A stretch of 64,000 nt of DNA, taken from contig JAFAZC010000050.1 in NCBI GenBank assembly GCA_019239965.1, positions 1 to 64,000 of the forward strand, written 5' to 3'. Position 1 is the first letter of the stretch, and the number at the start of each line of letters is the position of its first letter. Below are positions 1-64,000 of the stretch, one piece after another. This stretch comes from Kutzneria sp. (lineage in GTDB: Bacteria; Actinomycetota; Actinomycetes; Mycobacteriales; Pseudonocardiaceae). The position numbers and the translations under genes were made by a program. The notes beneath the pieces were generated by a model that did not search any database, was not told the origin of the DNA, and saw only the letters and a program-made list of their open reading frames with translations.

Positions 1-531
1 GCGGAAGCCCCGTTCCAGCAGTTGGCGCACCTCCACCAGGTGGAAAGTCTCCCACGCTGGTCCATTGAGCCAGTTGGAGTAATAGCCGGCCCGGCCTGCT
101 TCGGGCATCACGACCAGCACGTCGGTGTCGGCACTGAGCTGAGCGACATCGGTGGAGCGGGTCCAACTCTGGTAGTCGTCGCAGCATCCGTGCAGCAAAT
201 AGAGAACTGGCCAACGGGAAGCGGGACGGGTGTCCCAGTCAGGAGGCAGCAGAAGCCGGACCGTCTGGACGCTGCCGAGAGCAGGCGAGGTGATCGCCAG
301 GTCCACCATCCGCGGCGCGACGACTGTCTGGTTGACCACTCGTGCCCCGTCGTCGGCCACAAGACCGACGCTGTGAGCGGGCGCCGACGGGAGCTCCGCC
401 GGTGCCGCGGCCTGCGCTGCCGCCGGGTGGGTGAAGGCGCACACCACAATGCCCACGATTGCCACGGTGAACGCGGTGAGAGGCCATCGCAGCACTGCCA
501 CCCGACAAGTATAGGAACACGCCGTGCTCAT
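1..531 (-). CDS. Secreted esterase, alpha/beta-hydrolase (3' end outside window)
   Basis: The first 177 codons of a protein that runs off the left edge. The ATG at 529-531 is the only sensible start, because the ATG at 534-536 meets a stop after one codon. Residues about 13-45 form a hydrophobic N-terminal segment ending in an Ala-rich stretch, which looks like a signal peptide. Further on the text reads PVLYLLHGCCDDYQSW and then VLVVMPEAGRAGYYSNW. This is the beta-strand, oxyanion loop and early core of the Esterase/antigen-85 family (PF00756), whose members hydrolyse esters or transfer acyl groups outside the cell. The catalytic Ser, Asp and His would lie beyond the edge, so activity cannot be judged. 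Nothing sits downstream in the window. Confidence 0.8.
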   Translation of the reverse strand, partial: MSTACSYTCRVAVLRWPLTAFTVAIVGIVVCAFTHPAAAQAAAPAELPSAPAHSVGLVADDGARVVNQTVVAPRMVDLAITSPALGSVQTVRLLLPPDWDTRPASRWPVLYLLHGCCDDYQSWTRSTDVAQLSADTDVLVVMPEAGRAGYYSNWLNGPAWETFHLVEVRQLLERGFR

Positions 532-551
532 CTCATGGCAGACCACGAAGA

Positions 552-589
552 AGCCCTGAATGGCCGCGGGAAGAGCCCTGAATGGCCGC
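552..589. repeat. Two direct copies of a 16-bp intergenic repeat
   Basis: AGCCCTGAATGGCCGC occurs exactly at 552-567 and again at 574-589, a 22-bp period. It lies in the 70-bp gap between the esterase start and the methyltransferase stop. The function is unknown; it may be a small intergenic repeat family or a duplicated binding site. Confidence 0.7.
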
Positions 590-601
590 AGGGAAACCTT
601 G

Positions 602-1438
602 TCAAGCCTTGCGCCGTCGCGGATGCCGGGCCGTGACATGCCAGATGTCGGTGTAGTTCAGCAGCCGGTCAGGAACGGGGGGTAACAGAGGACAGCGCCC
701 GGCGCGCAGGTCGTGAGAAAGGTAGGCCTGTGCTGTCCAGCCGCGTCTCAGTAGCCAACTCCGTGGATTGACGAGAGCGGTTCGGTACGGAGAACCGCGT
801 CGCTCCAAGAACAAGCGGTACGGACGTGCGTACTCGTCCATAAGGAACCGTTCGTGCGGGACATCCAGAACGAAGGACGAGCGTGGCGCGCTGGCGAGGC
901 TGATCTGGTCCACCAGCTGATCGCAGAGCTGATATGGCAGGTAGTACAACAACCCTTCCGCCACCCACACGGTAGGACGACGTGGTGTCCAACCGGCACA
1001 GGACAGGGCTTCGATCCAGTTGTCCGCGAGGTCGACGTTCACCGGAACGCGTGTGCAGGTCGTGACGCAGCCGTTGTTCGCGAGAATCGCGTCTCGCGAG
1101 GCCAGCTGCCCGGGAAGGTCGACTTCGTAATAGTGAAGGTCACCGGGCAGGTTCAGGCGAAAGGCGCGGGTGTCCGCTCCAGCTCCCAGACACACGACCT
1201 GGCGGACTCCGTTGCCAACCTCCCGTTTGATCACCTCGTCACCGAGTCGGGCCCGCACGACGACAGCGCCGGTCGGTGCCGCGGGGTACGCGGTGATCTC
1301 GTCGTAGTCCGACGGCGAACACAGGAGCCTGGCCAAGGAATCGTCGATGAACGCGTCCGCCCTGCTGTGTTCGGCTGCCCGCAACGCCGCCGCCCAGGAG
1401 CTGGTGCTCTTGATCTTCTCGTGGTCAGCAACTGTCAC
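602..1438 (-). CDS. Class I SAM-dependent methyltransferase, leucine carboxyl methyltransferase family
   Basis: 278 residues with a GTG start. The SAM-binding motif LGAGADTRAFRL is at about residues 84-95 and VAEGLLYYLP at about 159-168. Both are hallmarks of the TIGR00027/PF04072 family that is expanded in mycobacteria and other mycolic or secondary-metabolite actinomycetes. These enzymes transfer a methyl group from SAM to a carboxyl or hydroxyl group on small or lipid substrates; the substrate here is unknown. The length is normal for the family. No clear ribosome site is seen, and the gene stands alone between the esterase and an amino-acid permease. The family call is strong, the substrate is not inferred. 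Confidence 0.88.
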   Translation of the reverse strand: MTVADHEKIKSTSSWAAALRAAEHSRADAFIDDSLARLLCSPSDYDEITAYPAAPTGAVVVRARLGDEVIKREVGNGVRQVVCLGAGADTRAFRLNLPGDLHYYEVDLPGQLASRDAILANNGCVTTCTRVPVNVDLADNWIEALSCAGWTPRRPTVWVAEGLLYYLPYQLCDQLVDQISLASAPRSSFVLDVPHERFLMDEYARPYRLFLERRGSPYRTALVNPRSWLLRRGWTAQAYLSHDLRAGRCPLLPPVPDRLLNYTDIWHVTARHPRRRKA

Positions 1439-1586
1439 AAGGCCACGCTACCCAGGAAATGGCGGAGCGGGGTGGTCATTTCGTGTTGCCAACGTCCAGT
1501 CAGGAATCGATACGCCACAGTGGACACATCTCACACAGGTCATCCTATGGTTGGATGCCTGTGTCGTAGGCGCAATCGGAGTGCGC

Positions 1587-3104
1587 TCACCGGGTGGCCG
1601 CGTCGAAATCCTCCGGCGCGCCGAGATTGAGCCCGGTGCCGGTGGCGCTCTTCGCCCCGAGCCCGATGTTGGCATACACCTGGGGACGGGTGGCGCGCAG
1701 CGTCAGCCCCCACACCACCCCACAGACCGCGACGACCAGGTAGACGCCGGGAATGCCCCACCGCAGCGGCGAGTTTTCGTCGACACCGAGCAAACTGGCG
1801 AAGTTCACCAACACCAGGGCCACCACGGTGATGACACCGATGGCGGCGAGGACCGGGGCGACGGCACGGCGCCAGACGTTCTCGCCGGAAGGGTGGCGGG
1901 CGAAGAATCCGATGACGGCGATCGACGTCGTGGCGATGAGCAGGAGGATGCCGAGGCTGCCGGACGTCGTGCACCAGAAGAACAGCTGGATCACGGGGTC
2001 AAGCCCGGCAAGGGCGTAGATCACGATCACCGTGAGCCCGATGGCACTCTGGACCATCGAGCCGGCCTTGGGAGAGCTTGTCCGTCGCGATGTCCTGCCC
2101 AGAGCGGCGGGAAGCATCCGCTCTCTGCCGAGCGCGAACATGTACCGCGCGGCCGTGTTGTGGAAGGCAATCAGGGTGGCAAGGACACTGGTCACATAGA
2201 GCGCGCGCCCCAAGTCGACGAACATGGTGCCAAGACTGGACCTGGCAAGAGTAAAGATGAGATCCGTACTGTGCGTGCTGGCCTCCTGCACGATCTGGCC
2301 GGGCCCGGTGGCCACACTCATCGCCCAGGAGCTCAATGCGTAGAGCACCGTCAGTATGCCTAGCGACAGGAAGGTCGCCACTCGTACCGTTCGGCCGGGG
2401 TTCCTGGCTTCCTCGCTGAACACGACGGCGCCCTCGAAGCCGACGAAGCCGAGCATGGCGACGGCGAGCAGCGCGCCGACATGAGGATTGATCATGTTGC
2501 TGGGGTTGAGGGTGGCCACGGTGACGGTGCCGCCCGCGGGATGCGCCAGGTTCGCCAGACTGTAGAGGACCACCACGCCGACCTCTGCGGCGAGCAGCAC
2601 GGCGAGAACCCGGCCGTTCAGGTCGATGTTCTGTAGCCCGAGGAACGCCACGAGTGCCCATCCGGCCAAGGCGACGACCCACCATGGCAGGTCAAGACCG
2701 AACCAACTATGCAACAGCGGTGTCGCGGCGTCACCGAGACCGCCGTAGAGCCCCACCTGTGACGCGTTGTAGGCGATCAGTGACACCCAGCCAGCCGCGA
2801 CCCCCAGCGGTCTGGTCAAACCCCGGCTGACGTAGGCGTTGAACGCTCCGGCATTGGCGACGTAGGGAGCCATCGTCACGAACCCGACACAGAACAGGGC
2901 GAGCAGCATGCCCATGACGACGAAGCCGACGGGGATACCGATCTGCCCCGTAACGGAATAGCCAGTGATGACCACCAGAGCCACGGCGGCCAGCGGTGCC
3001 GCCGCGGACATGACGAAGTACGACACGGCAGGCGTGCCGAGCCGGTTCGCGGCCAGCGCGGTCGCGACCGTGCTGGTTCTGCGCGGCGTTCTGGCGTGGG
3101 ACAT
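1587..3104 (-). CDS. APC-superfamily amino-acid permease
   Basis: An integral membrane carrier of about 505 residues with about twelve hydrophobic helices. The first starts around residue 30 (ALAANRLGTPAVSYFVMSAA) and later helices include LLAVAMLGFVGFEGAVVFSEE, the conserved APC segment around TM6 whose FEGA/SEE part lines the substrate site. The reading frame is open further upstream to 3185, but the ATG at 3104 has GGAG eight bases before it and gives the usual N-terminus. The probable role is proton-coupled uptake of an amino acid or polyamine; the substrate cannot be told from sequence. It has no close operon partner. A second APC protein with a different sequence is in the choline island at 22660. 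Confidence 0.88.
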   Translation of the reverse strand: MSHARTPRRTSTVATALAANRLGTPAVSYFVMSAAAPLAAVALVVITGYSVTGQIGIPVGFVVMGMLLALFCVGFVTMAPYVANAGAFNAYVSRGLTRPLGVAAGWVSLIAYNASQVGLYGGLGDAATPLLHSWFGLDLPWWVVALAGWALVAFLGLQNIDLNGRVLAVLLAAEVGVVVLYSLANLAHPAGGTVTVATLNPSNMINPHVGALLAVAMLGFVGFEGAVVFSEEARNPGRTVRVATFLSLGILTVLYALSSWAMSVATGPGQIVQEASTHSTDLIFTLARSSLGTMFVDLGRALYVTSVLATLIAFHNTAARYMFALGRERMLPAALGRTSRRTSSPKAGSMVQSAIGLTVIVIYALAGLDPVIQLFFWCTTSGSLGILLLIATTSIAVIGFFARHPSGENVWRRAVAPVLAAIGVITVVALVLVNFASLLGVDENSPLRWGIPGVYLVVAVCGVVWGLTLRATRPQVYANIGLGAKSATGTGLNLGAPEDFDAATR

Positions 3105-3408
3105 CACGTTGCTCCAAGGGGAATGCGGGACCGGGTGTGTCGCGGGGCCTGTCCGTAGCTTCGCGTGAGAATGCTTGACGGCCATGCAGCACCGGCCAGA
3201 TCTTACTTATGGCTGTCGGCAGCTTGTCCAGATGCCGTTGCCTGAATGCCGTTGGTGTGTCTGGGTGTGTTTGGCGGTAACAATGAGCCGGTCACCCGTT
3301 CGGCGAAGCCGTTTGCGTGTCCGCCGCGCGCCCCTCACTCCACGGTGACAACCTGTGACGGCTGGCCGCATTGCCATGATCACGCCATGGAGCCTTGTGC
3401 GGAGTGAT
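3105..3408. other. Intergenic stretch without a recognised gene
   Basis: About 300 bases between the permease start and a pseudogene. No convincing reading frame, RNA or repeat was found. It presumably holds the promoter of the permease. Confidence 0.5.
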
Positions 3409-3715
3409 CTATTGGCCGACCAAAGCGAGCCCTGAGCCGAGCGCGACGAAAGAATGTACGACGACCCTGCGCGTCCGGATCACTATCGGGGGCCATGACA
3501 TAACGTGGTCTCGTAGCACGGCGGCGAATGTGCCCTATGCGGTGAAGACGCCGGTGAGCAGCACGAAGACAAGCCGTAACTCGACCACCCGCGCCAGCGG
3601 CACCGGCTCGTCGCCCTCCACGAAGGGGTGGCAAGAAGGCGAGGACGAAGACGGTCGGCGTCGGATTGATGATGTTGATCAGGATATCGGAGGCGGTTAT
3701 GCGCCGGCCGTGCGA
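3409..3715 (-). pseudogene. Remnant of a LysE/RhtB-type amino-acid exporter
   Basis: On the minus strand the text reads ILINIINPTPTVFVLAFLP, matching the conserved NP..T.FFLAFLP core of LysE-family exporters. The frame then slips at the C-run near 3624-3627. The next frame continues FVEGDEPVPLARVVEL, then meets an in-frame TAG at 3535-3537, and goes on with GTFAAVLRDHVM and HSFVALGSGLALVGQ before a stop at 3409. That is the normal C-terminal third of the family. The N-terminal hundred or so residues are absent. One frameshift, one nonsense codon and the missing front half make this a dead fragment. Which ancestor it came from cannot be said. Confidence 0.75.
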
Positions 3716-3952
3716 CGGTGACCAGCCAGCGCTTTGAGACGAATTGGGCCGTTGCCCTTTGTGACCGTGTCGCGGGAGCGGATAAGCGACGACACGGTGC
3801 CGGGCGATCTCGAATGGCAGCCGGACGTGCGCGCAGCCAAACCGGTGATTGTCGCCACCATACGGGAAGCGGTGTTGAGTGTGCACCCGAATGTCGCAAT
3901 AGCACTCGCGCGGTGGCCGTAGCAGACCCATGCCGACAGAACGCTCGCGGGG
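3716..3952. other. Gap beside the pseudogene, no gene recognised
   Basis: Short frames exist on both strands. A 63-codon plus-strand frame at 3734-3922 with a TTG start contains KPVIVATIREAVLSVHPNVA, which reads like protein but resembles no family I know. It may be another gene remnant. Confidence 0.35.
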
Positions 3953-4516
3953 TTACGCGGCGCTGTCACGTCGGCGATGGCCGCCTCGTGGCTCGAGGAG
4001 AACGACGGGCAGTCGCCGTGCGGTGAGCCGGCGGTACTCGTCGAAACCAGGGTTGAGGTCCTTGATCACCTGCCAGATCTCGTCGTCCTCACGGGGGTCC
4101 GCCTTGCGCGCCGTGACCTCGTGCCTCACGCGATCGGCGAGTACCGATGCCGCGGGCTGGGCTTGCAGATTGAGCCACCAGGCTGGCACGTGGTCGTTGC
4201 CAGCGTTGGACGCCAGCACAGCAAAGGCGTCACCCCACTTGAGGAAGGCGAGCGGGGTCGAACGGAGCTTGCCGGTTCGGCGTCCCACCGTGGTCAGAAC
4301 GAGGACCGACATTCCGCCGGCCAGCACATGTGAACGGCGGATCCGCCCGTCGGTGAGCAGAATGAGTCGTGCGTGCGCACGCGTCAACAGTCCTATGGGG
4401 CGCCGGAAGCGGGCTATCCGGTGGCGAGCGCGGGCGAACAGTCGGTTGCGCCAGAAGCGCTGCGGGAGCCGAAGCCGTTCGGTGTGAGACGTGCTGACGT
4501 CGCTTTCGCCGCTCAT
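3953..4516 (-). CDS. F420-type nitroreductase/quinone reductase family (DDN-like)
   Basis: 187 residues. Upstream codons are open but belong to the shadow of the neighbouring TetR gene; the ATG at 4516 has GGAGG nine bases ahead. The motifs VLVLTTVGRRTGKLRSTPL (about residues 63-81), VLASNAGNDHVPAWWLNLQA and the C-terminal RRLPVVLLEPR are diagnostic of the deazaflavin (F420)-dependent nitroreductase family (PF04075), split-barrel enzymes that use reduced F420 for hydride transfer to quinones or nitro compounds. The natural substrate is unknown. It lies 77 bases downstream of a TetR gene on the same strand, so the two probably share a transcript and the TetR may control it. Confidence 0.88.
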   Translation of the reverse strand: MSGESDVSTSHTERLRLPQRFWRNRLFARARHRIARFRRPIGLLTRAHARLILLTDGRIRRSHVLAGGMSVLVLTTVGRRTGKLRSTPLAFLKWGDAFAVLASNAGNDHVPAWWLNLQAQPAASVLADRVRHEVTARKADPREDDEIWQVIKDLNPGFDEYRRLTARRLPVVLLEPRGGHRRRDSAA

Positions 4517-4593
4517 GGAAACCAGCCTCCAGGCGGAAGCGAGGTACTGGCAATTCCCCGCGGGGAGTGGCGGTGAGCCGGTCGGCCCCGTGA

Positions 4594-5244
4594 TCAGTCG
4601 TCGTAGCCGTAGTATTGGAGGAACATGTCGACGCCGGCGACGATGAGGCGGTCGGTGAGCCGGTGGCTCGGACCATGACCGTATGCGCCGTAGAGCACGG
4701 TGGGTGAGACGACCAAGCCGGACAGCTGGAGGACAGCGAGCTCGACATCGGGTACGCACAGGGTCTTCCGCTCGCTCAGTCGGCGCAGTGCCGCGGCGAT
4801 GACGGCGTGCAGCCGGGCGGGTCCCTCCTCCATCCAGGCCTTGCCCAACTCGGGGAATCGCCTCATCTCGCCGGCGACCAGGTTTCGCAGGCCGATCATG
4901 TCGGGTGTCGTCAAACCTGCGACCCAGGCTCGGCATGCCCGCACGAGGGCCGCGCGCACGTCGGCGGATTCGACGAGGTGAGACTCGACAAGGCCCTCCG
5001 CCTGACGCAGCGCGTCGCCGAGCCGTCCACTGATCACGGCGAGAAACAGGTTGTCCTTGGAGCCGAAATGGTTGTAGACGGTGACCTTGGAGACCCCGGC
5101 GGCCGCGGCGACGCGGTCCATGCTGACATCGAAGCCGTCGGTCAGGAATACCGTGAGTGCCGCCTCGACGATCGCCCGCCGCTTGCCATCCGCCCGAGCA
5201 CCGGAAGGTGCCCGTTGGGCACCGGCCGAAGCTGTTCGCGGCAT
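4594..5244 (-). CDS. TetR/AcrR-family transcriptional repressor
   Basis: 216 residues. The chosen ATG at 5244 has GGGGGAGAACAGCG before it; the frame is open upstream but without a site. Residues about 22-68 form a TetR helix-turn-helix, reading RAIVEAALTVFLTDGFDVSMD and VAAAAGVSKVTVYNHFGSKD. The C-terminal half resembles the AefR-like TetR_C domain, with an unknown ligand pocket. It is divergent from the amidohydrolase at 5446, and two inverted repeats lie in the shared gap. By the usual TetR pattern it would repress itself, the nitroreductase downstream and the amidohydrolase until a ligand binds. That control circuit is inference from layout. Confidence 0.9.
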   Translation of the reverse strand: MPRTASAGAQRAPSGARADGKRRAIVEAALTVFLTDGFDVSMDRVAAAAGVSKVTVYNHFGSKDNLFLAVISGRLGDALRQAEGLVESHLVESADVRAALVRACRAWVAGLTTPDMIGLRNLVAGEMRRFPELGKAWMEEGPARLHAVIAAALRRLSERKTLCVPDVELAVLQLSGLVVSPTVLYGAYGHGPSHRLTDRLIVAGVDMFLQYYGYDD

Positions 5245-5304
5245 CGCTGTTCTCCCCCGTTGGCGGATCGGTGGACCCTGGTGGCGAATTGGCGCGCACC
5301 CTTG

Positions 5305-5373
5305 ACTGAATCGTACTGGACGGTTCAGTTGAGGTGTTCGCGGCAACAAGTGTACTGTACCGAATAGTTCAGT
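5305..5373. promoter_or_regulatory. Two TetR operator-like inverted repeats
   Basis: 5305-5329 is a 25-bp inverted repeat with arms ACTGAATCGT and ACGGTTCAGT, one mismatch, around a 5-bp centre. 5354-5373 repeats the ACTG...TTCAGT ends in a weaker copy. Both lie between a divergent TetR gene and an amidohydrolase, which is the classic position. Confidence 0.6.
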
Positions 5374-5445
5374 TCATGGTCGCCCGGCCGGTCGGTGCCC
5401 GAATCGGGGGCCAGTGAGAACGCAACGTGGAACGAGGGGATCACC

Positions 5446-6411
5446 ATGACGCGGCACCGCATCGATGTGCACCACCATGTCATCCCGGAGCCGTATCGGC
5501 GGGCCATGGCCGAGGCGGGAGTTGGCGACCCCATCGCTGGCATCGACTATCCAGCGTGGAACATCGAGGATGACCTGGAGACGATGGACCGTTGCGGAAT
5601 TCAGACCGCGCTGGTGTCCATCACCGCGCCCGGTGTCGGTTTCGTCGAGGGCAGGACGGCCTCGCGCGTCGCGCGCCAGGTCAACGAGTATCTGGCCCAG
5701 CTCACGGCCGACCACCCCGACCGGTACGGTGCCTTCGCCGTGCTCCCCTTGCCGGATGAGTCGGCGGCCATCGAGGAGGTTCGGTACGCGCTTGACGTCT
5801 TCGGCCTCGACGGCGTCGGACTGTTCACCCACTACCGGGGCACCTATCTCGGTGAGCACGACTTCGACAGGCTGTTCGCCATGGTGTCCGAGCGGGGCGT
5901 GACCGCCTTCGTGCATCCCACCGTTCCGCCAGGGGAAGGGCAGCCCACCTTCGGTCTCCCGCCTTCGCTGTACGAATTTCCCTTCGACACGACCCGTGCG
6001 GTGGCCAATCTTCTCTACAGCGGGACTCTCGACCGCCACCGGAATCTGCGACTGGTCATCTCCCATGCCGGCGGGACCGTTCCCTACCTGGCCAAGCGTC
6101 TGACGCACGCCGCGACCATCAACCAGTCGTGGCGAGGACGCCAGCCGGCCGACCTCATCGGTTCGCTGCGTGGGCTTTTCTACGACACCGCCATGTCGGC
6201 CAATCCGCATACGCTCGCCGCGTTGGTCTCCCTGATCGACACCGGCAATATCCTCTTCGGTACCGACTTTCCGTTCATGCCCGAGTCCACCGCGCGAGAG
6301 ACCGTGACCGGGGTCGGCGAGTTCTTCGCTGGACAGGACCGATCCGACGTCGAACGGAACAACGCGTTAAGACTGTTTCCCCGTCTGCGTACCTCAGGTT
6401 TTCCGATGTAG
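5446..6411 (+). CDS. Amidohydrolase 2 / ACMSD-like metal-dependent decarboxylase or hydrolase
   Basis: 321 residues. The start at 5446 has GAGGGG seven bases upstream. The N-terminus RIDVHHHVIPEPY carries the first metal ligands of the PF04909 TIM barrel. Later motifs are FVHPTVPPG, LVISHAGGTVPYLAKRL and a final FGTDFPFMPES, with the conserved Asp. Family members include 2-amino-3-carboxymuconate-6-semialdehyde decarboxylase, resorcylate decarboxylases and lactone hydrolases. The substrate here, perhaps an aromatic acid, is not decided by sequence. It is divergent from a TetR regulator with operator-like repeats and so is probably inducible. Its last 18 bases overlap the end of the opposing CGNR gene. 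Confidence 0.87.
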   Translation: MTRHRIDVHHHVIPEPYRRAMAEAGVGDPIAGIDYPAWNIEDDLETMDRCGIQTALVSITAPGVGFVEGRTASRVARQVNEYLAQLTADHPDRYGAFAVLPLPDESAAIEEVRYALDVFGLDGVGLFTHYRGTYLGEHDFDRLFAMVSERGVTAFVHPTVPPGEGQPTFGLPPSLYEFPFDTTRAVANLLYSGTLDRHRNLRLVISHAGGTVPYLAKRLTHAATINQSWRGRQPADLIGSLRGLFYDTAMSANPHTLAALVSLIDTGNILFGTDFPFMPESTARETVTGVGEFFAGQDRSDVERNNALRLFPRLRTSGFPM

Positions 6412-6969
6412 ACGGTGGTGCCGCATGGCACGCACTCGATCACCGCAGGCCGTTGAGCACCAGCGACGGCGTGCGTGCTCGCGGAAGAACAGTCGTACGC
6501 AGGCGTGGGCCTCGCAGCGGCGGACCTCGGACGCGGTGTCACCGCAGACCACGGTGATGGCGTCCCATGCGACCGCGGCGATCGCTCCGCTCGCACCACC
6601 GCGCCGGTCTGCGAGCCAGCGGCGGACGGGACCGTCGGACGGCCAGGAGAGCTGGGGTGCGGCAGGATGCGTCCTGGCCTCGGCGTTCACCACCTCCACG
6701 GCGTTGGCTTCGGGCGGCCGCTTGTCAGCAAGTGCGGTGAACAACTCTCGGACGGCGGCGCGCAGTTCGACCAACCTGGCAAGGTCCTGTTTTCGGACAC
6801 GGGGAGTCGCTGTCCCCGTAAGGTCGCGCGTGCGGAGCCACTCGGCCGCCTTGTCCGTGCTGTCCAGGCGGTCGACTTCGCTGGACCCGCCGAGGTACCA
6901 GGTGTTGACCAGTGCCAGTGCGACGGACCTGTCCTCGCCTGGGGCCGCTGTCGGCGCTGTCACCGGCAC
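6394..6969 (-). CDS. CGNR zinc-finger (ABATE-domain) regulator
   Basis: 191 residues from a GTG; a second in-frame GTG at 6963 sits ten bases from AGGAG and is an alternative start. The N-terminal half (LALVNTWYLG, then a helical region with RLVELRAAVRELFTALA) fits the stress-induced ABATE domain. The C-terminus has RRCEAHACVRLFF and RRWCSTACGDRVRAMRH, the treble-clef zinc finger of PF11706. The four zinc Cys positions are present but the name-giving CGNR tetrad reads CGDR. These proteins are thought to bind DNA and regulate transcription. It is divergent from the hydrolase at 7180 with a 210-bp gap, so it may control that gene. Confidence 0.85.
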   Translation of the reverse strand: MPVTAPTAAPGEDRSVALALVNTWYLGGSSEVDRLDSTDKAAEWLRTRDLTGTATPRVRKQDLARLVELRAAVRELFTALADKRPPEANAVEVVNAEARTHPAAPQLSWPSDGPVRRWLADRRGGASGAIAAVAWDAITVVCGDTASEVRRCEAHACVRLFFREHARRRWCSTACGDRVRAMRHHRLHRKT

Positions 6970-7070
6970 CTCTCTCCTGCTGGCCGAAGCATGCTCTGTC
7001 GCCAGTGTCCTCTGAGCGGCCCAGCTGCGGACACCGGGTTGGACCCAGCCTGAAATCTAATGGATATTGA

Positions 7071-7086
7071 CTCATATAAACATGAG
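7071..7086. promoter_or_regulatory. AT-rich inverted repeat in a divergent promoter region
   Basis: CTCAT ATAAAC ATGAG, 5-bp arms around a 6-bp centre. It sits in an unusually AT-rich patch between the CGNR regulator and the hydrolase. A candidate operator or -10 region for either gene. Confidence 0.4.
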
Positions 7087-7179
7087 ATGTAGCGTCGGGT
7101 GGCGCAGGCCTGACGGCGTCCAAGGTGGAGACCCTCCGCGTCGGCGTCGTTGTCGTTCCTCGTGTCTGAAAGGACAGTC

Positions 7180-8127
7180 ATGGCCCTCTCGCGTCGTCAG
7201 TTCGTATCCACCTCGGTGGCCGCGTCCGCTCTCGGAAGGAGACCGGATGTGCCCGTGGCCGATTCGATCGACCAGCCCACTGCCGTCCATCACCGGTATG
7301 CCGCCGTCGGGGGTCGTCAGATTTTCTACCGGGAGGCCGGTCCCCGCGATGCGCCCGTTGTTGTGCTCCTGCATGGATTTCCCACCAGCTCACACATGTA
7401 TCGATTCCTGCTTCCGGCGCTCGCGGACCGCTACCGTGTGATCGCTCCCGACTATGTCGGCTATGGCGCCTCCGACGCTCCACCGGTCGATGAGTTCAGC
7501 TACACCTTCGAATCGATGACCAGCGTCATGACCGATTTCCTCGGTGAAGTCGGAGTCGACCGGTTCAGCCTCTATGTGCAGGACTTTGGCGCGCCTATCG
7601 GGTTGCGGATCGCCGCACGCCACCCCGGCCGGGTCGCCGCGATCATCTCCCAGAACGGAAACGCTTATCGGGAAGGTATCGGCCCTCAGCTGCTTCCTAC
7701 CCTGACGGGTCCGCTGCCCACCGACGACGAGTTGCGCCAGACGATCAGCCCGGAGTTCACCCGAGCTCAGTACCTCACCGGCGTGCCGGATCCGACGTTG
7801 GTCAGCCCCGACAACTGGGAGCTCGATCAGGCGCTGCTGAACCGGCCGGGAAACGACCTGATTCAGTTCGCCATGCTTCGGGACTACCGGAACAACCTTC
7901 CGGTGTACCCGGAGATCCAACGGTACTTCCGAGCCAGTCAGGTGCCGCTGCTCGCGGTGTGGGGTGGCGGGGACCCGATATTCCTTCCCGCCGGGGCATG
8001 GGCGTTCCGGCGTGACCTGCCTGAGGCCGAGGTGCACGTGCTGGATACGGGCCACTTCGCACTCGAAACTCACCTGGGCACCATCGTCAGGTACATGCGT
8101 ACCTTCCTCCAGCGTGTCCATGGCTGA
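7180..8127 (+). CDS. Alpha/beta-hydrolase with Asp nucleophile (haloalkane dehalogenase / epoxide hydrolase type), Tat-like N-terminus
   Basis: 315 residues, ATG at 7180 after AGGA. The N-terminus SRRQFVSTSVAASALG fits the twin-arginine pattern S-R-R-x-F, though the hydrophobic part is short. The fold motifs are HGFPTSS (oxyanion loop), VQDFGAPIG (nucleophile elbow with Asp in place of Ser), WGGGDPIF (acid) and DTGHFALETH (catalytic His). The Asp nucleophile is what haloalkane dehalogenases and epoxide hydrolases use to form an ester intermediate, in contrast to Ser in esterases. Which of the two reactions it does depends on cap-domain residues I cannot resolve. It is divergent from the CGNR regulator. 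Export by Tat is plausible but unproven. Confidence 0.8.
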   Translation: MALSRRQFVSTSVAASALGRRPDVPVADSIDQPTAVHHRYAAVGGRQIFYREAGPRDAPVVVLLHGFPTSSHMYRFLLPALADRYRVIAPDYVGYGASDAPPVDEFSYTFESMTSVMTDFLGEVGVDRFSLYVQDFGAPIGLRIAARHPGRVAAIISQNGNAYREGIGPQLLPTLTGPLPTDDELRQTISPEFTRAQYLTGVPDPTLVSPDNWELDQALLNRPGNDLIQFAMLRDYRNNLPVYPEIQRYFRASQVPLLAVWGGGDPIFLPAGAWAFRRDLPEAEVHVLDTGHFALETHLGTIVRYMRTFLQRVHG

Positions 8128-8244
8128 GGCGGCGAATGCATTGTAAGTACTATTGCTTCAGTGTTGGCAAAATTTGATCGCACAGAGACACGGTGTCGTG
8201 TTTGTTCAAGACAGGGCGAAGCCGGCACCCTAGCGTGACCGGCC

Positions 8245-8685
8245 ATGAACTACAGCCACCGTGCATCCTGCCGATTCACCGTCGCCTCCTGGTCGGAGAG
8301 CGTCGTGTCCGACATCGACGACTCGGGCACCACGATCGGCGGGACGTATTACCCCATGCGCGGTCTCACCCGGGCTGAGGTCCGCTACTCCTACACCGGC
8401 GATCTGGCGGGAAGCGGCACCCTGGTCTACCTCATCGGCTACAAGGCGGATGCCGCACCAGTGCTCGGCTTCGAACGGTTCGAAGGGACGGTCGCAGGTC
8501 GCGAGGGAACCTGCGTGTTCCGCCATGTCGGCACGCAGGACAAGGGATCGGTGTCCGCCCAGATCGACGTGGTCCCGGGTATGGGCACCGGTGGCCTTGA
8601 AAACCTTCGTGGCGAGGCGGAGCTGTGCATCGCCGGACAAAGCGACGACGGATACCCCCTCACGCTGTGCTTCGACGTCGAGTAG
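8245..8685 (+). CDS. DUF3224-family protein
   Basis: 146 residues. It has the DUF3224 pattern: an early SGTTIGGTYYPM-like strand, YTGDLAGSGTLVYLIGY, FERFEGTVAGREGTCVFRH, and a closing GTGGLENLRGEAEL before the last beta strand. These are small beta-barrel proteins, distantly allene-oxide-cyclase-like, of unknown function. No signal peptide. A second copy of the family is at 49240 in this window. Its last 26 bases overlap the end of the convergent rRNA methyltransferase gene. Confidence 0.85.
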   Translation: MNYSHRASCRFTVASWSESVVSDIDDSGTTIGGTYYPMRGLTRAEVRYSYTGDLAGSGTLVYLIGYKADAAPVLGFERFEGTVAGREGTCVFRHVGTQDKGSVSAQIDVVPGMGTGGLENLRGEAELCIAGQSDDGYPLTLCFDVE

Positions 8686-9538
8686 TCGTGGATGGTGACA
8701 CCAGTGGACGATAGGCGGTCACAGTGACCGCAAGGGTTACGTCGGACCACCGCGGCAGCTGGCTGATCCGTTTGGTCAGGTTATGCGCGTTCTGGTGCCA
8801 CGCATTGGGCCCCATGCCGACCAGTTGGGTCAGCGCCGGGTGGTCGAGCGCCATCGTCGCCTTGAGCCGATCGGTCGCCACCGCCGTGAAGTACGGCTCG
8901 AGCTGGCCGGCAAGGCGGTCCTCCTTTCGGTCCTCGACGCGCATCAGTCCGAGGGGGCCGATGATCTCCCGAAGATGATCGCCTCGGGGTGTGACAACCA
9001 GCAAGACACCACGCCGCCGCAGAATCCGATGGAGCTCGGGGGCATTGCGGGGGGCGAACGTGTTGAGCACCACGGTGGCGGCTTCACTGTGCAGGGGGAG
9101 CTCCTGCCAGGTATCGGCGACGACGGCGCTGATCCGTTCATGTGCGGTGACGGCATGCCGTGCGGCGAACTTCGAGATGTCGACCAGGACGCCCTCCGCC
9201 TGGGGCAGCGCGTCCAGGATCGCGGCGTGGTAGTAGCCGGTGCCGCCGCCGACGTCGACCACACAACCGGACAGCGACGTGTCCACCGTCCCGCGGAGGA
9301 GTTCCACGAGAGCGTCGGCGATCGGAGCGTAATGGCCCGCGGCCAGGAAGGCGGCGCGTGCGTTCACCATGTCCTTGGTGTCGGCGGTGAGCTTGGTCGG
9401 TCGCGGGAGCAGGTTCACGTACCCCTGTCTGGCGACGTCGAAGCTGTGGCCGTCGGGACAGAACAGCGTGCGTCGGCTCGCGGTGAGTGTGCAGGCGCAG
9501 TGGGGACAGCGCAGATACCGCACAACTCTGTCCAACAT
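8660..9538 (-). CDS. 23S rRNA (guanine-N1) methyltransferase, RlmA(II)/TlrB-like
   Basis: 292 residues. The ATG at 9538 follows CGGAGG. The N-terminal zinc ribbon has RCPHCACTL and FCPDGHSFDVARQGYVNLLP, and the SAM-binding loop is VVDVGGGTGYYH. A zinc ribbon plus Rossmann methyltransferase in this order defines RlmA. Enzymes of the RlmA(II)/TlrB branch methylate G748 at the mouth of the ribosomal tunnel and, in macrolide producers such as the tylosin strain, act with Erm enzymes. Whether this copy is housekeeping or a resistance gene cannot be told from sequence. An Erm gene lies in the same window at 38200. A generic rRNA or small-molecule methyltransferase is the alternative. Confidence 0.85.
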   Translation of the reverse strand: MLDRVVRYLRCPHCACTLTASRRTLFCPDGHSFDVARQGYVNLLPRPTKLTADTKDMVNARAAFLAAGHYAPIADALVELLRGTVDTSLSGCVVDVGGGTGYYHAAILDALPQAEGVLVDISKFAARHAVTAHERISAVVADTWQELPLHSEAATVVLNTFAPRNAPELHRILRRRGVLLVVTPRGDHLREIIGPLGLMRVEDRKEDRLAGQLEPYFTAVATDRLKATMALDHPALTQLVGMGPNAWHQNAHNLTKRISQLPRWSDVTLAVTVTAYRPLVSPSTTTRRRSTA

Positions 9539-9605
9539 CGGGTACCTCCGCGAGTCTGACGGCACCGGAGCCGTGTGGTGACCTCCGCGGTTCGCTGACG
9601 GTGCC

Positions 9606-10010
9606 CTACGGGCAGGCTTCGGACAGCTTCACGGCGGCGAAATCGATTTTCGTTGTCACGGTGACCGGTGTGCCAGCGGGGATGTTCTGCGAACACACTT
9701 TCCAGTCGGAATCGAGGATCTGATGGCGATTCCTCCCCGTGGCGTCGTGTGATGCGGTGAAGAAGATGGCGTTGGCGGTCAACGCCTGGATCTGGTCCTG
9801 AGCCTTCTGTAGGTTGCCACCGACCAGATTCGGCATTATCCACTGCCTGACAGTGCTCGCCGTCGGTGTTGTGGGGATGCGAGGAGTCGACCCGCCTGGT
9901 GCCGATGAGGACGTCGTGCTCGTGGGTGCCACGTTCTGACAGGCCGTCGCGGCTATGCCAGCGCCGACAAGGCACATGGCCAGTGCCAGCCGTCCGTCCG
10001 GCTTTCTCAC
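9606..10010 (-). CDS. PASTA-domain lipoprotein
   Basis: 134 residues, GTG start six bases after GGGAGG. A signal peptide ends in the lipobox AATAC, with the lipidated Cys near residue 24. A Ser/Thr/Pro-rich linker to about residue 55 follows. Then comes one PASTA-like repeat: IMPNLVGGNLQKAQDQIQA, a middle stretch, and IPAGTPVTVTTKIDF. The chain ends in EACP and has two Cys that could form a disulfide. PASTA domains bind muropeptides in kinases and PBPs, so a wall-sensing or wall-anchored role is possible. It is monocistronic. Moderately sure of the lipoprotein call and of the PASTA fold. Confidence 0.8.
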   Translation of the reverse strand: MRKPDGRLALAMCLVGAGIAATACQNVAPTSTTSSSAPGGSTPRIPTTPTASTVRQWIMPNLVGGNLQKAQDQIQALTANAIFFTASHDATGRNRHQILDSDWKVCSQNIPAGTPVTVTTKIDFAAVKLSEACP

Positions 10011-10125
10011 CGATTACCTCCCGATTGTCATCAGCATCGTCGCCTCGTCGATGGTGCCTGGACAACCAGCCGCACAGGGCGCCATGTGCCAACCTGACCC
10101 GATTCGGGGTCGCGTCGATACCCGG

Positions 10126-10596
10126 TTAGGTGTGCCGGACGTCTCTGCGGTACCTGTCGGCGAGTTCGGTGACCGGTTCCGGAAGTTGGCCGGTCATCAG
10201 ATCCGCCACGGTGACCCGTTCGAAGACGTCGCGGAGGCTCACGCGTGCCGCCATCCACACATCCCGCAGCCGCCGAGCTGGCCCCGGATACGACAGTGTG
10301 ACGAGGCTGGTGTCGTGCACGTTCACCAGCGGTCCGTCGACCGTGCGCAGCACGTCGGCCAAGGTGATCTCGTGGGCGGGTCGCCACAATTCGAAGCCGC
10401 CGTCCGGGCCGCGGGTGCTGCGCACGAGTCGGGCCCGACGCAGTTCGCTCAACACGGTGTGCAGGAACTTGAGTGGAATGCCCTGTTCGTCGGCCAGCCG
10501 GGTGGCGGTGACCGGGCCGTCGTCGGTGTCCGCGGCGAGCTGAACCATCGCACGCAGCGCGTAGTCGGCCTTGGACGAAACCCTCACCCGTCTCAT
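10126..10596 (-). CDS. Rrf2-family transcriptional regulator
   Basis: 156 residues. The N-terminal winged helix reads VSSKADYALRAMVQLA, then IPLKFLHTVLSELRRARLVRSTRGPDGGFEL, which is diagnostic for Rrf2 (the last part is the wing). It lacks the three Cys that hold an Fe-S cluster in IscR and NsrR, so it is of the CymR/ligand- or partner-sensing type. The ATG is very close to AAGGA, so the in-frame GTG at 10587 (GGAAG nine bases upstream) may be the true start. It is divergent from the FAD protein-cysCDN operon with a strong palindrome between. Control of sulfate activation in response to cysteine supply is a reasonable inference. Confidence 0.9.
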   Translation of the reverse strand: MRRVRVSSKADYALRAMVQLAADTDDGPVTATRLADEQGIPLKFLHTVLSELRRARLVRSTRGPDGGFELWRPAHEITLADVLRTVDGPLVNVHDTSLVTLSYPGPARRLRDVWMAARVSLRDVFERVTVADLMTGQLPEPVTELADRYRRDVRHT

Positions 10597-10652
10597 CTTC
10601 CTTCATCGGAAAGGCGCTCGCGACGCCGCCCCTTTCGGAGGCGCCGGACACG

Positions 10653-10700
10653 TACTAAAGTAATGACATGTGGGCTATTAAGTCTACTAAAATAGTAGAC
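10653..10700. promoter_or_regulatory. Rrf2 operator candidate: perfect palindrome plus degenerate second copy
   Basis: 10682-10700 is GTCTACTA AAA TAGTAGAC, a perfect 8-bp inverted repeat. At 10653-10667 TACTAAAGTAATGAC repeats its core. Both sit 18-65 bases before the FAD protein start, between it and the divergent Rrf2 gene, so they could block transcription both ways. Confidence 0.72.
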
Positions 10701-10717
10701 AATGTATCGGGCTTCTG

Positions 10718-12163
10718 ATGTCGGCGGCCGTGGGCACAGTCGCGGTGGTGGGGGCTGGCGCGGCGGGCGCTGTCACGGCCGTGCGTCTTCTCGAACGAGC
10801 CTCCGGTCGGCTGGAGGTGCTGCTGATCGACCCGGTACCGGGACACGGCCGCGGTGTGGCCTATGCGACGGCCGATCCGCGACACCGGCTGAACACCCCG
10901 GCGGGCCAGATGAGCGCGAGCGCGGACGACCCGCTGGACTTCGTGCGTTGGCTCGGTGGGCAGGCTGGACCCGGAGACTACGTCCCCCGAGCCCAGTTCG
11001 GCGCCTACCTCGCTGACTTCCTGGACCGAACGGTGAACCGAGGTGGTAGCGCGAGCCTGCGGCGGATCCATGCCAGAGTCGTTGGACTACGGGCCGGCCG
11101 TACCGGTGCGTCCGTGCGGTTGGCGCACGGAGGTGCCATCGAGGCGGATGCGGTCGTGCTCGCCATCGGGTCGTTCCCGGCGAGCACGATGGGTATTGCC
11201 GAGCGGTTGCGCGAATCGGCGAGGTTCGTGGCAGACCCGTGGGCGCCGGGCGCAGTGGCCGCGGTCCGGGAAACCGGTGACGTTCTCCTCGTCGGCACCG
11301 GCCTGACAATGATCGACATGGCGTTGTCACTGGAACGTCCGGGCCGTGTGGTGCACGCGGTGTCCCGGCATGGACTGCTGCCACGAGCACACTCGAACAC
11401 GCCGGCGGAGCCCGTCGATCCCCCTGACTTCGCCGGACTGGTTGGCCTGTCCTCGGTGCGCCGGGCCGTGCTCCGGCACGTCGGTGCCCGGGTGCGGGCC
11501 GACGGGGACTGGCGGGCCGCGATCGACGCGTTGCGCCCACTCGTACCGACCCTGTGGGCCGGTATGCCCATTGCCGACCGACTGCGGTTCCTGACGCAGG
11601 ACCGGCGGTTGTGGGATGTGCATCGGCATCGGATGCCGGCGACGACGGCCGCCGAGGTCGACGCCCTGCGCGTCAGCGGTCGACTCGTCGTGCACGCGGG
11701 CGAGATCACTGACGCGGCGCGGGTGGCCGATGGGCTGCGTGTCACCCTCTCGGACGGGGCGTCGCTGCGGGTGGCCGCCGTGGTGAACTGCACCGGCGTG
11801 CACGAGTACGTCGGCAGAGTCAGCGATCCGCTCGTTGACGAGCTGGTCGCCACGGGCGGGGCGCGTCCCGGACCGCTCGGACTCGGGTTCGACACGGCGC
11901 CGGATGGCCGGATCCTGCCCGCCGACGGACGCCGGGTGCCGGTGTGGACCTTGGGTTCGCCACGAAGGGGAACCCTTTGGGAAACGACGGCTTTCCCGGA
12001 AATACGGAAACAGGCGCGGGATATCGCCGCGAGCGTGCTTGCCGCTGGCCAGCAGCCGATCACCGATTCGGAGGAATTCGAACCATGGCGACATCCAGAT
12101 CGGACCCGCGACGGTCGACGTCGGCAACATCCACTGTGGACCGCGGGATCACCGTCTGGCTGA
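10718..12163 (+). CDS. FAD/NAD(P)-binding oxidoreductase, first gene of the sulfate-activation operon
   Basis: 481 residues. The Rossmann loop VAVVGAGAAGAVTAVRLLE is at residues 8-26. The NAD_binding_9 family signature YATADPRHRLNTPAGQMSA follows, then a second dinucleotide loop VLLVGTGLTMIDMALSLE near residue 190, and a late NCTGVHEYV. Proteins of this type (PF13454) are flavoenzymes of largely unknown reaction, distantly similar to lysine/ornithine N-hydroxylases. The 3' end overlaps cysC by 79 bases, so it is co-translated with APS kinase. No ribosome site precedes the ATG, and the Rrf2 operator lies immediately upstream. A redox role in sulfur metabolism is inferred from context only. Confidence 0.78.
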   Translation: MSAAVGTVAVVGAGAAGAVTAVRLLERASGRLEVLLIDPVPGHGRGVAYATADPRHRLNTPAGQMSASADDPLDFVRWLGGQAGPGDYVPRAQFGAYLADFLDRTVNRGGSASLRRIHARVVGLRAGRTGASVRLAHGGAIEADAVVLAIGSFPASTMGIAERLRESARFVADPWAPGAVAAVRETGDVLLVGTGLTMIDMALSLERPGRVVHAVSRHGLLPRAHSNTPAEPVDPPDFAGLVGLSSVRRAVLRHVGARVRADGDWRAAIDALRPLVPTLWAGMPIADRLRFLTQDRRLWDVHRHRMPATTAAEVDALRVSGRLVVHAGEITDAARVADGLRVTLSDGASLRVAAVVNCTGVHEYVGRVSDPLVDELVATGGARPGPLGLGFDTAPDGRILPADGRRVPVWTLGSPRRGTLWETTAFPEIRKQARDIAASVLAAGQQPITDSEEFEPWRHPDRTRDGRRRQHPLWTAGSPSG

Positions 12164-12672
12164 CCGGCTTACCCAGTGCGGGCAAGTCGACCATCGCGCT
12201 CGGCGTCGCTGAGCGGTTACGGGCCGACGGCCACCGGGTCGAGGTGCTGGACGGCGACGAGATCCGCGGGAATCTCACCGCGGACCTCGGATTCACGCGA
12301 GCCGACCGGGAAGAGAACGTCCGACGGATCGGGTTCATCGCGGAAATGCTGTCCCGCAACGGCATTATCACGCTGGTGCCGGTGATAGCACCCTATTCCG
12401 CCAGCCGGGACCGGGTTCGCGCCGAGCATGTGGCCAACGGCACCGACTTCGCCGAGGTGTACGTGGCGACGCCGGTCGAGGTGTGCACCTCACGTGACGT
12501 CAAGGGGCTGTATGCGAAACAGCGGGCTGGTCAGCTGACTGGGCTCACCGGAGTCGACGATCCGTACGAACCGCCGAACCATCCCGAGCTGTGTGTGCCC
12601 GCGCATACGCAGTCCGCCGCCGAGTCGATCGGCGTCGTCCATGGTTTCCTACTGACAAGGATCGCGGCATGA
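12085..12672 (+). CDS. cysC: Adenylylsulfate (APS) kinase
   Basis: 195 residues from the ATG at 12085, which has GGAGG ten bases upstream inside the previous gene. Walker A GLPSAGKS is at residues 28-35, followed by LDGDEIRGNL, the APS-binding RADREENVRRIGFIAEML and the late KGLYAKQRAG motif. All are diagnostic for CysC, which phosphorylates APS to PAPS with ATP. Length is standard. Its TGA overlaps the cysD start. A full cysC-cysD-cysN set makes PAPS, which can feed reductive assimilation or sulfotransferases. No PAPS reductase or sulfite reductase is in the window. Confidence 0.96.
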   Translation: MATSRSDPRRSTSATSTVDRGITVWLTGLPSAGKSTIALGVAERLRADGHRVEVLDGDEIRGNLTADLGFTRADREENVRRIGFIAEMLSRNGIITLVPVIAPYSASRDRVRAEHVANGTDFAEVYVATPVEVCTSRDVKGLYAKQRAGQLTGLTGVDDPYEPPNHPELCVPAHTQSAAESIGVVHGFLLTRIAA

Positions 12673-13565
12673 ACGCCGTGACGGATCTGGATGTGTTGGA
12701 ATCCGAGGCGATCCACATCATCCGGGAAACAGCCGGGGAGTTCGACCGGCCGGTGCTGCTGTTCTCCGGCGGCAAGGACTCCACCGTCCTGCTCCACCTG
12801 GCCCGCAAAGCCTTCCACCCCGCCCCCCTACCCTTCCCCCTGCTGCACATCGACACTGGCCACAACTTCGACGAAGTTCTCGCCTTCCGCGACCACACCG
12901 TCACCCACCACCAACTGCGCCTACACGTCGCGTGCGTGCAAGACTGGATCAACGACGGCCGACTTGCCGAACGCGCGGACGGCACCCGCAACCCCCTGCA
13001 AACAATCCCCCTGCTCGACACCATCACCACCCACCGCTTCGACGCCGTACTCGGCGGCGCCCGCCGCGACGAAGACCGCGCCCGCGCCAAAGAACGCATC
13101 GTCAGCCTCCGCGACACCTTCGGCGGCTGGGACCCCCGCCGCCAGCGCCCCGAACTGTGGAACCTCTACAACGGCCGCCACCGCCCCGGCGAACACGCCC
13201 GTATCTTCCCGCTGTCCAACTGGACCGAACTGGACATCTGGCGCTACGTCGACCAGGAGGCCATCGAGGTTGCCTGGCTGTACTACGCCCACCCCCGCAA
13301 GGTGTACCTGCACGAGGGCATGTGGTTGACCCCCGGCCCCTGGGGCGGCCCCCGCGACGGCGAACCCCTGCTCACCAAGACGGTGCGCTACCGCACCATC
13401 GGCGACGGCTCCTGCACCGGCGCGATCGAATCCACCGCCACCACCCCCACCCAGGTCATCGCCGAGATCACCGCGTGCCGCCTGACCGAACGCGGCGCCA
13501 CCCGCGCCGATGACCGCCTGAGCGAGGCGGCCATGGAAGACCGCAAACGGGAAGGCTACTTCTGA
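12669..13565 (+). CDS. cysD: Sulfate adenylyltransferase subunit 2
   Basis: 298 residues, ATG overlapping the cysC stop. The PP-loop LLFSGGKDSTVLLHLA is at about residues 28-43. LLHIDTGHNFDEVLAFRD, LGGARRDEDRARAKERI and FPLSNWTELDIWRYVD follow, and the C-terminus ends in EDRKREGYF, all typical of CysD. It joins sulfate to ATP's AMP, with CysN supplying GTP hydrolysis. From roughly 12800 onward the codon choice changes sharply: Pro is mostly CCC, Gln CAA and Glu GAA, unlike the neighbours, although the protein is intact. This suggests an acquired or recombined stretch. Confidence 0.96.
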   Translation: MNAVTDLDVLESEAIHIIRETAGEFDRPVLLFSGGKDSTVLLHLARKAFHPAPLPFPLLHIDTGHNFDEVLAFRDHTVTHHQLRLHVACVQDWINDGRLAERADGTRNPLQTIPLLDTITTHRFDAVLGGARRDEDRARAKERIVSLRDTFGGWDPRRQRPELWNLYNGRHRPGEHARIFPLSNWTELDIWRYVDQEAIEVAWLYYAHPRKVYLHEGMWLTPGPWGGPRDGEPLLTKTVRYRTIGDGSCTGAIESTATTPTQVIAEITACRLTERGATRADDRLSEAAMEDRKREGYF

Positions 13566-14848
13566 TGGGCGATCTGGTGCGGCTGACCACCGCCGGCAGC
13601 GTCGATGACGGCAAGTCCACCCTGGTCGGGCGGCTGCTGTATGACACCCGCTCGGTCCTGGCCGACCAACTGGCCGCCGTGCAGGACGCCTCGGCCCGCC
13701 GCGGGTCGGCCACCCTGGACCTGGCGCTGCTGGTCGACGGGCTGCGCGCCGAACGCGCCCAGGGCATCACCATCGACGTGGCCTACCGCTACTTCGCCAC
13801 CCCCGCCCGCTCGTTTATCTTGGCCGACGCCCCCGGGCACGTGCAGTACACCCGCAACATGGTCACCGGCGCCTGCACCGCCCAGGTGGCGGTCCTGCTG
13901 GTCGACGCCCGCACCGGTGTCCTCGAGCAAACCCGCCGCCACGCCGCGATCCTGGCCCTGCTCGGGGTGCCCCGGCTGGTGCTGGCGGTCAACAAGATCG
14001 ACCTGGTCGACTACGACGAGGCGGTCTTCGCCCGCATCGCCAAAGAGTTCACCGCCCACACCCTGGCCTTGGGATATCCCCACGAGCGGGTGGTGAGCAT
14101 CCCGGTCTGCGCGCTGCTGGGCGACAACGTGGTCGACCCCTCCGCGCACACCCCTTGGTATGCCGTGCCCACCCTGATCGAGCACCTGGACACCGTGCCG
14201 GTGCACGGGGATGCCAACCGGGTGGGGTTGCGGTTTCCCGTGCAGTACGTGATCCGACCCCGCACGCCGGAGTATCCGGACTACCGCGGCTATGCCGGCC
14301 AAATCGCCGCGGGCACGGTCACCGTCGGCGACCAGGTCATGGTGCTGCCCTCGGGGGTACGCTCCACCGTGTCCGGGATCGACTCCCCCCACGGCCCGTG
14401 CACCACCGCGACCACCGGTCAGTCGGTGACCCTGCTGCTGGCCGAGGACCTCGACGTGTCCCGGGGTGACCTGATCGCCACGGCCGCCGCGCCGCCACGG
14501 CTGACCCAGCAGGTCACCGCGACGCTGTGCTGGCTGGCCCAGCGTCCCGCGCACGCCGGCATGCGGGTGCTGGTCAAACACGGAACGCGCACCGTGCCCG
14601 CCCTGGTGACCGCCCTGCTGTCCCGGTTCGACGAGCAGACACTGTGCAGTATCGACGCTCCGGAGTCCCTAGCGCTCAACGACATCGGCCGGGTCACGCT
14701 GCGCAGCGCGCAGCCACTTCCGTTGGACGACTATGCACACGGCCGGGGAAACGGCGCTTTTCTGGTCATCGATCCCGCCGATGGCACAACACTGGCTGGT
14801 GGTCTGGTGGGTGCCCCGTTACCGGTGCTGGACCCGACCAGAACCTAG
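13565..14848 (+). CDS. cysN: Sulfate adenylyltransferase subunit 1 (GTPase)
   Basis: 427 residues; the ATG shares its A with the cysD stop (TGATG). G1 loop GSVDDGKST is at residues 11-19, the switch region has GITIDVAYRYF, G3 is DAPGH and G4 is NKID. Elongation-factor-like beta-barrels follow. The protein couples GTP hydrolysis to APS formation by CysD. It is a stand-alone CysN, not fused to CysC, consistent with the separate cysC upstream. The unusual CCC/GAA-rich codon style of cysD continues through most of it and fades after about 14640. It ends the operon. Confidence 0.96.
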   Translation: MGDLVRLTTAGSVDDGKSTLVGRLLYDTRSVLADQLAAVQDASARRGSATLDLALLVDGLRAERAQGITIDVAYRYFATPARSFILADAPGHVQYTRNMVTGACTAQVAVLLVDARTGVLEQTRRHAAILALLGVPRLVLAVNKIDLVDYDEAVFARIAKEFTAHTLALGYPHERVVSIPVCALLGDNVVDPSAHTPWYAVPTLIEHLDTVPVHGDANRVGLRFPVQYVIRPRTPEYPDYRGYAGQIAAGTVTVGDQVMVLPSGVRSTVSGIDSPHGPCTTATTGQSVTLLLAEDLDVSRGDLIATAAAPPRLTQQVTATLCWLAQRPAHAGMRVLVKHGTRTVPALVTALLSRFDEQTLCSIDAPESLALNDIGRVTLRSAQPLPLDDYAHGRGNGAFLVIDPADGTTLAGGLVGAPLPVLDPTRT

Positions 14849-14937
14849 TATCCGGCTGGCGCGGACCTTGACCGGGCAGGCATCGGGCAATACGTTTGGG
14901 ATCAAATGATCAACTCCCGTGCCGTCGAGGAGCGCAC

Positions 14938-16404
14938 ATGGTCACCGCGGTCGTTGAAGGCGTCGAGGTCGACACGCGGCACTGGATCGCGGGGCGCAGG
15001 GTGGCCTCGGGCTCGACGTTCACCGACATCTCGCCCATTGACGAGACTCCTCTCGCCGAGGTGTCCTCGGCGGGCCCAGCCGAGGTCGATGCGGCTGTCG
15101 CCGCTGCGCGTGCGGCGTTCCCTTCCTGGGCCAGCTGGTCGCGCGAGGAGCGGGCCGCCGTGCTGCACCGGGTGGCTGACGGTGTGGAAAGGCGGGCCGA
15201 GGAGTTGTCGGCGGTGGAAACCCGCGACAACGGCGCGCTGCTACGCTCCCACCGGCGGGGAGTCATGCCGAGAGCAGCGACGAACTTCCGCTTCTTCGCC
15301 GACCATCTGCTCACCCTGGACCGCTCCGCACCGGACATCGACGGCCACCGCCAGCGTGTCACGCACGATCCGGCCGGCGTCGCGGCCGTCATCACCCCGT
15401 GGAACGCCCCGCTGATGCTCGCGACATGGCGTATCGCACCAGCGCTCGCCGCCGGCAACACGGTCGTGGCGAAGCCGCCAGAGTGGGCGCCGCTGACCGC
15501 GTCGCTGCTTGCCGACATCACCGCCGACGCGGGCCTGCCCGCCGGTGTCCTCAACATCGTGCAGGGCACCGGCGAGGAAGCCGGCGCCCCGCTGTCGGCC
15601 CATCCCGGAATCAACCGGATGTCGTTCACCGGGTCCGTGCCGACCGCCGGCAGGGTAGCGGCGGCCGCGGCACCCAACATCGTGCCGCTGTCCTTCGAGC
15701 TCGGCGGCAAGTCCCCGCTCGTGGTGTTCGCGGACGCCGATTTCGACCTCGCTGTCGCGCTCGCTGTCGAGCAGTTCGACAACTCCGGCCAGGTCTGCCT
15801 CGGCGCGTTCCGGATCCTGGTTGAGGACCGCGTCGCGTCCGGTTTCGTCGACGCCGTTGTGGACCGTGCCAGCCAGCTCGTGCAGGGAGATCCTCGGGAA
15901 GAGACCACCGACATGAGCTGCCTGGTGTCCCGACGGCACTTCGAGCGGGTCGACGGATTCGTCCGCCGGGCGAGGGCAGCTGGTGCGAGCGCGATCCTCG
16001 GCGGCGGACCCAACCACGACGTCGGTCACCTGTTCTACCGGCCGACCATTCTCGCGGGCGCCGAGCCGGGCGCCGAGATCCTCACCGAGGAGGTGTTCGG
16101 GCCGGTCCTGACCGTGCAGACCTTCGAATCCGAGGACCAGGCCGTCGCCATGGCCAATGACACCCGCTTCGGGCTCGCGGCCACGCTGGTCACCGGCGAC
16201 CCCGAGCGGGCGGAGCGAGTCAGCGCGCTGATCTCGGCCGGCACCGTCTGGGTCAACTGTTTCTTCGTACGCGACCTCGGCGCGCCGTTTGGCGGCAACG
16301 GCCATTCCGGCATTGGCCGCGAAGGCGGCGGGTGGTCATTCGACTTCCACTGCGACGTGAAGAACACGGTGTTCGCGCCCACTGGGTGGCGCGACAGTGG
16401 CTGA
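14938..16404 (+). CDS. NAD(P)-dependent aldehyde dehydrogenase
   Basis: 488 residues. The ATG at 14938 has GAGGAG five bases upstream; an upstream in-frame ATG lacks one. N-terminal segment HWIAGRRVASG, then ITPWNAPLML with the conserved Asn, FTGSVPTAGRVA, the catalytic Glu in ELGGKSP (about residue 254) and the catalytic Cys in NSGQVCLG (about residue 287). The ending FGGNGHSGIGREGG is normal. It is closest in style to dehydrogenases for 2-hydroxymuconic or 5-carboxymethyl-2-hydroxymuconic semialdehyde, but the substrate is not decided. It stands alone after cysN with a 90-bp gap. Confidence 0.9.
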   Translation: MVTAVVEGVEVDTRHWIAGRRVASGSTFTDISPIDETPLAEVSSAGPAEVDAAVAAARAAFPSWASWSREERAAVLHRVADGVERRAEELSAVETRDNGALLRSHRRGVMPRAATNFRFFADHLLTLDRSAPDIDGHRQRVTHDPAGVAAVITPWNAPLMLATWRIAPALAAGNTVVAKPPEWAPLTASLLADITADAGLPAGVLNIVQGTGEEAGAPLSAHPGINRMSFTGSVPTAGRVAAAAAPNIVPLSFELGGKSPLVVFADADFDLAVALAVEQFDNSGQVCLGAFRILVEDRVASGFVDAVVDRASQLVQGDPREETTDMSCLVSRRHFERVDGFVRRARAAGASAILGGGPNHDVGHLFYRPTILAGAEPGAEILTEEVFGPVLTVQTFESEDQAVAMANDTRFGLAATLVTGDPERAERVSALISAGTVWVNCFFVRDLGAPFGGNGHSGIGREGGGWSFDFHCDVKNTVFAPTGWRDSG

Positions 16405-16468
16405 GTCGCGTCGCCGCTGCCGCTAATTCCATCGACAGGGACAGTCGCGAGCGCCACACTGTCCTGTC

Positions 16469-18364
16469 ATGGCTTCTGGAACGATCCCGGTCCTGTGGCT
16501 GTGCGGTCCGCCAGGAGTCGGCAAGACCGCGGTCGGCTGGGAGATCTACTCGCGGCTGATCCGATCTGGCGTCGCCGCCGGCTACGTCGACATCGACCAG
16601 CTGGGCATCTGTTATCCGGAGCCCGTGTCCGATCCCGGTCGGCACCGGATGCAGGCGCGCAATCTGGGTGCCGTGGTAGCCGGTTTCCGCGCCGCTGGCG
16701 CGCGGTGTGTCGTGGTGTCCGGTGTTGTCGACGCGGTCGACGGAGTTCCTGATGAGGATGTTCCCGAGGGCACCCTGACCCTGTGCCGGCTGCGCGCCGG
16801 CCGGAACGAGCTCAGGCGGCGGTTCATGGCCCGCGGCACAAGGGGCGAGCACGTGGCGGAGGTGCTGCGTGAAGCCGACGCGCTCGATGCCTGCGGCGTG
16901 ACCGATATCTGCGTGGACACCACCGGCCTGTCGATGGCCGACGTGGCCGAGCAGGTATGCGAACGCACGGGCGGGTGGCCGGCCCTCGCGGATCAGTACC
17001 AGGAAACGTCCACAGTGGAGTCAGCTGTGTATACGGCCGATGTGGTCGAGGGGCCGATTCTGTGGGTGTGCGGCGCGACCGGGGCCGGCAAGTCGGCTGT
17101 GGGCTTTGCCGTCTACCAGAAACTTCTCCGTACCGGTATGACCGCGGCCTACATCGATGCGGGCCAGGTCGGCTTCTGCGGCGCGGTCCAGGGCGATCAC
17201 CGGGTGAAGGCGCGCATCCTCGCGGCGATGTGGCGGACCTATCGGGACGCCGGGGCCCAAGGACTGGTCGTGGTCGGGCAGGTCGAGGACGAGGCCGCGG
17301 CGGCGGTGTACTCCGGTGCGCTGCCGGGAGCCACCGTCGCGCTGTACCGGTTGCACGCCGAGCGCGACCAGCTGACCCGGCGGATCATGCTGCGCGGTCG
17401 GGGCGACAATTGGCCGGAGCCGGGCGATCCGTTGGTGGGACAGCCGGAGGTGTCTCTGCTCCGGGCCGCTGACCACGCCGTCGCCGACGCCGAGGAGTTG
17501 GAACGCAACGCGATCGGTCTGCGGATCGACACGGACGGGCGCACTGTGGAGGAGATCGCCGAGGAGATCGTCGGTCGGTCGGGATGGCTGGACCGGATGT
17601 CCGCGACCGTCACCGCGCTCAGGGCCGCCGGCTGTGTGTTCGCCGAGGACGAGGCCCGGCTACTCGTCGCCGCGGCGAGGACACCAGAGGACCTCGCCGC
17701 CATGGTCGAGCGGAGAGCCACCGGTGTTCCTCTGGAAGTCATCCTCGGCTGGGTGGAGTTCCGCGGTCTGCGGATAGCCGTGGATGCCGGGGTGTTCGTG
17801 CCGCGCCGGCGCAGCGAGTTCCTGGTCGAGCAGGCTGTTGCCGTGGCCAGACCGGGTGCCGTCGTGGTGGACCTGTGCTGTGGCACGGGGGCGCTGGGCG
17901 TCGCCGTCGCGGCCGAACTCGGTGACATCGAGTTGCACGCCGTCGACGTCGAGTCCGCCGCAGTTCGGTGTGCTCGCCGCAACGTCAGCGCGGCCGGTGG
18001 CCAGGTGCACGAGGGTGACCTCTACGACCCACTGCCCGCGGATCTGCGAGGTCGTGTCGACGTGCTGGTGGCCAACGCGCCGTACGTGCCAACCGACGAG
18101 ATCGACATGATGCCTCCGGAGGCTCGAGAGCACGAACCGTGGGTGGCGCTCGACGGCGGGCCGGACGGCGTCGACGTGCAGCGGCGAGTCATCGCGGCCG
18201 CGCCGCTGTGGTTGGCGCCCGGCGGACATCTGCTGATCGAGACGAGCGCACGGCAGACGCCGCTGACCGTCGGCGCCATGACCAGCGGCGGACTCGTGTC
18301 CACAGTGGTCCGTTCCGAGGAGCTGCACTGCACCGTAGTGGTCGGCGCCAAGCCCGCGCTATGA
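16469..18364 (+). CDS. Fusion of two P-loop NTPase domains with a PrmC-like N5-glutamine methyltransferase
   Basis: 631 residues in one open frame. Domain 1 (about 5-170) has Walker A GPPGVGKT at 13-20 and an aspartate-rich strand YVDIDQ. Domain 2 (about 190-370) is a diverged copy with GATGAGKS at 202-209 and YIDAGQ. Domain 3 (about 377-631) is a Rossmann methyltransferase: VDLCCGTG at 467-474 and NAPYVP at 536-541. The NAPY form in place of NPPY marks the PrmC-related branch (TIGR03704 type) of uncertain substrate. Met377 begins what is normally a free-standing protein, but only a weak ribosome site precedes it and no stop separates the parts. An internal start giving a second, shorter product is possible. 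What the NTPase part does is unknown. Confidence 0.8.
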   Translation: MASGTIPVLWLCGPPGVGKTAVGWEIYSRLIRSGVAAGYVDIDQLGICYPEPVSDPGRHRMQARNLGAVVAGFRAAGARCVVVSGVVDAVDGVPDEDVPEGTLTLCRLRAGRNELRRRFMARGTRGEHVAEVLREADALDACGVTDICVDTTGLSMADVAEQVCERTGGWPALADQYQETSTVESAVYTADVVEGPILWVCGATGAGKSAVGFAVYQKLLRTGMTAAYIDAGQVGFCGAVQGDHRVKARILAAMWRTYRDAGAQGLVVVGQVEDEAAAAVYSGALPGATVALYRLHAERDQLTRRIMLRGRGDNWPEPGDPLVGQPEVSLLRAADHAVADAEELERNAIGLRIDTDGRTVEEIAEEIVGRSGWLDRMSATVTALRAAGCVFAEDEARLLVAAARTPEDLAAMVERRATGVPLEVILGWVEFRGLRIAVDAGVFVPRRRSEFLVEQAVAVARPGAVVVDLCCGTGALGVAVAAELGDIELHAVDVESAAVRCARRNVSAAGGQVHEGDLYDPLPADLRGRVDVLVANAPYVPTDEIDMMPPEAREHEPWVALDGGPDGVDVQRRVIAAAPLWLAPGGHLLIETSARQTPLTVGAMTSGGLVSTVVRSEELHCTVVVGAKPAL

Positions 18365-18385
18365 CGCGGCCGTCCCGTGGTCTGG

Positions 18386-18781
18386 TCACTCCAAGACGGT
18401 TTGGCGGTCCGCGGCGGAAAAAGCGATGACGAAGATGGCCTCGTCCCTACCAGTATTTCTGGCATTGTGCAGGGTTCCGCTCGGAATGCTGATCGTGTCG
18501 CCTGCCGTCATGGCCATCCGGTCGTCGCCGATGCTGTGTTCGATGGTGCCCTGCAGAACGTGCAGGACCTCGTCGCAGTTGGGATGGTAATGACGAGGAT
18601 TCGCCTTGCCCGGGGTGATGTAGCAGCGGCCGACCGTCATCACGCCGGAGTTTCCGAGCCGCCCCGACACCATCCACACCAGCCGTCCCCAGTCGTGCTC
18701 CTCGACGTCATAGTCACCGGGACGTGCGGGTCTGACGTGCGTCGGTGCCGCCTGTGGTCGGGTCGTCCTACCGTTGGTCAT
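18386..18781 (-). CDS. Single-domain cupin
   Basis: 131 residues from the ATG at 18781, which has GGGAGG nine bases ahead. The metal-binding cupin motif 1 is HYHPNCDEVLHVLQGTIEH and motif 2 is IPSGTLHNARN. In both the His and Glu ligands are present. Cupins of this size are isomerases, dioxygenases or ligand binders; the reaction is not known. The gene overlaps the end of the upstream Gfo/Idh/MocA oxidoreductase by 14 bases, so they are co-translated and likely act on the same compound, perhaps a sugar derivative. Confidence 0.85.
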   Translation of the reverse strand: MTNGRTTRPQAAPTHVRPARPGDYDVEEHDWGRLVWMVSGRLGNSGVMTVGRCYITPGKANPRHYHPNCDEVLHVLQGTIEHSIGDDRMAMTAGDTISIPSGTLHNARNTGRDEAIFVIAFSAADRQTVLE

Positions 18782-19898
18782 TGTCCACAGCCTCCCGTCG
18801 GTCGTTCTCGTCATCGCGTGGCAGCGTCACGGTCGTTCCGGAAGGGGCCCGTTGGTAGGCCTCGAACAGCCGCATGATCGCCAGGGAGTCGCGCAGGGTT
18901 CCCTTGCTAGGGGGCTGCTGCCGCAGCACACAGTCGCAGAAGTGCAAGATCTCCGGGACGTATCCCAGATAGAACAGATTCTTGTTATACAGCTGGCCAA
19001 GGGAGAATTCCGGTTCCCAATGCAGGGGTGCCGCCGAATCGTCGGCCAGGAAGGAACCTGTTCGACCGTATTCGCCCAGATCGCTACGGCGGTAGTACGT
19101 CAGTTTAACGCCGTTTTCCAGCACGACGTTCTCGCCGGAGCCAATCACCTCCACTCGTTCCAAGGGGCTCGTCGCCGCGGCTCCCGCTGCGAGATGCAGA
19201 GTGCCGACGGCGCCGGAGGAGAAACGGAGGCTGGCGATGCTGCCGCCGCTGACGGGCTCCCATTCGAATCCGAACCGTTCGATGGGACCCATCAGGTAAT
19301 TCAGGATCGCAGCCGGGTGGTAGATGTGGTCGAGGAAGCCACGCATCGCGTTCAAGTCATGTCGCAGACCCGGTTCGGGAAGCTGTTGCGGATAGCGGAG
19401 ATTGATCGACGTCGCGCCGCCGAACCGTTCACTGTGGATGATGGCATGGACCTTCTCCATAGCCGGAGCGAAAATCTTCTTCAGCCCGGTCATCACGAAC
19501 CGGCTCGACTGCTCGCTCACCGTCATCAGCTCGCGGATCTCCGCGCTGGATGCCGCCGTTGGCTTCTCCATCCACACGTGCGCGCCGGCCCGCAGGCAGT
19601 CCATCGCCAGTTCGGTCGCCTGTACCCGGCCGTCCTGGCGGTAACCGGTCACGATGAACACCGCCGCTGGTCGCTCCCGAGCCAGCATCTGGCGGTGGTC
19701 GGTGTAATGGCGGCTCGCCCCGAACGTCCGCGCGTACGCCGCGGCCCTGTCGGCGTCGAGGTCACAGACCGCGCGCAGGTCGACCGGCGCGTACTGGAGG
19801 CTGGGATAGACGTTTCGGTACGAATGCCCGCCAGCGCCGATGAAGGCTACGGAAATCGGACTGGTGTACTCGAACCGGTAGCTGATGGGCTCGTTCAT
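18768..19898 (-). CDS. Gfo/Idh/MocA-family NAD(P)-dependent oxidoreductase
   Basis: 376 residues. The ATG at 19898 follows AAGGAG at ideal spacing; upstream codons in the same frame are the shadow of the next gene. N-terminal Rossmann motif VAFIGAGGHSYRNVYPSL, then the family's VWMEKPTA (catalytic-region EKP, about residue 105) and DHIYHPAAILNYLMGP in the second domain. These enzymes oxidise sugars, inositols or related compounds with NAD(P). The substrate is unknown. It forms a two-gene unit with the cupin downstream. Confidence 0.88.
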   Translation of the reverse strand: MNEPISYRFEYTSPISVAFIGAGGHSYRNVYPSLQYAPVDLRAVCDLDADRAAAYARTFGASRHYTDHRQMLARERPAAVFIVTGYRQDGRVQATELAMDCLRAGAHVWMEKPTAASSAEIRELMTVSEQSSRFVMTGLKKIFAPAMEKVHAIIHSERFGGATSINLRYPQQLPEPGLRHDLNAMRGFLDHIYHPAAILNYLMGPIERFGFEWEPVSGGSIASLRFSSGAVGTLHLAAGAAATSPLERVEVIGSGENVVLENGVKLTYYRRSDLGEYGRTGSFLADDSAAPLHWEPEFSLGQLYNKNLFYLGYVPEILHFCDCVLRQQPPSKGTLRDSLAIMRLFEAYQRAPSGTTVTLPRDDENDRREAVDNDQR

Positions 19899-19915
19899 TG
19901 TTCTCCTTACCGCGG

Positions 19916-21064
19916 TCACGACACCGCGGCGGCCAGGACGGCGAGTGAAGTCACCACACCGTCGCGCACCTTCTGGTCGGCGACAAGGCCCTCGTCGTCG
20001 ATTGTCGAGCCGTGCACCGGTAGGTGTGCGCACGCGTCCTCGACGATGGTGGCGCCGGTGTACTCCAGCACTTTGCGCAGCGACGCGTGCGCATCGGCTG
20101 CCCTCGTACCGGATGCCGAGACGTTGATCCACGCGGTTGGCTTGTTCCCGATCTCGACTCCGCCGACGGTCCAGTCGAGCAGGTTCTTGAAAGCGCCTGG
20201 CAACGCACCCGCGTACTCGGGGGTGCAGATCAGAATCGCGGCCGCTCGGTCGATGCGCGTGCGCAGGTCGACGACCGCGGGATGCGGTCGATCGTGGTCG
20301 TCATCGGGGTTGAAGTGCGGGAGCGCGCCCATGCCGTCGTAGGCAACCGCGGCGAAGCCGGCCGGAGCCAGTGCCCGCGCGGTGCGCAACAGCGCCGCGT
20401 TTGTCGACCCCGAACGCAGGCTTCCACACAGCAGAAGGATCGCCCGGGTAGTCGTCACCCCGCTGAGTCTAGGGTCGACCCGGTTCGGCGCAGGCGACGT
20501 CCCATGCAGTGACCGTCGGAAGAACGCCGTGAGTTCTTCTCGGGTGGGTGGCGGATCGGCAAGCAGGGCTTGCATCAGCAGGCCACAGAAGGCGGCGGCG
20601 AGCAGCCGCCCGGTGTTCGGATCGGTGCGCGCGGCGAATAGCTCCGTCACGGCGTTGTCCCAGGCGGTACTCGCCGCCCGCAGGCGGGGTCGGTGCAGGG
20701 CGGCGACGTAGAGCTCGTACTCCACAACGGTCTGGGCGCGGTCGTCGGTGAGCGCGTATGTGACCAGATCGGCGAGCGCGGTGGCCAGGTCGGCGCCGGG
20801 CGCCAGGCTCCGCTCCCATTCTCGCAGCTTGGCGACGTTGTGCTCCGCCGCGGTACGGAGCGCGGCGGCGAGCAGATCATCGAGGGTAGCGAAGTGATAG
20901 GTGGTGGAACCCAGCGGTACACCCGCTGTCGCGGCGACCGCACGGTGGGTCACCGCGGCCACCCCGCCCTCGGCGACCACCGCGATGGCCGCCAGTGTGA
21001 TCCGCTGCCGGCGTGTCGGATCGGTGGGACCTCGGCCCCGTTTGCCGGTGTTGTCGTTCGCCAC
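19916..21064 (-). CDS. TetR regulator fused to an NADPH-dependent FMN reductase
   Basis: 382 residues from GTG at 21064 (GGAGG about eleven bases ahead; TTG at 21067 and GTG at 21076 are alternatives). Residues about 10-60 are a TetR helix-turn-helix, with GGVAAVTHRAVAATAGVPLG then STTYHFATLDDLL. The TetR ligand domain runs to about 190. After a Pro-rich linker comes a flavodoxin-like reductase: ILLLCGSLRSGSTNAALLR binds FMN phosphate and TPEYAGALPGAFKNLLDW is the second flavin motif. Both halves look complete and no stop lies between them. A GTG at the linker could start the reductase separately but has no ribosome site. It is divergent from betB, so it may be a redox-sensing repressor of the choline genes. 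That role is inference. Confidence 0.75.
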   Translation of the reverse strand: MANDNTGKRGRGPTDPTRRQRITLAAIAVVAEGGVAAVTHRAVAATAGVPLGSTTYHFATLDDLLAAALRTAAEHNVAKLREWERSLAPGADLATALADLVTYALTDDRAQTVVEYELYVAALHRPRLRAASTAWDNAVTELFAARTDPNTGRLLAAAFCGLLMQALLADPPPTREELTAFFRRSLHGTSPAPNRVDPRLSGVTTTRAILLLCGSLRSGSTNAALLRTARALAPAGFAAVAYDGMGALPHFNPDDDHDRPHPAVVDLRTRIDRAAAILICTPEYAGALPGAFKNLLDWTVGGVEIGNKPTAWINVSASGTRAADAHASLRKVLEYTGATIVEDACAHLPVHGSTIDDEGLVADQKVRDGVVTSLAVLAAAVS

Positions 21065-21103
21065 CAAGATCAGCACCTCCGGTCAGACGTGACAGGGCTT
21101 CGG

Positions 21104-21121
21104 TACTTGTGTACAAATGTA
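21104..21121. promoter_or_regulatory. TetR operator candidate before betB
   Basis: TACTTGTGTACAAATGTA matches its own reverse complement at 14 of 18 positions, around a GTAC centre. It lies between the TetR-reductase fusion gene and the divergent betaine-aldehyde dehydrogenase gene. Confidence 0.55.
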
Positions 21122-21158
21122 CGCACCTGCCGTGCCCGTTTCCCGAGGGGAGCACGAC

Positions 21159-22628
21159 ATGAAGAATCTCTTCATCGACGGGATGTGGACGGCGTCGTCC
21201 TCCGGCGCCACCTCGGACACGGTCAACCCGTTCGACGGGAGCGTGCTCACCACCGTGTCCGAAGCGTCCACAATAGACGTTGATCGGGCGGTGAATGCCG
21301 GCCGTGTCGCGTTCGACACAGGGCCTTGGCCGCGAACGCCCGCGATCGAACGGGGCAGGATCCTCGCGCAGGTCGCCGACCTGCTGGGGCAGGAACGTGA
21401 ATCGATCGCCACCACCGAGAGCCTCGACACCGGCAAGACCCTCAAGGAGGGTCGCCTCGACGTCGACGACGTGGTCGCGGTTCTGCGGTACTACGCCGCG
21501 CTCGCTGACAAGCACGCCGGTCGCGTCGTCGATGCGGGCAGCCACACCGTGACCAGTCGCATCGTGTCCGAGCCGGTCGGTGTCTGTGCCCTGATCGCAC
21601 CGTGGAACTACCCGCTGCTGCAGATGGCGTGGAAGTTGGCGCCAGCACTCGCCGCGGGCAACACGGTCGTGATCAAACCGAGTGAGGTCACGCCGTTGAG
21701 CACGATCGCACTGGTGAGACTCCTCGAGCGGGCCCAGATTCCCGCGGGTGTGGTCAACCTCCTGCTCGGCGCCGGCGACAGCGTGGGGGCGGCGATGGTG
21801 GCCCACCCCGACGTCGACCTGATCTCGTTCACCGGAGGGCTCGCCACCGGTGAGAAGATCATGGCGGCGGCCGCGAGGGGAGTCCGTCGTGTCGCGCTCG
21901 AACTGGGCGGCAAGAACCCCAACGTGGTGTTCGCCGACACCGACTTCGATATCGCCGTGGACCACGCGCTCACCGCCGCCTTCCTGCATTCGGGACAGGT
22001 CTGCTCGGCTGGTTCCCGACTGATCGTGCAGGAGGAAATCCACGACTCCTTCGTCGCCGCGCTCGCGGCACGGGCGGACCGGATCAGGCTGGGCAGCGGC
22101 CTGGATCCGCAAACCGAGTGCGGGCCGCTGGTGTCGGCTGAACACCGCGCCAAGGTGGAGGCCTACATCCAGGGGGCGCTCGCCGAGGGAGCGAGACTGC
22201 TCGCTGGTGGTGGCCGGCCGGAGGAACCGGAACTGGCCAAGGGGTTCTTCCTGCGCCCCACCGTGTTCACGGGCTGCACCCGGGATATGACCGTGGTCAG
22301 GGACGAGGTGTTCGGTCCGGTGCTCACCGTAGAGAGGTTCAGCACCGAGCAGGAGGCGATCCGGATCGCCAACGACACAGACTACGGACTCGCCGGCGCG
22401 GTGTGGACGACGGACGCTGGCAGGGCCCAACGGGTGGCCGGAGCACTGCGGCACGGCACGGTGTGGATCAATGACTACCACCCCTATCTTCCGCAGGCCG
22501 AATGGGGCGGTTTCGGCAAATCTGGCATAGGCCGCGAGCTCGGACCGTCCGGACTCGAGGAATACCAGGAGATGAAGCACATCTATCACAATGTCCTGCC
22601 GGAGCCGGCACGCTGGTTCGCTGGTTGA
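21159..22628 (+). CDS. betB: Betaine-aldehyde dehydrogenase-like
   Basis: 489 residues; ATG at 21159 after GAGGGG. N-terminal LFIDGMWTAS, APWNYPLLQMAWKLAPALAAGN, FTGGLATGEKIM, catalytic Glu in ELGGKNPN (about residue 247), catalytic Cys in HSGQVCSAGSR (about residue 281) and the C-terminal PQAEWGGFGKSGIGRELG. The QAEWGG..KSG..RE ending is typical of betaine-aldehyde dehydrogenases. It would oxidise betaine aldehyde to glycine betaine with NAD. It starts the betB-permease-betA run, and the adjacency to a choline dehydrogenase gene supports the assignment more than the sequence alone. A different aminoaldehyde substrate is the alternative. Confidence 0.88.
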   Translation: MKNLFIDGMWTASSSGATSDTVNPFDGSVLTTVSEASTIDVDRAVNAGRVAFDTGPWPRTPAIERGRILAQVADLLGQERESIATTESLDTGKTLKEGRLDVDDVVAVLRYYAALADKHAGRVVDAGSHTVTSRIVSEPVGVCALIAPWNYPLLQMAWKLAPALAAGNTVVIKPSEVTPLSTIALVRLLERAQIPAGVVNLLLGAGDSVGAAMVAHPDVDLISFTGGLATGEKIMAAAARGVRRVALELGGKNPNVVFADTDFDIAVDHALTAAFLHSGQVCSAGSRLIVQEEIHDSFVAALAARADRIRLGSGLDPQTECGPLVSAEHRAKVEAYIQGALAEGARLLAGGGRPEEPELAKGFFLRPTVFTGCTRDMTVVRDEVFGPVLTVERFSTEQEAIRIANDTDYGLAGAVWTTDAGRAQRVAGALRHGTVWINDYHPYLPQAEWGGFGKSGIGRELGPSGLEEYQEMKHIYHNVLPEPARWFAG

Positions 22629-22659
22629 TCCGGCTCGACCCGACAGGAGGAACGCGGCC

Positions 22660-24228
22660 ATGGCGGTCCCCGGACACTTACCTCCCATCACAACGGGACG
22701 GCGTGCCAGCGACAGTGCCGAGCTGGCCCGTTTCGGCTATCGGCAACAACTGGAGCGATCACTGGGCTCGTTCTCCAGTTTCGCCGCCGGATTCAGCTAC
22801 ATCTCGATCATGACCGGCGTGTTCCAGTTGTTCTTCTTCGGCTTCTCCGCCGGCGGACCGGCATTCATCTGGACCTGGCCGCTGGTCTTCCTCGGCCAGC
22901 TCGCCGTGGCGGCGTGCTTTGCCGAACTGGCCGGCCAGTTCCCCCTCGCCGGCTCGGTCTACCAGTGGTCCAAGCACATCGCGCGGCCCGCGACCTCCTG
23001 GTTCGCCGGCTGGATCATGATCGTCGGCGCGGTGGTGACCGCGGCCGCCGTCGCCGTCGCCTACCAGGTGATCCTGCCCCAGATCTGGTCCGGCTTCCAG
23101 ATCGTCGGTGGTGCCGCCGACGTGGGAACCATCTCGACACCTGGCGGTGCGGCGAACGCCATCGTCCTCGCCCTGGTGCTGGTGGTGTTCACCACCGCCG
23201 TGAACCTCGCCGGTGTCCGGCTCATGGCGAAGATCAACAATGTCGGAGTCGCCGTCGAACTCGGCGGTGTCATCCTGCTAATCATCGCGTTGGCCGTGCA
23301 CGTTCACCGAGGGCCGCAAGTGGTACTGCGGACCAATGGCACAGCGGCCGGCCACTCGTGGGGCTACCTCGGCGCGTTTCTGGTGGCATCACTGATGAGC
23401 GCCTATGTGTTCTACGGCTTTGACACGGCCGGCGCGCTGGCCGAGGAGACTGTCGATCCGCGACGGCACGCGCCCCGTGCCATCATCCGTGCGCTCATCG
23501 CGGCCTTCGCCGCCGGTGGGCTGCTGATGCTCGTGGCCATGATGGCCGTCGGGGACATCACCGCGCAACAGCTGAGCACCTCGGGAATGCCCTACCTGGT
23601 GAAGTCCACCCTCGGGGACGGGCTCGGCATCGCTTTCCTTGTGTGCTCGGCCATCGCGATCACGGTGTGCTGCCTGGCCGTGCAGACCGCCGCTATCCGG
23701 ATGATCTTCGCTATGGCCCGAGACGGACGGCTGCCCTTTCGGCACTTGATGGCCAGAGTCTCACAGCGGTCGAGAACACCAGTGGTTCCGGCGCTGGTCA
23801 CCGGGATCCTGACCATCGGCCTGCTCCTGCTCAACATCGGCAACCAGCGGGTGTTCTTCGTGCTCACGTCCACGGCGATCGTTCTGTTCTACATCCCCTA
23901 TCTGATGGTGACAGGACCGCTGCTGCTGCGCAGACTGAGCCGGCGATGGCCAGGCGGAGACCACGGGCCGTACTTCCGGATAGGCCGGTTCGGCACCGTT
24001 GTCAACGCGGTGGCCGTCGGCTATGGCCTCGTCATGACCGTCAACCTGGTGTGGCCACGGGCGCAGGTCTATGGGGACGACCACTGGTACTACCAGTGGG
24101 GTGCGCTGCTGATCATCGGACTGATCGTGGTCATTGGCGGTGTGGCACTGCTGGTGCGTCGTCGCGACTGGGCCGTGCCACACGCCGGTACCCTCGTTCC
24201 GGCCGTTGTCGAGGAGGAGCCGCGATGA
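22660..24228 (+). CDS. APC-family permease of the choline island
   Basis: 522 residues, ATG at 22660 with AGGAGG nine bases upstream. About twelve membrane helices, starting with [22 protein letters not shown] near residue 40 and including the conserved [14 protein letters not shown] in TM6. The FDTAG..AEET segment is characteristic of the amino acid/choline-type APC carriers (bacterial relatives of Bat1/GABA permeases). It lies between betB and betA, its stop overlaps the betA ATG, and it probably brings in choline or a related amine. The exact substrate is inferred from context. Confidence 0.85.
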
Positions 24229-25892
24229 ACACCAGGCAATACGACTTCATCGTCGTAGGTGGAGGTTCGGCCGGCTGCGCGTTGGCCAACCGGTTGTCGG
24301 CGGACCCGTCGAACCGGGTCCTGGTGCTGGAGGCGGGCCGGCCCGACTACCGGTGGGACGTCTTCATCCACATGCCCGCGGCACTGACGTTCCCCATTGG
24401 CAGCAGGTTCTACGACTGGGGCTACCGTTCTGAACCGGAACCGCACATGCACGACCGGCGGATCTACCATGCGCGCGGCAAGGTACTCGGCGGATCGAGC
24501 AGCATCAACGGCATGATCTTCCAGCGGGGTAATCCGATGGACTACCAGCGCTGGGCTACCGGGGAGGGCATGGGGGAGTGGGACTACGCGCACTGCCTGC
24601 CCTACTTCAAGCGGATGGAGAACTGCCTCGCCGGCGACGGCGAGTTCCGCGGGCACTCCGGTCCGCTGATCCTCGAGCGTGGTCCGGCCTCCTCTCCGCT
24701 GTTCCAGGCCTTCTTCGCGGCGGCGGAGCAAGCCGGCTACCCGAGAACCGAGGACGTCAACGGTTATCGGCAGGAAGGCTTCGGCCCTTTCGACCGCAAC
24801 GTGCACCGGGGCCGCCGGCTTTCGGCGGCACGTGCGTATCTGCACCCGGTCATGCACCGGCCGAATCTCACGGTGCGCACGCGGGCGTTCGTCACGCGGA
24901 TCCTGTTCGACGGCACACGTGCCGTCGGTGTGGAGTACCGCCGCGGCCGCGGCCGTCCGCGGCGTGCGCACGGCAACGAGACCATCCTGTGTGGCGGCGC
25001 CATCAACACGCCGCAGCTACTCCAGCTGTCGGGTGTCGGCAACGCGGGTGAGTTGCGGGCGTTAGGCGTGGACGTGTTGGCAGATCTGCCTGGCGTAGGC
25101 GAGAACCTGCAGGATCACCTCGAGGTCTACGTCCAGTACGCGTGCCGGAAACCCGTGTCCATGCAACCGGCGCTGGCCACATGGAGGCGCCCTTTCATCG
25201 GCGCGCGGTGGCTGTTTCTGCGTTCGGGTCCGGCCGCGACCAACCACTTCGAGGGCGGCGGTTTCGTCCGCGGCAACGACGACGTCGACTACCCCAATCT
25301 GATGTTCCACTTTCTTCCGGTCGCCATCCGCTACGACGGAACGTCGCCGGCTAGCGACCACGGCTACCAGGTCCACATCGGACCGATGTACTCCGACGCC
25401 CGCGGCACGGTGAAGATCCGGTCCACCGACCCCGCGGTGCACCCCGCGCTGCGGTTCAACTACCTGTCCACCGATCAGGACCGCGGGGAGTGGGTGGAGG
25501 CCGTCCGCGTCGCGAGGACCATCCTCAACCAGCCGGCGCTCGCCGAGTTCAACGGCGGAGAGCTCTCGCCCGGTCCCGGTGTCCGCACCGACGAGGAGAT
25601 CCTCGACTGGGTCGCGAAGGACGGCGAAACCGCCCTGCATCCATCCTGCACCGCGAGGATGGGCACGGACCCGATGTCAGTGACCGACCCGGCCAGCATG
25701 GCCGTGCACGGCCTGCGGGGGCTGCGTGTCGTCGACGCCTCCGCGATGCCCTTTATCACCAACGGCAACATCTACGCGCCGGTGATGATGATGGCGGAGA
25801 AGGCAGCCGATCTGATTCTCGGCAACACCCCGCTGCCGCCGGAGGACATCGCCTACCACCGGCACCAGGATCGGCGCTCCGCGACCCCGTGA
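24225..25892 (+). CDS. betA: Choline dehydrogenase-like GMC flavoenzyme
   Basis: 555 residues; ATG at 24225 overlaps the permease stop (ATGA). FAD-binding [16 protein letters not shown] is near the N-terminus, GMC signature 1 [18 protein letters not shown] is near residue 90, and signature 2 [16 protein letters not shown] is near 255. The C-terminal catalytic region has [16 protein letters not shown], the conserved choline-dehydrogenase-type H-x-x-x-T-x-x-M-G, and the NGNIYAP Asn motif. It oxidises choline to betaine aldehyde using FAD and a membrane acceptor. Length fits BetA (about 550). Next gene on the other strand is soxG, 22 bp away. Confidence 0.92.
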
Positions 25893-25913
25893 ACCGGATC
25901 AGCGCACCGACGC

Positions 25914-26522
25914 TCACGTCTGGTACTCCAGTGCCGCGTCCAGCAGCCAGTCGGCGACGTAGCGCGCGAACGAGGCACGGGGCAGCAGCCAGAGAGCCGA
26001 CGGATCGCCTGACCGCGCGAGCAGGATCACCTGAGCGCGGGCGATGAGAGTCTGTGCGCACTGGTCGGTGGTGAACGACCTTGGATGCAAGTCGATCGCG
26101 CATCCCTTGGCCAGCACTGTGCGGCACCACGGGCCGGAAAGCTCGACGACGGTGCGTTGGCCGGAGACGTCTACCACGGCGCCGTTGGCCCCGATGACGC
26201 GGTGCAGTGCCCGCGTGAGCGGCGTTTGCGTGCCGTCGGGTGCGAGGACGAGCCACTCGTCGGGTCCGAGCCCGAGGGTGAGCGGTGATTCGCCGATGAC
26301 GTGTCCGGGCGGCGGCAGCGGCCCACCCAGGATGTCGCCGACGTCCGCCTGGGGATCCGCACGGAGCGCGAGGTGGGCGAACGCAGGCAGCTCGGTGACA
26401 CCCACCGCGCCGCGGGTGGCTGCGGCGAGTGCGGCGAAGCGGTCGACATAGCCTTCCAGCGGACTGCCGGTGCGGTCGGCGGGACGGCGCCGCACCGGGG
26501 TGGAGGCGGCCTCAGCCGTCAC
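25914..26522 (-). CDS. soxG: Sarcosine oxidase gamma subunit
   Basis: 202 residues from GTG at 26522, which has AAGGAG six bases upstream. It reads LALRADPQADVGDILGGPLP, GPDEWLVLAPDG and a long run with VVDVSGQRTVVELSGPWCRTVLAKGCAIDLHP, the typical gamma-subunit core with the GcvT-like fold. The last part ARYVADWLLDAALEYQ matches family ends. SoxG structures the heterotetramer and contacts the alpha-beta interface. Its start overlaps the soxA stop by 11 bases, as expected in a soxBDAG operon. Confidence 0.92.
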   Translation of the reverse strand: MTAEAASTPVRRRPADRTGSPLEGYVDRFAALAAATRGAVGVTELPAFAHLALRADPQADVGDILGGPLPPPGHVIGESPLTLGLGPDEWLVLAPDGTQTPLTRALHRVIGANGAVVDVSGQRTVVELSGPWCRTVLAKGCAIDLHPRSFTTDQCAQTLIARAQVILLARSGDPSALWLLPRASFARYVADWLLDAALEYQT

Positions 26523-29364
26523 GGCGGGCTCCTTCCTTGTCGTAGAAGACAGGGTCGGTGACGATGACCGGAACGGGTCGATCGTCAACCACCGCGTGGA
26601 TCCGCCGTCCTACCCGGTGCCGGCCGGCCTCCACCAGGGCCAGCGCGAAGGTGCGGCCAAGCGCGGGGCTGCGGTAGCTGGACGTGACATGGCCGAGCAT
26701 GGGGACGGGTGGCGCGGGAAGCTCCGCGTCGGCCACGAGCTGGCAGCCCTCCGGAAGCAGCAGGTCGGGATCAACCGGAAGCAGCCCGACGAGGTGTTTG
26801 CGGTCGCCACGGGCGGTGTCCGGTCGGCTGAAGGAGCGCTTGCCGATGAAGTCGCGTTTCTTCTTCGATACCGCCCAGTCCAGGCCGAGATCCTGTGGGG
26901 TGACCGTCCCGTCGGTGTCCTGTCCGATGATGGGGTACCCCTTCTCGGCGCGCAGGACATGCATGGTCTCCGTGCCGTACGGTGTGATGCCCAAATCGGC
27001 TCCGGCGTCACACAGTTCCGTCCAGATCCGCTGAGCGTGGCGCCATGGGACGTTGATCTCGAAGGCCAGCTCGCCGGAGAAGCTGATCCGGCACACTCTT
27101 GCCGTGGTCCCGGCGAGGGTGGCATCCCGCCACGCCATGAACGGGAAGCTCGCGTTGTCGAGCGCGAGGTCCCCGGCGAGGCGTCGCAGAACAGTGCGGG
27201 AGCGGGGACCGACCAGCGCGACGGTGGACCAGTGCTCGGTCACCGACGTGAGGTAAACCCGCAGATGCGGCCACTCCGTCTGCAGCCACTCTTCGAGCCA
27301 GTCCAGCACGGCCGCGGCGTTCCCGGTGGTGGTCGTGAGCAGGAAGTGGTTGTCGGCCAGCCGAATGACGGTTCCGTCGTCGAAGACCATGCCGTCGGCC
27401 CGGCACATCAGGCCGTACCGGATCCGGCCGACCCTCAGGGTGCTCATCATGGTGGTGTAGACGCGATCGAGGAACTCGGCGGCGTCCCGTCCCTGAACGT
27501 CGATCTTGCCGAGCGTGCTCGCGTCCATCATGGCGACCGACCGTCGTGCCGCCACGCACTCCCGCCAGACCGCCGCGGCCATGTCCTCGCCGGGCCGCGG
27601 GTAGTACCAGGGCCGCTTCCACTGGCCTACGTTCTCGAACATCGCGCCGGCGGCAACGTGCCAGTCGTGCAGCGCGGTGACCCGGACCGGGTCGTGCAGC
27701 GCGCCGCGGTCCGTGCCGGCGAGCGCGGCGAAGGTGACCGGTGTGTAGGGCGGGCGGAAGGTTGTCGTGCCCAGTTCGGCGGGATCGACGCCGAGTATGG
27801 TCGCGACCACGCCGGTAGCGAGGACCCCAGAGGTCTTGCCCTGCTCGTGACCGGTGCCGACGGTGGTGTAACGCTTGACGTGCTCCACCGACCGCAGCCC
27901 GGCGTCCGTCGCGCGCACGATGTCCGCGACGGTGGCGTCCCTCGCCAGGTCGACGTAGTGCCGCCGGTAGTCCCCGGAAGGATCGGGTACAAGCCACAGC
28001 GCGGTGCTCGGTGTCGGCGTGCGCTGAAGGACCGCGGGCATCGGCGCCGCATCCGCGGACAGGCCGACTGTCCGCGACGCTTGCGCACCAATGCGAGCCC
28101 CATCGGCAAGGCAGTCGGCCAGTGTGACCGCGCCACGTGCGGCACCGCCGACAAACACCCGTTGGCGGGCCCGCGCTGGCACGAAAGCTGCGAGTTGGCT
28201 GTCATAGCGCAGACCGCCCCCTGCCTGGCTGAACAGGTGCACCGCCGGATTCCAGCCGCCGGAGACCAGAACCGTGTCACAGTCCACCTCGCGGTGCCCC
28301 TGAAGCCGTCCGTCGCGCAGTTCGGCGAGGCAGGCGCCGCTGATCCGGGCGTCTCCACGGGTGCCGGCCACCACATGACCGGCGAGCACCTCGATGTCCG
28401 CGGCGGCGCACGCCTTGGCCAGATCGTCGGGAACCTCGGGCCGGGCGTCGGCGAGTGCGGTCACCGGCACACCGGCGCCTGCCAGATCGATGGCCGCCTG
28501 GTAGGCGCCGTCGTTGGTGGTGAACACGACAACGCGGCGGCCGGGCAGCACGCCGTAGCGGTGCAGGTAGGTACGAGCGGCAGCGGCCAGCATGACTCCC
28601 GGTCGATCATTGTCGGAGAAGGCGACCGACCGCTCGTGCGCGCCGGTGGCCAGGACAACGGCACGGGCCCGGATACACCACATCCGTTGCCGCGACGTTC
28701 GTTCCGGGGCGGCGGTGCCGAGGTGGTCGGTACGGCGTTCACAGGCCACGACGTAGTTGTCGTCGTAGTAACCGAAAGCCGTGGTTCGCGGCAGCACCGT
28801 GACGTCCTGGCAGCCGGCCAGTTCGGCGCACACGCCGGAAACCCAGGCTATGGGAGGCCTTCCCTCCAGCGGCGCGGTCTCGGCGAGCAGGTCGCCGCCG
28901 AGTTCGCTCTGGTCGTCGAGCAGCATCACCCTGGCCCCGGCGCGCGCCGCCGTGAGCGCCGCCAGCAGGCCCGTCGGGCCGCCACCGACCACGAGGACGT
29001 CGGCGTGTGCGTACATGGTGTCGTACCGTGCCGGATCGGGCCGACTGGTCAGCGCGCCTTTTCCGGACAGGCCGCGTGCCCGCAGGCCGGCACACACCTC
29101 AACGGTGGTCGCGGCCAGCGTTGGTTCATCGAACGGCTCCTCCACCTGCACCAGCGCGCACGGCTCGGTCACACCGCTGGCGAGAATCCCACGCGGTCGG
29201 CATGAGTGAACTCCGCGCGACACCTGATGTACGCCGTTGGCCAGCAGCGCTGAGGCCAGCGTGTCTCCCGCGTAGCCGAGGTACTCGGTGCCATCAAAGA
29301 CGAACGGGATTGGGCGATCGCGGTCGATCCGTCCGGCGTTCGCGAGGCGGAATTCGTTGTCCAT
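26512..29364 (-). CDS. soxA: Sarcosine oxidase alpha subunit
   Basis: 950 residues, normal for the heterotetrameric alpha subunit. It has an N-terminal ferredoxin-like segment (FDGTEYLGYAGDTLASALL, residues 25-43), the NAD-binding loop VLVVGGGPTGLLAALTAARAG near residue 125, and a second dinucleotide loop near residue 285 (RRVVVFTTNDGAYQAA). The last 380 residues are GcvT-like: SRTVLRRLAG and GTETMHVLRAEKGYPIIGQDTDG bind tetrahydrofolate. The complex oxidises sarcosine to glycine, passing the methyl to folate. Start is two bases from the soxD stop. Confidence 0.95.
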   Translation of the reverse strand: MDNEFRLANAGRIDRDRPIPFVFDGTEYLGYAGDTLASALLANGVHQVSRGVHSCRPRGILASGVTEPCALVQVEEPFDEPTLAATTVEVCAGLRARGLSGKGALTSRPDPARYDTMYAHADVLVVGGGPTGLLAALTAARAGARVMLLDDQSELGGDLLAETAPLEGRPPIAWVSGVCAELAGCQDVTVLPRTTAFGYYDDNYVVACERRTDHLGTAAPERTSRQRMWCIRARAVVLATGAHERSVAFSDNDRPGVMLAAAARTYLHRYGVLPGRRVVVFTTNDGAYQAAIDLAGAGVPVTALADARPEVPDDLAKACAAADIEVLAGHVVAGTRGDARISGACLAELRDGRLQGHREVDCDTVLVSGGWNPAVHLFSQAGGGLRYDSQLAAFVPARARQRVFVGGAARGAVTLADCLADGARIGAQASRTVGLSADAAPMPAVLQRTPTPSTALWLVPDPSGDYRRHYVDLARDATVADIVRATDAGLRSVEHVKRYTTVGTGHEQGKTSGVLATGVVATILGVDPAELGTTTFRPPYTPVTFAALAGTDRGALHDPVRVTALHDWHVAAGAMFENVGQWKRPWYYPRPGEDMAAAVWRECVAARRSVAMMDASTLGKIDVQGRDAAEFLDRVYTTMMSTLRVGRIRYGLMCRADGMVFDDGTVIRLADNHFLLTTTTGNAAAVLDWLEEWLQTEWPHLRVYLTSVTEHWSTVALVGPRSRTVLRRLAGDLALDNASFPFMAWRDATLAGTTARVCRISFSGELAFEINVPWRHAQRIWTELCDAGADLGITPYGTETMHVLRAEKGYPIIGQDTDGTVTPQDLGLDWAVSKKKRDFIGKRSFSRPDTARGDRKHLVGLLPVDPDLLLPEGCQLVADAELPAPPVPMLGHVTSSYRSPALGRTFALALVEAGRHRVGRRIHAVVDDRPVPVIVTDPVFYDKEGARRDG

Positions 29365-29365
29365 G

Positions 29366-29638
29366 TCAGGTCACCGGTGCGCTTTCCCCCGTGCGGTAGG
29401 TGGCGACGATCTGGTGGGTCCTGGTGTCGCGGACGGCGTTGAACCAACGCCGACAGGCGCTACCATGGCACCAGCGTTCGGCGAACCGACCTTGGGGATT
29501 GTCCCGGTAGAACAGGTACCGGGCCCACTGTTCGTCGGTGAGCACCGACGGATCGTCCGGATAGGACACATGTGCCTGCCCGCCATAGTGGAACTCGGTC
29601 TCGTCGCGCGGCCCGCACCATGGGCACTCGATCAGCAT
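29366..29638 (-). CDS. soxD: Sarcosine oxidase delta subunit
   Basis: 90 residues. The start at Met is set by homology (MLIECPWCGPRDETEF) and by GGGAG nine bases upstream; the frame is open to 29698. It carries the zinc-site pattern ECPWCG, later a His, and RWCHGSACRRWF with two more Cys. It has the conserved PRDE.EF.YGG.A core. SoxD is a small zinc-binding subunit of the heterotetramer. It is tightly packed between soxB and soxA. Confidence 0.95.
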   Translation of the reverse strand: MLIECPWCGPRDETEFHYGGQAHVSYPDDPSVLTDEQWARYLFYRDNPQGRFAERWCHGSACRRWFNAVRDTRTHQIVATYRTGESAPVT

Positions 29639-29660
29639 CAACGGTGACTCCCGGTCAGTC

Positions 29661-30893
29661 TCAGTGTGCGACGGCAGCGGCGCCGTGTTCGTCGACAAGG
29701 GCGCCCGTGGCGAACCGTTCGAGCGTCAGCGGGGCCGCCAGTGGGTGCGGCACACCGTTGGCGATCGTGTCCGCATAGCACCACCCGGCGCCGGGGGTGG
29801 CCTTGAATCCGCCGGTTCCCCAGCCGCAGTTGAGGTATAGGCCGTCGATCGGGGTAAGGCCGAGAATGGCGGAGGCGTCCGGAGTCACGTCGACGATCCC
29901 ACCCCAGGTGCGCAGTACGTGTGCCCGGGCGAAGATCGGAAACAGTTCCAGTGCCGCGGCGAGCTGCCGCTGGATGACGTGCAGGCCGCCGCGCTGGGCG
30001 TAGGAGTTGTACTGGTCGATGCCCGCGCCCATCACCAGTTCACCTTTGTGCGCCTGGCTGACGTAGACGTGCACGGCGTTGGACATCACCACTGTCGGAT
30101 GCACTGGCTCCAGCAGCTCGGAGACCAGGGCCTGCAGCGGGTGGCTCTGTACAGGCAACCGGAGGCCGGCCATCTCGGCCAGCACGCTGGAGTGCCCCGC
30201 CGCGCACAGCGCGACCTTTCGCGCGGTGAGCAAGCCGCGCGTCGTGCTGACTCCGGTCACGCGGCCGCTGTCCACCTCGATCCCGGTGACCTCGCAGTCC
30301 TGGATGAGGTCGACGCCGAGACGGTCGGCGGCTCTTGCGAATCCCCAGGCCACGTAATCATGTCTTGCGATTCCGGCTCGTGGTTGGTACGTCGCGCCAA
30401 GGACCGGATAGCGGACGTCGGGGGAGATGTTGAGGATCGGGCAGATCTCCAGGGCCTGTCGAGGATCCAGCCATTCCGCGTCGATCCCGTTGAGCCGGTT
30501 GGCGTTGACCCGACGAACGCCCTCGCGCACATCCTGCGGACTGTGCGCGAGGTTGAGCACACCACGCTGGCTGAACAGGATCGGGCAGTCCAGGTCGTCG
30601 GCGAGCCCCTCCCACAGCTTCATGGCGTGCTCGTAGATTCCGGCGCTGGCATCCAGCAGGTAGTTCGACCGGATGATGGTGGTGTTCCTCGCCATATTGC
30701 CGCCGGCGAGCCAGCCCTTGTCGACCACCGCGACGTCGGTGATGCCGTGGTTGCGGGCCAGGTAGTACGCGGTGGCGAGGCCGTGTCCACCACCGCCGAC
30801 TATCACGACGTCGTAGCCGCGCTTGGGTTCCGGATCGCGCCACAGCGTCGCCGGCAGCTCGGGTACCGCGTCGGCGGTGTCCTGCGCGGTCAT
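29661..30893 (-). CDS. soxB: Sarcosine oxidase beta subunit
   Basis: 410 residues. The DAO-type FAD motif [20 protein letters not shown] is at residues 27-46. Then [26 protein letters not shown], the covalent-flavin region of beta subunits, and C-terminal [20 protein letters not shown]. SoxB carries noncovalent FAD and covalent FMN and holds the active site that removes the methyl hydride from sarcosine. It heads the B-D-A-G order and probably is co-transcribed with the dimethylglycine dehydrogenase gene 29 bp upstream. Confidence 0.95.
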
Positions 30894-30922
30894 CGGATGG
30901 CTTCCCTCCGCATCGGTACCGC

Positions 30923-33355
30923 TCAGCTCCGCAGCCTGGCCATGCCAGGATCGAACAGGGGTTCCTCGGCCACGGTCGCCGGCAGTCGCGCGTCGAAATA
31001 GCCGATGTGGACCGCCTCACCGGGGCGTACGAGTTCCGCGGGCAGCCAGGCGTAGGCGATGCTCCTGCCCACGGTGTGACCGTAACCAGCACTGGTGACG
31101 TACCCGACGCGGTGCTCGTCCCGGTACACCGGTTCGGAGCCCATCATCACCGTGTCCGGATCGTCCAGCGTGAGACAGGCCAGCCGCCGCCGCACTCGGT
31201 CCCGGCGCCGCATTACCGCGTCACGGCCGAGGAACTCCGGCTTGTCCAGTTTCACGGCAAAGCCGAGACCAGCCTCGTAGGGGTCGTGCTCGAAGGTCAT
31301 GTCGATGCCGAAGGAGCGGTAGCCCTTCTCAAGGCGCAAGCTGGTGAAGGCCCCACGCCCAGCCGCGATGATCTGGTGCGGCTGGCCGGATTCCCAGAGC
31401 AGGTCCCACAGGGTGCGGCCGAGGTCGGCGGTGGTGTACAGCTCCCAGCCCAGTTCTCCGACGTAGGACACACGCAACGCGGTGACCGCGACGGTGCCGA
31501 GGTAGGCGGTGCGGGCCCGGAAGTACTTCAGGCCGGCATTGGAGAAGTCCGCGTCGGTCAGGGGTTGCAGCACGTCACGCGCCTTCGGTCCCCACAATCC
31601 CAGGCAGCAGGTGCCGGCGGTGATGTCGCGGACCGACACCGAGCCGTCGGCGGGAACATGCCGGTTCAGCCAGTCGAGGTCGAGGTTGCCGTTGGCGCCG
31701 AGCTGGAACCGGTGTCGCCCCAACCTGGTCACCGTGATGTCGCTGCGGACGCCGCCGTCGACGTCGAGCAGAAGACAGTACGTGACCGATCCGACGGACT
31801 TGTCCACGTTGCCGGTGCACAGTCGTTGCAGGAAGGTGGTGGCGCCCACGCCGGTGACCTCCAGCCGGGTCAGCGCCGTCATGTCGTAGAGCGCCACCGC
31901 CTCACGGGTGTGCTGTGCCTCGGCGGCCACGATCGGCGACCAGTACCTGCCGGCCCACTCGTCGGGCACGGGAATATCCCGTCCCGCAACGAGCCCGGCG
32001 TTGGCTTCGTACCACTGCGGACGCTCCCAGCCGGAGGCCTCGAGGAAGACCGCGCCCAGCTCGCGCTGTCGTTCGTAGAAGGGCGCGGTACGGATGGGTC
32101 GCGGGGCTTCCATCGGCTCCAGCGGATGTTTGACGTCGTAGACCTCGACGAAGTTCTGGCAGCCCCGGGTCAGCACGTAGTCGGGGGCCAGCTGATGGGC
32201 CTGGAACCGGTTGACGTCGCACTCGTGCAGGTCGAAGGAGGAGCAGTGGCCGTCGACGAGCCATTCGGCCATCGCACGACCGACACCCGCGGAATGGGTC
32301 ACCCACACCGCCTCGGCGACCCAGAACCCCTGGACCTCGGGTGACTCGCCGAGCAGCGGCATGTTGTCGGGGGTGAACGAGAACAGGCCGTTGATGCCGT
32401 CGTCGACCGTGGTGTCCCGCGCCGCGGGCAGCAGCGACAGGGTTTCCGCCCACGCCGGAGCGAAGTCCTCGACGGTGAACGCGAGCACCGAGGGCATGGC
32501 CGACTCGGCGCCGGGGAGGTCGCTCACCGCGACCGGCATCGGCCGGTGACCGTAGTAGCCGATATCGAGGCGGTCGAACCGTTCCCGGTAGTACAGGTCG
32601 GCTTCCTGATGACGCAGGATGGGATGGGTGACTTCCTCCGCGCTGCCCCCGTTAGCGGGCAGCGGGGTGGTCCACGCGAGTTGATGAGCCAGCGGTGTCA
32701 GCGGAAGCGCCATGCCGACCATGCCGGCGATCCGCGGTCCCCAGATGCCGGCGCAGCACACCACGACGTCGGCATCGATCTCGCCGTGGTCGGTGCGCAC
32801 CCCGGTAACCCGGCCGTCGACGGACCGCACGTCGAACACTTCGGTCCGGTCACGCACCCGCACACCGCGTGCCTGGGCCCGCCGCAGTTGCGCCGCGACG
32901 GCCCGCACCGCCTTGGCTACACCGTCGGTCGGAACGTGCAGCCCGCCCAGAACCCGGTCCTCGTCCAGCAGGGGGAACAGGCGCACGCATTCCGCTGGCG
33001 GCGCCATGTGGGCGTCGATGCCGGCGGCGGCGAGCCAGCCGTGGCGGCGGTGCAGGTCGGCCAGCCGCCGCGGTGTCGTCGCGACCTCGAGGCCGCCGAC
33101 CTGAAGAAAGCAGGGCTGGCCGTCGACGTTGAGCGAGTACAATTTCTCGACGGTGTACCGGGCCATCGAGATCATCGCCCTGGAGGCGTTCACCTGGAAC
33201 ACCAAACCCGGCGCGTGCGAGGACGAGCCGCCGGATTCGGGAAGCCTGCCCCTCTCCACGACGGTGATGTCGCGCCAGCCGCGGCAGGACAACTCGTCGG
33301 CAAGGGCAGCACCGACAACGCCGGCGCCGATGATGACGACGCGCGGTTCGGTCAT
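30923..33355 (-). CDS. Dimethylglycine dehydrogenase-like FAD/GcvT protein
   Basis: 810 residues; ATG at 33355 has GGAGG five bases ahead. The N-terminal DAO domain has [18 protein letters not shown] and [20 protein letters not shown] middle FAO domain follows, then a GcvT/aminomethyltransferase domain with [35 protein letters not shown] and [17 protein letters not shown]. This DAO-FAO-GcvT layout is that of dimethylglycine and sarcosine dehydrogenases that pass formaldehyde-level carbon to tetrahydrofolate. In the island it fills the dimethylglycine-to-sarcosine step. The choice between DMG and sarcosine is from context, since SoxBDAG already covers sarcosine. Confidence 0.9.
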
Positions 33356-33405
33356 GCAGGCCTCCACGACGCGCCAGATCGAACGCAGCGCGCTATACGA
33401 AACAA

Positions 33406-33422
33406 TGGGCGCAATACGCAAC
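33406..33422. promoter_or_regulatory. Possible IclR operator upstream of the demethylation operon
   Basis: On the minus strand GTTGCGTATTGCGCCCA matches 11 of 17 positions of the perfect repeat at 35865-35881, with the front half GTTGYGTAKTGCRC nearly identical. It lies about 50 bp upstream of the dimethylglycine dehydrogenase start. A direct repeat ATACGMAAC (33395 and 33414) spans it at 19-bp spacing. Confidence 0.45.
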
Positions 33423-33533
33423 GAGCGTCCACCGCGGCTGATGTCATGTCAAGGGTCCGTCTCGGTGCAGACCAGGCTCGTCAGTGCCCGGAAAACGGCT
33501 GCCGGCGGGCGACTCGTTGCGCCATGGCACGGC

Positions 33534-34895
33534 TCAGCCGGTCCGCGGCGCACTGGTCTCCGACAGTGCGCGCCCCTTGGTCTCCGGTGCCCACAGCAGG
33601 CAGGCGAGCCAGCCAAGCAAGGTCAGCGCGGCGCCGATCAGCATGGTGCGGCCGATCCCGAGACGGTCCAGCCCAACGGGAAGCAGATAGGTTCCGGCGG
33701 CGGCGCCGAGCCGGCTGATGGCGGTGGCGAGTCCGACGGCACTGGCCCGTACCGATGTCGGGAACAGTTCATTGGGATAGGTCCATTCCAGGACGGTTGG
33801 ACCGCCGGAGAACAAGGCGTAGGCGCACAGGCACGCGATGACGAACCAGATCGGGCCGGAGGGAAAGATCCCCAGCAATGCGAAGGGCACCAGCATCGCG
33901 GCGAAGGACCACACGATGACCGGGCGCCGGCCTCGGTTCTCCACCCACCGCAGCGCGGGCAGGCAGCCGATCACGAAAACCAGACTGATCACCGCGGACA
34001 CCAGGTTGCTCGCGTTGCCGCTGGTGAGACCGAAGGCGGCGAGGATGGCCGGTCCGAAGGTGTAGATCGCGAACAGAGGAGTGACCTGGGCGAGGTAGAA
34101 GAATCCGCAGAACAGTGTGCGGCCACCGTAGCCGCCGCGGAACAGTTGGCGCAGGCCGATCCCGGCGTCCGCGTCGTCGCTGCCCTCGGTGATCCACGTG
34201 AGCGGAACATCGGCACCGAAGACCCGGCGTACGACTCGGCGGGCGTCCTCGACCCGCCCTTTGCTGATCAGCCACCGCGGCGACTCCGGCGTCCCGATGC
34301 GTGCGAGCACCGTGACCAGGCCCGGCACCGCGGCACTGGCCAGGATCCAGCGCCACTGGTCAGGACCCCACAGTTGCACCATCGCGTAGCCGACGAAGTA
34401 GGCCATCATGGCGCCGAGGTACCAGAACGTGATGGTGACACCGAGCATCTTGGCCCGGCTGTCGCGTGGCAGCCATTCGGCCAGCAATGTGGTGGCGATC
34501 GGGTAATCGGCGCCGACGGAGAGCCCGAGCACGAACCGCAGGACGATGAGCTGCCAGCCGTCGGTGACGAAGGCGCACAAGACCGATGCCACGACGAGCA
34601 CCACCAGGTCGATCGTGTACATCACCTCGCGTCCGACCCGGTCGGTGACCGGCCCGAAAACCAGCCCGCCAACGAGGATGCCGATCAACGCGGCCGCGCC
34701 AACCAGCCCTGCGGATACCTCGGAAAGCCGCAGGTCCGCGGTCATCCCGGCCATCGCGACACCGATGATCGACAGTGCGTAGCCGTCCAGGAACGGACCA
34801 CCGGAACACTGCAGGGTCAGCCGGGTGTGGAACCGGGAATGGGGAGCGTCGTCGAGGTAGTTCGCGGACCGGGACGAGTGGGGCGCTTGCGGCAT
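33534..34895 (-). CDS. MFS transporter, probable betaine/dimethylglycine-type carrier
   Basis: 453 residues; ATG at 34895 follows AGGAG. About twelve membrane helices, with the MFS loop 2-3 motif GPVTDRVGREVMY and the second-half counterpart. The segment FVLGLSVGADYPIATTLLAEW and PRDSRAKMLG resemble the sugar/metabolite-porter branch. The substrate is not known. It follows iclR by 48 bases and probably shares its transcript, so it likely moves a methylated glycine or a precursor. Confident of the family only. Confidence 0.85.
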   Translation of the reverse strand: MPQAPHSSRSANYLDDAPHSRFHTRLTLQCSGGPFLDGYALSIIGVAMAGMTADLRLSEVSAGLVGAAALIGILVGGLVFGPVTDRVGREVMYTIDLVVLVVASVLCAFVTDGWQLIVLRFVLGLSVGADYPIATTLLAEWLPRDSRAKMLGVTITFWYLGAMMAYFVGYAMVQLWGPDQWRWILASAAVPGLVTVLARIGTPESPRWLISKGRVEDARRVVRRVFGADVPLTWITEGSDDADAGIGLRQLFRGGYGGRTLFCGFFYLAQVTPLFAIYTFGPAILAAFGLTSGNASNLVSAVISLVFVIGCLPALRWVENRGRRPVIVWSFAAMLVPFALLGIFPSGPIWFVIACLCAYALFSGGPTVLEWTYPNELFPTSVRASAVGLATAISRLGAAAGTYLLPVGLDRLGIGRTMLIGAALTLLGWLACLLWAPETKGRALSETSAPRTG

Positions 34896-34943
34896 CGTGA
34901 CTCCTGACTCCGGCACGCGGTTGCCGGCCGACGGTGCTGTGGT

Positions 34944-35774
34944 TCAGGGTCCCGGGACGTAGCCCAGTCGCCCGCTGATCTCGTCGGCGCCCTCGCGCAG
35001 CGTTTCGGCCACCGCCGCGAACGACTCGGTGCGCAGCCGGTAGGACGGACCCGAGGCGCTGACGGCGGCCACCACGGTGCCATCGCGGTCGCGAATGGGT
35101 GCGGCGACGGCGTTCAGCCCCACCTCCAGTTCTTCGGCTGTGCACGCCCAGCCCCGCTTACGGACGTCGCTGAGCTCGGTACGCAATCGAGTGCGGCTGG
35201 TGACGGTGTTGGGCGTGAATCTGTCCAGACGGCGACCGAGAATGGCAGTCCTCTCTCCGCCGGACGCCCAGGCGAGCAGGATCTTGCCACTGGAGGTCGC
35301 GTGCAGCGGGGTGCGCTGGCCGATCCAGTTCTGCACGGCCACCGCCGCGTTTCCCTGATCCTGGGTGATGTTCATGGCGGCGTCGGTGTCCAGCACCGCG
35401 ACGTTGACGGTCTCGTTCAGCGTGGCGGCGAGCTCCCGGCAGACGGGTCGGCTTTCTTCGGCGAGATCCAACCGGGCGGTGGCCGCGCCGGCGAGTCGGA
35501 CAAGGCCGGCCGCGAGACGGTACTTGCCGCGCTCGACGAGTTGCTCGACGAGTTGATGCCGTTCCAGCGCACCGAGAAGGCGGAACGCGGTGGACTTGTG
35601 CACGGCGAGCTCGCCGGCGATGTCGGTGACACCGAGCTCGCCGTGTTGGGCGAGGATCCGCAGAATGGTCAGTGCACGGTCGACCGACTGCACCTGACTT
35701 GCCGCGTCGCTGCCGTGCTGGCGCTTATGTGATGGTCGCGCCCGCTCCCGGACGGAGAGCCTGCTGTTGCTCAT
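34944..35774 (-). CDS. IclR-family regulator of the choline/betaine island
   Basis: 276 residues, ATG at 35774. The N-terminal winged helix reads VQSVDRALTILRILAQHGELGVTDIAGELAVHKSTAFRLLGALERHQ (about 28-73) in pieces, and the C-terminal GAF-like effector domain has RTPLHATSSGKILLAW and VGLNAVAAPIRDRDG. IclR proteins bind small acids or amines and often act as repressors. It is divergent from the Rieske oxygenase gene, with a perfect operator-like repeat between. Betaine, dimethylglycine or sarcosine as the ligand is a reasonable guess. Confidence 0.92.
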   Translation of the reverse strand: MSNSRLSVRERARPSHKRQHGSDAASQVQSVDRALTILRILAQHGELGVTDIAGELAVHKSTAFRLLGALERHQLVEQLVERGKYRLAAGLVRLAGAATARLDLAEESRPVCRELAATLNETVNVAVLDTDAAMNITQDQGNAAVAVQNWIGQRTPLHATSSGKILLAWASGGERTAILGRRLDRFTPNTVTSRTRLRTELSDVRKRGWACTAEELEVGLNAVAAPIRDRDGTVVAAVSASGPSYRLRTESFAAVAETLREGADEISGRLGYVPGP

Positions 35775-35864
35775 GGCGCAACTCTAATCGCTTCGTGTGC
35801 TGGTGCGGCGAAATCGTTGACGGCGCGGCGGGCACCGGGCATGCTGTCTCGCGCAGCACACGGA

Positions 35865-35881
35865 GTTGTGTAGTGCACAAC
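35865..35881. promoter_or_regulatory. IclR operator candidate
   Basis: GTTGTG TAGTG CACAAC, a perfect 6-bp inverted repeat with a 5-bp centre, about 35 bases before the Rieske oxygenase start and 90 bases before the divergent iclR start. Confidence 0.7.
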
Positions 35882-35916
35882 AACGGTCTGATCAGCAGCC
35901 GCCGGAAAGGCCCGCC

Positions 35917-37050
35917 ATGACCGGTAGCACGAACTCACCAGCCAGCCTGATCGCCACGCTTCCGGGTCGCTACTACGCCGACAGGGATGTGTTCGCGGCC
36001 GAACAGGAGAACATCTTTGAGCGGCTGTGGTTCGCCGTCGCGCGCTCGGCGGAACTGGACAGACCCGGCGCGTTGCGCACCGTTGACGTTGGCAGGGAGA
36101 ACGTGCTCCTGCTGCGTGGCCATGACGGCCGGTTACGTGCCTTCCTCAACGTGTGCCGGCACCGGGGCGCCCGCCTGTGCACCGAGACTTCGGGGCAGGT
36201 CAAGCGGGTTGTGCGGTGTCCATACCACGCCTGGACCTACGGGCTGGACGGAAAGCTGGTCGCCGCGCCGAACCTGGCCACGATGGCCGATGTCAACCGG
36301 GACGAGTACGGACTTGTGTCCGTCCACGTGCGCGACTGGCTCGGCTACACCTGGGTCTGTCTGGCCGATGTGCCCCCCAGCTTCGAGGAGACCGTGGTGG
36401 GCGCGGTGGCCCAGCGGCTCGGCGGAGCGGAGCAGATCGATGCGTGGGACATCGCATCGCTCACGCTGGGGCGCCGGATCACCTACGACGTCAAGGCCAA
36501 CTGGAAGGTCATTGTCGAGAACTTCATGGAGTGCTACCACTGCGCGGCCATCCATCCAGAACTCGTCTACGTGCTGCCGGAGTTCGCCAACGGCTACGCG
36601 GCGCAGTACTACGTCGGTCACGGGGCCGCGTTCAGGGACACCGTGGAGGGCTTCACGGTCGACGGTCGTCCCGGCTTCGACAAGCTGGCCGGTGTGGACA
36701 CCGAGAAGGACCGCCGGTACTACGCGATCACCGTGCCTCCGCAGGTGTTCATCAATCTCGTTCCGGATCACGTGATCTTCCATCGGATGTATCCGGTCGC
36801 CGCCGACCGTACCGTCATCGACTGCGACTGGCTCTATGTCGAGGAACTCGTGGCGAGTGGCCGGGATGTGTCCCACTCGGTCGAGCTCTTCCACCGGGTC
36901 AACCAACAGGACTTCGACGCCTGCGAACGCTGCCAGCTCACCATGTCCTCGCGGGCCTACGCCAACGGCGGCGTGCTCGTCCCCGCCGAACACCACATCA
37001 CCTCGTTCCACAGGTGGGTCACCGACCACCTCGGTGACAGCACGGACTGA
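35917..37050 (+). CDS. gbcA: Rieske non-heme iron oxygenase, glycine betaine/stachydrine demethylase-like
   Basis: 377 residues, ATG at 35917 with GGAAAGG upstream. Rieske ligands C80-x-H82 and C101-x2-H104 are in NVCRHRGARLC and CPYHAWTY. Mononuclear iron His208 and His213 are in ENFMECYHCAAIHPEL. The E-C-Y-H-C-x3-H layout is that of the GbcA family, which demethylates glycine betaine to dimethylglycine plus formaldehyde. Context (betBA, dimethylglycine and sarcosine enzymes) supports this strongly. The partner reductase GbcB (ferredoxin/FAD) is not in the window, so electron supply must come from elsewhere. Stachydrine or another quaternary amine is the main alternative. Confidence 0.88.
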   Translation: MTGSTNSPASLIATLPGRYYADRDVFAAEQENIFERLWFAVARSAELDRPGALRTVDVGRENVLLLRGHDGRLRAFLNVCRHRGARLCTETSGQVKRVVRCPYHAWTYGLDGKLVAAPNLATMADVNRDEYGLVSVHVRDWLGYTWVCLADVPPSFEETVVGAVAQRLGGAEQIDAWDIASLTLGRRITYDVKANWKVIVENFMECYHCAAIHPELVYVLPEFANGYAAQYYVGHGAAFRDTVEGFTVDGRPGFDKLAGVDTEKDRRYYAITVPPQVFINLVPDHVIFHRMYPVAADRTVIDCDWLYVEELVASGRDVSHSVELFHRVNQQDFDACERCQLTMSSRAYANGGVLVPAEHHITSFHRWVTDHLGDSTD

Positions 37051-37051
37051 G

Positions 37052-37071
37052 CCCCTGTGTTGACTCAGGGG
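37052..37071. terminator. Bidirectional hairpin between convergent genes
   Basis: CCCCTG TGTTGACT CAGGGG, a perfect 6-bp stem two bases after the Rieske oxygenase stop. It also overlaps the stop of the opposing APH gene. There is no clear T-run, so termination in both directions is likely but not certain. Confidence 0.55.
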
Positions 37072-37967
37072 TGGTCGGAGAGGACCTCGTCAATCGTCCG
37101 CCTGGCACGGGCGGCTAGCACAGGGTTGGTGTTCTGGTAGTACGGCACCTGGATCAGGGCGACCGACAGGGCCCAGGCGCGACCGCGCAGCCACGTGGCA
37201 TCGTCGACGGCGAGGCTGCCCCGGAAGACGTTCCGTGCCTCGGCGGAGAAAAGGTTCCACGCGACCATCAGGTCGCAGGCCGGATCGCCGACACCGAGCG
37301 CCCCGAAGTCGACAACGGCGCCGAGCCGGCCTCGACGAACCAGGAGGTTACCCGGTGCGAGGTCCCCGTGGATCCACACGGACGGGCCGTGCCACGGCGG
37401 CGTGTTCAAGGCTGTCTCCCACACTTTGGTCACGGAACTGGTGTCCCGCATGCCGTTCAGGGCCGTGATCGCCTCGCGAGTGGGTTCCTCGCGCGTGGTC
37501 AGTGGTGCCCCACGGAAGAAGTTGCCTGCCCCGCAAGCAGGTCCGTTAGTGGGATCAAGCCGCCGCAGGGCCGTGACGAATCCAGCCAAGGTGCGCGCCG
37601 CTAGCCGCGTGTCAGTGATGCGGGCGACGGTGGCGTCGTGCCCGTCCAGCCATCGGTACACCGACCAGCACCAGGGATAGCCCTCCGCCGGTGCGCCCCT
37701 GCCGACCGGGGTAGGGATGGACAGAGGCAGGTGCGGTGCGAGTCGCGGCAGCCACCGCTGTTCCTTGTCGACCTGTGTCGCCGCCGCGGGAACACGGGGA
37801 AGCCGCACGACCATGTCGGCGCCGAGCCGGTACATCGCGTTGTCCGTCCCCGACGAAGCCACCGACTGGACAGCAAGGCCTGTCCACGCGGGAAACTGCG
37901 TGGCGAGCAGCCGCCGCACGAGGGGCACATCGGTGGCCACCTCGTCGTTGTGCATTCCCGTCGTCAT
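37065..37967 (-). CDS. Aminoglycoside phosphotransferase (APH) family kinase
   Basis: 300 residues; the ATG at 37967 has GGAAGG upstream, earlier in-frame codons do not. Kinase-fold motifs: VVRLPRVP (ATP-loop Lys region degenerate), HGDLAPGN at 200-207 (catalytic Asp and Asn), and VVDFGALGVGDPACDL with DFG-type metal ligand at about 220. Members phosphorylate aminoglycosides, macrolides (2'-phosphotransferases) or unrelated small molecules, and the sequence alone does not choose. It is divergent from erm with a 76-bp shared promoter gap before the leader peptide, so a resistance role is a fair guess. Housekeeping homologues are common. Confidence 0.85.
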   Translation of the reverse strand: MTTGMHNDEVATDVPLVRRLLATQFPAWTGLAVQSVASSGTDNAMYRLGADMVVRLPRVPAAATQVDKEQRWLPRLAPHLPLSIPTPVGRGAPAEGYPWCWSVYRWLDGHDATVARITDTRLAARTLAGFVTALRRLDPTNGPACGAGNFFRGAPLTTREEPTREAITALNGMRDTSSVTKVWETALNTPPWHGPSVWIHGDLAPGNLLVRRGRLGAVVDFGALGVGDPACDLMVAWNLFSAEARNVFRGSLAVDDATWLRGRAWALSVALIQVPYYQNTNPVLAARARRTIDEVLSDHP

Positions 37968-38043
37968 GGACACCTTCCTACCGGTTCGGCCCCCGCCGCC
38001 GTCCAGCGATATTGGATTGAGCAGCTGGCAAGGAACGGATACC

Positions 38044-38094
38044 GTGCTGGCCGTGTTCATGTGTATCGCGCTGACGAGGTTGCGCCGCGTATAG
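38044..38094 (+). CDS. Leader peptide of the erm gene (RLR-type)
   Basis: A 16-codon frame starting at GTG 38044 (nine bases after AAGGA) reads MLAVFMCIALTRLRRV and stops with TAG. A shorter version would start at ATG 38059. It ends 105 bases before erm and contains Arg-Leu-Arg, the same kind of stalling motif known from macrolide-induced leader peptides of the ErmD class (R/K-x-R/K). Ribosomes with a macrolide in the tunnel would be expected to stall at the RLR codons. The frame is too short for standard gene finding, and its assignment rests on position, ribosome site, motif and the downstream hairpins. Confidence 0.72.
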   Translation: MLAVFMCIALTRLRRV

Positions 38095-38199
38095 CGGCGG
38101 CCGTCTGACCTCTACCCAAGACGCTCCGCCGCCTCAGCGAGTACTCGCCGGGCGGGATGTTCGACGCCCTCCGCCTCAGCCAATGCCGCGGAGAACACA
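38083..38199 (+). promoter_or_regulatory. Translational attenuator controlling erm
   Basis: Six complementary segments can pair in turn. 1: CGCCGC 38083-38088, within the leader end. 2: GCGGCGG 38094-38100. 3: CCGCCGC 38126-38132. 4: GGCGG 38151-38155. 5: CTCCGCC 38169-38175. 6: GCGGAG 38188-38193, which is the erm ribosome site. In the resting state 1:2, 3:4 and 5:6 can form, hiding the site. A stall over segment 1 would free 2 to bind 3, then 4 to bind 5, releasing 6. The pairings are seen directly, the switch is inferred. Confidence 0.68.
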
Positions 38200-39000
38200 G
38201 TGCCATCACCCCACCGCGGCCGACACGAGTTCGGCCAGAACTTCCTCGGTGACGCCAGCGTCGTCGATGCCGTCATCGACCTCGTCGATCGCACGGCCGG
38301 ACCTATCATCGAGATCGGGCCCGGTGACGGTGCCCTGACTCTGCCGCTGCAGAAACTGGGCAGACCACTGATCGGAATCGAAATCGACCGGCGGCGCGCT
38401 GCGGCGCTGGCGCGCCGGGTGAACCGGTCGACCACGATCGTCGCGGCGGACTTCCTGCGGTACCCGCTCCCGCGGACACCCCATGTACTCGTCGGAAACC
38501 TTCCGTTCCATCAGACGACCGCGATGCTGCGCCGTGTTCTCCACGTACCGGGGTGGACCCACGCGGTCCTGCTGGTGCAGTGGGAGGTCGCGCGCCGTCG
38601 AGCGGGCGTCGGAGGTGCGACGATGATGACGGCACAGTGGTGGCCGTGGTTCGAGTTCGGCCTGGTCCGCCGGGTGCCGGCGGCGGCGTTTCACCCACGG
38701 CCCGGTGTCGACGGCGGACTGCTGACTGTTGCCCGCCGCGACCGGCCGCTGGTGGACGACTCGGAGATGCCGCGATATCAGGACTTCGTCCACCGAGTGT
38801 TCACCGGGCGGGGACGAAACCTCGCCCAGATCATCCCGACCGCGTGTCCTGAGGTCCCGAAGTCGCACGTCTTGGCCTGGTTGCGAAGTCACCAGGGCCG
38901 TCGGCCGTCTCTGCCCAAGGAGCTCACTGCTCGACAGTGGGCGAGCCTGTTCCTTGTTCGGACGGCCGCGCTCACGGGGCGTGGTAGCCACGCGCGGTGA
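38200..39000 (+). CDS. erm: 23S rRNA (adenine-N6) methyltransferase, Erm family
   Basis: 266 residues, GTG at 38200 with GGAG six bases upstream. The family N-terminus EFGQNFL is at 10-16, SAM-binding EIGPGDGALTLPL at 38-50, IGIEIDRR at 58-65, and the catalytic-site NLPFH at 100-104. The F-H-x2-x-T order follows the Erm consensus (NIPYN/NLPFH variants). Erm mono- or dimethylates A2058 and so gives resistance to macrolides, lincosamides and streptogramin B. It sits behind a leader peptide and attenuator-like hairpins, suggesting drug-inducible translation. Mono- or dimethylation cannot be told from sequence. A KsgA dimethyladenosine transferase is excluded by the N-terminus and by the short insert-free C-terminus. 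Confidence 0.93.
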   Translation: MPSPHRGRHEFGQNFLGDASVVDAVIDLVDRTAGPIIEIGPGDGALTLPLQKLGRPLIGIEIDRRRAAALARRVNRSTTIVAADFLRYPLPRTPHVLVGNLPFHQTTAMLRRVLHVPGWTHAVLLVQWEVARRRAGVGGATMMTAQWWPWFEFGLVRRVPAAAFHPRPGVDGGLLTVARRDRPLVDDSEMPRYQDFVHRVFTGRGRNLAQIIPTACPEVPKSHVLAWLRSHQGRRPSLPKELTARQWASLFLVRTAALTGRGSHAR

Positions 39001-39343
39001 CCTCGAGGCGGCTTCGCGGCGTGCGGCTGACCTTCGGCATGGCAGGTCCTGTCGGCGGCTTTCTCGGACGGTTGCGCGCCGGCAAGATCCACAGAATGGT
39101 GGACACCGAAGCTGTCTCACTCAGGACCTATGTCGAGACGCACGAGAGTTGCGATCGTGGAGAGCGGAACGGGTCGGGGCATGAGGATATGGAGGCCGTC
39201 TATGCGAGCCGTCGCCGTCACAGCCGCGGTGCCACCCGTGATCTCGTGACGAGGCCACGCGCCCGCGTGGCGCTCGCGAGTGACCGGGGCAGCGCGGCGG
39301 CGCGGGATGTTTCGCCGAGTCGAGAGCCGGCAATAGTCGAAGT
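39001..39343. other. Gap with no gene recognised
   Basis: 343 bases between erm and the F420-type oxidoreductase. Short frames are present on both strands but none resembles a protein family or has a ribosome site. It probably holds the oxidoreductase promoter. Confidence 0.5.
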
Positions 39344-40321
39344 ATGGCCAGTATCGGATACTTCCTGTCCAGCGAGGAGTTCGGCCCGCGCGAGTTGGCC
39401 CGGCAGGCCAGGCTTGCCGAGCAGCACGGATTCGAGCGCTTGTGGATCTCAGATCACTACCACCCATGGAACGCCCAGCAGGGCCATAGCCCGTTCGTGT
39501 GGTCGGTGATCGGTGCGTTGTCGGAGGTGACCAGCCTCCCGATCACCACGGCGGTAACCTGTCCGACCGTCCGCATCCATCCGGCGGTGCTCGCCCAGGC
39601 CACGGCGACCGCGGCGGTGCAGTGCCAAGGCCGTTTCGTGTTCGGCGTCGGCAGCGGTGAAGCCCTCAACGAGCACATCCTGGGAGGTCCATGGCCCAAC
39701 ACCGACATTCGGCTGTCCATGCTCGAAGAGGCCGTTGAAGTGATTCGAGCACTGCACCGCGGGGGAGTCGTCTCGTACGAGGGCCGGCACTACACGGTCA
39801 ACCAGGCCCAGGTGTACACGCTTCCCGAGCAGCCGGTACCCATCTACGTGTCCGGTTTCGGTCCCAAGGCGGCCGAGTTGGCGGGCAGGATCGGAGACGG
39901 GTTCATCTGCGTGAAGCCCGAAGCTGACCTGGTCCGTGCGTTCCGTCAGTCCGGCGGCGGCGATCGGCCGGCACAAGGCGGATTCAAGGTCTGCTACGCG
40001 CCCGACCGCGACCGGGCGATCACCACAGCTCACCGTCTGTGGGCAAATCAGCAGCTTCCGGGTGAATTGGCACAGGTTCTGCCAACTCCGCAACACTTCG
40101 AGCAGGCGAGTTCGCTGGTGACGCCAGAGATGATCGCGTCGGTGACGCCATGTGGACCGGACCCAGAGCTCTACCTGCGGTCGCTCCAGGAATACCTGGA
40201 CGCCGGATACGACGAAATCTATGTCCAGCAGATCGGCCCTGAACAGGACGAGTTCTTCCGCTTCTGGGAAGAGCAGATCAGGCCACGGTTGTCCCGGGAG
40301 GTGTCGGCGGCAATGGGGTGA
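39344..40321 (+). CDS. LLM-class F420-dependent oxidoreductase (FGD-like)
   Basis: 325 residues. N-terminal IGYFLSSEEFGPRELARQARLAEQHGFERLWISDHYHPWN is a luciferase-like monooxygenase barrel start. Next comes FVFGVGSGEALNEHILGGPWP, the conserved F420-binding region of the glucose-6-phosphate-dehydrogenase-like (TIGR03557) branch. The C-terminus EYLDAGYDEIYVQQIGPEQDEFFRFWEEQIRPRL is also typical. These enzymes transfer hydride between F420 and a sugar, alcohol or unsaturated compound; the real substrate is not known. It is consistent with the F420-type nitroreductase earlier. The ribosome site is weak. Confidence 0.88.
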   Translation: MASIGYFLSSEEFGPRELARQARLAEQHGFERLWISDHYHPWNAQQGHSPFVWSVIGALSEVTSLPITTAVTCPTVRIHPAVLAQATATAAVQCQGRFVFGVGSGEALNEHILGGPWPNTDIRLSMLEEAVEVIRALHRGGVVSYEGRHYTVNQAQVYTLPEQPVPIYVSGFGPKAAELAGRIGDGFICVKPEADLVRAFRQSGGGDRPAQGGFKVCYAPDRDRAITTAHRLWANQQLPGELAQVLPTPQHFEQASSLVTPEMIASVTPCGPDPELYLRSLQEYLDAGYDEIYVQQIGPEQDEFFRFWEEQIRPRLSREVSAAMG

Positions 40322-40409
40322 CAATTGGCACAGTGTCGCCGCCCCGCTGTTTGGCCTATGTGGACATTGGGTATTACACGATTGTCGGTAGGACTCGACG
40401 CGGAGGTGT

Positions 40410-40574
40410 ATGGTGCTCGGCTTGCTTGGTTTTCTCCTGGTGGTGTGGCTGATCTGCGCCATCGTGGGCGCCCTGCTGAAGGGCATGGCCTGGCTGCTGG
40501 TGCTCGGCGTTGTGCTGTTCATCGGTACAGCCGTGGTGGGGTGGGTCAATCGGAAGGCGCTCGGCCGCCGTTGA
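40410..40574 (+). CDS. Small hydrophobic membrane protein
   Basis: 54 residues from ATG at 40410, or 53 from GTG at 40413, which is better spaced from GGAGG. It has two hydrophobic stretches (LLGFLLVVWLICAIVGALL and WLLVLGVVLFIGTAVVGW) joined by a short loop, and a basic end NRKALGRR. Such two-helix envelope proteins are common in actinomycetes next to stress or general membrane genes. No function is known. It is the first member of a group of small membrane proteins here. Confidence 0.8.
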   Translation: MVLGLLGFLLVVWLICAIVGALLKGMAWLLVLGVVLFIGTAVVGWVNRKALGRR

Positions 40575-40616
40575 CTTGTTTCCTTTCGGTGACACCTACA
40601 GGGAAGGGACACGACA

Positions 40617-40937
40617 ATGAGCAACTCGTCAGTTCTGTCGAAGCTGGTCAGTCCTGAGGAACTGAGAAAAAGAGTCGGGGACACCCGCGAAGCAGTGGGC
40701 CAGATGACCCACGACGGCGTGGACAAGGTCCACCACGGGGCCGCCAGGGCCACCAAGGGCGCCAAGGATATGACAGCGCGCCTCGTGGGGTGGATCCGCG
40801 GGAAGACGAACAAACTGGGGCGGCCGAAACGGGAGCGCGGTATAGCCAAAGTCGTGCGCCGTTGGCCGGTGGTCGCCGGCACGCTTGCGGTGCTACTGGT
40901 GGCCTGGCGTGCCGTCGGTGGCAGGCGGTCACGGTGA
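40617..40937 (+). CDS. Membrane-anchored helical protein of unknown function
   Basis: 106 residues, with GGGAAGGGAC ahead of the ATG. Residues 1-80 are helical and charged (SPEELRKRVGDTREAVGQMTHDGVDKVHH), and near the end is one helix, VVAGTLAVLLVAWRAVGG, with a basic tail. The overall shape is like DUF3618/ElaB-type tail-anchored stress proteins, and a true DUF3618 gene lies nearby at 41286. It is 42 bases downstream of the small hydrophobic gene, so probably co-transcribed. Confidence 0.7.
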   Translation: MSNSSVLSKLVSPEELRKRVGDTREAVGQMTHDGVDKVHHGAARATKGAKDMTARLVGWIRGKTNKLGRPKRERGIAKVVRRWPVVAGTLAVLLVAWRAVGGRRSR

Positions 40938-41004
40938 CGGCCAGCTACTTCGTGTCTCAGGCGGCGAGACGGTTCGGGCGATCGGGTATGGGTACACCGC
41001 AACC

Positions 41005-41217
41005 ATGTGGATCGCCTTACTGTCACCAGTCGTGATCATGGTGGCGGCCCTCGGTATGGAGCGTGTGGAGAGCCGCTTGACACGCGTTCGACCGTTCCTG
41101 GTTCCCGGCCGTCTGGCCGGGAACCAGGCTGAGGGTGTCGAGGAGGCCGTCAGGGAACAGCCAGGACGGTCCGACGCCCGGAGCGAGCGCGCTCCATCCC
41201 AGAGGTTGGTGGCCTAG
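41005..41217 (+). CDS. Small membrane protein with one N-terminal helix
   Basis: 70 residues from the ATG at 41005 (weak ribosome site). MWIALLSPVVIMVAALGMERVESRL is one membrane helix followed by an amphipathic stretch; the tail is charged and probably cytoplasmic. Similar short proteins with the same xMxxxESRL end are often seen in actinomycetes. The start is not certain because the frame is open further upstream. Function unknown. Confidence 0.5.
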   Translation: MWIALLSPVVIMVAALGMERVESRLTRVRPFLVPGRLAGNQAEGVEEAVREQPGRSDARSERAPSQRLVA

Positions 41218-41222
41218 CCACC
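41208..41222. terminator. Short hairpin at the end of the small-protein group
   Basis: GGTGGC CTA GCCACC, a perfect 6-bp stem around a 3-base loop that includes the last gene's TAG stop. It could slow or stop transcription between the convergent genes. No T-run is present. Confidence 0.4.
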
Positions 41223-41285
41223 GCTGTGGGCTCATTGCTCATCGCCGGATCGTCCGAGCGTCTCTTCTGCTCACTTTCCCGATGC

Positions 41286-41666
41286 TCAGCACTTCTTCTT
41301 GCGCCGCAGCAGGCGACGCAGCACCAGCAGGGCGCCCAGCCCCACCACCGCACTGGGTAGTGGCCGTTGACGAATGGTCATCATCAGCCGCTCAGCGGGC
41401 TGAGCCAGTGGCTCGGGTAGGGATGCCACGAGCTGATCGGCCTTGTCCTGGATCGCGTGGGCGCCGTGTTCAGCCTGTGAGATGACCTGCTCGGTCTTGT
41501 CCTGGACGACGTCCTTTGCCTCCTGGACTCTGCTGCGCATCTGCTCGGGGACATTCATCTTGTGCGCCAATGCCTCCACCGTGTGACCGAGCCGTTCGCG
41601 AGTCCGCGCAATATCCTCCCGAAGCTCGGACGGATCAGTCGGCGTCGGGTCAGCCGGAGCGTTCAT
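41286..41666 (-). CDS. DUF3618-family membrane protein
   Basis: 126 residues from the ATG at 41666, which overlaps the stop of the upstream gene. N-terminal DPSELREDIARTRERLGHTVEALAHKMNVPEQM is the DUF3618 signature. A long amphipathic helix follows, then a membrane helix VVGLGALLVLRRLLRR with a basic end. These tail-anchored proteins pair with actinobacterial holin-like or DUF1469 proteins, as here. They are thought to act in membrane stress or in anchoring, but no activity is known. Confidence 0.87.
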   Translation of the reverse strand: MNAPADPTPTDPSELREDIARTRERLGHTVEALAHKMNVPEQMRSRVQEAKDVVQDKTEQVISQAEHGAHAIQDKADQLVASLPEPLAQPAERLMMTIRQRPLPSAVVGLGALLVLRRLLRRKKKC

Positions 41667-42076
41667 CGGTTCAGCCCCTCCTTGACGGCTTCGATGTCCG
41701 CCTTGACACTGGCCGCTGCGCCCTCCGGTACGGGGGGAACCGCGGCCGAGACCAGTTTTTTGCCGATCAGTGCTGCTATCGCCGCCACAACCAGCGCGGC
41801 GGCGCCAACGATCAAAGCCGCTAGCCACGGCGCGAACACTATGGTCAGGGCCAGAATCGCGCTCGCGATGAGCGCGCCGCCCCCGTAGAGTCCCAGTGCG
41901 CTCGCACCACCGACGAAGGCGGCTCCGGTGCCAGCCCGTTTGCCTTTCTGACGCAGTTCCGCGGCGGCTAACCGCATCTCGTCCCGCACCAGCCGCGACA
42001 GCTGTTCGGACGCTTCGCCGATCAGCCGGGCAAGCGAATGATCGCCCCCAGGGGCGTCCCCTGGTCCACCAGACAT
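41663..42076 (-). CDS. Phage holin-like / DUF1469 membrane protein
   Basis: 137 residues from the ATG at 42076; an earlier in-frame ATG at 42124 is an alternative. HSLARLIGEASEQLSRLVRDEMRLAAAELRQKGKRAGTG is the conserved amphipathic segment. Two strong helices follow, ALGLYGGGALIASAILALTIVF and LAALIVGAAALVVAAIAALIG, and a short charged tail. This is the actinobacterial holin-like family (PF07332), generally not phage in origin. It forms a two-gene unit with DUF3618, with stop and start overlapping. Confidence 0.85.
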   Translation of the reverse strand: MSGGPGDAPGGDHSLARLIGEASEQLSRLVRDEMRLAAAELRQKGKRAGTGAAFVGGASALGLYGGGALIASAILALTIVFAPWLAALIVGAAALVVAAIAALIGKKLVSAAVPPVPEGAAASVKADIEAVKEGLNR

Positions 42077-42224
42077 GGTCGTCGCCTCTCGCTCGGGTGA
42101 GCGCCGGGTACCCGCTTCGGCCATCGGCCAATCCTCGTTCCGCCGCTGGCTGCTCGCGGCGGGCGGTTCCACGGCGGTGGTTGGGGGCCGTTTGCTCTCT
42201 CGTGCCGCCGGGAAAACGACAGGT

Positions 42225-42581
42225 ATGACTGGACGCCTCTACAACGTGGTGCTCGACTGTCCGGATCCGCCGGCGCTGGCACGATTCTATTGCGCGTTGC
42301 TCGGTGCCGAGCTGGTGCCCGGCGAGAACGACTGGGTGGTGATCAAGGATAAGACAGGCATGAGGATCGCCTTCCAACGTGCTCCGCAACACCGCCCGCC
42401 GAGCTTCCCCGATTCCACCGCCTCCCAGCAGATGCATTTCGATGTCCTTGTCGACGACGTCGAGGCGGCGGAACGTGAGGTCCTGGGACTTGGTGCGAGC
42501 AGGGCCGACGGTCAGGGTGAGGACTTCAGGGTCTTCACCGACCCCGCCGGGCATCCCTTCTGTCTGGTGTGGAAAACCTGA
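42225..42581 (+). CDS. Glyoxalase/VOC-superfamily protein
   Basis: 118 residues from the ATG at 42225. The two-fold VOC pattern is seen in LYNVVLDCPDPPALARFYCALLG and QMHFDVLVDDVEAAEREVLGLGA, with the conserved tail FRVFTDPAGHPFCLVW. VOC proteins bind metals and act in glyoxal removal, ring opening or drug binding (bleomycin-type). No metal-ligand set is clear, so the role is open. It is divergent from the holin-like gene and precedes ku. Confidence 0.85.
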   Translation: MTGRLYNVVLDCPDPPALARFYCALLGAELVPGENDWVVIKDKTGMRIAFQRAPQHRPPSFPDSTASQQMHFDVLVDDVEAAEREVLGLGASRADGQGEDFRVFTDPAGHPFCLVWKT

Positions 42582-42662
42582 CATCAGGGCGGCCAGTGAG
42601 TCCGATTGGGTGCGGTCCGAATGGGGTACCCCTGGTCAGGGAGCCAGGAAAGGGGACGCGGC

Positions 42663-43586
42663 GTGGCACGAGGGATCTGGACTGGTTCGATCACCATCGG
42701 CCTCGTGACCATCCCGGTTGGCTTGTTCAGTGCCACCGACAGCCACACGGTGCGCTTCAACCAGTTCCAGCGAGGCACCTCCGACCGGATCCGCTATCAA
42801 CGGGTCAACGAGCGGACCGGCAAGGAAGTCGACTACTCCGAGATCGTCAAGGGCTACGAGGTCAACGACGGCCAGTTCGTCATCGTCGAGCCCGACGAGT
42901 TGGCCGCCATCGCGCCGGGACGGTCGCGCACCATCGAGATCACCAGTTTCGTCGACCTCGACGACATCGATCCGATCTTCTTCCAGAAGACCTACTGGCT
43001 GGCGCCGACGAAGGCAGAGCACGCGCGGCCGTACGCGTTGCTGGCCGAGGCGATGGCGAGAACGAACAAGGCCGGCGTCGCGTCGTTCGTGATGCGCGGA
43101 AAACAGTATCTCGCCGACGTTCGGGCCGACAAAGGCATACTGGCGCTGGACACCCTGTTCTACGCCGACGAGATCAGGGACCCGCGCGAATTGCTCGATA
43201 CCCTGTCGGAGGTAGGCGCACCGCGGGGCAAGGAACTGAACATGGCGACAGCGCTCATCGAGTCGATGAGCGGTCCGTGGCGTCCTGAGGACTACCGCGA
43301 TACCTTCACCCGACAGGTGGAGAAGCTCATCGATGACAAGCGCAGAGGCCACAGGATAATGACCGCGGCGGCGGCACCCGAGCCTACCAAGGTGATCGAC
43401 CTGATGGAGGCGCTGCGCCGCAGCGTCGAGGGTTCACATCGGCACCGGTCACGGCCCGACCTCGACTCGGCGAGTAAGTCCGAACTGGACAGGATGGCCC
43501 GCGATCTCGATATCAAGGGTCGGTCGAAGATGAGCAAGAGCGAGTTGGCCCGGGCGGTGAAACGCCAGACGAGGAGGGCGTCATGA
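42663..43586 (+). CDS. ku: Non-homologous end-joining protein Ku
   Basis: 307 residues from GTG 42663 with an AGGGG site upstream. Family start ARGIWTGSITIGLVTIPVGLFSAT, then RYQRVNERTGKEVDYSEIVKGYEV, DPIFFQKTYWLAP and MARTNKAGVASFVMRGKQYL, all diagnostic for bacterial Ku. Near the C-terminus is a SAP-like segment SKSELDRMARDLDIKGRSKMSKSELARAV. Ku homodimers encircle broken DNA ends and recruit ligase D. The SAP-type extension may help in end bridging. Its stop overlaps the start of the small Cys-rich protein. Confidence 0.96.
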   Translation: MARGIWTGSITIGLVTIPVGLFSATDSHTVRFNQFQRGTSDRIRYQRVNERTGKEVDYSEIVKGYEVNDGQFVIVEPDELAAIAPGRSRTIEITSFVDLDDIDPIFFQKTYWLAPTKAEHARPYALLAEAMARTNKAGVASFVMRGKQYLADVRADKGILALDTLFYADEIRDPRELLDTLSEVGAPRGKELNMATALIESMSGPWRPEDYRDTFTRQVEKLIDDKRRGHRIMTAAAAPEPTKVIDLMEALRRSVEGSHRHRSRPDLDSASKSELDRMARDLDIKGRSKMSKSELARAVKRQTRRAS

Positions 43587-43777
43587 TCGCTGGTGTCACG
43601 AGGTCGCCATGCGGGGACTGCGTGCAGGACACCGATCACTGCCATGGCACCCTGATCATGCACACCGACGGCACCGAGGAATGTGTGGACGGTAGGTGTG
43701 CTGGCGTGTACGCCGACCGGCACCACCTGGTCGTAGCGTGCTGGACCATGTTCAGTGACTGCGACTGCCTTGAGTGA
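43583..43777 (+). CDS. Small Cys/His-rich protein between ku and the ligase
   Basis: 64 residues; the ATG overlaps the ku stop (ATGA). It holds eight Cys and five His in a metal-site-like layout: PCGDCVQDTDHCHGTLI, EECVDGRCAG, HHLVVACW and DCDCLE. The spacing is suggestive of a zinc-binding mini-protein. It overlaps the following ligase frame, so the three genes are translationally linked and a role in Ku/ligase end joining is suggested. Homologues next to ku or ligD occur in some actinomycetes as far as I recall, without known function. Confidence 0.7.
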   Translation: MIAGVTRSPCGDCVQDTDHCHGTLIMHTDGTEECVDGRCAGVYADRHHLVVACWTMFSDCDCLE

Positions 43778-44783
43778 CACTGAGGGCATGGGGTCGGGCC
43801 CCGAACCGCCCGCAAGGGTGGAACCCATGCTGGCCGTTTCCGGTGCCGTGCCGGTCGGTCCCGGATGGGCTCTGGAGTTCAAGTGGGACGGTGTTCGTGC
43901 GGTCAGCACCACGGGTTCCCATCAAACACGGCTGTGGGCGAGAAACGGCAACGACGTGACGCGGTCGTACCCGGAGCTGGAGGTTCTCGCTGACCTGCTG
44001 GACGGACGGCGCGCCGTACTCGACGGGGAGATCGTGGTCCTCGGCCCAGACGGGCGCCCCCGTTTCGACCTACTGCAACGGCGCATGCACGTGCACGGTC
44101 CTCCTGAAACGCTGATGAGGAGCACGCCGGTCGCATACTTCGTCTTCGATCTGCTGCACCTGGACGGTCGCTCACTGGTGGATCAGCCTTACCAGCGCAG
44201 GAAAGAGCTGCTCGGCGAGCTCGGCCTCGACAGGGCCGCGGCCCACGTGCGGGTGCCGCCGTACTACCTCGACGTGGACGGCCGGCACCTGGTGGATATC
44301 GCCCGTGCCCACGGGTTGGAGGGAGTGGTCGCCAAGCGCGTCGCCTCTCGGTATGAGCCGGGACGCCGATCACCGGCTTGGGTGAAGACCGCGCTGATGA
44401 CCACTCAGGAGGTCCTTATCGGTGGCTGGAAACCTGGCGAGGGCCGGCGAGCCGGCACCATCGGCTCACTGCTGCTGGGGGCCTGCGATGACGATGGTCG
44501 GCTGGTCTACCTCGGCCATGTCGGCACTGGCTTCACTGATCGGATGCTGCACGAGTTGGCGGCCCGGCTCGCGCCGCTGCGATGCGAGAGCAGCCCATTC
44601 GACGAATCCGTGCCGCGTGAACACGCCCGCCACGCCCGCTGGGTGCGGCCGAGCTTGGTCGGTGAGGTCGAATACCGCACACTCACCGCGGATGGCCGAC
44701 TGCGGCATGCCTCGTGGAGGGGACTGCGGGCCGACAAGGATCCCGCTGAGGTCGCGGTTTCGCAGATTCGGTTGCCGCGGTGA
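43755..44783 (+). CDS. ATP-dependent DNA ligase (ligase domain of LigD type)
   Basis: 342 residues from GTG 43755; the ATG at 43788 is an equally plausible start. The nucleotidyl motif EFKWDGVRA holds the catalytic Lys near residue 45. DGEIVVL, EGVVAKR and WVKTA are motifs III/IV/V, and the OB-fold domain ends with the family pattern EVEYRTLTADGRLRHASWRGLR. It lacks the polymerase and nuclease domains of full LigD, so it is the split, ligase-only form and those activities would be encoded elsewhere. It joins ends held by Ku. The start overlaps the small Cys-rich gene. Confidence 0.92.
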   Translation: MTATALSDTEGMGSGPEPPARVEPMLAVSGAVPVGPGWALEFKWDGVRAVSTTGSHQTRLWARNGNDVTRSYPELEVLADLLDGRRAVLDGEIVVLGPDGRPRFDLLQRRMHVHGPPETLMRSTPVAYFVFDLLHLDGRSLVDQPYQRRKELLGELGLDRAAAHVRVPPYYLDVDGRHLVDIARAHGLEGVVAKRVASRYEPGRRSPAWVKTALMTTQEVLIGGWKPGEGRRAGTIGSLLLGACDDDGRLVYLGHVGTGFTDRMLHELAARLAPLRCESSPFDESVPREHARHARWVRPSLVGEVEYRTLTADGRLRHASWRGLRADKDPAEVAVSQIRLPR

Positions 44784-44799
44784 CCGACGGAACCGGTCG

Positions 44800-45831
44800 T
44801 TAGTGGCCGACCATGGAATCGGCCCAGTTCACCACGGCGAGGTGGTACCAGGGGGCGTCGGGGGCCAGGTTGAGGGCGTGCCCGTAGTCCCGCACCACAA
44901 AGGTCTGCAGCTTCGCCGCGGGGGCGTAGTCGGGAGCCTCGGCGGCGCGCAGAGTGTCCGCGGTGGAGCAGTCCGGGGCCGGGAAGCCGCAGAACGCCGG
45001 GTCCTTGCCCATCACGAGCATGACCGGCACGGTGATCAATTTGGAGTACGGCAGCACGGAGCCGAGCAGCACGGTGTCGAGCACCTCGCCGGGCGCGAAC
45101 TGGTCCTTGGTGGCCTCGTCGGCATTGTCCACGCCCGCAGCGGGCAGCCCAGGCTTGTGGAACGAGTCGTACCTGGTGCCCGCCGCGGTGGTCAGGTAGC
45201 CCAGGTCCAGGCCGTGCGCCGCGAACTTCGGGTCCAGTGCGGCCGGGATCAGCGAACTGAGGATCGGCACCGCGCCCACCTCGTTGATCCCGTGTGTCAG
45301 ACCGGTGATCAGCACGCCGTCCACGTCGTGGTAGGTGCCTGCCTCGATCATCGTGATCGCGGATCCGACAGAGTGCCCGCCAAGGATGACCCTGCTGAAC
45401 GCGGAGGGCACCTTGTTCCCCGTGCGCAGCGCCTGGATGGCCTGGTGTACGACGGTGGCCTGGCTGAACGAGGTCAACAGTGCGCTGGCGGGTTTGGAAC
45501 TGCGACCGGTCCCCAGCCGGTCGAGGGTGAAGGTGGCGTATCCGGCCTTGTTCATCGCCAAGCGGTACGAGCGGACCTCAGGTGTGTACGGATAATCCCA
45601 GTAGCTGCTGTTGTAGGACGCTCCCGGCACGAGCACCTGGACGGTTCGCGCGCCGTCTGGTGCGCACAGCTTCCCGTACAAGGTCTGCGATGTTCCGAGA
45701 AGCGACACGGGCACGTTCACGTCCTGACAGGACGTGTGCGCCGCGTCCGCCTGCCCGGGCACGGTGGACAGACCGAGTCCCACGGCTGCCAGCGTGAACG
45801 CGAGGGTCCGTGACAAGTAGCGGTATCGCAA
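44800..45831 (-). CDS. Secreted alpha/beta-hydrolase (lipase/esterase)
   Basis: 343 residues from a TTG at 45831 with GGAGG nine bases upstream. Signal peptide to about residue 30 (LAFTLAAVGLGLSTVPGQADA). The mature part has LVPGASYNSSYWDYPY (oxyanion region), GHSVGSA as nucleophile elbow (about residue 165) and a C-terminal RDYGHALNLAP with His. The overall pattern is that of a Ser esterase or lipase of the alpha/beta fold; the substrate is unknown. It is convergent with the ligase gene and precedes the P450. Confidence 0.85.
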   Translation of the reverse strand: MRYRYLSRTLAFTLAAVGLGLSTVPGQADAAHTSCQDVNVPVSLLGTSQTLYGKLCAPDGARTVQVLVPGASYNSSYWDYPYTPEVRSYRLAMNKAGYATFTLDRLGTGRSSKPASALLTSFSQATVVHQAIQALRTGNKVPSAFSRVILGGHSVGSAITMIEAGTYHDVDGVLITGLTHGINEVGAVPILSSLIPAALDPKFAAHGLDLGYLTTAAGTRYDSFHKPGLPAAGVDNADEATKDQFAPGEVLDTVLLGSVLPYSKLITVPVMLVMGKDPAFCGFPAPDCSTADTLRAAEAPDYAPAAKLQTFVVRDYGHALNLAPDAPWYHLAVVNWADSMVGH

Positions 45832-45854
45832 GGGAAACTACCTCCAGAAGCGGG

Positions 45855-47207
45855 TCACGCGGTGCGCGGTTCGACCGTCATCGGCAGCTGGCTCGGGTAC
45901 GCGGCGCCGGTGACTTTCTGGTGGACTGGCTTTCCCGCGACGGGAACCAGTCGCCACCGGGCGGCGAGGGTGGCCGCGGCGACGGTGATCTCGGTTAGGG
46001 CGAAGACGTTACCGATGCACTGGTGGACACCGGCACTGAAGGGCACGTAGGCCCCCTTGGGCAGAGCCGATATCCGGTCGGGCGTGAACCGGTCGGGGTC
46101 GAACCGGTCCGGATCGGGGAACGTGCGCGGATCGTGGTGCAGTGCATGCGGACTGAGCGTGACTTCGGTGCCGGGCGGAAGCCGCACGCCGCCGAGCTCC
46201 ACCTCGGCGCAGGTGCGCCGCATGAGTAGCCAGATCGGGTAGCAGCGCAGGACCTCGTGCGCGATCTGCCGGGTGTAGACCAGCTTGGGGACATCGTCCG
46301 CGGTGACCTCACGGCCGCTGAGTACCTCGTCGACTTCGGCGTGCAGTCGCTGCTCGATTCGACGATCGCGTGCCACTTCATGGAAGAACCAGGACAGAGC
46401 CAGTCCACTCGGTTCGATACCGCCGGTGAGCAGCGTGACGACCTCATCGTAGACCTGCTGGTCGCTCATGCCCTCACCGGTGTCCGCGTCCCGGGCAAGC
46501 AGCAGCATGGACAGCACGTCGCCACGGTCGGTGCCGTCGGCCCGACCCGCGGCGATCACCTCACGCACGATTGTCCGCAGTCGTGTGATGGCCTGGTCGA
46601 ACCGACGGTTGCCGGGAATCGGCAGCTTCTGCAGGAACGCGGGGGACAGTGCGCGGATCATGCCCTGCTTGATCACGATGGGCATGGAACGCTGTGCCTC
46701 TCCGATCGCGGCGGCCCCCAGCTCGGTGGAGAACAGCGTCTCCCCAGCGATGTCCACCGCCAGTTTCTGCATGGCGAGGTCGAACTGGACGACCTGGCCG
46801 GCAGCCCATGTGTCGGCGAGCTGCGTGGCGCGGCGCGCCATCACGGCGGTGTAGTCGGTGATGCGCTCGCGGTGGAAGGCGGGTTGGACCAGGCGGCGCT
46901 GGCGGCGGTGGAAGGCGCCGTTGGACATCGCGATGCCGTTGCCGAAGTGCGGCCGGAACCGGTCGAACATAATTCCCTTCTCGAACCGGTTGCCGTCGGT
47001 GACAAGGACTTGGTGCACCAGCTCCGGGCTGGTGACGACGTAGGTCGGCAGCGGGCCGAGGTAGATCCTCACCAGGTCTCCGTGCGCGCGCAGCGAGGAG
47101 GTGAAGCCGACGCGTCGGCGCAACAGTCCTGGTGTGTGTCCCAGCAGCGGCCAGCGTCCGGGGGCGACCGGGACGGCGTCGAGGGGGTTGTCCGGCTGGG
47201 CAGTCAT
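45855..47207 (-). CDS. Cytochrome P450
   Basis: 450 residues; ATG at 47207 after GGAGCGGAG. It has the heme-binding loop FSAGVHQCIGN with Cys397, the EVLR ExxR pair, and PDRFDPDRFTPDR before the heme. The I-helix reads LTGGIEPSGLALSW, where the conserved oxygen-activating Thr is Pro. This is notable because the Thr is almost universal in hydroxylating P450s, so the catalysis may be altered. Related to pentalenene oxygenase-type bacterial P450s in general look. A redox partner gene is not adjacent. Substrate unknown. Confidence 0.9.
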   Translation of the reverse strand: MTAQPDNPLDAVPVAPGRWPLLGHTPGLLRRRVGFTSSLRAHGDLVRIYLGPLPTYVVTSPELVHQVLVTDGNRFEKGIMFDRFRPHFGNGIAMSNGAFHRRQRRLVQPAFHRERITDYTAVMARRATQLADTWAAGQVVQFDLAMQKLAVDIAGETLFSTELGAAAIGEAQRSMPIVIKQGMIRALSPAFLQKLPIPGNRRFDQAITRLRTIVREVIAAGRADGTDRGDVLSMLLLARDADTGEGMSDQQVYDEVVTLLTGGIEPSGLALSWFFHEVARDRRIEQRLHAEVDEVLSGREVTADDVPKLVYTRQIAHEVLRCYPIWLLMRRTCAEVELGGVRLPPGTEVTLSPHALHHDPRTFPDPDRFDPDRFTPDRISALPKGAYVPFSAGVHQCIGNVFALTEITVAAATLAARWRLVPVAGKPVHQKVTGAAYPSQLPMTVEPRTA

Positions 47208-47342
47208 CTCCGCTCCCTGCGGGGTCCATGAGGCGACCCACCGTATTAGGTTCGTTGGCTCAACGGGAGCACCCGATCAGGTCATGCCCGTATGCACCCA
47301 GGAGGGGCTTCGGTAAGGTGCCTGCAGATTTTGGGAGGCGTC

Positions 47343-48164
47343 GTGACCGAAAGACCGCAGGACTGGGTGCCGCCGGAGGTCGATCCCACCCATCCCAGCA
47401 TGGCTCGGGTGTACGACTACATGCTCGGCGGTGCGCACAACTTCGCCGTGGACAGGGCGGTGGCCGACCAGACCGAGAAGTTGATGCCGGGGTCGCGGCA
47501 GATCGCCCGGCTCAACCGCGCCTTCCTCGGACGTGCCGTGCGGTTTCTCGTCGAATCCGGTGTCCGGCAGTTCCTCGACATCGGCTCGGGTGTGCCGACC
47601 GTGGGCAACGTGCACGAGATCGCCCACAAGATCGCTCCGGACAGCCGCGTGATGTACGTGGACAAGGACCCGGTCGCGGTGGCGCACAGCCAGCTCATCC
47701 TCGCCGACACCGCGAACGCCGGCGTGATCAGGGCGGACATGCGTGACCCTGAGGAGATCATCGGCCACCCGCGCACGCGCGAGCTGCTGAACTTCGACGA
47801 GCCTGTCGCGGTGCTCATGGTGTTCATGCTGCACTGGGTTGCCGACCAGGACGACCCCTACAGCCTCGTCGCCCGCTACATGGCGGCCATGCCCAGCGGC
47901 AGCTATCTGGTCGTGTCCCATGTCACGGCGGACCACCGGGAGGACCAGATCGGTGGGGTCGCCAAGATGATCGAGGGCAGGTCCGACACCGAACGACTCA
48001 ACTATCGCACGCACAGCGAGGTGCTGCGTTTCTTCGAGGGCATGGACCTTGTCGAGCCGGGGCTGGTCGGGTGCGGTGTGTGGCGTCCTGCGCACTCCGG
48101 TGACTTCTCCGACGACGTCGACTTCAACCGGCACGTATACGCCGGCGTGGCTCGCAAGCCATAG
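47343..48164 (+). CDS. SAM-dependent methyltransferase, DUF574 family
   Basis: 273 residues from GTG 47343, four bases after GGGAGG. N-terminal PSMARVYDYMLGGAHNFAVDRAVAD is the family mark, then FLDIGSGVPTVGNVHEIA as SAM motif, YVDKDPVAVAHSQ and VVSHVTAD. PF04672-type actinobacterial methyltransferases are abundant and their substrates are mostly unknown. It is divergent from the P450 with a 135-bp gap, so shared regulation is possible but unproven. Confidence 0.9.
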   Translation: MTERPQDWVPPEVDPTHPSMARVYDYMLGGAHNFAVDRAVADQTEKLMPGSRQIARLNRAFLGRAVRFLVESGVRQFLDIGSGVPTVGNVHEIAHKIAPDSRVMYVDKDPVAVAHSQLILADTANAGVIRADMRDPEEIIGHPRTRELLNFDEPVAVLMVFMLHWVADQDDPYSLVARYMAAMPSGSYLVVSHVTADHREDQIGGVAKMIEGRSDTERLNYRTHSEVLRFFEGMDLVEPGLVGCGVWRPAHSGDFSDDVDFNRHVYAGVARKP

Positions 48165-48181
48165 TCGCCCGCCCGGCGTGT

Positions 48182-49135
48182 TCAGCGGGGCTGGCGAAAC
48201 GTGCGCCGGTAGCTGTCCGGTCCGACGCCGAGTTCGGCATGTAGCCGGCGGCGCAGGTTTGCCGCCGTGCCAAGGCCCGCGCTTCGGGCGACCCGCTCGA
48301 CCGGCAGCTCCGTGGTCTCCAGAAGCCGCTGCGCGTAACGAATACGCTGAGCGCGCAGCCATCGACCCGGTGGAACACCGGTGGCGGCGAGGAACTCCCG
48401 GTGCAGGGTCCGCGTGCTCATCCCGGCGTGTGCTCGCAGATCACCGACACCGATGGGTTCCGCGAGCCTCGTGATCGCCCAGTCCATGGTGGACGCGATT
48501 CCGGTCCTCGGGGAGCGTGTCGGCAGCGGAAGGTCGGCGTACTGCCGCTGGCCGCCCTCCCGTATCGGCGGCATCACCAGCCGGCGGGCCACGGCCGCCG
48601 CCGACTCGGCTCCGTAGTGGCGACGGAGCAGGTGCAGATTGAGATCGAGACCTCCAACAGCGCCGGCGGAGGTGAGCAGGTCCCCATCGTCGGTGAACAG
48701 CACGTCCCGGCGGATGTCGGCGGTGGGCGCCGCCCGCTGGAGTGCGTCGAGCAGCATCCAGTGTGTCGTTGCCTGACGATGGTCCAGCAGACCGGCCGCG
48801 GCGAGAGTGAAACTGCCGGCACACAGTGAGGCGATCATGGCCCCGCTGGACGCGACCCGGCGCAGGGCTCGGCAGACGGGCGGCGGTACGTCGGCCGTGT
48901 GGTCCCTGCGGCCGCCGACGAGCACGAGCGCGCACTCGGTGAGCCCGGAAAGGCCGTGCGTGGCGCGGAGTTCGCCGTACGGACTGGTTCGCGTGTTCGC
49001 CCGCCCGACGCTGCACCAGCGCAGTTCGACCCGACCGATTCCCTCCTCGCTCCAGTCCCGACCCCAGACCTCACCGACCACGGCGAGATCGAAGGCCCGG
49101 CTTCCCGACAGGAGGAGGACGCCCACCGTCAGCAT
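48182..49135 (-). CDS. GlxA-type AraC-family regulator
   Basis: 317 residues. The first 170 residues are a DJ-1/PfpI-like domain, with VASSGAMIASLCAGSFTLAAAGLLDHRQATTHW (the nucleophile-elbow Cys region). The rest is an AraC DNA-binding domain: IGVGDLRAHAGMSTRTLHREFLAATGVPPGRWL and a second helix-turn-helix LGTAANLRRRLHAELGVGPDSYR. It resembles GlxA-family activators that respond to carnitine or other amines. It is divergent from the DUF3224 gene at 49240, so it may control it. Ligand unknown. Confidence 0.9.
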   Translation of the reverse strand: MLTVGVLLLSGSRAFDLAVVGEVWGRDWSEEGIGRVELRWCSVGRANTRTSPYGELRATHGLSGLTECALVLVGGRRDHTADVPPPVCRALRRVASSGAMIASLCAGSFTLAAAGLLDHRQATTHWMLLDALQRAAPTADIRRDVLFTDDGDLLTSAGAVGGLDLNLHLLRRHYGAESAAAVARRLVMPPIREGGQRQYADLPLPTRSPRTGIASTMDWAITRLAEPIGVGDLRAHAGMSTRTLHREFLAATGVPPGRWLRAQRIRYAQRLLETTELPVERVARSAGLGTAANLRRRLHAELGVGPDSYRRTFRQPR

Positions 49136-49239
49136 GGCGAAAAAGTATCGAACGGTGTCCGATTTGTCACTCCTTGAGTAGAGGAGAATCGGTCAGACTG
49201 GACACCGAAAATGGACGAGTGTGAGCAAAGGGAATTCGC

Positions 49240-49674
49240 ATGACCCATCACGGTGCCACGCGCACCACCAGCACTCTTGAGTTCGTCAGTCAGGAGTTTC
49301 ACCCGTATCACACCGACGAACACGGGTTCGAGCTCAAGCACGGGCAGGTGACCGAGAAGTACACGGGTCCGGACTTCACCGGGACCGGAACGGTCCGTTC
49401 ACTGCTCGCGCTCGGCAAGAACGGGTCGGGGAACTTCGGTAACCTCATTCATATCGAGGGGACGATTGGCGGCCGCAGCGGCACTTTCGTGGTGCAAGGC
49501 AGGGGCTGGCTGGAAGGGGTCGATCCGACGACCGGGGCGTGGTCGTCGGCGGGCGCCACCTGGCTCATCATTCCGGGATCCGGTACGGACGCCCTCACCG
49601 GTCTGCGCGGTGAGGGGGAGATGAGTGACAACGGCCACGGTGCCGAGATCACCATGGATTACCGGTTCGAGTGA
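49240..49674 (+). CDS. DUF3224-family protein
   Basis: 144 residues, ATG after AAAGGGAATTCGC. Pattern YTGPDFTGTGTVRSLLALG, FGNLIHIEGTIGGRSGTFVVQGRG and LTGLRGEGEMSDNGHGAEITMDYRFE, the beta-rich core of this family. It is a paralogue of the gene at 8245 (low similarity). Function unknown. It is divergent from a GlxA-type regulator. Confidence 0.85.
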   Translation: MTHHGATRTTSTLEFVSQEFHPYHTDEHGFELKHGQVTEKYTGPDFTGTGTVRSLLALGKNGSGNFGNLIHIEGTIGGRSGTFVVQGRGWLEGVDPTTGAWSSAGATWLIIPGSGTDALTGLRGEGEMSDNGHGAEITMDYRFE

Positions 49675-49726
49675 GCAATTCCACCCGGTCTCTGCCGCAG
49701 GAATTCGGCCGGGACGTTACTCTCTG

Positions 49727-50215
49727 GTGCCTGTGAGGACAGCTACCGACAGACTGTTCAGGATCGCCGTGGTGCTCAAGGGCTTGGACGGCGGTGTCCA
49801 GTTGGTGCTCGGGATCGTGTTGGCATTCCTGCCGCCTACCGCGATCACCGGCCTGGCCAACCTCGTTCTCACCAGGGATCTGCTCGGCGATCCGAACAAC
49901 GCGCTGTCCACTCACTTGTCCTCCGCCGCGCACAACTTCGCCGACGGCACGAGCCGCTGGTTCGCCATTGGCTATCTGTTGCTGCACGCGGTGGTCAAAC
50001 TCGGCTTGGTGGCGGCACTGCTTCGCGAGACCCTCCCGGCGTTTCCGATCGCGGCCGTCGTGCTGAGCGCCTTCGCCGGTTACGAGGTTTACCGGGCGGT
50101 CCGGGTCGGATCGATCGCCCTGCCGATCTTCGCGGCACTGGACGCGGCTGTGGTGTTCCTGATTCTGCGCGAGTACCGACAGCTGAGGCAGAAGTCGGCG
50201 AAACGAGCGTCCTGA
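49727..50215 (+). CDS. DUF2127-family membrane protein
   Basis: 162 residues from GTG 49727 or 49733; the upstream frame is a shadow of the DUF3224 gene. Helices LFRIAVVLKGLDGGVQLVLGIVLAFLP, WFAIGYLLLHAVVKLGLVAALLRET, FPIAAVVLSAFAGYEVYRAV and IALPIFAALDAAVVFLILREY match the PF09900 layout. The protein is membrane-embedded with four helices, function unknown. It is 52 bases from the DUF3224 gene and may share its transcript. Confidence 0.82.
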   Translation: MPVRTATDRLFRIAVVLKGLDGGVQLVLGIVLAFLPPTAITGLANLVLTRDLLGDPNNALSTHLSSAAHNFADGTSRWFAIGYLLLHAVVKLGLVAALLRETLPAFPIAAVVLSAFAGYEVYRAVRVGSIALPIFAALDAAVVFLILREYRQLRQKSAKRAS

Positions 50216-50230
50216 ACCCGCCTTGACCGT

Positions 50231-50254
50231 GTAATGTAGCGGTCCCTACGGTAA
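50231..50254. promoter_or_regulatory. TetR operator candidate overlapping a promoter
   Basis: GTAG CGGTCC CTAC at 50236-50249 is a short inverted repeat just before the TetR start, behind TTGACC and TAATGT-like promoter elements. Confidence 0.35.
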
Positions 50255-50258
50255 CGGC

Positions 50259-50927
50259 ATGGCGAGTTCCACGCGGCCTGGTCCGGATGGCGCGACGGCG
50301 GTCCGGTCCCGGGAGCTGCTGCTCGACGTAGCCGAGCGGCTGATGAGCGAGCGCGGCTACGCCGCGACACCAGTTTCGGCGATCTGCCGGGAGGCCGGTG
50401 TCGCGGTCACCTCGCTCTACTGGCATTTCGGCAGCAAGGAAAGGCTGCTGGCCACGGTGATGGAACGCGGCGCCACGCGCTGGTTCGCCGCGCTGCCGCG
50501 CTGGGACGAGCTGGACGGCGATGCCCAGACACGAGCGGAGGCCATCGTGCGCGGCGGGGCCTCCGCCGTGGGCAGGCACCCGGTGTTCCTGCGCCTGTTC
50601 TACCTGCTGGCTCTGGAGAAACCGGACGATGATGTCACCACCGAGCTGGTAGCCCGGGTGCGCGCGCACGCGACGGCCTACTTCCGTGACGCACTGGCCG
50701 GTGTGCTGTCCGCGACCAGCGAGCCGGCGATCGCTCGTGCCGCGGCAACCGAGCTGGCCGGGTTCGCGGTGGCGTTCTCGGACGGATGTTTCTTCGCCTC
50801 GCAGCTGGAACCGTCCGGGGTCGACCTCGACCGCATGTACGCCGATCTACTCACCGCGCTGCGTGCCCTCGCGCCCGCCGCGATCGAGCGCGCGGCGGGC
50901 GCACGAATCCAGGTGAAACCGCGGTGA
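50259..50927 (+). CDS. TetR-family transcriptional regulator
   Basis: 222 residues. HTH residues about 18-60: ELLLDVAERLMSERGYAATPVSAICREAGVAVTSLYWHFGSKE in parts. The rest is the TetR_C ligand-binding region with FLRLFYLLALEKPDDDVTTELVARVRAHA. The ligand is unknown. Its TGA overlaps the start of the methyltransferase remnant behind it (GTGA), which is therefore the probable target or companion. Confidence 0.9.
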   Translation: MASSTRPGPDGATAVRSRELLLDVAERLMSERGYAATPVSAICREAGVAVTSLYWHFGSKERLLATVMERGATRWFAALPRWDELDGDAQTRAEAIVRGGASAVGRHPVFLRLFYLLALEKPDDDVTTELVARVRAHATAYFRDALAGVLSATSEPAIARAAATELAGFAVAFSDGCFFASQLEPSGVDLDRMYADLLTALRALAPAAIERAAGARIQVKPR

Positions 50928-51687
50928 CCGCGCTCGCCGCCATCGATTACGGTCATAGCGTGGTGGATGCCATCTTCGAGCACCCGCGGTTGGCGGCGAT
51001 CTACGACGCACTCGACGCGGACCGCGGCGACCTCGAGGCCTACCTCGCCATCGTCGACGAGTTCGACGCCCGTCACGTACTGGACGTCGGGTGTGGCACA
51101 GGGACGTTCGCGCCGCTTCTCGCCGCGCGCGGCATCGAGGTGACCGGTGTCGACCCGGCCGGTGGCTCGCTGGATGTCGCACGGGCCAAGCCAGGCGCCG
51201 CGCGTGTGCACTGGATCCACGGTGACGCGGGGAATCTGCCGCCGCTGCGGGCTGACCTTGCCACCATGACCGGCAACGTGGCCCAGGCGATCGCAGACCC
51301 GACGGACTGGGACACGACGCTGCGGGGAATACACGGGCCTTGCGGCCGGGCGGGCGTCTGGTGTTCGAAACCCGAGATCCGGCGTACCGGGCCTGGCTGG
51401 ACTGGAACCGCGCGGCGTCACACCGGATCACCACCGTCCCGGGTGTCGGCAGGGTGGAGAGCTGGACCGATCTGGTCGAGGTCAGCGGGTCGCTGGTGAC
51501 CTTTCGGGGTACGTGGATCTTCGCCTCGGACGGACAGGTCCTGACCTCGGACTCGACCCTGCGTTTCCGGGACCGTGACGAGGTGCGAGCCTCGTTGAGC
51601 GGGCACGGATACATCGTCGACGAGATTCGCGACGCGCCCGACAGGCCAGGCCGTGAGTTCGTGTTCCTCGCGTCGCGGCCGGGGTGA
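50924..51687 (+). pseudogene. SAM-dependent methyltransferase with a single frameshift
   Basis: GTG 50924 opens a methyltransferase frame. It has HVLDVGCGTGTFAPLLAARGIEVTGVDPAGG (SAM motif) and LATMTGNVAQAI, and then breaks. At CACGGGCCTTG (51332-51342) the reading shifts by one base: the next frame goes on as LRPGGRLVFETRDPAY up to a normal end REFVFLASRPG. If one G were added to the GGG at 51335-51337, the text would read H-G-A-L-R-P-G-G and join both halves perfectly. So the gene is broken by a one-base deletion in a G run, or this is a sequencing error. It is translationally coupled to the TetR gene. Confidence 0.82.
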
Positions 51688-51702
51688 CGAGGCGTCACCT
51701 GG

Positions 51703-52569
51703 TCAGTGCCGAGCGAAGGACATCAGGATGCGTTGCCCAGGCACCGCCTGGGCGACCAGATCGACCTCGGCGTCGCGCACCACGGCCACGACCGGGTAGC
51801 CGCCGGTCACCGGATGGTCGGCGAGGAAGAGGATCGGGTTTCCGTCGGCGGGAACCTGGATGGCGCCGCGCACGACGCCCTCGCTCGGCAACTCCTGATC
51901 AATCCGGCATGGGTGTCGGCGCAGCGGCTGGCCGTCCAGGCGGATACCGATCCGGTCACTGCGGTGGGAGACCGTCCATTTCGTTGCCAACTGGCGGATG
52001 TCGGCAAGCCAGTCGGTGCGCGGGCCGGGGATCAACTGGACCGTGATCGGGTCGTTGGCCAGTGCCCGCGTCGGCGCGATGTCGACGTTCGGCCAGGTCG
52101 GTGGGGGACTACCGATGGGAAGCGAATCCCCAGGACGCAGCGGCGGCGGTCCGAGCCCGGACAGCGTGTCGGTAGCGCGCGAACCGAGCACCGGCGGGAC
52201 GTCGATACCGCCACGTACGGACACATACGTGCGCAGGCCAGCCGCCGGGGGCTCCAGCCGCAAACACTGCCCGTGCAGCAGAGTGAACGGCGAAGCATGG
52301 GCCACCGGTCTCCCGTCGACGGTGGCCGGAGCCGGGGCGCCGGTCAACGCCAGCATCACGTCGCCGTGTGCTCGCACCGCGAGCCCGCCGAAGGTGACCT
52401 CGATGCCGGCGGCGGTGTAGTCCTGGGCGACCAGCCGTGCTCCGAGCTGGAAGGACCGCCGGTCCGCCGCGCCGGACCGGCTGACCCCCTGTGACGCCAG
52501 GCCGGGTCGTCCGAGATCTTCGATCAGCGCGAGCGGCCCGGTGGCGATGACCTCCAGGTGCACCGTCAT
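51703..52569 (-). CDS. pxpC: 5-oxoprolinase subunit C (biotin-dependent carboxyltransferase/KipA domain)
   Basis: 288 residues. VIATGPLALIEDLGRPGLASQGVSRSGAADRRSFQLGARLV is the family start, then ALTGAPAPATVDGRP, YVSVRGGIDVPPVLGSRATDTLSGLGP and QELPSEGVVRGAIQVPADGNPILFLADHPVTGGYPVVAVV. It is the C-subunit of PxpABC, which opens 5-oxoproline to glutamate with ATP. Starts in the stop of pxpB (ATGA). No pxpA (LamB/YcsF) gene is next to it, so the complex would need one from elsewhere. Confidence 0.92.
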   Translation of the reverse strand: MTVHLEVIATGPLALIEDLGRPGLASQGVSRSGAADRRSFQLGARLVAQDYTAAGIEVTFGGLAVRAHGDVMLALTGAPAPATVDGRPVAHASPFTLLHGQCLRLEPPAAGLRTYVSVRGGIDVPPVLGSRATDTLSGLGPPPLRPGDSLPIGSPPPTWPNVDIAPTRALANDPITVQLIPGPRTDWLADIRQLATKWTVSHRSDRIGIRLDGQPLRRHPCRIDQELPSEGVVRGAIQVPADGNPILFLADHPVTGGYPVVAVVRDAEVDLVAQAVPGQRILMSFARH

Positions 52570-53213
52570 CCGGCCTCCGCGAAACGGACCAGCATGCCGG
52601 GCCGCATCAGCGCGGGCGGCTCTCGCTCGGTGTGCCAGACGGTGACCTCGGTGCGGCCGATCAGTTGCCAGCCACCAGGGGACGACCGGGGATAGACGGC
52701 GCTGAACTCGCCGGCGAGGCCGACCGCTCCCGCCGGTACCGAGGTGCGGGGTTCGCGGCGTCGGGGCACCCGCAGCCGGGGATCACCGCCGACCAGATAG
52801 GCGAAACCCGGTGCGAATCCACAGAACGCCACCTGCCACGGCGTACCCGTGTGCGCCCGCACCACCTCGACCGGGGTGAGGCCGGTGAGGTCCGCGACGT
52901 GATCGAGGTCCGGACCGTCGTACCGCGTTGGGACCTCCACGATCGTGGCGTCGTCACCGTTGGCCGTGCGGCTCGGTCGATCGGGAACCGGCAGCGTGTG
53001 CAGCGCGGCGCGCACATCGGCAAGGCTGCCGCCGTCGCGAACGACGAACAGCAGCGTCCGGGCGGCGGGAACGACATCCACCACATCCGCGAAGGCGGCT
53101 TCTCCCGCCGAGATGGCGACCTGAACCGCACCGTGCCAGGCCAGCACCTCCTCGATGGTGTCCACTTCGAGGAGAACGCCCTGCTCACCGCAGGGCAGCA
53201 GCCGAGCTTTCAT
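52566..53213 (-). CDS. pxpB: 5-oxoprolinase subunit B (KipI domain)
   Basis: 215 residues. LLPCGEQGVLLEVDTIEEVLAW starts the family, followed by VPTRYDGPDLDHVADLTGLTPVEVVRAHTG and FCGFAPGFAYLVGGDPRLRVPRRREPRTSVPAGAVGLAGEFSAVYP in parts, then SPGGWQLIGRT. These are the KipI/PxpB fingerprints. Works with PxpA and PxpC in pyroglutamate use. It is co-translated with pxpC, and pxpA is not found. Confidence 0.93.
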   Translation of the reverse strand: MKARLLPCGEQGVLLEVDTIEEVLAWHGAVQVAISAGEAAFADVVDVVPAARTLLFVVRDGGSLADVRAALHTLPVPDRPSRTANGDDATIVEVPTRYDGPDLDHVADLTGLTPVEVVRAHTGTPWQVAFCGFAPGFAYLVGGDPRLRVPRRREPRTSVPAGAVGLAGEFSAVYPRSSPGGWQLIGRTEVTVWHTEREPPALMRPGMLVRFAEAG

Positions 53214-53298
53214 GGAAGCGCCACTGTAGCGGACGACAGTGGCGAACGGGTGCCCTCATGAGTGGGCCCGGCTTACGCCGGCGCCGGGGCTCGGGTCA

Positions 53299-54240
53299 TC
53301 AGCGGGAACCGGTGAAGGGAATGTGCCAGAACACGGTCGACCTGTCCTGGCGGTCGGTGCTGCGCCGCACGGCCAGCAACCAGGCCAGACCGATCACCGC
53401 GAGCGCGGCGAGGCCCGACCAGCTCAGCACTGTGAACAGATCGGCCTGCAGCGGTGTCGGCTGTGGCTGATAGCCCTGTGCCAACGACTCGAACTGCCAG
53501 GGCGTGCCGGTCAGCAGCAGGGTGAGCGTCAACGCGATGCCGTGCGTGGAATCCCACAGGGCGTGCAGCACCGAGACCCCCAGATACGACAGGAGCAGCC
53601 GGCCAGTGAGGGCGAAATGGTGGCGGCCGCTGGCCGAGAACAGGATGCCGCCGAGAATCGCCGTCCACAGGCCGTGCCCCACCGGGGCGAGCAGACCGCG
53701 CAGGATCTCGGTCTGCACGAGATCCATCAACGACAACCCGCGCTCGGTGAACAGAGCCGTGAAGGCGTAGCCGGCGGATTCGAACGCGGCGAAGCCGAAC
53801 CCCACCGCGGCGCCGAGGACCATCCCGTCCCTGGCGTACTTGTGTGCCAGTTGCCGGGTGAGCACGGCGAGGGCGGCGAGTTTGACCGCCTCCTCGATCA
53901 GCCCGACGCCGAGGAAAAGCCACGGCGAGGGGTGCAGCAGGTAGGTTTCCAACAGCGAGGCGGCCAGCACACCGAGCACGCCGCCGGTGACGAACGTGCT
54001 CAGCAGCAACTCCGCGGTCACCTCGCTGCTGTGCCGGCGGGTGAAGGCCCACGCCACGAACGTCACGGGTACGAGGAAACTGCCCAACAGCACCAGCGTC
54101 GGCACCAGGGTGGGATTGCCGGTCAGGAAGGTCACCACCACGGTGAGCAGCCACAGCGCCAGACCGACACCGAAGATCCGCAACCACACCCGCCTTGGAC
54201 GAGTGCTCGCGGCACCGGGCCCCGACATCTGTGCTGCCAT
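53299..54240 (-). CDS. PrsW-family intramembrane metalloprotease
   Basis: 313 residues from the ATG at 54240 with GGGGAGG upstream. About eight membrane helices. The conserved EEAVK (116-120), FES...Y (153-158), GHG (188-190) and HALWD (226-230) motifs form the putative metal site of the PrsW/CAAX-like (PF13367) family. Bacillus PrsW cleaves an anti-sigma factor; the target here is unknown. Convergent with nothing near; no obvious sigma or anti-sigma partner in this window. Confidence 0.9.
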   Translation of the reverse strand: MAAQMSGPGAASTRPRRVWLRIFGVGLALWLLTVVVTFLTGNPTLVPTLVLLGSFLVPVTFVAWAFTRRHSSEVTAELLLSTFVTGGVLGVLAASLLETYLLHPSPWLFLGVGLIEEAVKLAALAVLTRQLAHKYARDGMVLGAAVGFGFAAFESAGYAFTALFTERGLSLMDLVQTEILRGLLAPVGHGLWTAILGGILFSASGRHHFALTGRLLLSYLGVSVLHALWDSTHGIALTLTLLLTGTPWQFESLAQGYQPQPTPLQADLFTVLSWSGLAALAVIGLAWLLAVRRSTDRQDRSTVFWHIPFTGSR

Positions 54241-54417
54241 GGCGTTTCCTCCCCACTCTGCCGACAATGGGCTTCACCCGACTGACGTGCCCTACCCCTG
54301 CCAGGTGAAACACCAGGAGAGGTGCACCGTACCGCGGCGCGGTCCACGCCGTTTGACCTCCGCGAACGCCGGGTATGCCCATGACCGGTGCCGAGTGTCG
54401 GTTGAGGAGGAGGGCCA

Positions 54418-55077
54418 GTGGTCGACGTCGTCGTGGTTGATATCGACGGGACCCTGGTGGACAGCAACTATCACCATGCCGTGGCGTGGGCGGCTGCCTT
54501 CCGCGAGTGCGAGGTGACCGTTCCCGTGTGGAGGGTGCACCGAGCCATTGGCATGGGTGGTGACCATCTCGTCGCCGCGGTCGCGGGACAGCGGGTCGAG
54601 GCAGAGCACGGCGACCGTGTCCGTAAGCGGTGGGCGGAGTTGTTCGAGCCAATGCTGGACTCGATCAGTCCGCTGGAGGGTGCCAGGGAGCTGCTTATTG
54701 AGGTGAAGCGGCGCGGCATGGCTCTGGTGCTGGCCAGCTCGGGCAAGCCGGACCACGTCGAGCACTACTTGGACGTGCTCGCGGCCCGCGGCGTCGCCGA
54801 CGCGTGGACCACGTCGAAGGATGTGGAGAGGACCAAGCCGGCGCCAGACCTGATTGAGCTGGCGATCGACAGGGTGGAGGGTGACCGAGCCGTCACCGTT
54901 GGCGATTCGATCTGGGACTGCCGCTCAGCGCAGCGTTGCGGAGTTCCGTGCCTCGGGGTCCGCACCGGGGGGTTCGGTGCGGACGAACTGGCCGGTGCGG
55001 GGGCCGTGCGGGTGTACGACGACCTGCCGTCCTTGGGTGCCGACCTGAATCGTCTCCCCCTGGAGAATCCGACGTAG
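54418..55077 (+). CDS. HAD-family hydrolase (beta-phosphoglucomutase/phosphatase type)
   Basis: 219 residues from GTG 54418 after AGGAGGAGGG. HAD motif I DIDGTLVDSN (residues 8-17), motif II LASSGK, motif III Lys in ERTKPAPD and motif IV VGDSIWDC. It has the helical cap typical of the phosphoglucomutase/phosphoglycolate phosphatase group. Substrate unknown. It stands alone between the protease and a hemerythrin gene. Confidence 0.9.
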   Translation: MVDVVVVDIDGTLVDSNYHHAVAWAAAFRECEVTVPVWRVHRAIGMGGDHLVAAVAGQRVEAEHGDRVRKRWAELFEPMLDSISPLEGARELLIEVKRRGMALVLASSGKPDHVEHYLDVLAARGVADAWTTSKDVERTKPAPDLIELAIDRVEGDRAVTVGDSIWDCRSAQRCGVPCLGVRTGGFGADELAGAGAVRVYDDLPSLGADLNRLPLENPT

Positions 55078-55165
55078 CTCACGTGATCAGCGCTGGCCGC
55101 CGGCGGTTCCTCCAGCGTGACCAGGGTAGTCCACTAACCCAGCAGTCCACACCACGGGAGGATCG

Positions 55166-55726
55166 ATGGCGGAGAACAATCCCGGTTTGATCGAGGTGAT
55201 CGTGTCCGATCACCGAGAGGTGGAAGAAGCGTTTCAAGAACTGGAAAGTCGGAGCGGAACGCCGGAACATCGCCGCGCTCTCGCCGATCACGTGATCGCC
55301 GAGCTGGTGCGCCACTCCGTGGCCGAGGAGATGTACATGTACCCGGCCGCACGCACGGCGCTCCCCGACGGTGACGAGATCGCCGACCACGAGATCGCCG
55401 AACACGCCAAGGCCGAGGAGGACATGAAGCAGCTGGAGGGCCTGGAGCCGACCGATCCTCGGTTCGACGACCTTGTCGGAAAACTCGTCAGCGATGTGCG
55501 GCACCACATCGAAGAGGAGGAGGGTGAACTGCTGCCGCGTCTGGCAGCGTCCTGTTCGGCAGAGCAGCTGCACGACCTGGGGGCCAAGGTCGTGCGCGCC
55601 AAGAAGATGGCGCCGACTCGCCCGCATCCGTCCGCGCCGAACAAGCCGCCCGCCAACCGCATTCTCGGCCCCGGTGTCGGCTTGATCGACCGCATGCGCG
55701 ACGCGCTCAGCGGCCGGAACGTCTGA
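55166..55726 (+). CDS. Hemerythrin HHE-domain protein
   Basis: 186 residues from ATG 55166 after GGAGG. The domain runs from about 8 to 145 with di-iron ligands in VIVSDHREVEEAFQEL, HVIAELVRHSVAEEMYMYP, DHEIAEHAKAEEDM and VRHHIEEEEGELLPRL, so the H, H...H, E, H...H, E set is complete. A short proline-rich linker and a tail (GVGLIDRMRDAL) follow. HHE proteins bind oxygen, NO or act in iron-linked sensing. The real job is unknown. Confidence 0.93.
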   Translation: MAENNPGLIEVIVSDHREVEEAFQELESRSGTPEHRRALADHVIAELVRHSVAEEMYMYPAARTALPDGDEIADHEIAEHAKAEEDMKQLEGLEPTDPRFDDLVGKLVSDVRHHIEEEEGELLPRLAASCSAEQLHDLGAKVVRAKKMAPTRPHPSAPNKPPANRILGPGVGLIDRMRDALSGRNV

Positions 55727-55745
55727 GCCGAGACCGCCCCGGACG

Positions 55746-56240
55746 TCACTCGTTCGCGGGTGCGGCGAGGTCATTGGCTGCTTGCAGCCGGTACGCTTCC
55801 AGCTCGTCGCGTTGCCGCCTGGCGCGTTGAATGAGGCCGTCCAGATCGGTGCCGGCAAGCCGCGGTAGGTCGCCGCGAAGGTGCTTAAGGGTGCGCCATG
55901 CGGCCAGCTTGCCGTGGATACCGGCGCCTAGAGCCTCGAGTTCGAGTAACCGCGTGAGTTCCGCACTTCCGGTGACGGCCTCGTTGAGCTTGAGCCTGCT
56001 GAGCTTCTCGGTGACCCACCCAGCCGCCTGGGCAACGGGGTCCCTGGCGATCTCCAGGCGATCCATCAGCCCCTCGAGTGTGGACTTGTCCACGTCGATC
56101 TCCTGGGCCAACTGGTCCAGAAACGAGCCCAGTGGGGTGTTGGCGTTGTTGGCGGCGAGCTTCTTGGCGAGTTCGCTGCCAGCGCTCGCACCGGCGAGGT
56201 GATCCCTCAAGTAGACCGACAATGACTTGGTGGCGCCCAT
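55746..56240 (-). CDS. Conserved alpha-helical actinobacterial protein
   Basis: 164 residues from the ATG at 56240, which has GGAAGGACTGCTG in front. It reads SLSVYLRDHLAGASAGSELAKKLAANNANTP in its first part, then LGSFLDQLAQEIDVDKSTLEGLMDRL and a helical C-terminal half rich in Leu and Arg. This is a recurrent hypothetical protein of actinomycetes. No function is known; its fold looks like a helical bundle. Convergent with the hemerythrin gene. Confidence 0.75.
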   Translation of the reverse strand: MGATKSLSVYLRDHLAGASAGSELAKKLAANNANTPLGSFLDQLAQEIDVDKSTLEGLMDRLEIARDPVAQAAGWVTEKLSRLKLNEAVTGSAELTRLLELEALGAGIHGKLAAWRTLKHLRGDLPRLAGTDLDGLIQRARRQRDELEAYRLQAANDLAAPANE

Positions 56241-56412
56241 CAGCAGTCCTTCCGTGAGATTGATGCCCGGTGGATACCCATCTGGGCGCGGTGTGACTCC
56301 GCTGGCATCTTGGTGGCCGGTTCCAGCGTTCCCGTTCAGTCCCCCCACCCGGCAGGGTTGATGGTCAGGCAGGCGGCTTGCCGGGCGAGTACGGCGTGGA
56401 TAGCGTTGGCCG

Positions 56413-57996
56413 GTGATCAGATGGTCGGTGGTCTGTGGGTTGGTGGCGCTGGCGATCGCAGGCATGGCGCTGGCCACCGTGGTGTCACCGTGGTGGTGGT
56501 TTCTCGCCGCCGTGCTGCTGGTACTGGCCGTGGTCGGTGTAGGGGATCTCCTGCAGCGGCGACATTCGGTGTTGCGGAACTACCCGGTCCTCGGACACCT
56601 GCGTTACCTGCTCGAGTCGGTGCGCCCGGAGTTGCAGCAGTACTTCGTGGAGCGCAACGTCGACGGCCGGCCGTTCGACCGCGATGTTCGCAGCATTGTC
56701 TACGAGCGGGCCAAGGGAACTGACGCCGAGGAGCCGTTCGGCACCGAGCGAGACGTCTATGCCCGTAGCTACGAGTTCCTCGTGCACTCGATGGCGCCGG
56801 TCGCCGAGCGGGAGGAGCCGCCACGAGTGCGTGTTGGCGGGCCCGACTGCACCCGGCCGTACGACATGGCGCTGCTGAACGTGTCCGCGATGAGCTTCGG
56901 ATCGCTGTCAGCCAATGCGATCCTGGCGCTGAACACTGGGGCCGCCCGAGGTGGATTCGCGCACGACACCGGCGAGGGCGGCCTGTCGGACTACCATCTG
57001 CGGCCAGGCGGGGATCTCATCTGGGAGATCGGTACCGGCTATTTCGGCTGCCGCACCAGAAAGGGTGGCTTCGACGCCGGACAGTTCGCGGAGAAGGCGG
57101 CCATCGACACCGTGAAGTGCGTGTCGCTGAAGCTGTCGCAGGGCGCGAAGCCGGGCATCGGCGGGGTGCTGCCGGGAGCGAAGGTGAACGGGGAGATCGC
57201 CAGGGTGCGCGGTGTGCCACGGGGGCAGACCGTGATCTCTCCGCCCTACCACGAGGTGTTCGACACGCCACGCGGACTGGTTCGTTTCATCGCGCGGATG
57301 AGGGAGCTGGCCGGTGGCAAGCCGACCGGGTTCAAGCTCTGCGTCGGCTCACGCCGACAGTTCCTGGCCGTGTGCAAGGCAATGCTCGACGAGGGGTGTA
57401 CGCCGGACTTCATCGTCGTCGATGGCGCTGAGGGTGGCACCGGGGCGGCGCCACTCGAATTCGCCGACCACGTGGGCATGCCGCTGACCGAAGGTCTGCT
57501 CACCGTCCACAACGCACTGGTTGGGACAGGACTGCGGGAACGAATCCGGATCGGCGCGAGCGGCAAGGTGGCCACCGGGTCGGACATCGTCAAACGGCTG
57601 ATCCAGGGTGCGGACTACACCAACGCCGCGCGGGCCATGATGTTCGCCGTCGGGTGCATTCAGGCACAGCGTTGTCACACCAACCGCTGTCCAGTAGGGG
57701 TGACCACCCAGGACCCCCGCCGGGCTCGTGCACTGGACGTCGCGGACAAGTCCGAACGGGTGTTCCGGTTCCAGCAGTCCACCGTGGTGAGTGCGCTGAA
57801 GATCATGGCGGCGATGGGCGTACGTGATCCCGGCGCGCTGACACCACATCAGCTGTGCCGTCGGATCTCGCCGAACGAGGTGCGTTCCTTCGCCGACCTC
57901 TACGAGTGGCTCGGGCCTGGCGAACTGATCACCGATGCGCCGCACACGTGGGCCGTCGACTGGTCTGTCGCGGATCCCGACCGTTTCGACGCGTAG
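56413..57996 (+). CDS. FMN-dependent glutamate-synthase-like protein, membrane-anchored
   Basis: 527 residues from GTG 56413. Two N-terminal hydrophobic helices (CGLVALAIAGMALATVV and WWWFLAAVLLVLAVVG) are followed by the FMN domain of glutamate synthase (GltB type). Motifs: NVSAMSFGSLSANAILALNTGAARGGFAHDTGEGGLS in parts, YPPYHEVF-like SPPYHEVFDT, VDGAEGGTGAAP and CIQAQRCHTNRCPVGVTTQDP, the Cys cluster. It lacks the amidotransferase domain. Its role, perhaps as a redox protein at the membrane, is not known. Confidence 0.9.
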   Translation: MIRWSVVCGLVALAIAGMALATVVSPWWWFLAAVLLVLAVVGVGDLLQRRHSVLRNYPVLGHLRYLLESVRPELQQYFVERNVDGRPFDRDVRSIVYERAKGTDAEEPFGTERDVYARSYEFLVHSMAPVAEREEPPRVRVGGPDCTRPYDMALLNVSAMSFGSLSANAILALNTGAARGGFAHDTGEGGLSDYHLRPGGDLIWEIGTGYFGCRTRKGGFDAGQFAEKAAIDTVKCVSLKLSQGAKPGIGGVLPGAKVNGEIARVRGVPRGQTVISPPYHEVFDTPRGLVRFIARMRELAGGKPTGFKLCVGSRRQFLAVCKAMLDEGCTPDFIVVDGAEGGTGAAPLEFADHVGMPLTEGLLTVHNALVGTGLRERIRIGASGKVATGSDIVKRLIQGADYTNAARAMMFAVGCIQAQRCHTNRCPVGVTTQDPRRARALDVADKSERVFRFQQSTVVSALKIMAAMGVRDPGALTPHQLCRRISPNEVRSFADLYEWLGPGELITDAPHTWAVDWSVADPDRFDA

Positions 57997-58126
57997 TGCC
58001 GTTGACCGTCGATCGCGCCCACACGGAGTGGAACGCCGGCCGCGCACGGCCTGTGATGTGAGTGGTTCGACCGGCCTCGGTACTCTGACGCGGCCCATCA
58101 GGACCACGACCACTAGTACGGACTCG

Positions 58127-58963
58127 TTGAGCACGATCGACACTGGTCAAGCCGTCGTTCTCGGTATTGTGGAAGGGGTCACCGAGTTCCTGCCGGTCTC
58201 CTCCACTGGTCACCTCAAGATCACCGAAGGTCTGATGGGCATTCCCGTCGACGATCAGCCCGTCATCGGCTTCACCGCCGTGATCCAGGTCGGCGCGATC
58301 GCCGCGGTGCTGGTCTACTTCTTTGGTGACATCCTGCGTTTCGGCACGGCATGGTGCCACGGGATCGTCCGTCCTGAGGCGCGGCAGCGCCGTGACTACA
58401 AGTTCGCGTGGTGGGTCATCGCCGCCACTGTTCCGATCGTGGCCGCGGGCTTGGCGTTCAAACCGCTGATCGAGGGGCCGCTCGCCTCGCTGTGGGTGGT
58501 GGCCGGCTCACTGATCGTGGGCAGTGCCCTGATGTGGGGCGCCGAACGGGTCGGCCGCGGTAAGCGAGGAGAGGACAACCTGACCTTCACCGACGCCATG
58601 ATCGTCGGCACCTCGCAGATCCTCGCGCTGGTGTTCCCCGGCTTCTCCCGCTCTGGTGCCACGATCTCCACTGCTCTGATCCGTGACCTGGACCGGGTGG
58701 CGGCGACCCGACTGTCGTTCTTCTTGTCGATTCCCGCGCTCACCGGGGCTGGGATCTACGAACTCAAGGACGCCGTCGGTGGCAGGATCGATGTTGTCCC
58801 GGTGGCCGTGGGCACGGTCGTGTCGTTCGTCGTGGCATACGCCTCCATCGCGTGGCTCTTGAGGTATGTCGCCAAGCACTCGTTCGCCGTCTTCGTCGGC
58901 TATCGGATCGTGATCGGCGTGGCGCTGTTCGGTCTGCTCGGCGCGGGTGTCCTCGCGGCCTGA
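58127..58963 (+). CDS. uppP: Undecaprenyl-diphosphate phosphatase
   Basis: 278 residues from TTG 58127. The frame is open upstream without a better start, and GTG 58058 is an alternative. Motifs LGIVEGVTEFLPVSSTGHL (about residues 12-30) and FPGFSRSGATIS (about 165-176) contain the catalytic Glu, Ser and Arg of the BacA/UppP family. Eight membrane helices. It recycles undecaprenyl diphosphate to the monophosphate carrier for wall synthesis and can confer bacitracin resistance when overexpressed. It is 130 bases from the preceding gene. Confidence 0.92.
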   Translation: MSTIDTGQAVVLGIVEGVTEFLPVSSTGHLKITEGLMGIPVDDQPVIGFTAVIQVGAIAAVLVYFFGDILRFGTAWCHGIVRPEARQRRDYKFAWWVIAATVPIVAAGLAFKPLIEGPLASLWVVAGSLIVGSALMWGAERVGRGKRGEDNLTFTDAMIVGTSQILALVFPGFSRSGATISTALIRDLDRVAATRLSFFLSIPALTGAGIYELKDAVGGRIDVVPVAVGTVVSFVVAYASIAWLLRYVAKHSFAVFVGYRIVIGVALFGLLGAGVLAA

Positions 58964-58999
58964 TCGCGGGTGGCGGGACGCTACCATTGCCCATCTGTC

Positions 59000-59401
59000 A
59001 TGTCGTCTGGCGAAAGGCTCGGAGTCCTGGACCGGCACCCCTTGATCGTGATCGACGCCGCCAATGTCGTCGGGTCGGTTCCCGACGGCTGGTGGCGCGA
59101 TCGGGCCGGTGCCACCGAACGGTTGCGCGACTCTCTCAGCACCCTTGCCGCGCACGGCCTTCCCGAGGTGGGTGCGCCAGCCGAGGTTGTCCTCGTCGTC
59201 GAAGGCAAGGCGCGAACCGTCGCCAGCACGGACACCGTTCGAGTCGTCGCGGCCCCTGGTGAAGGCGACGACACCGTCGTCGACCTCGTCCGTGCCGAAG
59301 CCGTGCGGCGACCGACCGTCGTCGTCACCGCCGATCGGGGACTCAGCGAGCGCGTCAGGCGGCTCGGTGCCCGCGTCCTCGGGCCGCGCTCTGTGTACTG
59401 A
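59000..59401 (+). CDS. NYN/PIN-like domain protein
   Basis: 133 residues from ATG 59000; GTG 58970 is an alternative. VIDAANVVGSVPDGWWRDRAGATERL, VVLVVEGKAR, VVAAPGEGDDTVV and VVTADRGLSERVRRLGARVLGPRSVY together give the four acidic residues (D, E, D, D) of a PIN/NYN nuclease fold. Mycobacterial homologues are sometimes named NTP pyrophosphohydrolase. RNA cleavage is inferred from the fold only. It lies 36 bp behind uppP, perhaps co-transcribed. Confidence 0.78.
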   Translation: MSSGERLGVLDRHPLIVIDAANVVGSVPDGWWRDRAGATERLRDSLSTLAAHGLPEVGAPAEVVLVVEGKARTVASTDTVRVVAAPGEGDDTVVDLVRAEAVRRPTVVVTADRGLSERVRRLGARVLGPRSVY

Positions 59402-59425
59402 CCTTCGGCGCGGGAGCACGACGCC

Positions 59426-60181
59426 TCAGTGACCGAGGAAACCTGCTGGGTAGATGACTTCCGGCTGCCCCTTCGTGGTGTGCATGGTCCAGAGCAGATC
59501 CGCAAGGTGGGCAGGGTCGACCGTGGGCCACTGCGGAACCGACGTGCCGGCGGCCCTGGCTTTCTCCATGTCGGCGTGGAAAGCGCTGCTCTCGATGGCG
59601 GCACCGATGTAGAGCCTTCCGATGTGGACACCTTTCTCAGCCACCTCGGCGTGCAGGGACTGCAGATAGTTGCGCTGGGCGGCCAGGGCGGGGCCAGGGC
59701 CGCTCCTGCCCGGCATACCCAGCACCGCGCTGGCTCCCTGTGCGGTCAGGATGGCGCCATGGCCCCGCTGGATCATGTGCGGCAGGAATTCCTGCACGAG
59801 CGCGAGCAACGTGGAGAAGGCGAGCGGCATGAAGTCCTGGGCTTGCCGCGGGGTCAGCGTGGTCGCGCGGGTGAATCCGGTATCACTTCCGGCAGGGCCG
59901 TAGTAGAACGCGTCGGGGTTGCCGACTCTGGCCCGAATCCGCTCGGCCAGCGGGGCCACAGCGTCGGTATCGGATAAGTCGGCGGTGATGACGTGCGCGG
60001 TCGTCCCGTCAGCGACGAGCTCCTCGGCCAGCAGGTCGAGCGGCTTCTGGCGGCGCGCGACGAGGACGACGGCGTAGCCCTCCCGGGCATAGCGGCGGGC
60101 AACAGCCTGGCCAAGGCCTGGGCCGGCGCCAAACACGGCGATGGACTGGGGCACGGCACCGCTGTTCTGTGTGATGGTCAT
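59426..60181 (-). CDS. SDR-family oxidoreductase lacking the catalytic Tyr-Lys pair
   Basis: 251 residues. The NAD(P)-binding GAGPGLGQAVARRYAREG is present at residues 18-35 and VVLVARR after it. The usual Tyr-x3-Lys site is not: the expected place reads GPALAAQRNYLQSLHAE, with Ala and Arg. The active-site Ser (TAQGASAVLG) is kept. So it may be non-catalytic, or use another mechanism, like a small set of SDR relatives in actinomycetes. It is divergent from a TetR gene (60236) with repeats between. Confidence 0.83.
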   Translation of the reverse strand: MTITQNSGAVPQSIAVFGAGPGLGQAVARRYAREGYAVVLVARRQKPLDLLAEELVADGTTAHVITADLSDTDAVAPLAERIRARVGNPDAFYYGPAGSDTGFTRATTLTPRQAQDFMPLAFSTLLALVQEFLPHMIQRGHGAILTAQGASAVLGMPGRSGPGPALAAQRNYLQSLHAEVAEKGVHIGRLYIGAAIESSAFHADMEKARAAGTSVPQWPTVDPAHLADLLWTMHTTKGQPEVIYPAGFLGH

Positions 60182-60220
60182 TAAGTTGACTCTATGGTTA
60201 AGTTGACCCCGTCGTCAAAT
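60182..60220. promoter_or_regulatory. TetR operator region between the SDR and TetR genes
   Basis: TTAAGTTGAC is repeated at 60181-60190 and 60198-60207, and the second copy faces GTCAA (60214-60218) in an inverted repeat TTGAC-6 bp-GTCAA. Repeats cover most of the 54-bp gap between the two starts. Confidence 0.6.
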
Positions 60221-60235
60221 TGATAAGCTGTCGCC

Positions 60236-60820
60236 ATGACTTCCGGGGCACGCGCGACGGGCGCGTCTCTGCGCGCCGATGCCGCCCGCAACGTGGCCCA
60301 GATCCGGGCGGCGGCTATCGCCGCCTTCCGTGGACGTGGACTGAACGCTCCCCTCGACGAGATCGCCGCGGCGGCCGGCGTGAGTAAGGCGACCATCTAC
60401 AACCGCTTCGGCGGGCGGCAGGGCCTTGTCGAGGCCGTCATCGAGGAACTGGTTGCCAGGGAGATGTACGCGGCCATGGACAAAGCCCGGCGCGTGGAGG
60501 ACCCGTGGGACCGCATCGTCACTTATGTCACCGACGTCCGTGACTTGCAGTACCGCGAGCCCGCCGCCGTCGACGTGCTCTTGAAGACCTATCCGGACTC
60601 CGAACGGCTGGTCGCCCTCTTCGAGGCGGCCAAGGACATGAGCGCCAGCCTGGTCCGGCAGGGTCACGAGGCCGGAGTGTTGCGGCAGGACTTCACGGCA
60701 GCCGACTTCTACTACGCCGCCGTCGCCAACGGGCTCGCCCTGCGCGACGGACCGAAACCCTCACGCGAGGACTACGACCGACGCGCCCGGTTCTTCCTCG
60801 ACAGTCTCCGCCCGCACTGA
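60236..60820 (+). CDS. TetR-family regulator
   Basis: 194 residues. HTH: NVAQIRAAAIAAFRGRGLNAPLDEIAAAAGVSKATIYNRFGGRQ in parts. C-terminal ligand domain with YRRFGGR, EDPWDRIVTYVTDVRDLQYREPAAVDVLLKTYPD. It would repress the divergent SDR gene and itself via the repeats at 60182-60220. Ligand unknown. Confidence 0.92.
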   Translation: MTSGARATGASLRADAARNVAQIRAAAIAAFRGRGLNAPLDEIAAAAGVSKATIYNRFGGRQGLVEAVIEELVAREMYAAMDKARRVEDPWDRIVTYVTDVRDLQYREPAAVDVLLKTYPDSERLVALFEAAKDMSASLVRQGHEAGVLRQDFTAADFYYAAVANGLALRDGPKPSREDYDRRARFFLDSLRPH

Positions 60821-60872
60821 AGCCCCTCGCCGGCCACGCGGGACCCGGGCAGAACGGTCAGTCAGTACACCC

Positions 60873-61454
60873 TCAGTGGCTGGTGGTCGCCTTCGCCAGA
60901 CTGCGCAGACGGATCGCGAGCACGGCCAGCACCAGGCCGTACACGATGGCGTAGCTGCCCACGACGATGGCGATGCCGAAGGCGCCCGCGATCGGTTGGA
61001 ACAGGATCAGTATCCCAGCCACCGCGGAGACCGCTCCCGCGATGATCAGGAAGACCTCGCCGCGGATCTGGTGCCGCAGGCGGATCGCGGCGGCGATCTC
61101 GGCGACACCGGTGACCACCGCCCATGCGCCGACAAGTGTTGCCAACACGAGCACGGTGATGGCCGGCCACACGAGTGCGACGACGCCGGCCGCGATGCCA
61201 AGTGCCCCGCCGATCAGCGAGAACCAGCGATGGCCTCGATCGCCGGAGCGTGCCGCATGGATGACGCCGCCGATCCCGTCGATGAGCGAGTAGACGCCGA
61301 ATATCAGCGCCAGGGCCAGAACCGTCACGGCTGGCCACAAGAGTGCGATCAGGCCGAACACGACGGCGACGGCGCCGCGCGTGAGCAGCAGCGGCCAGGC
61401 CCGGCGCGGATCGATAACGACACTGCTGGCAGGTGTGGGGGAGAGCGAAGACAT
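60873..61454 (-). CDS. HdeD-family membrane protein
   Basis: 193 residues from the ATG at 61454 with AAGGAG eight bases upstream; upstream codons in frame are noise. Six helices in paired repeats (LLLTRGAVAVVFGLIALLWP, VLALALIFGVYSLIDGIGGV, WFSLIGGALGIAAGVVALVWP, ITVLVLATLVGAWAVVTGVAE, ...) match the DUF308/HdeD family (PF03729). In E. coli HdeD is linked to acid stress at high cell density. The role here is not known. Confidence 0.88.
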   Translation of the reverse strand: MSSLSPTPASSVVIDPRRAWPLLLTRGAVAVVFGLIALLWPAVTVLALALIFGVYSLIDGIGGVIHAARSGDRGHRWFSLIGGALGIAAGVVALVWPAITVLVLATLVGAWAVVTGVAEIAAAIRLRHQIRGEVFLIIAGAVSAVAGILILFQPIAGAFGIAIVVGSYAIVYGLVLAVLAIRLRSLAKATTSH

Positions 61455-61546
61455 GGCGTCAGCTCCTTCACGGGCGTGCGCTGTCAGGCTACCGCCGAAG
61501 ATCGCGATCCGCCTGTTGTAGTGGCCGTTATCGAGAAACCGACAAG

Positions 61547-61581
61547 GGTAAGTAGAGGCGAACGGTTGACATCTGCTTACC
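61547..61581. promoter_or_regulatory. ArsR operator candidate
   Basis: GGTAAGTAG at 61547-61555 and CTGCTTACC at 61573-61581 are inverted repeats with one mismatch, about 20 bases before the ArsR start. A TTGACA box lies between them. Confidence 0.55.
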
Positions 61582-61600
61582 GTTAGCCCACACTCACCGT

Positions 61601-61945
61601 GTGCCTGTTTCCGCCACGAGAGTGTTGGACGCACTGGGAGATGGCAATCGTCGCTCCATTTTGGAGCGTTTGGCGGCTGGCCCGTTGCCGGTCGGCGCAT
61701 TGGCCGAGCAGCTGCCGATTTCCCGGCCCGCGGTGTCGCAGCATCTGCGTGTGCTGAAGGAGGCCGAGTTGGTCACCGTGTCGGTTGTGGGCACGCGCCA
61801 CCTGTACCGGATCAACCCCTCCGGGCTGCGGGCCGTCCGGGATTACCTCCACCGGTTTTGGATGACGGCCCTTGACAACTTCGCCGCGCTGGCTGAAGCC
61901 GAAGCCGCCGACCGGCGGTTGGAACCAGAGGAGCATCGACGATGA
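61601..61945 (+). CDS. ArsR-family transcriptional repressor
   Basis: 114 residues from GTG 61601. VLDALGDGNRRSILERLAAGPLPVGALAEQLPISRPAVSQHLRVLKEAELV is a clear winged helix-turn-helix in pieces. No metal-binding Cys or His pair is evident, so it likely senses something other than metals. Its stop overlaps the start of the SRPBCC gene (ATGA), and with the third gene forms an ArsR-SRPBCC-mycothiol operon common in actinomycetes. Confidence 0.93.
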   Translation: MPVSATRVLDALGDGNRRSILERLAAGPLPVGALAEQLPISRPAVSQHLRVLKEAELVTVSVVGTRHLYRINPSGLRAVRDYLHRFWMTALDNFAALAEAEAADRRLEPEEHRR

Positions 61946-62415
61946 CCACCGAGCCCACCACCGAGGTCCAGGTTCACCGGTCGGTGAGCGTGCCGCTGTC
62001 GCCGGAGCGGGCTTTCGCGCTGTTCACGGCCAGGATGACCGAGTTCTGGCCCCAGGAACACTCCATTGGCTCCTCCGCGCTGGCGCAGGTCGTCCTCGAA
62101 CCCCGGGTTGGTGGCCGGTGGTACGAACGCGGAGTCGACGGCACGGAGTGCGAGTGGGGGCGCGTTGGCGAGTGGCAGCCGCCGAACAGGGTGGTGCTGC
62201 TCTGGCAGATCGGCGCGAACTGGCAGTTCGACCCGGATCTCGAGACCGAGGTGGAGGTGACGTTCACCGAGGAAACGGCGGGACGAACCCTGGTCGATCT
62301 GCGACACCGGCATCTGGAGCGCTACGGCGACCAGGCCGACGCGATGTACGCGGGGTTCGACTCGCCGGCCGGCTGGACCGGCACCCTCAGCCGGTTCGCC
62401 GAGGTGGCCGGATGA
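61942..62415 (+). CDS. SRPBCC/AHSA1-domain protein
   Basis: 157 residues. SVSVPLSPERAFALFTARMTEFWP starts the family, with GGRWYERGVDGTECEWGRVGEWQPPNRVVLLWQIG and FTEETAGRTLVDLRHRHLE as the beta-sheet core. AHSA1-type domains bind hydrophobic ligands; the ligand here is unknown. The gene overlaps arsR and the next gene by ATGA. Confidence 0.92.
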   Translation: MTTEPTTEVQVHRSVSVPLSPERAFALFTARMTEFWPQEHSIGSSALAQVVLEPRVGGRWYERGVDGTECEWGRVGEWQPPNRVVLLWQIGANWQFDPDLETEVEVTFTEETAGRTLVDLRHRHLERYGDQADAMYAGFDSPAGWTGTLSRFAEVAG

Positions 62416-63047
62416 CCAGCGAACAACGCTCCGTCGACGTGATGACGCTGGCCACCCAGGAACGCACCGACCTCGCCGACTTCCTGGACACGCTGACACC
62501 ACAACAGTGGGAAGCGCCGAGCCTGTGCGAGGGTTGGACCGTTCGCGACGTGGTCGCCCACGCGATCAGCTACGACGAGCTGAGCTGGTGGGGCATGGCA
62601 AAGCGCTTTGCTCGCGGCGGGTTCACCCTGGACAGGACCAACGACGTCGGACTGACGGAGTACGCCCACGGCCCACGTGAACTCCTCGCTCTGCTGCGTG
62701 CCCACCTGCGGCCCAGTGGTTTGCCTTCCGCTTTCGGCGGCATGATCGCGCTCGTGGACGGGATGATCCACCATCAGGACATCCGCCGCCCGCTCGGCAT
62801 GCCCCGCGACATCCCTCACGACCGGCTCCGAACCGCGCTGCGGCTGGCGCTGCTCGCCCGGCCTGTCGGCGCCTCCCGAAGGGCCCGCGGCCTCACCCTC
62901 GTCGCCACCGACCTTGACTGGTCACATGGCTCCGGCCCGGAGGTGCGTGGCCCAGGTGAAGCCGTGCTGATGGCCATCGCCGGCCGCGGTCACGCCGTCG
63001 CCGAACTGTCCGGTCCCGGTCAGTCCGTGCTCGCCAGCCGAATCTGA
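62412..63047 (+). CDS. Maleylpyruvate isomerase-type mycothiol-dependent enzyme (MDMPI)
   Basis: 211 residues. DLADFLDTLTPQQWEAPSLCEGWTVRDVVAHAISYDEL is the MDMPI_N motif; the H in VAHA and a later MIHHQDIRRPLG hold metal ligands (H, E/D, H). These enzymes open or isomerise substrates with mycothiol as cofactor, supporting an actinobacterial host. The substrate is unknown. Last gene of the arsR operon. Confidence 0.9.
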   Translation: MTSEQRSVDVMTLATQERTDLADFLDTLTPQQWEAPSLCEGWTVRDVVAHAISYDELSWWGMAKRFARGGFTLDRTNDVGLTEYAHGPRELLALLRAHLRPSGLPSAFGGMIALVDGMIHHQDIRRPLGMPRDIPHDRLRTALRLALLARPVGASRRARGLTLVATDLDWSHGSGPEVRGPGEAVLMAIAGRGHAVAELSGPGQSVLASRI

Positions 63048-63152
63048 GACCACACGCCGGGTAAGGCCCGAGGATAGGGGAGACGGGTTCCGAAGATCAG
63101 CCCCGAGGCGTGGAGGTGTTGACCTGCGGATAACGTCCTGACCGCGACAGAG

Positions 63153-63581
63153 GTGTCAGAACTGGTCGGATTGCTCGGGCTGGCCGCCCATGTCGAGGGT
63201 GGGTGGTTCCGCGAGACCTGGCGGGCGGCCGCGCACGTCCGCCCCGCGGGGTACCCAGCCGACAGGCCACTGGTCAGCGCGATCTACTTCCTGCTGCACC
63301 CTGGCGAGCACTCACGCTGGCACCGGGTGCGATCCGACGAGATATGGCTGTGGCACCGAGGCGGTCCGCTGCGCCTGCGGCTCGGTGGCACCGGTGCGGA
63401 GCCTGACGACACCGACACCCTCGAGGTGGACCTCGGGCCCGACGTGGCCGCGGGGATGCGTCCGCAGATCGTCGTGCCCGGCCGGACCTGGCAGTCCGCG
63501 TGGCCACTCGCCGACCAACCCGTGCTGGTCACCTGCGTCGTCGCGCCTGGCTTCCACTACGACGATTTCTCCTTGGTGTGA
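63153..63581 (+). CDS. Cupin superfamily (DUF985/Cupin_5) protein
   Basis: 142 residues from GTG 63153. LAAHVEGGWFRETWRA, SAIYFLLHPGEHSRWHRVRSDEIWLWHRGGPL and QSAWPLADQPVLVTCVVAPGFHYDDF match PF06172. The family resembles a cupin but its activity is not known. The strong E-x-W and W-H-R residues are conserved. The ribosome site is weak. Confidence 0.88.
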   Translation: MSELVGLLGLAAHVEGGWFRETWRAAAHVRPAGYPADRPLVSAIYFLLHPGEHSRWHRVRSDEIWLWHRGGPLRLRLGGTGAEPDDTDTLEVDLGPDVAAGMRPQIVVPGRTWQSAWPLADQPVLVTCVVAPGFHYDDFSLV

Positions 63582-63765
63582 AAGGATTGTTGGGTCCGTG
63601 CGCTGCTGGATACATCGACCAGCGGAGTGACGATGTCACCACCGGCGCGGTGTCAGGCTCGCAGCACGGAGCGAGAGAGCGACACCTCGGACAGATCCAC
63701 TTCGACCCGTTTCCGTATGGACGCAAGTCATTGCCTTCGCACTCGTCCGTCCATCGTCGTGAACC

Positions 63766-64000
63766 TCATCCCCACTTGGTGTACTCAGGCAGGCGGCCAG
63801 CGACATCGGCCGGGGACGGCATGCGTGCGATCTCGTCGGCGATCGCACGGGCCGCATCGCGGTGCTCGGCACGTCCATGGACTGGCAACAACATCCGACC
63901 GCTGTCAGCGATGGCGTCCCTGCTCAGTTCGCCCGGGAGAAGGCGCAGCGCGGCGCCGGCGGCGGTAACCGCATCAGCGTTGGCGAACTGGTCGGCGCCC
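63766..64000 (-). CDS. Glycosyltransferase, MGT/UGT type (C-terminal end only)
   Basis: The last 77 residues of a protein that begins beyond the right edge. It ends ADQFANADAVTAAGAALRLLPGELS, a run, and ARAIADEIARMPSPADVAGRL, which is the usual C-terminus of MGT-family enzymes. The partial D-Q-x3-N-A motif after the sugar-nucleotide site is visible. MGT members glycosylate macrolides or other aglycones. Function cannot be told from the fragment, but with erm and RlmA-like genes it could be part of macrolide resistance. Confidence 0.75.
   Translation of the reverse strand, partial: GADQFANADAVTAAGAALRLLPGELSRDAIADSGRMLLPVHGRAEHRDAARAIADEIARMPSPADVAGRLPEYTKWG

Follow-up and report, generated by a model that had tools for sequence, protein, structure and literature searches.

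Organization of the locus

The window analyzed here is a stretch of 64,000 nucleotides from Kutzneria sp. On its plus strand, positions 16469-18364 form a single open frame of 631 codons running from ATG to TGA, in which two kinase-fold domains are followed by a PrmC-related methyltransferase. The parts of the frame are as follows:

16469..18364, plus strand: fused open reading frame, 631 amino acids plus stop; GC3 uniform
16484..16984, plus strand: kinase-fold domain copy 1, residues 6-172 (PF13238, AlphaFold model, structural neighbors)
16505..16528, plus strand: Walker A of copy 1, GPPGVGKT, residues 13-20; K19 in 50/50 rows
16589..16600, plus strand: DIDQ (DxDQ) of copy 1, residues 41-44; D41, D43 and Q44 in 50/50 rows
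17048..17581, plus strand: kinase-fold domain copy 2, residues 194-371 (AlphaFold model; structural neighbors over 191-376; 36% identity to copy 1)
17072..17095, plus strand: Walker A of copy 2, GATGAGKS, residues 202-209; K208 is K in 47/50 rows and T in 3/50
17582..17599, plus strand: junction, residues 372-377, where the natural end of the pair meets Met377, the start site of free methyltransferase relatives
17597..18361, plus strand: PrmC-related methyltransferase domain, residues 377-631 (TIGR03704, 396.4 bits)
18074..18085, plus strand: NAPY motif (NPPY in PrmC), residues 536-539

A sequence-only reading had described this stretch as a three-domain frame without a stop, and this was confirmed. 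GC3 lies between 0.73 and 0.91 across all 14 full 45-codon blocks and is 0.89 in the block that crosses the junction (361-405). The two Walker A motifs are where that reading had placed them, and the two halves of the N-terminal part align at 36% identity (E 6e-30).

On the same strand, the fused gene is preceded by genes for a FAD/NAD-binding protein, by cysC-, cysD- and cysN-like genes, and by an aldehyde dehydrogenase gene that ends 64 nt before it. The three cys-like genes stand in a row at 11944-14848 (plus strand), and the cysC-like gene means that a true APS kinase is present separately. Downstream, on the opposite strand, are genes for a cupin and a Gfo/Idh/MocA oxidoreductase. A promoter scan of 16300-18500, limited to the sigma-70-like type, detected none.

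The genome of the window (G000) is a draft of 208 contigs and 4.7 Mb with a completeness of 94%; six congeners have 10-12 Mb, a difference that may stem from a reduced lineage or from an incomplete draft. The 64 long frames of the window sum to 0.92 of its length, with overlaps counted twice. None of 15 aldehyde dehydrogenase stretches in the same genome contains an internal stop, and those on contig C14 fall in two frames.

Another joined frame lies 1.5 kb downstream of the fused gene. At 19916-21076 (minus strand), a TetR-type regulator and an NADPH-dependent FMN reductase share one frame of 386 amino acids. This protein was matched in 20 of 60 genomes (E <= 1e-30, its own included), and no match in the other 19 spans both halves. 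Two unrelated fusions within 5 kb may point to a lineage that tolerates stop losses, or to the quality of the draft.

The kinase-like pair

Neither Pfam nor NCBIfam has a separate name for the two-domain family to which residues 1-376 belong. When one genome per species was scanned, 393 relatives of the pair came up, and 72 of the best 80 (the named loci) carry both domains in one frame. Within the taxonomic family, the pair is present in 75 of 390 genomes, the window's included (E <= 1e-20). The two-domain half is thus an ordinary, widespread actinobacterial protein. The architecture had been called the most unusual in the window; this stands for the joining of the methyltransferase but not for the presence of two NTPase domains in one frame, which is normal for the protein family. 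Some genomes split the domains into two adjacent frames (e.g., G059). Some records label two-domain relatives as AAA family ATPase or adenylyl-sulfate kinase. Outside the usual actinomycetes, the two-domain protein turns up in metagenome bins that bear the labels Latescibacteria/Latescibacterota, Planctomycetota or Acidimicrobiia type (L100, L101, L123 and L157).

The uncharacterized actinobacterial relatives resemble the window's pair at up to about 61% identity, yet they stop where the window continues into the methyltransferase. Among the relatives listed, one-frame pairs close 0-23 residues past the aligned end, with one exception at 48 (L071). The tail measures at most 26 residues in 71 of the 74 named loci in which it was measured, and 48, 71 and 81 residues in the remaining three.

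Structures were predicted separately for the kinase pair and for residues 338-631. The AlphaFold model of the pair (50 rows) has a pLDDT of 91.6 and a pTM of 0.90. Its nearest solved folds are thymidylate, adenylate, gluconate, shikimate and chloramphenicol kinases together with TmrD, tied at Z scores of 13-15, and almost all of the 50 structural neighbors listed are kinases. Among full-domain sequence matches, the best were to an archaeal APS kinase (E 2e-9) and to TmrD (E 6e-8); RecA rows that topped the matches were set aside as short P-loop hits recurring along artificial multi-RecA chains. PF13238 (AAA_18) scores 39.8 bits over residues 11-127, against a gathering score of 29.4, and is matched by 50/50 rows with E values up to 0.001. 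PF13191 (AAA_16) is likewise above its gathering score. In the predicted structure, the two N-terminal domains look more like P-loop kinases that phosphorylate a substrate than like a gate. The earlier proposal of an NTP-gated methylation step finds no support here, nor is any coupling visible in the sequence.

Several known kinases were compared with the pair. Like APS kinase (CysC), the pair is built of P-loop kinase domains and exceeds the gathering score of PF01583, but it falls far below the apsK cut-off of TIGR00455 (37.1 vs 138.7 bits). Chloramphenicol phosphotransferase (1qhs, Z 13.9) and TmrD (2vli, Z 13.8) are fold neighbors of the window's domains, both tied with thymidylate, adenylate and gluconate kinases. 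In PMC7085159, GAR is described as a member of PF13238 that carries Walker A and DxD and confers aminoglycoside resistance; its likeness to the pair is drawn from these described features. GAR shows that a domain of this type is able to act on small molecules. Unlike the window's pair, 1qhs, TmrD and GAR are single-domain proteins, and many other kinases tie with the fold neighbors at Z 13-15.

Residue conservation differs between the two copies. In copy 1, K19, D41, D43, Q44, R118 and R122 are invariant in 50/50 rows. Copy 2 has its own invariant set (D230, Q233, R305, R309, G319 and D320, also 50/50). Its Walker lysine is K in 47 rows and T in 3, and the second Asp of its DxD is kept in no more than 26 of 50 rows, the window having G at this position. 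This difference suggests a strict catalytic-type site in copy 1 and, in copy 2, one that is relaxed or plays a supporting part. Three relatives (L063, L064 and L065) have another residue in place of the copy 2 Walker A lysine (GVGTS) but retain the remainder of the domain, which suggests that copy 2 may be dead there.

The methyltransferase domain

The methyltransferase had been read as complete, and it is: residues 381-627 cover positions 2-251 of the 251 in TIGR03704 (PrmC_rel_meth), scoring 396.4 bits against a cut-off of 248.8. The HemK family model TIGR00536 is also passed (141 bits, cut-off 115.5), and the PrmC model TIGR03534 is not (175.6 bits, cut-off 199.1). NPPY is the motif of PrmC. 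The window has NAPY in its place, and N[A/V/T]PY is found in 35/35 rows (33 different sequences, the window included), as NAPY in 24, NVPY in 8 and NTPY in 3. Another protein of the same genome (L002) passes the PrmC cut-off and carries NPPY. With its NAPY motif, its sub-cut-off PrmC score and a canonical PrmC elsewhere in the genome, the domain is assigned by sequence to TIGR03704 and not to the housekeeping PrmC. It shares a fold family with the PrmC/HemK release-factor glutamine methyltransferases (Thermotoga HemK, E 9e-24). TIGR03704 itself is named "putative protein N(5)-glutamine methyltransferase", and its members elsewhere share the motif variants but are free proteins of about 250 amino acids, whereas the window's copy is joined to the kinase pair. 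Protein methylation, as the sequence-only reading had proposed, is unproven for a domain that differs from PrmC in both score and motif.

Descent of the domain from a methyltransferase of its own genus (g1) was considered and is unsupported. In the methyltransferase tree, the window's row groups with G021 of another genus (98/94), and four of the five other g1 rows form a group of their own; this tree leaves out G005 and the two sequences closest by identity (G129, 74%; G951, 73%), and it leaves 20 of 30 internal branches open. TIGR03704-like methyltransferases with 53-63% identity occur on plasmids of Peribacillus, Metabacillus, Priestia and Arthrobacter, which indicates that this family moves widely. 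A role in defense was set aside, as the PADLOC match to mad2 (E 5.8e-19) spans only the methyltransferase core (442-595). So was a phage origin, with weak P-loop matches for the pair in PHROGs (best E 0.0011); the methyltransferase matches one unnamed family there (phrog_23041, E 6e-26).

The junction

The two halves are both full length and meet in one frame at their natural ends. Free methyltransferase relatives begin a few residues upstream of LRAAGC, a position that matches Met377. When the sequence is read in the shifted frames, the first stops after residue 371 come 178 and 326 nt beyond Met377. A model of residues 338-631 built from four rows (mean pLDDT 76) runs the pair's final helix straight into the opening helix of the methyltransferase, as a single predicted helix over 360-386, where the block-mean pLDDT values are 49, 68 and 86.

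Occurrence of the fusion

Within the genus, the fusion is found in one of seven genomes, that of the window; the others include Kutzneria sp. 744 and Kutzneria sp. CA-103260. Three of these six also have the pair (E <= 1e-45), at 7.4 Mb and 2.7 Mb from the methyltransferase in two and on a different contig in the third. All 75 genomes of the taxonomic family with the pair also have the methyltransferase, and the two genes are separate in the 74 other than the window's. The fusion was absent from the 80 named loci, from 397 order genomes and 396 phylum genomes, and from the matches listed in 394 class genomes; these three draws overlap each other and the taxonomic-family set, and three first-look candidates were scored per genome. 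None of 72,556 plasmid records has a single place covering more than 80% of the fused protein, and no paper was found in the open-licence PMC literature. The fusion is real but so far unique: among the sets examined, the same domain order occurs solely in the window's genome. The statement that NTPase pairs and such methyltransferases normally exist as separate proteins holds for every other genome examined. With the fusion in a single genome, conservation gives no sign that selection maintains the fused form.

Gene neighborhood in relatives

The pair and the methyltransferase lie on one contig in 35 of the 74 other genomes and on different contigs in the remaining 39. In 28 of the 35, the genes are more than 130 kb apart. 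In the other seven they lie within 21 kb and are convergent in all. Five of these are g25 genomes, three of them Saccharopolyspora hirsuta, S. indica and S. kobensis, with gaps of 22, 260, 1093, 1495 and 2072 bp. The last two are G294 (11.1 kb) and G363 (20.6 kb), which have pair-side genes common to these two only. Two further g25 genomes (G378 and G392) carry a pair that is more distant and sits on another contig. Flanking genes are common to all five close g25 loci, which are thus counted as one ancestral arrangement. For a genome of 8 Mb, two genes would come to lie no more than 2.1 kb apart with a rough chance of about 5 in 10,000 per independent event, uncorrected for the 15 genera looked at. 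Convergent adjacency in the g25 genomes is suggestive of a common task, but is not proof of it, and convergent genes are not an operon.

When the first 40 kb of the window was compared with 15 stretches including the g25 loci, the fused gene was all that they had in common. A conserved partner of the pair was sought by all-vs-all comparison of neighboring frames of at least 110 amino acids around the 80 named loci, and no non-overlapping neighbor recurred in more than nine. Every neighbor family present in at least 10 other loci overlaps the pair itself (shadow frames).

Interpretation of the fused gene

On balance, the fused gene probably arose in this lineage by the end-to-end joining, without a linker, of two complete genes that are otherwise independent, and its modules most likely still work independently. 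A single polypeptide would be made. Copy 1 of the kinase pair would use ATP to phosphorylate a small metabolite or natural product, with copy 2 as a relaxed second or supporting site. The C-terminal domain would transfer a methyl group from SAM to an acceptor of its own. The main effect of the fusion might then be to keep the amounts of the two modules linked, perhaps as both are needed for one compound or pathway. Continuity of frame and GC3, the complete methyltransferase and the well-modeled kinase fold all favor this explanation. So do the relatives on either side, which end at the join or begin near Met377, the catalytic-type residues of copy 1 in 50/50 rows, and the separate genes in the 74 other genomes of the taxonomic family. 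The missing second Asp of DxD in the window's copy 2 fits it less well, and the convergent genes in five genomes could mean a closer working link.

Such a link, in which the kinase pair and the methyltransferase act sequentially on the same compound or protein, or in which ATP use by the pair controls methylation, is rather unlikely. It draws on the existence of a natural fusion, on the close convergent genes in g25, and on the single predicted helix through the junction, which would make a rigid join. Against it, the five g25 loci amount to one arrangement of genes that are not an operon, distance is the rule in the measurable genomes, the window has no other genes in common with these loci, and the pLDDT of the helix stretch is only 49-86. 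The kinase-linked methylation step suggested earlier survives as a hypothesis, helped by the Saccharopolyspora-type gene neighborhood. A "Rosetta stone" version is slightly less probable again. Here, a single compound or protein would be phosphorylated by an asymmetric kinase pair (a strict DxDQ site and a relaxed one) and methylated by the N[A/V/T]PY enzyme, in an undescribed actinobacterial kinase-methyltransferase route that perhaps protects against or tailors a natural product. It is improbable, though a shade less so than a misassembly, that the locus yields two products, with an internal start at Met377 giving a free methyltransferase and the fused form being a by-product or a regulated longer form. 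Met377 is an ATG at the place where free relatives begin and is preceded at 5-7 nt by a weak GGA, but there is no strong ribosome-binding sequence, and the promoter scan, confined to the sigma-70-like type, was negative.

Least probable, finally, is an artefact in which a base error or misassembly hides a stop between two adjacent genes. The small, fragmented draft makes this conceivable, as do its being the single genome with the fusion, the second fusion nearby, the aldehyde dehydrogenase match split between two frames on contig C14, and the four codons among 366-376 that are one substitution short of a stop. A one-base indel is nonetheless a poor explanation, because the positions of the shifted-frame stops would overextend the pair by about 59 or 109 codons, and relatives close within 0-23 residues (48 in L071). 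The intact aldehyde dehydrogenase stretches and the dense long frames of the window also speak against it, and chance joining in a chimera would scarcely have kept the frame and hit the natural ends of both genes.

Both families are common in actinobacteria. The fusion, taken with the side-by-side genes in Saccharopolyspora-type genomes, offers a testable clue to one task. If this clue is wrong, the gene still stands as a clear example of two intact enzymes fused with no linker between them.

Other genes of the window

Farther downstream, positions 25914-33421 (minus strand) encode SoxG, the large subunit, SoxD and a DAO subunit of sarcosine oxidase, beside a further DAO and aminomethyltransferase protein. 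This is an ordinary C1-catabolism cluster.
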